Positions 1-25,854 of a stretch of DNA of 25,854 nt are shown here, piece by piece. Under the pieces are notes generated by a model. That model did not search any database, had not been told where the DNA came from, and saw nothing but the letters and a program-made list of their open reading frames with translations. Each line of letters starts with the position of its first letter. The first letter of the stretch is position 1. The stretch comes from Candidatus Zixiibacteriota bacterium (lineage in GTDB: Bacteria > Zixibacteria > MSB-5A5 > DSPP01). The stretch lies in contig JAKEHY010000034.1 of NCBI GenBank assembly GCA_022614805.1, positions 1 to 25,854 of the forward strand, given 5' to 3'. Position numbers and translations under genes: made by a program.

Positions 1-2
1 CG

Positions 3-86
3 CACAGCGCGCTGGGGATGAAGTCTCCCACGCAGTTCTATGCCGATTGGTTGTCAAAAATCAAGAGAATGCCTGTCCAAAATTAG
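3..86 (+). CDS. Transposase/integrase core C-terminal fragment (cut by window edge)
   Basis: The first 28 codons read HSALGMKSPTQFYADWL and then a short basic tail before TAG at 84-86. The HSALG..(S/T)P..F pattern is the usual C-terminal end of rve-type (DDE) integrase cores in IS3/IS481-like transposases, just after the catalytic Glu region. Only the tail is inside the window, so whether the element is complete cannot be judged. It ends directly before an AT-richer gene pair and about 690 bp from a tRNA gene, which fits an accessory region. The family call rests on a short motif only. Confidence 0.55.
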   Translation, partial: HSALGMKSPTQFYADWLSKIKRMPVQN

Positions 87-101
87 GTGGGGCAGTACAA
101 C

Positions 102-473
102 ATGAAGATTAATAACGTCCTCTTCGAGTCAAAGTTAACGGAGAACAGTTTTACACAAAAGAGAAAGGATGTTGTAGAATCATACGATTGGTTTGATATT
201 GTATTTAACCGCCGATACTTACACCAAGACCAAACTCATTATGAAAACTATCAACTGATAAGAAATATATTGGCCGCTTACGAACATAATTGTTCATTTT
301 GTCTTTTGTGCGATGCGAGGAGGCCGGATTTGATCAGAGAATTTCACCTTACCGTTAGATGTATTAAAGACATCGACGTAAGGTCCAAATGTAATGTGGT
401 GTTCTGGCAAGAGATTGTAGAACGTGTAGAACCGGCTTTGCGCGCGTTTTTGTGCAAAAAGTATGGATTATAA
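102..473 (+). CDS. Hypothetical protein, AT-rich accessory gene
   Basis: A protein of about 123 residues that I do not recognise with confidence. I choose ATG at 102 over GTG at 87 because AGGTGGGG (85-92) lies about nine bases before it and serves as a ribosome binding site; the GTG would sit inside that site. The protein is soluble, with no signal peptide. The second half, with NILAAYEHNCSFCLLCDARR, RPDLIREF, VVFWQEIV and a KKYGL end, looks like the C-terminal part of some PD-(D/E)XK-like nuclease-related families, but this is memory of a pattern and weak. Its base composition is clearly AT-richer than the rest of the window, suggesting recent acquisition. The DUF2087 gene overlaps its 3' end by 11 bases. 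Confidence 0.55.
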   Translation: MKINNVLFESKLTENSFTQKRKDVVESYDWFDIVFNRRYLHQDQTHYENYQLIRNILAAYEHNCSFCLLCDARRPDLIREFHLTVRCIKDIDVRSKCNVVFWQEIVERVEPALRAFLCKKYGL

Positions 474-756
474 AGGCATGGGATTTGGTGCTGAGTTAAG
501 AGGTTTTTTAGACAAAGATTCCAAGCTCAAATCCTGGCCTTCGAGAAAAAACCGGGATAAACAGTTTTTGGTTCTGGAATACTTGGCCTCCAAATTCGAG
601 GCCGGGCGGGAATATTCGGAAAAAGAAGTAAACGAGATACTAAATTCGCATCACACCTTCGGCGACCCAGCGATGCTGCGAAGGGAGCTTTACATCGCTG
701 GTTTTTTAGACCGCACCCTCGATGGCAGCCGCTATCGGCTCAGTAATAAAGTTTGA
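463..756 (+). CDS. DUF2087 domain protein
   Basis: A 97-residue protein matching the DUF2087 pattern: a DKDSKLKSWPSRKNRDKQ lead, a helix ending LVLEYLASKFEAGREY, then SEKEVNEILNSHH, and RRELYIAGFLDRT before a final DGSRYRL strand. The domain is a small winged-helix-like module often found alone or at the C-terminus of transcriptional regulators, so DNA binding is possible but not shown. The start at 463 overlaps the upstream gene by 11 bases; ATG at 478 is an alternative, and neither has a clear ribosome binding site. It ends 17 bases from the 3' end of the convergent tRNA-Ser gene. Confidence 0.75.
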   Translation: MDYKGMGFGAELRGFLDKDSKLKSWPSRKNRDKQFLVLEYLASKFEAGREYSEKEVNEILNSHHTFGDPAMLRRELYIAGFLDRTLDGSRYRLSNKV

Positions 757-773
757 CTCATCGTGTAAATAAG

Positions 774-865
774 CGGAGAGACTGGGATTCGAACCCAGGA
801 GGGCGCTTTTTAAACGCCCTACACGCTCTCCAGGCGTGCTCCTTCAACCGCTCGGACATCTCTCC
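774..865 (-). tRNA. tRNA-Ser (anticodon GGA)
   Basis: On the minus strand a 92-nt cloverleaf can be drawn: acceptor GGAGAGA pairs with TCTCTCC, followed by discriminator G at 774. The anticodon stem CACGC/GCGTG encloses CTGGAGA, giving anticodon GGA (reads UCC/UCU). The long variable arm with stem AGGGCG/CGCCCT is diagnostic of class II tRNAs such as Ser. The T-arm GGGTTCGAATCC is intact. CCA is not encoded. No T-rich terminator is visible past the 3' end; instead the DUF2087 gene starts converging after 17 bases. Confidence 0.96.
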
Positions 866-877
866 GGTTTCGGTCAA

Positions 878-905
878 AATATACTTTTTAGCATCTGAAA
901 ATCAA
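878..905 (-). promoter_or_regulatory. Sigma-70 type promoter of tRNA-Ser
   Basis: Reading the minus strand, TTGATT (905-900), a 16-base spacer and TATATT (883-878) place the start of transcription near 871, about six bases before the mature tRNA 5' end at 865. Confidence 0.55.
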
Positions 906-924
906 AGATAGAATCAGCCAATAA

Positions 925-1019
925 TGTCATTCCGAGCGGAGCAAGGAATCTGGGCGGGGAACGGTGAAGGCACGCCTTTCCCCCCTCTACCCAGATGTCT
1001 CACTTCGTTCGACATGACA
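925..1019. repeat. MITE-like intergenic repeat with imperfect inverted ends, copy 1
   Basis: The left end reads TGTCATTCCGAGCGGAGCAA and then GGAATCTGGG. The right end, read on the minus strand, is TGTCATGTCGAACGAAGTGA and then GACATCTGGG. The two ends are imperfect inverted repeats of about 30 bases around a GC-rich centre of about 35 bases. A second element of the same build is at 19231-19337, with the arms in the other order. Confidence 0.7.
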
Positions 1020-1032
1020 AAAAGGGGACAAT

Positions 1033-1062
1033 AAAAAAACCGGCCCACCAGGGCCGGTTTTT
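1033..1062 (-). terminator. Rho-independent terminator after VIT/VWA gene
   Basis: A perfect 7-bp stem CCGGCCC/GGGCCGG (1040-1046 with 1051-1057) and ACCA loop. On the minus strand seven T follow the stem, making it a terminator for the VIT/VWA gene whose stop is 19 bases away. Five T on the plus side make it potentially bidirectional. Confidence 0.85.
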
Positions 1063-1080
1063 GGTCGGACTTCCCTCCCG

Positions 1081-3249
1081 CTACCGGAAGTAGCGGTTCA
1101 ATTCCTCTTCCGTCAATTTTTCCTTTCCGTCCTCGGCAATCTCCACCGTCACCTTCCCTGCATCAAAACTGACCTGTTTCCCCAGCGCCACGTACTTGCC
1201 GAACTCCGGTTTGACCTTCAGCATCGCAAAGTAGGCGGGGGAGAAGGGCTTGATTTTCACCACCGGTTTTTTATCGTCCCGGTCGGCTTCCACCCATCTC
1301 TCGTTTTGCCGAAAGAAGGTCTTGCCGCCCGCATTGGTTAACGCCCGAACTCCGCTTGCGTTATTGCCGTATTGGGCGTCAAAACCTCCGTTAAGAGTGA
1401 GTGCCCCCTTCGCTTCATTTGCCATTTTGCTTGCCGCCACGGCTTGACGACCAGCCGGGGCCGACATATCGGCCGCTTCGCGGCGGAATTGTTCCGCAGC
1501 TTGAGCCAAAGGTGTGGCCGGGTCAACCTTGACCAGAAAGGAGGTGTACTGGTTGATGATACCGTATTTTTTGGACAGCGTGATGATTTCATCCACCACT
1601 TCCTGCGACTGGCCGGAGAGCCGAACCTGGTCAATCAAGTGCCCCACCCGGCGGGTGGCCCAGATTTTGGGAATCGATTTTTCCCAACCATTTTGGACCG
1701 AAAAATCAGCCGGAAACTCAAATACGGTCCGTTCACCGTTCAATTCGCCGGTCAGAGTGACAGATGTTTTCCCCGAGCCATTGAATTTGCCCACCACCAC
1801 CAGCTGCGAACCGGCGAAAAGGTCGGGTAAATCGTTGGGATAGGCGGCAAAGGTTCTGACCGAGCCGAAATCCAACTTCAAATTTGCCAGAACCGGCGCG
1901 GAGATTTTCTTGTAGAAGTTGGAGACTTTGACCTCGATGTTCTCGGTCGGTACCACGTAATCCGAAGCGCCGGAGTTTTGCTCCGCCAGCTTGTCCAATA
2001 GATGGGTGTTCACGTCAAAGCCCACGCCGAAATCGAAGATTTTTACCTTGGTGTCGTTGGCCCGTTTGGCCATTGTTAGAATTTCATCGACATTGGTGAT
2101 TCCGACCGTCGGCAGTCCGTCGGTCAGGAATATGGCATAGTTCAAACGGCCGCTTGCAAGCTGGCTCAACCCAGCCTCCAGCGCCCCGGCTATGTTGGTG
2201 CCCCCTTCGGCTTCGATTAATTCCACGAACTGTTCGGCTTCCCGAAGATTACCGGATGTGGCCGGTTTCGTTCCTTCGGCAAAGAGGCGCACCTGGTCGT
2301 CAAAATCGACGATGTTGAACCGGTCGCCCGGATTCAAGCTGTGCAGGCAGAAAAGGAGGGCTTCCTTGGCCTGTTTCATTTTATCCCCCCTCATACTGCC
2401 GGAGCTGTCGAGAATGAAAAGGATGTCTTTGGTCAGGGTTTTAGTCGCTGACGGTTTGACCTCCGGCGAAATCAAGGCCATAAAATAGTTTTCACCGTCC
2501 TGCCGGTCGGTCAAAAGGGAAAAGGCAATATCCTTCGGGCTGACGGCATAGTACAAAACAAAATCGCCGCCCACTTCTCTCGCATTATCCACCCAGTCAA
2601 TTTTGGCTGATTTTTCTCCGCTTCGGTCGATTCTGACTTCGTGCGAAGGGGAATAGATGTTTTTCAGGGGGACGTTGGAATTCAACTGCATCTGCAGGCT
2701 GATGTTGTTGACGCCGGTTGGGACCATTTCCTCCCGGCCGAAGTTGTACTTGTATTCAAAAAGCCCGGCAAACGGTTTCAAAACCTGGCTGTAGGAGAGC
2801 TTGATTTTGGCTTCGCCGTTGGCGGGAATGGGGAAGATGCGCGCCCGAAAAAGCCCGCAGCCGGCGAACTCCAGCAAGGCCGGGTCGTTCATCTGGCGCA
2901 CGATTCCCTCGTAAATCCGGCGGGCCTCGTTGGCTTCCAAAACCTCCCCCGGCACTTCCTCGCCGTTCACATACAGGTAAAATTTGGAAATCGATGCCCC
3001 TTCCGGAACGGGAAAAAGATAGATTCCCTCCAGCATCCGCGGGAAGCTGTTTTGATATACCTGCTCCACGGTCGTGGTCGCCAGCTGGCCGGTGATTTTC
3101 ACCCGCACGTCATAATCCTTGATGGAAAGATGATGCGGATAGGGCACCGGCATCGGTATGGGCCTTGGCGGAGGGACTATTACGATTCGGGCCTGGGTCT
3201 GGAAAAAAACGGTCAGTAAAACCGCTGCGGTCAGGAAGAGCTTTTTCAT
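1081..3249 (-). CDS. Secreted VIT and von Willebrand A domain protein
   Basis: A 722-residue exported protein. Residues 1-20 are a signal peptide (MKKLFLTAAVLLTVFFQTQA), followed by a proline-rich linker. Residues 38-160 form a VIT domain (vault/inter-alpha-trypsin) with the typical LEGIYLFPVPEGASISKF stretch. Residues about 274-440 form a VWA domain with an intact MIDAS metal site: DSSGS at 281-285 and FLTDG near 375. Such proteins usually act in metal-dependent adhesion or protein assembly at the envelope; the ligand is unknown. No C-terminal membrane anchor is seen. The ribosome binding site AAAGGAG sits six bases before ATG. It is the third gene of an ECF sigma/anti-sigma operon, 52 bases after the anti-sigma gene, with its own ECF-type promoter and an SD-covering inverted repeat in that gap, and a terminator after it. 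It is probably an output of the sigma factor. Confidence 0.93.
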   Translation of the reverse strand: MKKLFLTAAVLLTVFFQTQARIVIVPPPRPIPMPVPYPHHLSIKDYDVRVKITGQLATTTVEQVYQNSFPRMLEGIYLFPVPEGASISKFYLYVNGEEVPGEVLEANEARRIYEGIVRQMNDPALLEFAGCGLFRARIFPIPANGEAKIKLSYSQVLKPFAGLFEYKYNFGREEMVPTGVNNISLQMQLNSNVPLKNIYSPSHEVRIDRSGEKSAKIDWVDNAREVGGDFVLYYAVSPKDIAFSLLTDRQDGENYFMALISPEVKPSATKTLTKDILFILDSSGSMRGDKMKQAKEALLFCLHSLNPGDRFNIVDFDDQVRLFAEGTKPATSGNLREAEQFVELIEAEGGTNIAGALEAGLSQLASGRLNYAIFLTDGLPTVGITNVDEILTMAKRANDTKVKIFDFGVGFDVNTHLLDKLAEQNSGASDYVVPTENIEVKVSNFYKKISAPVLANLKLDFGSVRTFAAYPNDLPDLFAGSQLVVVGKFNGSGKTSVTLTGELNGERTVFEFPADFSVQNGWEKSIPKIWATRRVGHLIDQVRLSGQSQEVVDEIITLSKKYGIINQYTSFLVKVDPATPLAQAAEQFRREAADMSAPAGRQAVAASKMANEAKGALTLNGGFDAQYGNNASGVRALTNAGGKTFFRQNERWVEADRDDKKPVVKIKPFSPAYFAMLKVKPEFGKYVALGKQVSFDAGKVTVEIAEDGKEKLTEEELNRYFR

Positions 3250-3290
3250 AGTTTCTCCTTTCTCTATTCTGAATACTCAAAGGAGAAACT
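3250..3290 (-). promoter_or_regulatory. Shine-Dalgarno-sequestering inverted repeat
   Basis: AGTTTCTCCTTT and AAAGGAGAAACT (plus-strand 3250-3261 and 3279-3290) are perfect 12-base inverted repeats with a 17-base loop. In mRNA read from the sigma/anti-sigma genes the 3' arm contains the AAAGGAG ribosome binding site and ends at the ATG of the VIT/VWA gene, so translation should be blocked. Transcripts from the internal promoter at 3271-3298 would start near 3264 and lack the 5' arm. Confidence 0.7.
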
Positions 3291-3298
3291 TTTATTCC
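3271..3298 (-). promoter_or_regulatory. ECF-type promoter of VIT/VWA gene
   Basis: On the minus strand GGAATA (3298-3293), 16 bases, GTATTC (3276-3271). The nine bases GGAATAAAA, the inner TCT and the GTATT match the copy upstream of the sigma gene (5208-5235) at identical spacing. Predicted start near 3264, leaving about 14 bases of leader that keep the ribosome binding site. Confidence 0.6.
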
Positions 3299-3301
3299 TA
3301 G

Positions 3302-4639
3302 CTATTTTTTAAGCTTTTTCAACTCGGCCTGGATTTGCAAAAGCCTTTGGCGGGTGGAATCGGAAAGCTCTTTTTTCAAGAATTCATCAAGTCGTGTGTT
3401 AGCCATTTTGGCTTCATCTGAATTAGGTAAATGGCGGTTGAGGAAAAGGTAATGACCTCCAATGAAAATATAGAGCGTTTCTTCGCAGCTTTTGGCAAAG
3501 ACAAGAACTGGGTCTTCGCCTCCTTTTGAAATCAATTCACGAATTCCAGGGATTACGTTTGTCGTATCACTTGAAGACGAGGGAGGTGCACTCGCGGATA
3601 CACGTTCCTTCGTAGCGGGTTTGGGTGAAGTCGTGCTTGGCCTATCCGCTCCTGACACAATTACACCACGTTGTAACCTTAAAAGCTCTTCTACATAAAT
3701 TTTATGCAGTTTTATTGCCTCTGAGGTCAGTTTTTCAATGATTGAGTTTTGCGTATCCTTATCAACCATATCCCCGTTTTCTCGACCTCGAATTTGAATT
3801 CTGTCATCTTTTATTGTGACCCCTTGCTGTAGCTTAAGCAAGCTGTTTGCGTTTTGACTTGGAGATTTTTCAATCTCCTCTGCCGCGACTTTAACCTGCG
3901 AAGTGGCAACTTCCTTGCGAATTTCAGCTTTCTTTCCAGCGGTTCCGAGAACCGTGTCTCCTCTAATAGCTTCATCCCGCTCCGCATAAGCCGCTAAAGA
4001 GGGCTCTTCGTTCGATTTTTGCCCTTCAGGGGTAGCTAACGCTCTTCCGAGCGGAACCGAAGCAGCCGCAGCATTTTCAGCCGGTTTCTTGGAAAGTATG
4101 GCCGTTGGCCTTTCACGCGCAGGCTGATCGAGTCGTTTGTCTTCGACAAGGCCGATTTCTTTGTTCTTTTCTGCCGTCTGAAACTCCGACTCATCTTTTG
4201 CCTGTACTTGAACGGAATCGACTTTTCCTTCTTGAGCCAGCGTTTCCGGTTCAAATACCGGCGGGCGGAAGGTTTCCTTCTTCCATTGGTCCAGACTGAC
4301 AAAGGTCAGAAGAATGATTACCGCCACGCTCCCGGCTATGGCCAGCTTGCCGGTGGTAGGTCGAAAAAAACTCTCCAGCGCTTCCAGCCAAGCCGGGGAA
4401 GTCTTTTGTCTTTCGCGGATGGCCAGCTTGTTCTGCACCCGGCTGGCAAAGTTCTCCCAATACGCTTCCGAAAGCTGGGGCGCCGAGATTTTCTTGGCCA
4501 CGGCCTCCACCCGGGCAAATTCCTCCAGTTTCGCTGCGCAGGCCTCGCAGGTTTTCAAATGTTCCTCCAGCTTGGCCCGCTTGTCGTCGGAAAGCAGCCC
4601 ATCCAGATAGGCGGAAAGCCATTCGACGTTACACTTCAT
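3302..4639 (-). CDS. Membrane-anchored ZAS anti-sigma factor with large periplasmic domain
   Basis: A 445-residue protein. The N-terminus is a zinc-finger anti-sigma (ZAS, zf-HC2) domain with Cys3, His27, Cys31 and Cys34 (HxxxCxxC), which in this family binds the cognate ECF sigma factor in the cytoplasm. One membrane segment spans about 98-116. The remaining 330 residues would be periplasmic: a charged Lys/Glu-rich stretch, then residues about 240-292 (VATSQ, AAEEIE, LLKLQQGV, IRGREN) that resemble the plug of TonB-dependent receptors, with a weak second echo EELLRLQRGVIVSG at 318-330, and a helical C-terminus. This is far longer than simple anti-sigma factors. The start codon lies inside the end of the sigma gene (11-base overlap), so translation is probably coupled. 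The signal sensed is unknown. Confidence 0.88.
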   Translation of the reverse strand: MKCNVEWLSAYLDGLLSDDKRAKLEEHLKTCEACAAKLEEFARVEAVAKKISAPQLSEAYWENFASRVQNKLAIRERQKTSPAWLEALESFFRPTTGKLAIAGSVAVIILLTFVSLDQWKKETFRPPVFEPETLAQEGKVDSVQVQAKDESEFQTAEKNKEIGLVEDKRLDQPARERPTAILSKKPAENAAAASVPLGRALATPEGQKSNEEPSLAAYAERDEAIRGDTVLGTAGKKAEIRKEVATSQVKVAAEEIEKSPSQNANSLLKLQQGVTIKDDRIQIRGRENGDMVDKDTQNSIIEKLTSEAIKLHKIYVEELLRLQRGVIVSGADRPSTTSPKPATKERVSASAPPSSSSDTTNVIPGIRELISKGGEDPVLVFAKSCEETLYIFIGGHYLFLNRHLPNSDEAKMANTRLDEFLKKELSDSTRQRLLQIQAELKKLKK

Positions 4640-5198
4640 CGGCGGCCTCCTTTTTCGTCAACGCCTGCGCCAGCTTTTGCCGGGCACGGGCCAGACGGGA
4701 TAAAACCGTGCCAAGGGGAATTTCCAGCGTCCTGGCAATCTCCTCGCAGCTTAAATTTTCGTAAAACTTCAAAACCACCACTGCCTTGTAATCCGGCGAA
4801 AGGCGGTCGATTTCGCCTTCGAGCTTGGTTAAGTTTTTTTCCTCGGCGGTGGAAATCGATTCCGGGAAAATCCCCTGTTGCTCCAGCATTTGCTCCCAAT
4901 TTTCCGTGCGGCTTTCGTACAGCGTCAGCTTCTGGCGGCGGTGATAGTTGATGGAAAGATTCATACAAATCCGGTAGACATAGGTGTAAAAAGGGTAGTT
5001 TTCCTTAAAGCGCCCCAGCGCCTGGTAGGTTCTAATGAATGTCTCCTGGGCCAAATCATCGGCGGCATCCTTATCCTTGGTCATCCGATACGCCAGATAG
5101 AAAATCTTTTTCTGATAGCGAACCACCAGTTGGCGAAAGGCATTTTCGTTGCCGGCCTTGGCCTTTGCAATCAGTTCGCTGTCGGTGGCGTTTTCCAT
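4629..5198 (-). CDS. ECF RNA polymerase sigma factor (module 1)
   Basis: A sigma-70 family ECF factor of 189 residues from the start chosen here. Region 2 contains YQKKIFYLAYRMTKD, then DAADDLAQETFIRTY and the FYTYVYRICMN core. Region 4 has LSPDYKAVVVLKFYENLS, then CEEIARTLEIPLGTVLSRLA, the helix-turn-helix that reads the -35 box. I prefer ATG at 5198 (MENATDSEL). The upstream ATG at 5216 would lie inside the predicted ECF promoter, and the likely transcription start near 5201 leaves almost no leader; no ribosome binding site is present. The gene overlaps the anti-sigma gene by 11 bases and heads a three-gene operon. It probably recognises GGAATAAAA/GTATT-type promoters, present upstream of itself and of the VIT/VWA gene. 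Confidence 0.93.
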   Translation of the reverse strand: MENATDSELIAKAKAGNENAFRQLVVRYQKKIFYLAYRMTKDKDAADDLAQETFIRTYQALGRFKENYPFYTYVYRICMNLSINYHRRQKLTLYESRTENWEQMLEQQGIFPESISTAEEKNLTKLEGEIDRLSPDYKAVVVLKFYENLSCEEIARTLEIPLGTVLSRLARARQKLAQALTKKEAADEV

Positions 5199-5207
5199 CC
5201 GCATATA

Positions 5208-5235
5208 TAATACCATCGGAAGATAGTTTTATTCC
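5208..5235 (-). promoter_or_regulatory. ECF-type autoregulatory promoter of sigma factor 1
   Basis: On the minus strand GGAATA (5235-5230), 16 bases, GTATTA (5213-5208). It matches the element upstream of the VIT/VWA gene in both boxes and spacing. ECF factors commonly recognise a GGAA-type -35 box and activate their own gene. Predicted start near 5201, three bases before the chosen ATG. Confidence 0.6.
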
Positions 5236-5313
5236 GCCCGCCCGGAAAGATTTTGTCGTCCCAATTTAATATATTCCAACAGGTTATGTCTTGCGCGTCT
5301 GAGCCCGCCCACA

Positions 5314-5342
5314 TTGACATCTTTTTTCGGATTATCGATACT
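5314..5342 (+). promoter_or_regulatory. Sigma-70 type promoter of M28 peptidase gene
   Basis: A consensus TTGACA (5314-5319), a 17-base spacer and GATACT (5337-5342). Transcription would start near 5349, giving a leader of about 40 bases with AAGGAG before ATG 5388. Confidence 0.6.
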
Positions 5343-5387
5343 GCTTTTGGTATGCGCTTGCAATTCAAACTTCATCAAGGAGAAAAA

Positions 5388-7232
5388 ATGACGACCCGTC
5401 TGTTTGCTCGAATCTTTCTGGTGGCTTTTGTTTTCCTTATTGCCACAAGCCCGCTTTCGTGGGCGCATAAGGACCCGATTGCCACCATCCGCGAAGATGA
5501 TGTCATCCGCCACATTCAGGTCTTGGCCTCGGATTCGCTCGAAGGCCGCCGCTCCGGCGAGCCGGGATGCGCCAAGGCAGCCGCCTACATCGAGTCGGAG
5601 TTCAAACGATTCGGGCTTTTGCCCGGCGGGGTAAACGGGACTTTCCGTCAGCCTTTCGACGTGGTCGCCGCCTCTGAACTGGGAGACAAAAATTACCTGA
5701 AAATCGACGGCGTGGAGCTGTCCATCCGCGAAAAATGGATGCCTTTATCCTACACCCAAACGGGGGAAGCAGAAGGGCAACTGGTTTTCGCCGGCTTCGG
5801 CATCACCGCGCCGGACTTTGACTACGACGACTATGCCGGTTTGGACGTGAAAGGGAAAATTGTTCTGCTTATGAAGTACGGCCCGGAAGGTGAAGACCCC
5901 CAAAACCGCTACAACCGCTTTTTCGCCATCCGTTACAAGGCGATGAACGCCCGCGAGCACGGCGCTTTGGGCGTCCTCGTGGCCGCTTCCGAAGATACCT
6001 TTTCCTACGATGCCGTTTCCCGCCTGCGCCACGACTGGGCTCCGGGGGACGCCGGTATTTTGGTCGCCGGAGTCGATTTGGCGGCGGCCAATTCGATTGT
6101 CGAAAAGGGAGGCAGAGGGACCTTGGACAAAATCGCCATCGGCATTGCCCACAGTTCCAAGCCGAACTCGTTTGAGCTTTCGGTCGAGGTGAAATTCGCT
6201 ACCTCTGTCAAAAAACGGCTGACCAAAACGGATAACGTCATCGGCCTGCTGCCGGGCGACGATCCGAAGGTGGGGAGTGAAGTGGTGGTAATCGGTGCGC
6301 ACTACGACCATTTGGGCCGCGGCGGGCCGGAAAGTTTGTCCCCCAAGGAAGAAGGGGAAGTGCACCACGGCGCGGATGACAACGCTTCCGGCACGGCAGG
6401 GCTTCTGGAGTTGGCAGAAGCGTTTGCTTACGACAAATTTCAAAAGACAGCCATAGCCCTCCTGGGCCCAGTTTTGAAACGTTCCGTTCTTTTCATTGCC
6501 TTCTCTGGCGAGGAGGAGGGGACTTTGGGTTCGAGTTTCTTCGTCAAAAACCCGACCGTACCTTTCGAAAAGATTACGGCAATGGTCAATATGGATATGA
6601 TTGGACGAATGAAGGATTCCACCATCATTGTCCAGGGGGCTGGCACTTCCCCCATCTGGAAGGAGCTGGTAAGTGGAGTGAACAAAGAAATTGGCCTGAA
6701 GGTCAAATTCACCGACGACGGTTACGGCCCCTCCGACCATTCCCCGTTTTACGCCAAGGAAAAACCTGTTTTGTTTTTCTTTTCCGGCAGCCATTCGGAC
6801 TACCACAAGCCCTCGGACACCTGGGATAAAATCAATGCTTCAGGCGAAGAACAAATTCTGATGCTGGCCTATCGTACAATCGATGAGATCCAGTACCTCG
6901 ACACCCCTCCGGCCTACGTCCGCACCAAGGGGGACAGCGTTCGGATGGGCGGAGGGAGCGGGGAACTGCGGGCCTACTTGGGCACCATTCCGGATTATTC
7001 GGAGGAACTTGTTGGGGTCAAGCTTTCCGGCGTGCGGGAGGGTTCACCGGCGGAGAAAGCCGGTATCAAAGGAGGGGACGTCATCGTCCGCTTCGGCGGC
7101 AAGGAAATCCGCAACATTTACGATTATACTTACGCCCTGGGGGCTCACAAACCGGGGGAGAAAGTGGAAATCGGGCTTTTGCGGGAAGGCAAGCCGCTGA
7201 CGGTTTCTGTTCTGTTGGACCGGCGCCGATGA
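5388..7232 (+). CDS. Secreted M28 family metallo-aminopeptidase with PA and PDZ domains
   Basis: A 614-residue exported zinc peptidase. ATG 5388 is preceded by AAGGAG at a good distance and opens a clear signal peptide ending near SPLSWA; the frame is open further upstream, but that part holds the promoter. Residues about 125-240 fit a protease-associated (PA) insert. The M28 catalytic core follows, with the zinc and catalytic residues in order: His305 (GAHYDH), Asp330/331 (HHGADDNASG), Glu375/376 (FSGEEEG), Asp403 (NMDMIG) and His473 (SDYHKPSD). A PDZ domain occupies about 541-610 (GSPAEKAGIKGGDVIVRFGG). The family removes N-terminal residues from peptides, here in the periplasm or outside; the PDZ domain may hold substrate. 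It is transcribed divergently from ECF module 1 but has its own sigma-70 promoter. Confidence 0.95.
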   Translation: MTTRLFARIFLVAFVFLIATSPLSWAHKDPIATIREDDVIRHIQVLASDSLEGRRSGEPGCAKAAAYIESEFKRFGLLPGGVNGTFRQPFDVVAASELGDKNYLKIDGVELSIREKWMPLSYTQTGEAEGQLVFAGFGITAPDFDYDDYAGLDVKGKIVLLMKYGPEGEDPQNRYNRFFAIRYKAMNAREHGALGVLVAASEDTFSYDAVSRLRHDWAPGDAGILVAGVDLAAANSIVEKGGRGTLDKIAIGIAHSSKPNSFELSVEVKFATSVKKRLTKTDNVIGLLPGDDPKVGSEVVVIGAHYDHLGRGGPESLSPKEEGEVHHGADDNASGTAGLLELAEAFAYDKFQKTAIALLGPVLKRSVLFIAFSGEEEGTLGSSFFVKNPTVPFEKITAMVNMDMIGRMKDSTIIVQGAGTSPIWKELVSGVNKEIGLKVKFTDDGYGPSDHSPFYAKEKPVLFFFSGSHSDYHKPSDTWDKINASGEEQILMLAYRTIDEIQYLDTPPAYVRTKGDSVRMGGGSGELRAYLGTIPDYSEELVGVKLSGVREGSPAEKAGIKGGDVIVRFGGKEIRNIYDYTYALGAHKPGEKVEIGLLREGKPLTVSVLLDRRR

Positions 7233-7255
7233 CGCGTAGCGGCCTGTCCCGACTT

Positions 7256-7295
7256 ATTCCGAGCGTAACCGAGGAAGCGTAGTCGAGGGAAGGTT
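7256..7295. repeat. Single arm related to the GTCATTCCGAGCG repeat family
   Basis: ATTCCGAGCGTAACCGAGGA resembles one arm of the inverted elements at 925 and 19231 but has no matching partner arm nearby. It lies between the M28 stop codon and the YceI terminator. Confidence 0.3.
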
Positions 7296-7321
7296 TTCAG
7301 GCCTCCATATTTGCTGCAAAC

Positions 7322-7354
7322 AAAAAAACCGGGGCGCACTTCCGTGCACCCCGG
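7322..7354 (-). terminator. Rho-independent terminator after YceI gene
   Basis: An 11-bp stem with one mismatch (7329-7339 with 7344-7354), TTCC loop, and seven T on the minus strand. It ends the minus-strand transcript 22 bases after the YceI stop codon. Confidence 0.85.
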
Positions 7355-7375
7355 CGAAGTCTCATTAAAATCCGA

Positions 7376-8029
7376 TTACTGTTTTTTCTGTTCCGGCTTC
7401 GGCTCCGGATATTTGGTCGTGGCGAAAACGTCCACCCGCAGCTCCACTTTGTCGTTCAGTTTCAAAAGGACGAACTGGGGCCGTTTGACGTTGAAATCCG
7501 ACAGCAGAATCGAGGCGCCGACGTCAATGTGCAGCAAATCCCCCGGCAGGCGGGCCTGGGTCGCTTCGCTTTCCCTCAAATAGGTCACTGCCCCGGAAAA
7601 GAGAACCGGTTTGGTGACGCCGTGAATGGTCAGTTCCCCCTGCGCTTCGATTTCGACCGGCTGGCCGTCGGTCAGGGATTTTTGGCTGGCCTTGGTGACT
7701 TTGGCCAGCTTGAAAACCGCCTTCGGAAAGCTGTCCGTGTGGAGGAACTGCTCGCGCATATGCTGGTCGCGCATCTCGATACCGGTTTTGACGATGCTCA
7801 AATCGACCTCGAACTGGCCGGCCGCCGTGGCTGCGTCGGCCAGGTCGACCTCAACGGCCCCTTCGATTTGCCCGGTTTTCCCTTCGATGGTTTCGAGAGG
7901 GGCTTTGGAAATGAATTTAATCACGTTGCGGCCGTCCCGGCTGGAAAGCAGGAACTTGACCGGGGCGGCGGGGGCGATTTGAACTAAAAAGAAAACTGCG
8001 ATGGCGACAGATGCAATCCTTCGATGCAT
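7376..8029 (-). CDS. YceI family periplasmic protein
   Basis: A 217-residue YceI-family protein, a lipocalin-like beta barrel that in known members binds polyisoprenoid-type lipids in the periplasm. The start at 8029 (MHRRIASVAI) is chosen because AAGGAG lies six bases upstream and a signal peptide follows, cleaved near APAAP; the frame is open for 19 more codons without any such support. Family hallmarks are visible: MRDQHMREQFLHTDSFPKAV in the middle and GELTIHGVTKPV later, with the conserved DFNVKRP near the end. It is the last gene of the dikinase-TPR-YceI series, 108 bases after the TPR gene and followed by a strong terminator. The ligand is not predictable. Confidence 0.93.
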   Translation of the reverse strand: MHRRIASVAIAVFFLVQIAPAAPVKFLLSSRDGRNVIKFISKAPLETIEGKTGQIEGAVEVDLADAATAAGQFEVDLSIVKTGIEMRDQHMREQFLHTDSFPKAVFKLAKVTKASQKSLTDGQPVEIEAQGELTIHGVTKPVLFSGAVTYLRESEATQARLPGDLLHIDVGASILLSDFNVKRPQFVLLKLNDKVELRVDVFATTKYPEPKPEQKKQ

Positions 8030-8137
8030 TACGACTCCTTGCTGGCTGGTTTTTTGTTTCCTTTCGTTTCCAATCGTGCTCCTCAATCGTTCACATAGTT
8101 AACCGGGCTTGCGGCCGATTCGTTCCCCCCCTCGGCG

Positions 8138-9208
8138 TTATTTCTTCGGCCGGGCCCGTTCCGCCCGGACGGCCCACTTTTTGGCTTCGTTTGTTTTATC
8201 GATGGACTCGTAAAATTTGGCAATTGCCTCCAGCTTGGCCACGTGGACAGGGTTGTCTGGCCCCAGCGTCTCTTCGTTGATGGCCGCCATCCGTTCATAA
8301 AGGGAATCCAACCCGGCGTATTTTTTCTGGGCCTTACGGGCCTCCGCCAGGTTTTCCAGGCTCTGGGCCACCACCGGATGGTCGACCCCCAGCGTTTCTT
8401 CCCGGAGGGAGAGGGCCCGGAGAAACAGGCTTTCGGCTTGGGCGGGCTTGCCCCGCAAAAAAGAGAAGGTGCCCATGTTGTTCAGGTATTCGGCCATCTC
8501 CGGCAAATTTTGGGTTTTGGACTTCAACAGGCTATTTACTACTTTCCGGCTCAACGACTCCGCCGCAGCGAATTTTTCCTGTTTGGCCGAAACGAAGATA
8601 AGATTATCCAAAGTCTGCCTCACGGCCGGATTTTCCATTCCAAAACTTTTTTCCCGGATGGCCAGCGATCGGCGGCAGAGCGGCTCGGCCTTGGCGTATT
8701 TCCCCTGGGCGGTGTAGAGGCCGGCCAGGTTGTTTAAGGTCTGGGCCAGCTCCAGACTGTCTTTGCCGGGGGCCTTGCGGCTGGCGGGCATTGCCCGGGT
8801 ATAAAGCGTTTCGGCGCGGGGGAAATCGCCTTTGTTCTGGTACAGGCCGGCCAGGTTGTTCAGCGCCTGCGCTAAGTCGGAGGCGTTGGAGGGGGGGTTT
8901 TTGTCGTAGATTTTCACGGCCCGCACCAGAAGGGATTCGGCTCGGGGCAAAGACTGGTTTTGATTGATGTAAATGAATGCCAGGTTGTTTAAGGATTGAC
9001 CTGTGCGGGGGTCGTCCCGGCCGAAGCTTTTTTCGGCCTTTGTCAACGCCTCCTCGGCCGTCTTAAGGGCGGCGGCGAAATTGCCTTCGAGGGTGAGGGA
9101 GAGGGTCTTCTTGTTGAGACTGTCCCAAGCCGGTTCATCGGCGAATGCGTGCAGAGAAACCGAAGCAATCAGTCCTCCCATCACCAGGATTTTTGTTATA
9201 GCCCTCAT
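8138..9208 (-). CDS. Secreted TPR protein, kinesin-light-chain-like repeats
   Basis: A 356-residue protein with a signal peptide (MRAITKILVMGGLIASVSLH, cut near AFADEP). Nearly all the rest is tetratricopeptide repeats of the roughly 42-residue kinesin-light-chain type, recognised by repeated AEXLYXRAL and LAQTLNNLAGLY blocks (for example LAQALNNLAGLYQNKGDF and LAQTLNNLAGLYTAQGKY). Such repeats bind other proteins; no enzymatic domain is present. The start has only a distant GGGGG as possible ribosome binding site. The gene begins 33 bases after the dikinase stop codon on the same strand, so co-transcription is likely, but a functional link to the dikinase is not evident. Confidence 0.88.
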   Translation of the reverse strand: MRAITKILVMGGLIASVSLHAFADEPAWDSLNKKTLSLTLEGNFAAALKTAEEALTKAEKSFGRDDPRTGQSLNNLAFIYINQNQSLPRAESLLVRAVKIYDKNPPSNASDLAQALNNLAGLYQNKGDFPRAETLYTRAMPASRKAPGKDSLELAQTLNNLAGLYTAQGKYAKAEPLCRRSLAIREKSFGMENPAVRQTLDNLIFVSAKQEKFAAAESLSRKVVNSLLKSKTQNLPEMAEYLNNMGTFSFLRGKPAQAESLFLRALSLREETLGVDHPVVAQSLENLAEARKAQKKYAGLDSLYERMAAINEETLGPDNPVHVAKLEAIAKFYESIDKTNEAKKWAVRAERARPKK

Positions 9209-9241
9209 TTTAATTCTTTTACCCCCATTTGCCTGAAAAGA

Positions 9242-12007
9242 TTATTTGGATGCCACCGTAGCCTTCCCCAGAACGGCGTGGGCGGCGGCCAAGCGGGCAA
9301 TCGGTACCCTATACGGCGAGCAGGAAACGTAATCCAGCCCGATTTCGTTGCAGAAATCAATCGACTCCGGGTCGCCGCCATGCTCGCCGCAGATGCCGAC
9401 TTTCATATCCTTGCGGGATTTTTTCCCCTTCTCAATGGCCATCCGGATGGCGGCGCCGACCCCTTCGGTTTCCAGATGCACAAAGGGGTCTTTGGGCAAA
9501 ATCCCTTTTTCCTGATAGTCCTTCAAAAACTTGCCGGCGTCGTCACGGGAAAAACCGAGCGTCAACTGCGTTAGGTCGTTCGTCCCGAACGAGAAGAATT
9601 CCGCCTCAAGGGCGATTTTATCCGCCACCAGAGCGGCGCGGGGGACTTCTATCATCGTGCCAATCAGGTATTTGATTTTGTATTTCGATTTGGATTTGGA
9701 CAAGACTTCGTTGGCCACATTTACGACCAGCTCCTTTTGGTTTTTGAACTCGGAAGGGAACCCGACCAAAGGAATCATAATTTCGGGGTGAACTTCGATC
9801 CCGTCTTTGGCCGCCTCGAGGGCGGCTTCGAAGATGGCTTTGGCCTGCATTTCGGTAATCTCGGGAAAGGTAATACCCAAGCGGCAGCCGCGGTGGCCCA
9901 GCATCGGATTGAACTCCGCCAGTTCCTCCACCCGTTTCAACAGCCGCTCTTTTTCCGCGATTTTTATGGCATCCCCCCCCTTGGTCTTCAGCTCGGCCAA
10001 CTCCACCATCAAAACCTCCCGCTTGGGCAAAAACTCGTGGAGGGGAGGGTCCAGGGTGCGTATCGTTACCGGGTTTCCCTTCATCGCCAAAAAGATGCCT
10101 TTGAAGTCGGCTTTCTGAAAGGGCAAAAGCTTATCGAGGGCGCGCTTGCGCTCCTCCCGGTTGGAAGCCATAATCATTTCCTGCACGACGGGGACCCGCT
10201 CCGGGGCGAAGAACATATGCTCCGTGCGGCATAAACCGATTCCTTCGGCGCCGAATTTGTAGGCCACCTCGGCATCCGGCGGCGTATCGGCGTTCGTGCG
10301 CACCTTGAGCCGGCGGATTTTGTCGGCCCAGCCCATAAACTCGGCAAACTCCCCCGAAAGCTCGGCCGTCACGGTGGGAACTTCCCCCAGAATCACCTCG
10401 CCGGTGGAGCCGTTCAAGGTGATGACTTCCAGCCCCCGCACCACCAGGCTGCCGACGGAGAAAAAGCGCTTTTCCTCGTTCACCTTGATCTGCTCGGCGC
10501 CCGCGATGCAGGGCTTTCCCATCCCGCGGGCGACCACGGCGGCGTGGGAGGTCATCCCGCCGCGCGAGGTCAAGACCCCTTGCGCCACCACCATTCCGTG
10601 GATGTCGTCCGGGTTGGTCTCCTGCCGGACCAAAACCACCTTTTCCTTTTTCTGGGCCATCCGCACCGCCTCTTCGGCCGAAAAAACCACCCTTCCCGAA
10701 GCGGCGCCGGGAGAAGCCGCCAGCCCTTTGGCAATCACCCGGATTTCGGCTTTGGGGTCCAGGCGCGGATGCAACAGCTGGTTCAAGTCCTCCGGGTCGA
10801 TACGCAGGAGGGCTTCCTCCTTGGTCAACAGTTTTTCCTTGACCAAATCGACGGCGATTTTGACGGCGGCCTGCGTGGTTCTTTTGCCGACGCGGGTCTG
10901 GAGCATGAAGAGCTTCCCTTCCTGAACGGTGAACTCGAAATCCTGCAGGTCCTTGTAGTGATGCTCCAGCTTGGCGGTGATGGCCTTCAACTGTTTATAG
11001 ACCGCCGGCAGTTTCTTTTCCATCTCCCTGATGGGTTGGGGGGTGCGGATGCCGGCGACCACGTCCTCCCCCTGGGCGTTCACCAAAAACTCGCCGTAGA
11101 AGAGGTTTTCGCCGGTCGAGGGATTGCGGGTGAAGCCGACGCCGGTGGCTGAAGTTTCCCCCAGGTTGCCAAAGACCATCGTCTGCACGGTCACCGCGGT
11201 CCCCAAATGGGAAGGGATGTTGTACAGCCGCCGGTATTCGATGGCGCGCGGGTTGTTCCAGGATTTGAAGACGGCATCCCGGGCCAAAAAAAGCTGCTCG
11301 TAGGGGTTGGAAGGGAAATCTTCACCGGATTTCTTTCTTATCAATGCCTTGAATTTCTGGACGATGTCCTTCAGGTCGTCGGTGGTCAAAGAGGAATCCT
11401 GCTTGATCTGGCGCTGTTCCTTCTTTTTGGCGATGATTTGTTCGAATTCCAATTTTTCGATGCCCAGCACCACCGAGCCGAACATCGCGATGAAGCGGCG
11501 GTAACAGTCGTGGGCGAAGCGCTCGTTTTTCGACTTTTTGGCCAACCCTTTGACGGTCTGGTCGTTCAAGCCGAGATTCAAAATGGTGTCCATCATTCCG
11601 GGCATCGAGAATTTGGCTCCGGAACGGACCGAGACCAAAAGCGGGTCGTCAAGGTTGCCAAATTTTTTCCCCATTTCCCGCTCCAGCCGGGCCATATATT
11701 TGCGGGCTTCATCGTCCAGCCATTTCGGGCTATTCAAGTCGTTCTCGTAGAATAGATTACAGGCTTCGGTGGTTAGGGTAAAGCCGGGGGGGACGGGTAC
11801 ACCAAGATTGGTCATTTCGGCCAGGTTGGCCCCTTTGCCTCCCAATAGGTCTTTCATTTGGCCGGAGCCTTCGGCTTTGCCGCCGCCGAAGTAATAGATG
11901 TATTTTTTATCTTTCGGGGCCGATTTTTCGGAATGAGTCTTTTTTGACAAGTTTTTGTGGGAATGCGACTTATGTGATTTTGAAGCTTTAGCGTTACCGG
12001 CCATCAA
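9242..12007 (-). CDS. ppdK: Pyruvate, phosphate dikinase
   Basis: A 921-residue enzyme that interconverts pyruvate, ATP and phosphate with phosphoenolpyruvate, AMP and pyrophosphate. The nucleotide-binding domain begins at KYIYYFGGGKAEGSGQ and contains LLGGKGANLAEM. The central phosphohistidine domain has GGMTSHAA with catalytic His488, preceded by the Thr486 that is the regulatory phosphorylation site in well-studied homologues. The C-terminal PEP/pyruvate barrel has IGTMIEVPRAA, FSFGTNDLTQ and GICGEHGGDP with Cys873. Length fits the family except for an extra N-terminal tail of about 34 residues rich in Lys, Ser and His. AAGGAGG precedes two adjacent ATG codons; the second (12004) is better spaced. 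It leads the dikinase-TPR-YceI series from a promoter near 12118. Confidence 0.97.
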   Translation of the reverse strand: MMAGNAKASKSHKSHSHKNLSKKTHSEKSAPKDKKYIYYFGGGKAEGSGQMKDLLGGKGANLAEMTNLGVPVPPGFTLTTEACNLFYENDLNSPKWLDDEARKYMARLEREMGKKFGNLDDPLLVSVRSGAKFSMPGMMDTILNLGLNDQTVKGLAKKSKNERFAHDCYRRFIAMFGSVVLGIEKLEFEQIIAKKKEQRQIKQDSSLTTDDLKDIVQKFKALIRKKSGEDFPSNPYEQLFLARDAVFKSWNNPRAIEYRRLYNIPSHLGTAVTVQTMVFGNLGETSATGVGFTRNPSTGENLFYGEFLVNAQGEDVVAGIRTPQPIREMEKKLPAVYKQLKAITAKLEHHYKDLQDFEFTVQEGKLFMLQTRVGKRTTQAAVKIAVDLVKEKLLTKEEALLRIDPEDLNQLLHPRLDPKAEIRVIAKGLAASPGAASGRVVFSAEEAVRMAQKKEKVVLVRQETNPDDIHGMVVAQGVLTSRGGMTSHAAVVARGMGKPCIAGAEQIKVNEEKRFFSVGSLVVRGLEVITLNGSTGEVILGEVPTVTAELSGEFAEFMGWADKIRRLKVRTNADTPPDAEVAYKFGAEGIGLCRTEHMFFAPERVPVVQEMIMASNREERKRALDKLLPFQKADFKGIFLAMKGNPVTIRTLDPPLHEFLPKREVLMVELAELKTKGGDAIKIAEKERLLKRVEELAEFNPMLGHRGCRLGITFPEITEMQAKAIFEAALEAAKDGIEVHPEIMIPLVGFPSEFKNQKELVVNVANEVLSKSKSKYKIKYLIGTMIEVPRAALVADKIALEAEFFSFGTNDLTQLTLGFSRDDAGKFLKDYQEKGILPKDPFVHLETEGVGAAIRMAIEKGKKSRKDMKVGICGEHGGDPESIDFCNEIGLDYVSCSPYRVPIARLAAAHAVLGKATVASK

Positions 12008-12090
12008 CCCTCCTTGGGTTCAACAAAAAACGGATAATTCCTTTTACGCTTTCCCTCTGTTCTGCTCGGGATAAATAAAAATTCGGCGGT

Positions 12091-12118
12091 AGTATAGGGG
12101 AAAAAAGAATTTCGGCAA
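12091..12118 (-). promoter_or_regulatory. Sigma-70 type promoter of ppdK
   Basis: On the minus strand TTGCCG (12118-12113), 16 bases, TATACT (12096-12091). Predicted start near 12084, giving a leader of about 77 bases. Confidence 0.5.
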
Positions 12119-12202
12119 GGAAAATGTTTTTGGGGTTTTTGGATGATTCGCCTCTATTTTCCCCACTTCCGGAGGGCGGAGATGCGGGGCTGTCACCGTT
12201 TA

Positions 12203-12236
12203 TAAAGAAAAAGGGCGGGTTTTCAACCCGCCCTTT
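12203..12236 (-). terminator. Rho-independent terminator of ECF module 2
   Basis: A perfect 12-bp inverted repeat AAAGGGCGGGTT/AACCCGCCCTTT (12210-12221 with 12225-12236) and a TTC loop, followed on the minus strand by a T-rich run. It lies 20 bases after the stop of the last Spy-like gene. Confidence 0.8.
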
Positions 12237-12256
12237 CAAGAAAAACCCAAACGACG

Positions 12257-12958
12257 CTACTGCCAGCCCTCGTCGGATGGTTCGGATGGATGAAATTCCA
12301 TCTCAAATTCCGGGTCGGCCTCGAAGGAATGAAAATCCATATCAAAGTCGGGTGCCTCGACCTCCTCGAGTCCGCTCGGGGGAAGGAAACCGAAATGTTC
12401 GAATTCCTCCATTTCGCCTGCTTCCTCCGGTACTTCCTCTTTCCATTCCAGCGATTCATCCCCCATCGGCCGGCCGGGGCCAGGGCCCATTTCGGGGCCA
12501 ATACCGTGGCCGGGACCTTTGAAGTGAAACATCTTCATCCGGTGCAGGCGATGTTTCATCATTCTTTTCCCCATTTTACCCTTCAGGGCGGCCCACTGCT
12601 CTTTCGTCAAAACCGAGCGGGAGGCGACCCGGCTTTGCAGCCGGTTTTGAGTCAACTGGCGGTCGAGCTCGGCCACCTGGTCGATTTTCCGGTCGATGGC
12701 GGACTGGTCGGGCTGGTCGGCCTGCATCAACTCCCGCAGTTCGATATGGGCGATTTGGCGTTCGGCAAAGAGACGGATGCGCTCTTTGGCCGACTCGCGG
12801 TGGATGGCGGCCATTTTTTGCTTCTGCTCATCGGAAAGCTTCAATTCGGCCTTCATTTTCGATTCTTCGGGCTTGACTTTTTTGCGCTGGGCCCAAACGG
12901 TCAGGGCCAGGCTTAAGACCAGCGCGGTTACCGTTGTTGCAACAAGTGTGCGTTTCAT
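12257..12958 (-). CDS. Spy/CpxP-like periplasmic protein with acidic Met/His-rich tail
   Basis: A 233-residue exported protein. Signal peptide MKRTLVATTVTALVLSLALT, cut near VWAQ. Residues about 35-130 are helical and carry two LTxxQ-type motifs (LKLSDEQKQKM and SVLTKEQWAAL), the mark of the Spy/CpxP/CnrX family of periplasmic chaperones and metal or stress sensors. Residues 130-150 are rich in Lys, His and Met (MGKRMMKHRLHRMKMFHF). The last 80 residues are acidic and full of Phe, Met, Glu and Pro, unusual for the family. GGAGGAAGGA precedes ATG. It is the last gene of ECF module 2, 18 bases after the other Spy-like gene. A metal-binding or envelope-stress role is inferred from family and context only. 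Confidence 0.82.
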   Translation of the reverse strand: MKRTLVATTVTALVLSLALTVWAQRKKVKPEESKMKAELKLSDEQKQKMAAIHRESAKERIRLFAERQIAHIELRELMQADQPDQSAIDRKIDQVAELDRQLTQNRLQSRVASRSVLTKEQWAALKGKMGKRMMKHRLHRMKMFHFKGPGHGIGPEMGPGPGRPMGDESLEWKEEVPEEAGEMEEFEHFGFLPPSGLEEVEAPDFDMDFHSFEADPEFEMEFHPSEPSDEGWQ

Positions 12959-12976
12959 TGTCCTTCCTCCTCTTGG

Positions 12977-13510
12977 TTAAGGGTTGGGTAAATTGCGAAC
13001 GATTTCACGTGCGATGCGCTCTTCGAACACAACCAAACGGGCCACCTGCTCGGTGGAGAGGGTCCGGCCGACGTTATGATAAAACTCCTCCCGGTTGGCC
13101 TCCTGCCGGCGGCGAAGTTCGTCCAGTTTGGCCAGCCGTTCCTTCAGTTCCCGTTCGGAAAGCCCCCCTTCTTCCTCCTCGTCCAGGGCGGCCATTTTAA
13201 CGTGGACGTGGCGGGTCAAAGCCTGAATGATTTCGGCGCGGGCGCGCAACAACTGCCGGGTCTTTTGCCGGTACTGGTTGAACACCGGCAGGAATTTGTC
13301 CCCCTGTTCGGGGCTCAAGTCGAGCGCTTCCACCAGCTTAAGCTTCATAAAGGTTTCAAATCGCTCCAACCGGCGGGATTGACCGGCGAAAGGCCGGTCG
13401 CGCATACGCGGCTGGGCCAAAAGGCCTTCGCCGCCGGACAACAGGAGCAAAAATGACAGGCCAATGATACCCCACCAGGTTTTTGGTTGTTTTAGTTTTT
13501 TCATATTCAA
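12977..13510 (-). CDS. Spy/CpxP-like periplasmic protein (possible sensor)
   Basis: A 177-residue protein with an N-terminal hydrophobic segment (WWGIIGLSFLLLLSGGEGLL) that acts as signal peptide or anchor, and an all-helical periplasmic part. Two LTxxQ-like motifs are visible, ALDLSPEQGDKFLP and TLSTEQVARLVV, with a long charged coiled-coil-like helix between them (SERELKERLAKLDELRRRQE). In the known CnrYXH system a protein of this fold (CnrX) senses metal together with an anti-sigma factor, so a sensor role is reasonable here, though the metal ligands of CnrX cannot be assigned. Start is TTG 13510 (GAGG eight bases before) or ATG 13504. It follows the anti-sigma gene by 21 bases. Confidence 0.78.
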   Translation of the reverse strand: MNMKKLKQPKTWWGIIGLSFLLLLSGGEGLLAQPRMRDRPFAGQSRRLERFETFMKLKLVEALDLSPEQGDKFLPVFNQYRQKTRQLLRARAEIIQALTRHVHVKMAALDEEEEGGLSERELKERLAKLDELRRRQEANREEFYHNVGRTLSTEQVARLVVFEERIAREIVRNLPNP

Positions 13511-13531
13511 AGTTTTCGCCTCGCTTTCGGT

Positions 13532-14080
13532 TTAGAGCTTGAAAGGGGTCAATTTTTCTTCCAGCGTTTTCAGCTGTTCATCGGACAGCGTGTAAACCAA
13601 CTCCTCCACTTTCATCGACCCGACCAGTTCCTCCTCCGCCTGGGCGGTTATGAAACTGACCGTGTTTTCGGGCAGGGGGAGGTCGGCCACCGTTTCGGCA
13701 AGCGGAGCGTTATAGTCAAAGGCCTCCTCGGCGGTAAGATTGGCCAGGTCGGGTTTCTCCTTGGACACGAACAAGGCGATGCCCACGACCAAAACCACAG
13801 CAAAAACCGGCAAACTCCAGCCCAAAATTGGTTTCCAACGGGGACGCAAGGAGATTTTTTCGATGCGCTCCCGCACCAAGGCCGGGAAGGAGGCCCAGTA
13901 ACTCTCCTCCGGCATCGGCAGCTGGTCGGCCTTCAGGGCATCGAAAAGCTCGCCGTATTCGGCGCGCCTGGCCTGGCAGGCCGGGCAGGATTTGAGATGC
14001 TCACCGAAAGCGGCGTCGATGTCGAGGGCCTTCAAGCCGTCCCATTTTTTCAGTTCTTCTTCGAATCTACGGCAGTTCAT
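13532..14080 (-). CDS. Membrane-anchored ZAS anti-sigma factor (module 2)
   Basis: A 182-residue zf-HC2 anti-sigma factor. Cys3, His28, Cys32 and Cys35 form the HxxxCxxC zinc motif; a membrane helix spans about 85-105 (PILGWSLPVFAVVLVVGIAL). The short periplasmic tail of about 75 residues is acidic and helical. After the zinc domain it has ESYWASFPALVRERI, resembling EAYWENFASRVQNKL at the same place in the anti-sigma factor of module 1, so the two are probably distant paralogues. The gene overlaps the sigma gene by 14 bases. It would hold the sigma factor at the membrane until an envelope signal, perhaps relayed by the Spy-like proteins, releases it. Confidence 0.9.
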   Translation of the reverse strand: MNCRRFEEELKKWDGLKALDIDAAFGEHLKSCPACQARRAEYGELFDALKADQLPMPEESYWASFPALVRERIEKISLRPRWKPILGWSLPVFAVVLVVGIALFVSKEKPDLANLTAEEAFDYNAPLAETVADLPLPENTVSFITAQAEEELVGSMKVEELVYTLSDEQLKTLEEKLTPFKL

Positions 14081-14651
14081 ATCGTCTCACGTCACCGGTT
14101 AATACGGTTTTCCATTCGGCCAGGTGCTTTTTCATTTTCTGCAGGGCTTGAAAGTAGTTGGCCTTCACCGCGCCGACCGACTTTCCCACAATTTGGGCAA
14201 TCTCCTCGTTGGATAGCTCGTCATAATGCCGCAAAATAAATATCGCCCGTTGCTTCGGCGGCAGTTTTTTCACCGCATCGGCTATTGCCCGTTTCAAACG
14301 TTCCGTATCTATATCGCTCAAACCCTCTTTCGGCTCTTCCGGCTTTTCCTCCGCTTCCAAAAGCGGCACCCAAGAGATGATTTTCTTCCGGCGGAGATGA
14401 TTGATGGCCAGATTGACCGTGGCGCGGTAAGCCCAGGTGAAAACGGAGGCCTCCCCCCGGAAGTCCGGTAGCATCTTGTACATCTTTACGAACACCTCCT
14501 GGGTCAAATCCTTGGCTTCTTCCTCGTCCCTAACCATCCGAAAGGCAACGGCATACACCCTCTTTTGGTAGAGCCGGACCAGCTCGTTGAAGGCCGCCTG
14601 GTCGCCGGATTTGAAGCGGGCCACCAGTTCCCGGTCTTCCCCAGCGGTCAT
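14067..14651 (-). CDS. ECF RNA polymerase sigma factor (module 2)
   Basis: A 194-residue sigma-70 family ECF factor. Region 2 shows NELVRLYQKRVYAVAFRMVR, then EEAKDLTQEVFVKMYKML and the FTWAYRATVNLAINHLRRKK core. Region 4 shows LPPKQRAIFILRHYDELSNE and the helix-turn-helix IAQIVGKSVGAVKANYFQAL. Sequence similarity to the sigma factor of module 1 is limited, so promoter specificity should differ. ATG 14651 (MTAGEDREL) is preferred; the frame could begin at a TTG 36 bases upstream, but that lies within a likely ECF promoter. It overlaps the anti-sigma gene by 14 bases and leads the four-gene operon ending at the terminator near 12203. Confidence 0.94.
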   Translation of the reverse strand: MTAGEDRELVARFKSGDQAAFNELVRLYQKRVYAVAFRMVRDEEEAKDLTQEVFVKMYKMLPDFRGEASVFTWAYRATVNLAINHLRRKKIISWVPLLEAEEKPEEPKEGLSDIDTERLKRAIADAVKKLPPKQRAIFILRHYDELSNEEIAQIVGKSVGAVKANYFQALQKMKKHLAEWKTVLTGDVRRYELP

Positions 14652-14666
14652 AGTTCTCTCACTTTG

Positions 14667-14693
14667 TTCGACAGCTATATCCGGCAAAGGTTT
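14667..14693 (-). promoter_or_regulatory. Possible ECF-type promoter of sigma factor 2
   Basis: On the minus strand AAACC (14693-14689) followed by TTT, then 16 bases after AAACC the box GTCGAA (14672-14667). AAC...GTC spacing of this kind is common for ECF promoters. Start near 14660, nine bases before the chosen ATG. Confidence 0.4.
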
Positions 14694-14716
14694 AAAGTCA
14701 TTTTAAGGCCCGCCCT

Positions 14717-14745
14717 AAAATACCGGAATGGAGTGGGGTGGTCAA
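14717..14745 (-). promoter_or_regulatory. Sigma-70 type promoter of ECF module 2
   Basis: On the minus strand TTGACC (14745-14740), 17 bases, TATTTT (14722-14717). It would give basal transcription of the sigma operon, upstream of the possible ECF promoter. Confidence 0.5.
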
Positions 14746-14752
14746 TTAGAGC

Positions 14753-14781
14753 TTTACTTTTTTAGAGGGAAAAAGCATACT
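14753..14781 (+). promoter_or_regulatory. Promoter of the Ser/Thr kinase gene
   Basis: TTTACT (14753-14758), 17 bases, CATACT (14776-14781). Start near 14788, only about five bases before ATG 14793, which has no ribosome binding site; the mRNA may be essentially leaderless. Confidence 0.4.
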
Positions 14782-14792
14782 AATCAAATCCT

Positions 14793-17402
14793 ATGGTAGG
14801 TAAAACCATTTCGCATTACAAAATCCTCGAGAAATTGGGGGAAGGGGGAATGGGGGAGGTCTATTTGGCCGAGGACACCAGTTTGGGCCGCAAGGTGGCC
14901 ATCAAGTTTCTTTCATCCGACAAGGCCGCCGAACCGGAATCCCGCCAGCGCTTTGTGCACGAAGCCCGCGCGCAGGCGATGCTCTCCCATCCCAGCATTG
15001 CCACCTTTCACGAAGTCGGCGAGGATCAAGATAAGGTCTTTATCGTAATGGAGTACATCGAAGGCCAGCCGCTTTCCCGCCTGGCCTCCGGAGAAAAGTT
15101 ATCTCTGCCCCAGATTCTGGATTTAGCCATTCAGGTGGGAGAAGGGTTACAAGCCGCCCATGAAAAGGGGATAACCCACCGGGATATTAAACCGGAAAAC
15201 GTGCTGGTTACCGCAAAACACCACGCCAAGATAACCGACTTTGGACTGGCCAAGTGGAAAGGGGCCACCACGCTTACCCAAACCGGTGCCCGTATGGGAA
15301 CGGCCTACTATATGTCTCCGGAACAGGTGGAGGGGAAAAAGGTTGACCATCGCACGGACATTTTTTCTTTCGGAACTCTTCTCTATGAATTGCTTTGTGC
15401 CCGAAAGCCGTTTGAAGGGGACACCGAGACGGCCATTTTCTATGATTTGATAAACACCCAGCCCCAGCCGTTGGCCCGCTTTGCCCGGAATATTCCGGAA
15501 AAATTAGAGCAGATTGTCTTGAAGTGTTTGGCCAAAAAGCCGGAGGAGCGGTATCAGTCGGCGGCCGATTTGGTGGCGGATTTGAAAACGTTGCGAAGGA
15601 CCAGCGATGTACAAAATATCCCTGTATCCCATACCAAACCGGCTGCAAGCCGGAAAAAATGGATTGGAATTTCGGTTGGCCTTGGAATTATTCTGCTTGC
15701 CTTTGCCGCCTACGTAATTTTGCCTAAATTTTTCACTACGACTTCAAGAGATACCAAACCGGGAAGAAAGATGCTGGCGGTTTTGCCGTTCGACAATTTG
15801 GGTTCGGTGGAACAGGAGTATTTTGCCGACGGCATAACCGATGAGATTACCACCCGTTTGGCGAAAATCGGCGGTCTGGGAGTCATTTCCCACACCAGCG
15901 CCCGTAAATATAAAAAGACCGACAAAACTGTGAAGCAAATCGGCGCCGAGCTGGGAGCGGATTACATTCTGGAAGGAAACATTCGCTGGGCCAAATCGGG
16001 CGCGTCCAGCCGCATCCGCATCAACCCGCAGTTGATACAGGTTTCCGACGACTCGCACCTTTGGGCGGAGAACTATGACGCGGTTTTAAACGATGTTTTC
16101 GAACTGCAGTCCAGCATCGCCGAGAAAGTGGCGGCCGCTTTGGACGTTGCGCTTTTGGAGCCGGAGCGCAAAATCCTTGCCGCCAAGCCAACGGAGAATC
16201 TGGAGGCCTACGATTTTTATCTGCGCGGCAACGACCATTTCAATCGCTTCACCCCGGGGACGACTGGAGCCGGGAAATACATGGGTATCGCTTTGCAGAT
16301 GTATCAGAAAGCTGTGGAATTGGATCCCGGCTTCGCGCTGGCCTATTGCCAGCTTTCAAGGAGCAATACCGAAATATACTGGCATTACGACCGAAAGGAG
16401 GAATATCTAAAAGACGCTAAAGCGGCGGTGGAAAAGGCCTTTAAGCTTTCTCCCGGCCTGCCTGAAGCCCACCTGGCTCTTGGCTCCTACCATTACCACG
16501 CACGGGAGTACGAAAAGGCGTTGGAAGAGTTCGCGATCGCTCAAAAAAGCTTGCCGAATAATGCTGACCTTCTTCAGGAGATTGGATATGTGCAAAGGCG
16601 TCAGGGAAAATGGGACCTTGCCTTGGCCAGCTTTAAGAAAGCGGCCGAACTGGACCGGGGTCGGTCCGATATTCCCTTCGAACTCGGCCAGATATACAAT
16701 CGATTGCACAAATATTCCGAGGCGGCATCCTATTATGAGCGCGCTATTTTGCTGGATCCCGGAGGATATGTTCCCTATTGGCAAAAGGTAGGCTTATATG
16801 TTAAACAAGATGGTGCCACCGAAAAAGCTCGCAAGGTTCTTGTTCAGGCAGTAGGAAAAGTGGATGCGGCGGAACTTAATAACCGGTGGGTCTGGCTGGA
16901 TGTTATTGAAGGAAATTACCCGCAGGCGTTGAGTCGACTTAACGGACCGGAGGCCTACAACAACGATTCTGCGGGCTACTATTTGGACAAAGCGCAAGTA
17001 TATGGATTGATTATTGGGCAGTCTAGGCTACAACGCACCTGTTACGATTCCGCCCGAATACTTTTGGAGAAAGAGTTGGAACTTCAACCCGAGAATGAAG
17101 TCCTTCACAGCCAACTCGGAATGGCTTATGCCGGTTTAGGCCGAAAAAGTGAGGCGATCCGGGAAGGGAAGAAGGGAGTAGAACTGCAACCCATTAACAA
17201 ATATGCAAACAGCGGACCTGATCGACTTGAGGGCTTAGCGCGCATATACGTTATGGCGGGTGAATATGAAGCGGCCTTGAAGGAAATTGAATATCTGTTG
17301 TCCATCCCGAGCAACCTATCCATCCCTTTGCTTCGCCTCGACCCCGGCTGGGCGCCCTTGAAGAGTCATCCGAGGTTTCAGAAGCTTTTGGCGGAAAAGT
17401 AA
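14793..17402 (+). CDS. Membrane Ser/Thr protein kinase with TolB-like and TPR domains
   Basis: An 869-residue Hanks-type kinase. Kinase domain about 9-268: Gly loop GEGGMGEVY (16-24), Lys38 in VAIK, HRDIKPEN (Asp131, Asn136), DFG Asp149, and GTAYYMSPEQ in place of APE. All catalytic residues are present, so it should be active. A single membrane helix spans about 290-312. Outside the membrane, residues about 325-455 resemble the TolB N-terminal/FlgO-like domain (MLAVLPFDNLG, FADGITDEITTRL, GADYILEGNI) found in similar multidomain regulators; the remainder to about 860 is TPR repeats. The architecture suggests a receptor that couples periplasmic protein binding to cytoplasmic phosphorylation. 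It is divergent from ECF module 2, with promoters only a few bases apart, so joint regulation is possible. Confidence 0.95.
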   Translation: MVGKTISHYKILEKLGEGGMGEVYLAEDTSLGRKVAIKFLSSDKAAEPESRQRFVHEARAQAMLSHPSIATFHEVGEDQDKVFIVMEYIEGQPLSRLASGEKLSLPQILDLAIQVGEGLQAAHEKGITHRDIKPENVLVTAKHHAKITDFGLAKWKGATTLTQTGARMGTAYYMSPEQVEGKKVDHRTDIFSFGTLLYELLCARKPFEGDTETAIFYDLINTQPQPLARFARNIPEKLEQIVLKCLAKKPEERYQSAADLVADLKTLRRTSDVQNIPVSHTKPAASRKKWIGISVGLGIILLAFAAYVILPKFFTTTSRDTKPGRKMLAVLPFDNLGSVEQEYFADGITDEITTRLAKIGGLGVISHTSARKYKKTDKTVKQIGAELGADYILEGNIRWAKSGASSRIRINPQLIQVSDDSHLWAENYDAVLNDVFELQSSIAEKVAAALDVALLEPERKILAAKPTENLEAYDFYLRGNDHFNRFTPGTTGAGKYMGIALQMYQKAVELDPGFALAYCQLSRSNTEIYWHYDRKEEYLKDAKAAVEKAFKLSPGLPEAHLALGSYHYHAREYEKALEEFAIAQKSLPNNADLLQEIGYVQRRQGKWDLALASFKKAAELDRGRSDIPFELGQIYNRLHKYSEAASYYERAILLDPGGYVPYWQKVGLYVKQDGATEKARKVLVQAVGKVDAAELNNRWVWLDVIEGNYPQALSRLNGPEAYNNDSAGYYLDKAQVYGLIIGQSRLQRTCYDSARILLEKELELQPENEVLHSQLGMAYAGLGRKSEAIREGKKGVELQPINKYANSGPDRLEGLARIYVMAGEYEAALKEIEYLLSIPSNLSIPLLRLDPGWAPLKSHPRFQKLLAEK

Positions 17403-17404
17403 AG

Positions 17405-17435
17405 AAGGGCAAACGCACTGTTCGCCCCTGCCCTT
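17405..17435 (+). terminator. Possible weak terminator after kinase gene
   Basis: AAGGGCA (17405-17411) can pair with TGCCCTT (17429-17435), two bases after the kinase stop. The following bases (TCCGATAATTCTTCC) are only partly T-rich, so this is doubtful. Confidence 0.3.
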
Positions 17436-17463
17436 TCCGATAATTCTTCCTCTGATAAAGTAG

Positions 17464-17491
17464 TTGGAATTTTGATTTAAGGAATTAAATT
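17464..17491 (+). promoter_or_regulatory. Possible promoter of proS
   Basis: TTGGAA (17464-17469), 16 bases, TAAATT (17486-17491). The predicted start near 17498 is about two bases before ATG 17500, again suggesting a leaderless mRNA; AAGGA at 17479 is too far from the ATG to serve as ribosome binding site. Confidence 0.35.
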
Positions 17492-17499
17492 AAGAATCT

Positions 17500-19212
17500 A
17501 TGCGCTGGAGCGAGGCCTTCATACCCACTTTGCGGGAAGTTCCCGCCGAGGCGGAACTGATTTCCCATCAGCTTCTCTTGCGGGCGGGAATGATACGGAA
17601 ACTGGCGGCCGGGATTTACATCTATTTGCCGCTTTTCCAACGCACCCTTCTCAAAGTCGCCCAAATTGTGCGGGAAGAGATGAACCGGCAGGGGGCGGTG
17701 GAAATCACCATGCCGGTTCTGCACCCGGCCGAAATCTGGCAGGAGACCGGCCGCTGGGACACGGTCGGCAAAGAGCTTATCCGTTTGAAAGACCGACACG
17801 GGCGAGATTTGGTCTTGGGGCCGACCCACGAGGAAATCATCACCTTCCTCGTCCGCGGCGAACTGCGCTCTTACCGTCAGCTTCCGATTAACCTCTACCA
17901 GATTCAGGTGAAATTCCGGGATGAAATCCGCCCCCGGTTTGGCCTCTTGCGGGGGCGGGAGTTCACGATGAAAGACGCCTATACCTTCGATGCCACCGAG
18001 GAAAGTTTCAAAAAAAGCTACCAAAAAATGATTGACGCCTACTTCGCTGCTTTCAACCGCTGCGGGCTGGAGACCGTGAAAGTCGAATCCGACACCGGTG
18101 CTATGGGTGGAAAGTCGGCTCACGAATTTATCGTTTTGGTGGATACCGAAGGGGGGGAAAGTTTGATTTTCACCTGCTCCAATTGCGACTACGCCGTGCA
18201 TTCCGACCGGGCAAGCTTCAAGGAAGCCGCCCCACCCTCCGAGAAAGTGTTGCCGTATGAAAAAGTGCATACGCCCAACGTGATGGCGGCAGAAGAAGTC
18301 GCCCGGTTTTTGAAACTGCCGGTGCAGAAACTGGTGAAAACCATGATTTACAAGACCGACAACGGATTCGTGGCGGCCCTGGTGCGGGGAGACCGGGAAG
18401 TGAATCTGGTCAAGCTGAAAAATCTGGTCGGCAGCATTGAAATGGATATGGCCGGAACCGAGGACGTCCAACGGATAACCCAGGCGCCGAAGGGCTTCGC
18501 CGGGCCGGTGGGGCTTGCTGGTCTGGAAATCATCGCCGATACCGAAGTTGCAGTGTTACCGAATTTTGTTTCGGGCGCCAACGAAGGGGATTACCATATC
18601 AAAAACATCAACACCGGCCGGGATTTCAAGCCGTCCCGGGTCGCCGACATCAAGGTGGCGGTGGAAGGGGAGGTCTGCGCTTCTTGCGGCAAAGGAAAAT
18701 TGAAGGCTTCGCGCGGCATCGAAGTGGGCAATACTTTTTCTTTGGGAACGAAATACTCGGTTTCTTTGAAAGCCACTTTTCTGGATGAAAAAGGGGGGGA
18801 GAGGCCCTTCATCATGGGCAGCTACGGCATCGGCATCACCCGCACGGCGCAGGCGGCGGTGGAGAAATTCCACGACGCCGACGGCATCATCTGGCCGAAA
18901 ACAATTGCGCCTTTGGATGTGCATATCGTTCCAGTCAAGATGGAAGACGCCCAGCAGGCCGAGGTGGCGGAAAGGCTGTATCGGGCCTTCAACGAAGCGG
19001 GAATTGAGCCGCTTTTGGACGACCGAAAGGAACGGGCGGGGGTGAAGTTCAAAGACGCCGATTTAATAGGGATTCCGGTTCAAATCGTCATCGGGGACAG
19101 GGGGTTGAAGGAAGGGAAGCTGGAGTTCAAAGTCCGCAAGACCAAGGAGAGTTCGACAGCCCCCATTGGGGAGGCGGTTCCTTACTTCAAGAAGCTGTGG
19201 GAAACGATTTAA
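17500..19212 (+). CDS. proS: Prolyl-tRNA synthetase (bacterial type with editing insertion)
   Basis: A 570-residue class II synthetase that charges tRNA-Pro. Its length and the YbaK-like editing insertion between motifs 2 and 3 (roughly residues 220-400, with FLKLPVQKLVKTMIY, VNLVKL and GFAGPVGL) show the long bacterial form, which clears misacylated Ala-tRNA-Pro. Catalytic blocks include EITMPVLHPAEIWQETGRW, LGPTHEEIIT, FRDEIRPRFGLLRGREF and, after the insertion, GSYGIGITRTAQAAVE. The C-terminal anticodon-binding domain follows (GIEPLLDDRKERAGVKFKDA, IPVQIVIGDRGL). The N-terminus is complete with the usual LREVPAEAELISHQLLLRAG. It stands alone between the kinase and a repeat cluster. Confidence 0.98.
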   Translation: MRWSEAFIPTLREVPAEAELISHQLLLRAGMIRKLAAGIYIYLPLFQRTLLKVAQIVREEMNRQGAVEITMPVLHPAEIWQETGRWDTVGKELIRLKDRHGRDLVLGPTHEEIITFLVRGELRSYRQLPINLYQIQVKFRDEIRPRFGLLRGREFTMKDAYTFDATEESFKKSYQKMIDAYFAAFNRCGLETVKVESDTGAMGGKSAHEFIVLVDTEGGESLIFTCSNCDYAVHSDRASFKEAAPPSEKVLPYEKVHTPNVMAAEEVARFLKLPVQKLVKTMIYKTDNGFVAALVRGDREVNLVKLKNLVGSIEMDMAGTEDVQRITQAPKGFAGPVGLAGLEIIADTEVAVLPNFVSGANEGDYHIKNINTGRDFKPSRVADIKVAVEGEVCASCGKGKLKASRGIEVGNTFSLGTKYSVSLKATFLDEKGGERPFIMGSYGIGITRTAQAAVEKFHDADGIIWPKTIAPLDVHIVPVKMEDAQQAEVAERLYRAFNEAGIEPLLDDRKERAGVKFKDADLIGIPVQIVIGDRGLKEGKLEFKVRKTKESSTAPIGEAVPYFKKLWETI

Positions 19213-19230
19213 GCAAGTAAAGCCCCTCGT

Positions 19231-19337
19231 TGTCATGTCGAACGAAGTGAGACATCTGGGTGGTGGAGCGGGGAGCCAATTTTAGCATTCGCGGAATAAA
19301 AGCAACGGCGAGATTCTTCGCTTCGCTCAGAATGACA
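19231..19337. repeat. MITE-like intergenic repeat with imperfect inverted ends, copy 2
   Basis: The left end TGTCATGTCGAACGAAGTGA and then GACATCTGGG matches the right arm of copy 1 read in reverse. The right end, read on the minus strand, is TGTCATTCTGAGCGAAGCGA and then AGAATCT, matching the left arm of copy 1. The central sequence differs from copy 1. It starts 19 bases after the proS stop. Confidence 0.7.
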
Positions 19338-19502
19338 ACTCTATGATTCTTTCTGAAATCATACGCCCAAGGTTTTCCCTCCCCTTGAGGGGAGGGCCTG
19401 CCCGAGCCGAGCTCGGTGCTTGGCCAGGGATTAAGGGCTTGCCCCGAGCGAAGTCGAGAGGTGGGGTCAACGGTCATCCCGCTCTCTTCCGATACGTTGC
19501 CG
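19338..19502. repeat. Repeat-rich spacer with palindromes
   Basis: With the inverted element before it, this fills the 290-base gap between proS and the glycosyltransferase gene. It holds a perfect palindrome CCCTCCCC/GGGGAGGG (19377-19384 with 19389-19396), a GAGCCGAGCTC stretch, and CCGAGCGAAGTCGAGAGGTG, which resembles arms of the other intergenic repeats. I see no coding signal and no clear promoter or terminator. Confidence 0.5.
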
Positions 19503-20621
19503 ATGCCGCTTAAAATTCTGGCGATTAACTGGCGGGATTTGAAAAACCCCCTCGCCGGCGGGGCCGAGGTGCATCTCGAAGAAAATCTGCGCCGCTTCGT
19601 CAAAATGGGGCATTCGGTCACCCTGCTCACCTCCAATTTTCCCGGTGGGGCGAAGGAAGAGATGATCGAGAGGGTGCGGATGGTTCGTGCCGGGAACGAT
19701 TACACCTTCAATTGGTGCGTTCCTTTTATGCTGAAAAAGGAACTAAAGAAGAATTCCTACGACATTGTTTTGGAAGATATCAATAAGGTGCCGTTTTATT
19801 CCCCTCTCTTTCAAAAACTGCCCACCTTGGTGGTCGTGCCGCATCTTTTTGCGGATGCCGTGTTTCAGGAAATTAATTTCGTTCTGGGGCTGTATATCTA
19901 CCTTGCGGAAAAGCCGATTCCCCGGGTCTATCGCGGCCGTAAGTTCTGCGTGATTTCCGAAAGCACCAGGCAGGATTTGACCGCCCGCGGCATTCCGCCG
20001 GAAGATGTACGGGTCGTTTACTGCGGCACCGATTTTTCGCTTTATTCCAAAGATCCCAGAGTGGACAAGGAGAAGGAACCCCTTGTTGTTTATCTGGGGC
20101 GGCTCAAAAAATACAAAAGTGTGGACCATCTGCTCGGGGCCTTCGCCAAAATTGCCAGCGATTTCTCCAAAGCGCGGCTTATTATCATTGGCGAAGGAGA
20201 TGACCATCCGCGGTTGGCCGATTTGACCCGAAAGCTGGGGATTGAAAGCCGGGTGACCTACACCGGCTTCGCCCCGAAAGAGGAGAAGGTGAACTGGCTG
20301 CAGAAGGCCTGGGTGGTCGTCTGCCCCTCCCTCAAGGAGGGATGGGGATTGACGAACATAGAAGCCAACGCCTGCGGCACGCCGGTGGTCTGCGCCGACG
20401 TGCCCGGGCTTCGGGATTCGGTTGCGCCGGGGAAGTCGGGTTTATTATATCCCTACGGCCAGACCGACCGGTTGGCGGCCCATCTCCGCGATGTGCTGTC
20501 CAATCCTCCTTTGCGTCAGAAGCTGGAAGAGGGAGCTTTGGAATGGGCCAAAAATTTCTCCTGGGACCGCTCGGCGGAGGAAATGATAAAGCTGGTCGAA
20601 GAAGTGGTGCATAAAAGATGA
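19503..20621 (+). CDS. GT4-family glycosyltransferase
   Basis: A 372-residue GT-B fold glycosyltransferase. ATG 19503 (MPLKILAINWRDLKNPLAGG) is chosen as start; the frame runs further upstream only through repeat sequence. The N-terminal acceptor half begins with the GGAEVH loop typical of GT4 enzymes. The C-terminal donor half has VVYLGRLKKYKSVDHLLGAF, IIIGEGDDHPRL and the EX7E signature in SLKEGWGLTNIEANACG. These enzymes transfer a sugar from a nucleotide donor, probably GDP-mannose or UDP-hexose, to a lipid or polysaccharide acceptor at the cytoplasmic membrane face; the exact sugar cannot be told. No ribosome binding site is visible. It overlaps the UPF0104 gene by four bases (ATGA). Confidence 0.93.
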   Translation: MPLKILAINWRDLKNPLAGGAEVHLEENLRRFVKMGHSVTLLTSNFPGGAKEEMIERVRMVRAGNDYTFNWCVPFMLKKELKKNSYDIVLEDINKVPFYSPLFQKLPTLVVVPHLFADAVFQEINFVLGLYIYLAEKPIPRVYRGRKFCVISESTRQDLTARGIPPEDVRVVYCGTDFSLYSKDPRVDKEKEPLVVYLGRLKKYKSVDHLLGAFAKIASDFSKARLIIIGEGDDHPRLADLTRKLGIESRVTYTGFAPKEEKVNWLQKAWVVVCPSLKEGWGLTNIEANACGTPVVCADVPGLRDSVAPGKSGLLYPYGQTDRLAAHLRDVLSNPPLRQKLEEGALEWAKNFSWDRSAEEMIKLVEEVVHKR

Positions 20622-21604
20622 AGGGACGGCTCAAAAAACGCTACATCCTCGGGTTTCTAATCGGGGCTTTGTTTTTGTGGCTTTCCGTGCGCAAGGTGGA
20701 TTTGTCCCAAGTCTGGCAGGCGATGAAAGGGGCCAATTATTGGTATCTTCTTCCGAACCTTTTTTTCACCTTCGTGGGGATGTGGCTGCGGGCCATCCGC
20801 TGGAAGGTGATGCTGGACCCCATCGGCCGGTTGCCGCTCTCCAAAGTGTACGCCTCCACGATGATCGGGTTTATGGCCAACAACGTTTTGCCCTTCCGGC
20901 TGGGGGAGTTCGTGCGACCCTATTCGGTCGGGGTGATAGGGAAAATCTCCCGTTCAGCCGCAATGGCCACCATCGCCTTGGAGCGGGTTTTCGATATGTT
21001 TGCGCTTTTGGTGTTTCTCGTGATGGTTCTGATTTTGCTCCCCTCCCTCACGTCGGTGGGCTGGCTGGATGACGTCGGTTTTCTGGGCCTGGGGGTAAGC
21101 CTGTTGCTTTTGGTCTTTCTGGCGGCTTTGAAACGCTGGCCGGAGAAAAGCCGGAAAGCGGTCAAAAAAGTGCTGACTCTTTTTCCGGAAAGGATTTCCA
21201 GGCTGGGGGCGGAAATTTTCGGGAAGTTCGTGACCGGCCTTTCGGTGATGGGGAGCGGCGGGGGGGTTCTCTATTTGAGCTTTCTTTCCCTTCTGGTCTG
21301 GGCCCTTTCCGCTTTCAACAGCTACTTTATGCTTCTCGCTTTCGATTTGCATCTGGGTCCCCTGGCCTGGTTCACCTGGCTGGTGGTGGTGTCGCTGGGA
21401 ATTATGCTGCCGGCGGCGCCGGGGTTCATCGGCACCTATCAGGCCTTTACCGTCCTTTCCCTGGCGCTTTTCAACGTCTCCCAGGAAACGGCCCTGGCGG
21501 TTTCGGTGATAACCCACGCCATGCAGTTTTTTCCGATTACTCTGGTCGGGCTTTATCATTTAAAAAAAGAGCATCTGTCGTTGAAATACGAGGCTAACGG
21601 GTAG
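20618..21604 (+). CDS. UPF0104/YbhN-like (flippase-like) membrane protein
   Basis: A 328-residue polytopic membrane protein with roughly eight hydrophobic helices. The family marks of the lysylphosphatidylglycerol synthase transmembrane/UPF0104 group are clear: FVGMWLRAIRWKVMLDP, the NNVLPFRLGEFVRPY block (about 88-102), ALERVFDMFALL, and PAAPGFIGTYQAF near the end. There is no C-terminal aminoacyl-transferase domain, so it is not a full MprF. Members are often beside glycosyltransferases and are thought to move or handle lipid-linked substrates. Here it shares an ATGA overlap with the preceding GT4 gene, so the two are translationally coupled and probably act on the same glycolipid. Confidence 0.9.
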   Translation: MKGRLKKRYILGFLIGALFLWLSVRKVDLSQVWQAMKGANYWYLLPNLFFTFVGMWLRAIRWKVMLDPIGRLPLSKVYASTMIGFMANNVLPFRLGEFVRPYSVGVIGKISRSAAMATIALERVFDMFALLVFLVMVLILLPSLTSVGWLDDVGFLGLGVSLLLLVFLAALKRWPEKSRKAVKKVLTLFPERISRLGAEIFGKFVTGLSVMGSGGGVLYLSFLSLLVWALSAFNSYFMLLAFDLHLGPLAWFTWLVVVSLGIMLPAAPGFIGTYQAFTVLSLALFNVSQETALAVSVITHAMQFFPITLVGLYHLKKEHLSLKYEANG

Positions 21605-21702
21605 GATATTGAGGATTGAAGATTTTCGATTGACGATTGAAATCGTCTCCCGGTTCCGGCGTGAATTTCCGGCGGGGATAAGTTATCTCGAACCGGTTTT
21701 CC

Positions 21703-21731
21703 TTGACAGTCCCCGATGCGGGGGTTAGATT
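21703..21731 (+). promoter_or_regulatory. Sigma-70 type promoter of manC operon
   Basis: TTGACA (21703-21708, full consensus), 17 bases, TAGATT (21726-21731). The predicted start near 21738 is about three bases before ATG 21741, and no ribosome binding site is present, pointing to leaderless mRNA. Confidence 0.6.
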
Positions 21732-21740
21732 TTCGGGCGA

Positions 21741-22820
21741 ATGAATTATGCGGTGGTGATGGCCGGCGGGAAGGGAGAACGGTTCTGGCCGCTTTCCCGG
21801 GCCGGCAGCCCCAAGCAGTTTCTCAAAATTCTCTCCGACAAAACGCTTTTGGAAGAAACGCTGGAGCGGACGGCCGCCTTGGCGCCACTGGAGCGCACCC
21901 TCGTGGTGGCGGCCGAGGCCTTTAAGAAGCAGATTCTGGAAAAAGTCCCCTCTCTTTCCGGAAAAAATCTTCTGCTGGAGCCGGAGGGGAAAAACACCGC
22001 CCCAGCGATTGCCCTGGCCGCCGTTCATCTGGCCCAAACCGACCCCCGGGCCGTGATGATTGTTCTCCCCTCCGACCATTTCATAGAGCCAAAAGAGCGG
22101 CTTTCCCGCATTCTTTCCGCCGCCGCGGAAAGGGCGCAGGAGGGGGATTTTTTGATTACTTTGGGCATCGTTCCAACCCGGGCGGAGACGGGATACGGCT
22201 ACATCGAAGTGGGGGAGAAAACCAACGAAACCGACGGCATTGCTCTATATAAGGTGGCGCGGTTCAAGGAGAAGCCCAACCGGACGGCGGCGCAGGAATA
22301 CTATCTGGACCGCAAGCATTTCTGGAATTCCGGGATGTTCGTCTGGTCGGCCGCCGCCATTCTGAAAGCTTTTGAACGGCACCAGCCGAAAATGTACAAG
22401 CAATTAAAAACCTATTCCGAAGCCATCGGGACTTCCAAAGAAGAGGAGGGGCGCAAAAAGCTCTTCGCCGCCTTGGAGCCGGTTTCGGTCGATGTCGCCG
22501 TTCTGGAAAAAGCGGACAACGTTTTGACCATCCCGTCCGATTTCACCTGGGACGACGTGGGAAGCTTTTTGGCCCTGGAGCGGGTGCGCAAGCGGGACCG
22601 GGAGAACAATTTATGCCTCGGCTCCTCTTTGGCCCTTTCCTCCTACGAAACGACGGTCATCAATGAAGGAGAGGGGGTCGTGGCGGTCTTCGGCGTTTCC
22701 GATTTGGTGGTGGTGAAATCGGGGGATTCGGTTTTGGTGGCGCATAAAACCCGCGTAGCGGACTTGAAGGAGCTTACTGAGAAACTGGCCTCCGACCCGA
22801 AATACAAGCCCTACCTCTGA
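21741..22820 (+). CDS. manC: Mannose-1-phosphate guanylyltransferase
   Basis: A 359-residue nucleotidyltransferase that makes GDP-mannose from mannose-1-phosphate and GTP. The N-terminus has the pyrophosphorylase signature MAGGKGERFWPLSR (7-20) and PKQFL. GKNTAPAIALAA (83-94), LPSDH (109-113), ETGYGYIE, FKEKPN (175-180) and WNSGMFVW (195-202) are all present. Length fits the single-function type, without the fused phosphomannose isomerase domain. GDP-mannose could supply the upstream GT4 enzyme. It is the first gene of a compact series; the next gene starts five bases after its stop. Confidence 0.95.
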   Translation: MNYAVVMAGGKGERFWPLSRAGSPKQFLKILSDKTLLEETLERTAALAPLERTLVVAAEAFKKQILEKVPSLSGKNLLLEPEGKNTAPAIALAAVHLAQTDPRAVMIVLPSDHFIEPKERLSRILSAAAERAQEGDFLITLGIVPTRAETGYGYIEVGEKTNETDGIALYKVARFKEKPNRTAAQEYYLDRKHFWNSGMFVWSAAAILKAFERHQPKMYKQLKTYSEAIGTSKEEEGRKKLFAALEPVSVDVAVLEKADNVLTIPSDFTWDDVGSFLALERVRKRDRENNLCLGSSLALSSYETTVINEGEGVVAVFGVSDLVVVKSGDSVLVAHKTRVADLKELTEKLASDPKYKPYL

Positions 22821-22825
22821 CCCGT

Positions 22826-23479
22826 TTGCCCGCAACGGTTCTCAAAGCATCAAAGAAACCTTCTTCTTCGATATTACGACAGGCCGCCTTGGTTCTTAAA
22901 AGAGGGGGAGTAGCGGTGCTTCCGAGCGATACGGTTTATGCCCTGGCGGCTTCGGTCAAATTTTCCGGCAGCGTCCGGCGAATCGTCAAAATCAAGGGGA
23001 GAAGCCCCGGCCACCCCTTCTCCATTTTCGTTTCCGGATGGGGGGAGCTCTTGCGCCATTCAAAAAACCGGCCGGCTTATTTTTCAAAGCTTAAAGACTT
23101 GCTGCCGGGACCATATACTTTCGTGCTTCCGGCGCGGGGAAAGCTGCCCAAAGCGTGCGTCTCGAAAGGAAAGGTAGGTTTGCGCTGGCCCGATTTTCCG
23201 CTTTTGAATCAGCTCGTCGGCAAGGTCGGCGCTCCCTTGGTGGCCACCTCCGCCAACCGGAGCGGCAAGCCCCCCCTTCGTTCGGGGGACGTGGCTGCTC
23301 GTACCTTCGGGGGGGAAGTTGACTTGATTTTGGACGGCGGCAAGCTACCTTTAAGTGCGGTTTCAACGGTGGTGGAATTTCGGTCGCAAGAGGCCGTCGT
23401 TTGGCGCAGAGGAGCGGGGTATAAAAAATTGATGCAGTTTCTCTCCAGGTTGGGGGTGCCGGTTCGACGTGGGGGATGA
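22826..23479 (+). CDS. tsaC: Threonylcarbamoyl-AMP synthase (TsaC/YrdC/Sua5 family)
   Basis: A 217-residue YrdC-domain protein that makes threonylcarbamoyl-AMP from threonine, bicarbonate and ATP, the first step of t6A37 modification of ANN-decoding tRNAs. Visible marks: LPSDTVYALAA near the start, IVKIKGRSPGHPFSIFV (the usual KxRxxxxP(L/F) site), LLPGPYTFVL, VGLRWPD and VATSANRSGKPP. Length matches TsaC rather than the longer Sua5. The start is taken as TTG 22826, five bases after the manC stop; no better start with a ribosome binding site is seen. It overlaps the phosphatase gene by 11 bases. Neighbouring TsaC-type and low-molecular-weight phosphatase genes also occur in Bacillus (ywlC-ywlE). 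Confidence 0.93.
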   Translation: MPATVLKASKKPSSSILRQAALVLKRGGVAVLPSDTVYALAASVKFSGSVRRIVKIKGRSPGHPFSIFVSGWGELLRHSKNRPAYFSKLKDLLPGPYTFVLPARGKLPKACVSKGKVGLRWPDFPLLNQLVGKVGAPLVATSANRSGKPPLRSGDVAARTFGGEVDLILDGGKLPLSAVSTVVEFRSQEAVVWRRGAGYKKLMQFLSRLGVPVRRGG

Positions 23480-23957
23480 TTTCACCATACTTTTAGTCTG
23501 CACCGGGAACACCTGCAGAAGCCCGATGGCGGCCGGCATTTTGAAGAAAATGCTGGTGGAGGAGGGCATAAAGGGGGTTTCCGTACTTTCCGCCGGGACG
23601 GCCGCCCTCGAGGGGATGCCCGCCACCGATTTGGCCGTGGAAACTTCCTCCGAGTGGGGGATTGACATCGCCAGCCACCGTTCCCGGCCGGTTACGGATG
23701 AGCTGGTCGCCAAAGCTGATTTGATTTTGACGATGACGCCGGAGCACCGGGAAGAAGTTTTGCTGCACGACCCGGCGGCGGCTTCCCGGACCTTCCTTTT
23801 GAAAAGCTTTCCCGTGCCGGTGAGGGAGGACCCCTCCTTTTTCATCCGCGACCCCATCGGCGGCGGGCCGGAGGAATACCAGCGCTCCTTTTTGGAAATC
23901 GAGGAGTCGCTGCGGCGGATTTTTTCCGCCATTTTGCAGCGGGCGGGAAAGCGTTGA
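23469..23957 (+). CDS. Low-molecular-weight phosphatase, YwlE-like (possible protein arginine phosphatase)
   Basis: A 162-residue LMW phosphatase. The P-loop is VCTGNTCRSPMA with nucleophile Cys11 and Arg17; the general acid is Asp128 in RDPIGG. Position 15 is Thr (GNTCRS). In YwlE the equivalent Thr11 favours phosphoarginine, whereas tyrosine phosphatases usually have Ile or Leu there (GNICRS). That, and the tsaC neighbour as in Bacillus ywlC-ywlE, points to the arginine phosphatase branch; no McsB kinase is in the window, so substrate is open. Start is GTG 23469 inside the end of tsaC. It overlaps the next gene by four bases. Confidence 0.92.
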   Translation: MGDDFTILLVCTGNTCRSPMAAGILKKMLVEEGIKGVSVLSAGTAALEGMPATDLAVETSSEWGIDIASHRSRPVTDELVAKADLILTMTPEHREEVLLHDPAAASRTFLLKSFPVPVREDPSFFIRDPIGGGPEEYQRSFLEIEESLRRIFSAILQRAGKR

Positions 23958-24787
23958 GACTCTTCCCGGCTTTCTTCCTTCCGCTTTTGTTTTCCCTGGC
24001 CGGGCAGGCTCTCTCCGAAGCAAATTCTTCCGATTCGACCGGAAGCGAAGCGGCGCCGCAAGACACGGCCGGGATTCGGGCGGACACGAACTATCTCCCG
24101 CCCTTGCGGAGTCTGCCCAACGAGGCCTTCGGCCCCGGGGAATATCTCGAATACGAGGTCGGCTACGGCTTCATCAAGGCCGGCACCGCCACCCTCGAAG
24201 TCCGGCGGGTGGTGAACTACAAGGGCTACCAATCGTTCGAGCTGGTTTCCACGGCCCGCTCCTACCCGGCTCTGGCCAAGCTCTATTACGTGGAGGATTA
24301 CAACTATTCGCTGATGGACTGTGATGGCCTTTTTCCGTGGCGCTATCAAAAGAACGTGCACGAGGGGCGCTACCAGGCGTTCAAATGGGCCGACTTCGAC
24401 CAGAAAAACAAAAAAATTTACACCTCCAAAGATACGCTCGCCGCCTCCGAATACGTGCAGGATGCCTTGACGGCGCTCTATTACACCCGCACCATTCCCC
24501 TGCAGGTGGGGGAGACGGTGGAGATGGAGGCGTATTCCGACGGGAAAAAATATTTGCTGGAGGTGAAGGTTTTGAAAAAGGAGCGGGTGACCGTTCCGGC
24601 CGGCAGCTTTCGCACCATCGTGGTGGAGCCGCTTTTGAAAACGCCGGGGATTTTTCAGCAGACCGGAAAAGTCAAAGTCTGGCTGACCGACGACCGCCTG
24701 CGCCTGCCGGTTTTGATGAAAAGCCGGGTTTTAATCGGCTCCATTTCGGCGCAGTTGAAAGTTTTCAAACTGGGGGAGAGGAGATAG
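23954..24787 (+). CDS. DUF3108 secreted protein
   Basis: A 277-residue protein with a signal peptide (MRLFPAFFLPLLFSLAGQAL) and a low-complexity Ser/Asp linker. From about residue 57 it matches DUF3108: FGPGEYLEYEVGYGFIKAGT, then a beta-rich region with ARSYPALAKLYYVEDYNYSL, VQDALTALYYTRTIPL and VPAGSFRTIVVEPLL, ending in KVWLTDDRLRLPVLMKSR. The fold is thought to be a beta structure of the periplasm or outer membrane face; the function is not known. TTG 23954 overlaps the phosphatase stop by four bases, so coupling is likely. It is the last gene of the manC series; only a hairpin repeat, not a clear terminator, follows. Confidence 0.88.
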   Translation: MRLFPAFFLPLLFSLAGQALSEANSSDSTGSEAAPQDTAGIRADTNYLPPLRSLPNEAFGPGEYLEYEVGYGFIKAGTATLEVRRVVNYKGYQSFELVSTARSYPALAKLYYVEDYNYSLMDCDGLFPWRYQKNVHEGRYQAFKWADFDQKNKKIYTSKDTLAASEYVQDALTALYYTRTIPLQVGETVEMEAYSDGKKYLLEVKVLKKERVTVPAGSFRTIVVEPLLKTPGIFQQTGKVKVWLTDDRLRLPVLMKSRVLIGSISAQLKVFKLGERR

Positions 24788-24811
24788 GGAGGAATTGAAG
24801 ATTGGTAAAAC

Positions 24812-24853
24812 AAAATCACCCCCTATAGTCCCCCTTAAATACAGGGGGACAGG
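24812..24853. repeat. Hairpin repeat, short copy
   Basis: AATCACCCCC leads into GTCCCCC (24828-24834) facing GGGGGAC (24844-24850). The same CACCCCC...GTCCCCCTT...GGGGGAC plan occurs at 24939-24983 and 25480-25526, so this is a shortened member of one family. Confidence 0.55.
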
Positions 24854-24932
24854 AAGTAATTTTGGCAAAAACGACGGGGATTTGGTTGTGAATTTGGATT
24901 TTTGGGCGCAGGTATAGCGGGGATTTGAGGGA

Positions 24933-25069
24933 GGGAAACACCCCCTCCGGCCTTTCGGCCTCGTCCCCCTTGCCAAGGGGGACAAAAAGGACATTGTATT
25001 GTAAGGAGAGGGAGGGGCGGGGTTAGCCTCGACGGCGAGGGTTAGGCCGCCCCCTGGCCTTTCCTTTTT
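24933..25069. repeat. Direct repeat, left copy (about 130 bp)
   Basis: Shares with 25472-25582 the ordered blocks CACCCCCTCCGGCCT, TCGGCCTCGTCCCCCTT, GGAGAGGGAGGGGCGGGG and CCTTTCCTTTTT. It contains the palindrome GTCCCCCTTG/CAAGGGGGAC (24963-24983). With the short copy before it, it makes up the 254-base spacer after the DUF3108 gene and reaches into the 3' end of the zinc-ribbon gene. Confidence 0.75.
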
Positions 25070-25410
25070 CCCCTCAACCCGCTTTGGCGGGTTTGGGATC
25101 TTCGCTTCGCTTCGAGACCCTTTCGGGCGGCGCCGGGAGGCCGGGCGGGACGCAGGAAGCGGAGGTGCTTACCCAAGAAGAAACAGCGGCGGCAGACCTT
25201 GAGGATTTTGCCGTGGTCTTCGCCAAGCTGGATGACCGTGTAGGGCCCGCTATAAATGCGACGGCGACGGGTTCTTTTGCGAAGGGAGAGGATGACCTGT
25301 TTTGGGTCTTTTTCGCACATCTGGCAGAGTTTGGTTTTACCCTGCTTGGCAGAGGCGGTTTCTTCAGATTTGGAGCGGAATTTGTTGTGATTTTGAATTT
25401 TCGGGCGCAC
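25042..25410 (-). CDS. Small basic zinc-ribbon protein, hypothetical
   Basis: A 122-residue, strongly basic protein with no family I recognise. The core is KLCQMC, a basic helix (SLRKRTRRRRIY), a beta-like segment SGPYTVIQLGEDHGKILKV and CRRC, giving CX2C...CX2C for one zinc ribbon. The tail is Arg/Lys/Gly-rich and looks disordered. GTG 25410 is chosen because AGAAGGAGG lies 12 bases upstream, somewhat far; the frame is open for 75 codons beyond but runs through repeat sequence. The last residues are encoded by the left direct repeat, and the second copy lies just upstream of the gene, with a 9-bp inverted repeat between copy and ribosome binding site. A nucleic-acid-binding role is only a guess. 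Confidence 0.5.
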   Translation of the reverse strand: MRPKIQNHNKFRSKSEETASAKQGKTKLCQMCEKDPKQVILSLRKRTRRRRIYSGPYTVIQLGEDHGKILKVCRRCFFLGKHLRFLRPARPPGAARKGLEAKRRSQTRQSGLRGKRKGQGAA

Positions 25411-25435
25411 GAATAGACAATACCTCCTTCTGGGC

Positions 25436-25458
25436 TGCAAAATCGATGGGATTTTGCA
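25436..25458 (-). promoter_or_regulatory. Inverted repeat upstream of zinc-ribbon gene
   Basis: Perfect 9-base arms TGCAAAATC/GATTTTGCA (25436-25444 with 25450-25458) and a 5-base loop, seven bases before the AAGGAGG ribosome binding site. It could be an operator or a leader hairpin. Confidence 0.45.
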
Positions 25459-25471
25459 GGTGTTTTTGTAG

Positions 25472-25582
25472 GGGAAAACCACCCCCTCCGGCCTGTCGGC
25501 CTCGTCCCCCTTAAGTACGGGGGGACAGAAAGATGAGGAGAGGGAGGGGCGGGGAAGTCCGCCCCTGCGCCTTTCCTTTTTT
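25472..25582. repeat. Direct repeat, right copy (about 110 bp)
   Basis: Second copy of the repeat at 24933-25069, same orientation, about 540 bases away start to start. It has a shortened 3' half and a GTCCCCC/GGGGGAC hairpin of its own (25504-25526). Confidence 0.75.
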
Positions 25583-25595
25583 CTTTCTCTTTTTT

Positions 25596-25854
25596 GTGCG
25601 ACAGGTTTTAAAACAGCAGTGAAAGTAGGAGACAAGACCGTTTACTTGATCTTCTCCGTGCGGCTTGCCTGTTTCTTGTTTTGCTTACGCGCGGCAAGCC
25701 CCGCGCCAGCGTAACTGGTCTATAGGCGCTTATCCCTTTCAAAGACAAGCGTGTTCCGGATAAAAGGAAATCTGCTGTTCTTTCCCCCGACCAATTGAGG
25801 GGAAATCAACCCCAGAAGGGAGGGTGCCGTGTTCCTTGGTCGTTACCGGTCTCC
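25596..25854. ncRNA. Candidate structured non-coding tract, cut by window end
   Basis: No credible reading frame is found in these 259 bases, but four local hairpins follow each other: GGAG..AAGA with TCTTCTCC (25628-25657), GGCTTGCC with GGCAAGCC (25662-25700), TATCC with GGATA (25731-25762) and TTTCCCC with GGGGAAA (25781-25805). The tract begins with GTGCGAC right after a T-rich run, as the 5' end of a group II intron would, but no further intron domain could be recognised before the window ends. It does not match tmRNA, RNase P, SRP or 6S RNA signatures that I know. The strand is unknown. Confidence 0.3.

What the first reader, a model, noticed from the sequence alone, without database searches (positions are those of the whole stretch)
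3250..3298. Internal promoter overlaps a hairpin that hides the ribosome binding site only in read-through mRNA
A 12-bp perfect inverted repeat covers the Shine-Dalgarno sequence of the VIT/VWA gene. Its 5' arm lies inside the spacer of the internal ECF promoter, so transcripts starting there (near 3264) lack the blocking arm. Operon-length mRNA would be silent for VIT/VWA while the short mRNA would be translated. This is a compact promoter-choice switch that I have not seen described.
Basis: inference. Interest (0 to 1): 0.8.

Follow-up and report, generated by a model that had tools for sequence, protein, structure and literature searches.

The report
Anti-read-through hairpin inside an ECF promoter
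In an uncultured bacterium and its relatives, the promoter of a stress-operon effector gene doubles as one half of an RNA clamp that should keep the gene untranslated in long read-through messages, a trick known until now mainly from phage T4; it is conserved only where such read-through can occur.

Summary
A perfect 12-bp inverted repeat (5' arm 3290-3279, 3' arm 3261-3250, minus strand) covers the Shine-Dalgarno of the VIT/VWA gene. Its 5' arm lies between the -35 (3298-3294) and -10 (3276-3271) of an ECF-type promoter. I compared relatives in Zixibacteria and Omnitrophota. Where sigma and anti-sigma genes lie directly upstream, spacer and start region are complementary although both sequences have diverged: own-pair duplex energy -18.2 kcal/mol against -11.9 for spacers swapped between genera (14 genera, 0 of 20,000 permutations). 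In one lineage the clamp moved from the SD to the AUG. Where VIT stands alone the signal is absent (9 genera), as it is at the sigma gene's own promoter. A translation block in read-through mRNA is thus well supported by comparison; no expression was measured. Verdict: a new, chromosomal, conserved variant of a known device.

The parts
1081..3249 (-). VIT + VWA domain secreted protein gene (effector); ATG at 3249-3247
   Evidence: Pfam VIT 8.6e-27, VWA 8.7e-19
3302..4639 (-). zf-HC2 anti-sigma factor gene; stop TAG 3304-3302, 11 nt before the 5' arm
   Evidence: Pfam zf-HC2 2.2e-11; distance
4629..5216 (-). ECF sigma factor gene
   Evidence: Pfam Sigma70_r2 1.3e-17, r4_2 1e-13
5210..5235 (-). 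P1: sigma's own promoter motif GGAATAAAA-N13-GTAT
   Evidence: one of two perfect pattern matches in the 2.56-Mb genome; same motif before sigma in relatives
3271..3298 (-). P2: internal promoter of VIT, -35 GGAAT 3298-3294, -10 GTATTC 3276-3271, predicted start ~3264
   Evidence: second of the two perfect matches; same two sites in sister species G001
3279..3290 (-). 5' (blocking) arm AGTTTCTCCTTT, inside the P2 spacer, absent from P2 transcripts
   Evidence: sequence; best partner of the start region lies in the spacer in most operon loci
3262..3278 (-). 17-nt loop; carries the -10 element
   Evidence: sequence
3250..3261 (-). 3' arm AAAGGAGAAACT containing the Shine-Dalgarno
   Evidence: sequence; fold

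Best explanation
This is a read-through insulator. The internal ECF promoter P2 encodes in its spacer an RNA arm complementary to the start region of the VIT/VWA gene. Transcripts that enter from upstream (sigma/anti-sigma operon mRNA from P1, basal transcription, or in some lineages the housekeeping gene holA directly upstream) carry both arms and fold so that the SD or AUG is closed. Transcripts starting at P2 lack the 5' arm and are translated. VIT output thus depends on active sigma at P2 and not on the level of operon mRNA. Shown by comparison: paired arms, covariation, placement in the promoter spacer, restriction to the operon arrangement. Inferred: P2 start site, translation block, absence of VIT protein in the uninduced state.
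For: Own spacer/own start duplex -18.2 vs -11.9 (sd 0.86) for permuted spacers over 14 operon genera, 0/20000. Nine solo genera: -9.5 vs -8.9, 4116/20000. Robust to trimming the -10, to one row per family, and within each phylum alone. Complete separation of operon from solo loci in excess pairing (U=0, p=4e-5); cost of opening SD..AUG rises by 6.4 kcal/mol on average in long mRNA of operon loci, -0.1 in solo. The best partner of the start region lies in or at the promoter spacer in nearly all operon loci and in one solo locus. The clamp covers the SD in most lineages but the AUG in L009, L011, L153 and L167. Sigma's own P1 shows no such pairing (own -7.5, permuted -7.9). Solo VIT genes mostly follow a divergent gene or a long gap. 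holA lies directly upstream of sigma in L113, L121, L126, L127. Anti-sigma stop codons lie 10-22 nt before the arm in most operon loci, so terminating ribosomes should not melt it.
Against: No transcript start, RNA structure or protein measurement; all organisms are known only from assemblies. Each hairpin alone is about a 5% event. Weak members: L007 (one mismatch, no modelled block), L022 (255-nt gap with a long inverted repeat), L167 (modest). Solo L012 has a 10-bp helix beside, not on, its SD. If P1 is the only upstream promoter, it is less obvious why VIT must be silenced on the long mRNA.
Confidence: 0.78

Rival explanations
1. The hairpin mainly serves the upstream sigma/anti-sigma mRNA: a processing, stabilising or terminating 3' stem-loop, with blocking of VIT as a side effect.
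For: It lies 10-22 nt after the anti-sigma stop codon in most operon loci; such intergenic stem-loops are known to set operon stoichiometry (general knowledge).
Against: No U-tract follows it (no terminator called on the minus strand at this hairpin). A 3'-end stem-loop would not need to include SD or AUG, yet the 3' arm does so in all strong operon loci, and moves from SD to AUG. A stem for processing need not have its 5' arm inside the promoter spacer.
Confidence: 0.1
2. A conditional RNA switch: the long mRNA is normally closed but is opened by temperature, a ligand, an sRNA or ribosome traffic, so that it is an additional regulated source of VIT.
For: The helix is of moderate length (10-17 bp) and sits just after a translated gene.
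Against: No conserved loop sequence or length, no Rfam family; arms differ completely between families, which leaves little for a specific ligand or sRNA.
Confidence: 0.08
3. A DNA-level operator: the inverted repeat binds a dimeric regulator over the promoter.
For: Perfect inverted repeat overlapping a promoter.
Against: Arm sequence is not conserved between families and arm spacing changes from 17 to more than 50 nt; G-U pairs occur; an operator should also persist in solo loci with the same promoter, and does not.
Confidence: 0.03
4. Chance: pyrimidine-rich spacer against a purine-rich SD.
For: About 5% of GC-matched genes have similar upstream complementarity.
Against: Swapping spacers between genera abolishes the signal (0/20000); the AUG-type clamps are not pyrimidine tracts; solo promoters and P1 promoters of the same motif show nothing.
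Confidence: 0.01

Closest known systems
[quoted passage not shown] PMC2988022 section 'Translational regulation')
   Same: Long upstream-started mRNAs sequester SD/AUG in a helix; transcripts from a promoter in the 5' arm region lack that arm and are translated.
   Different: Here chromosomal, in ECF sigma operons of at least two bacterial groups; upstream and internal promoters carry the same sigma motif rather than early vs late classes; the 5' arm sits between -35 and -10.
IS10 and related transposase genes: protection from outside transcription by fold-back of read-through mRNA (own knowledge; not found in the held library)
   Same: Silences translation of transcripts that enter from outside.
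   Different: Mobile element; the inverted repeat is the element's end, not a promoter spacer of a regulated chromosomal operon.
ECF sigma / zf-HC2 anti-sigma operons with autoregulation
   Same: Sigma, anti-sigma, downstream target, motif shared by sigma and target promoters.
   Different: No translational insulation of the target was found described in the searches made.

Membership tests
T4 gene e type read-through silencing (works like) | Helix sequesters SD and/or AUG in long mRNA | tested here: met
   Fold and opening cost; prediction only
T4 gene e type read-through silencing (works like) | A promoter located so that its transcripts lack the 5' arm | tested here: met
   5' arm between -35 and -10 motifs; motif genome-unique and conserved. 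Start site itself not mapped
T4 gene e type read-through silencing (works like) | Upstream and internal promoters belong to different classes (temporal switch) | tested here: not met
   P1 and P2 share the same motif; a housekeeping source is only suggested by holA linkage
T4 gene e type read-through silencing (works like) | Measured repression of long-mRNA translation | not testable with these tools
   Needs reporters
Autoregulated ECF sigma / zf-HC2 anti-sigma operon | Sigma regions 2 and 4, adjacent zf-HC2 anti-sigma | tested here: met
   Pfam
Autoregulated ECF sigma / zf-HC2 anti-sigma operon | Sigma and target share a promoter motif | tested here: met
Known Rfam RNA element | Covariance-model match | tested here: not met
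   No match in the window

The most novel reading that the evidence does not exclude
A cellular class of read-through insulators: across at least two bacterial phyla, ECF promoters of operon-internal effector genes are selected to carry in their spacer an anti-SD or anti-AUG arm, gained or kept only when the gene follows sigma/anti-sigma, and free to move between SD and AUG. It may be common at internal promoters generally and missed because the arm is not part of the annotated leader.
Probability: 0.55. Interest if true: 0.75.

Novelty: new variant of a known kind. Interest (0 to 1): 0.64.

Why it matters
Internal promoters are usually read as adding mRNA to an operon. Here the promoter also encodes the off-switch for every mRNA that does not start at it, so transcript boundaries would decide which gene in an operon is translated. 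It extends a phage trick to chromosomal stress operons, explains how an effector can sit directly behind its own autoregulated sigma/anti-sigma genes without leaking, and gives a searchable signature (promoter spacer complementary to the downstream start region) and a simple insulator design.

Tried and rejected
One search folded the plus strand by mistake; replaced. The second sigma gene region in the window (12257-14687) was checked for a similar internal promoter and hairpin: none seen. A transcription terminator reading was dropped (no U-tract). DNA operator and chance readings: see rivals. Literature searches for a chromosomal ECF precedent found none, but the library lacks most subscription journals, and phage T4 is a clear precedent.

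Full report
Observation. The VIT/VWA gene (1081-3249, minus strand) is the third gene of an operon ECF sigma (4629-5216) - zf-HC2 anti-sigma (3302-4639) - VIT/VWA. Its leader reads TAGGAATAAAAGTTTCTCCTTTGAGTATTCAGAATAGAGAAAGGAGAAACTATG.

Promoter. The motif GGAATAAA-N14-GTAT occurs exactly twice without mismatch in the 2.56-Mb genome: before VIT and before sigma. The sister species G001 has the same two sites and no others. In the 17 operons inspected, the sigma gene is preceded by the same motif type as VIT: GGAAT..GTAT in Zixibacteria, GGAAC..GTCTAA in Omnitrophota; in L126 the -10 is variant. This supports autoregulation by the operon's own sigma. It also means P1 and P2 should fire together, which argues against a switch between two promoter classes.

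Relatives. Of 132 class genomes searched, 28 have the VIT protein; more loci came from genome contigs and Omnitrophota genomes. Sigma/anti-sigma context was assigned by tblastn and ORF inspection. Operon loci: L001, L002, L003, L004, L007, L008, L009, L011, L015, L021, L022, L153, L038, L053, L162, L167, L168, L169 (L162 only by the last codons of an upstream frame that resemble the anti-sigma end). Solo loci: L012, L013, L014, L016, L019, L020, L023, L025, L026, L027.

Covariation. With fixed windows (23-nt spacer; -20 to +13 of the start), own pairs in 14 operon genera average -18.2 kcal/mol; permuting spacers among genera gives -11.9, sd 0.86, 0 of 20,000 as low. Nine solo genera show no effect. 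The result holds when the -10 is trimmed away, for one locus per family, for Zixibacteria alone and Omnitrophota alone. Examples: L003 CUCCUGGUUU/AAACUAGGAG; L004 AAUUCCUUCCU/AGGAGGGAAUU; L015 a 16-17-bp helix with one bulge; L009 CUUUUCAUGACC/GGUCAUGAAAAG, which closes the AUG instead of the SD. Change of target from SD to AUG while complementarity persists is what selection on translation initiation predicts, and a DNA operator does not.

Controls. (a) Solo VIT genes with the same promoter motif lack it; most follow a divergent gene or a long gap, so little read-through is expected. (b) The sigma gene's own promoter P1 lacks it, as expected if basal sigma must be translated. (c) In family f7, L021 (70-nt gap) keeps the hairpin, while L022 (about 255-nt gap with a long inverted repeat) has only weak pairing. 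(d) The best partner of the start region over the upstream stretch lies in or at the promoter spacer in nearly all operon loci and in one solo locus. (e) Modelled opening of SD..AUG costs on average 6.4 kcal/mol more in the long than in the short RNA for operon loci, -0.1 for solo loci (Mann-Whitney p 5e-5).

Mechanism. Long mRNAs carry both arms; the anti-sigma stop lies 10-22 nt before the 5' arm in most operon loci (2 nt in L003; 42-47 nt in L053 and L162), so terminating ribosomes should usually leave the helix intact. P2 mRNAs begin after the 5' arm. VIT is therefore expected only from P2. A source of housekeeping read-through is visible in four loci where holA (DNA polymerase III delta) lies directly upstream of sigma on the same strand; in the window the upstream gene is divergent, so there the source would be P1 or an unmapped basal promoter. 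This last point is inference.

Limits. The pattern was first seen by eye in a few loci before the test windows were fixed; the windows were then applied to all loci, and the same windows give nothing at solo loci. Permutation ignores shared ancestry within phyla, which the one-per-family version reduces. L169 has an alternative downstream start. Single-locus significance is modest.

Known or new. A chromosomal, conserved use in autoregulated ECF operons, with the arm inside the promoter spacer, was not found in the papers searched, within the limits of that library.

Noticed in passing
window 5192-5235 (minus); L038, L167, L168 sigma starts: The sigma gene's promoter P1 lies so close to its start codon (ATG at -35+28 to +46) that the mRNA would be leaderless or nearly so; in Omnitrophota the pattern GTCTAAATG puts the ATG directly behind the -10.
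   Followed up: partly
L113, L121, L126, L127; L156: holA (DNA polymerase III delta) is directly upstream of and co-directional with the ECF sigma gene in several Zixibacteria; in G047 (L156) a 331-aa ORF, probably holA, is followed by VIT with no sigma/anti-sigma between.
   Followed up: partly
L020, about 100 nt upstream of the VIT start (minus orientation): A VIT gene counted as solo lies 96 nt behind a co-directional ORF on a short contig and has an SD-blocking partner just upstream of the -35 (GCAACCUC/GAGGUUGU), so the insulation may not be limited to sigma operons.
   Followed up: no
L022 / L127 intergenic region before VIT: A very long, nearly perfect inverted repeat without a T-run lies between anti-sigma and VIT in G022.
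   Followed up: no
window 12257-14687 (minus): A second ECF sigma gene with a downstream membrane-type gene and two small secreted-protein-like genes, in the same orientation; no similar internal promoter or hairpin seen.
   Followed up: partly
window 773-865 (minus): tRNA-Ser(GGA) found by ARAGORN but not reported by Rfam at gathering threshold.
   Followed up: no
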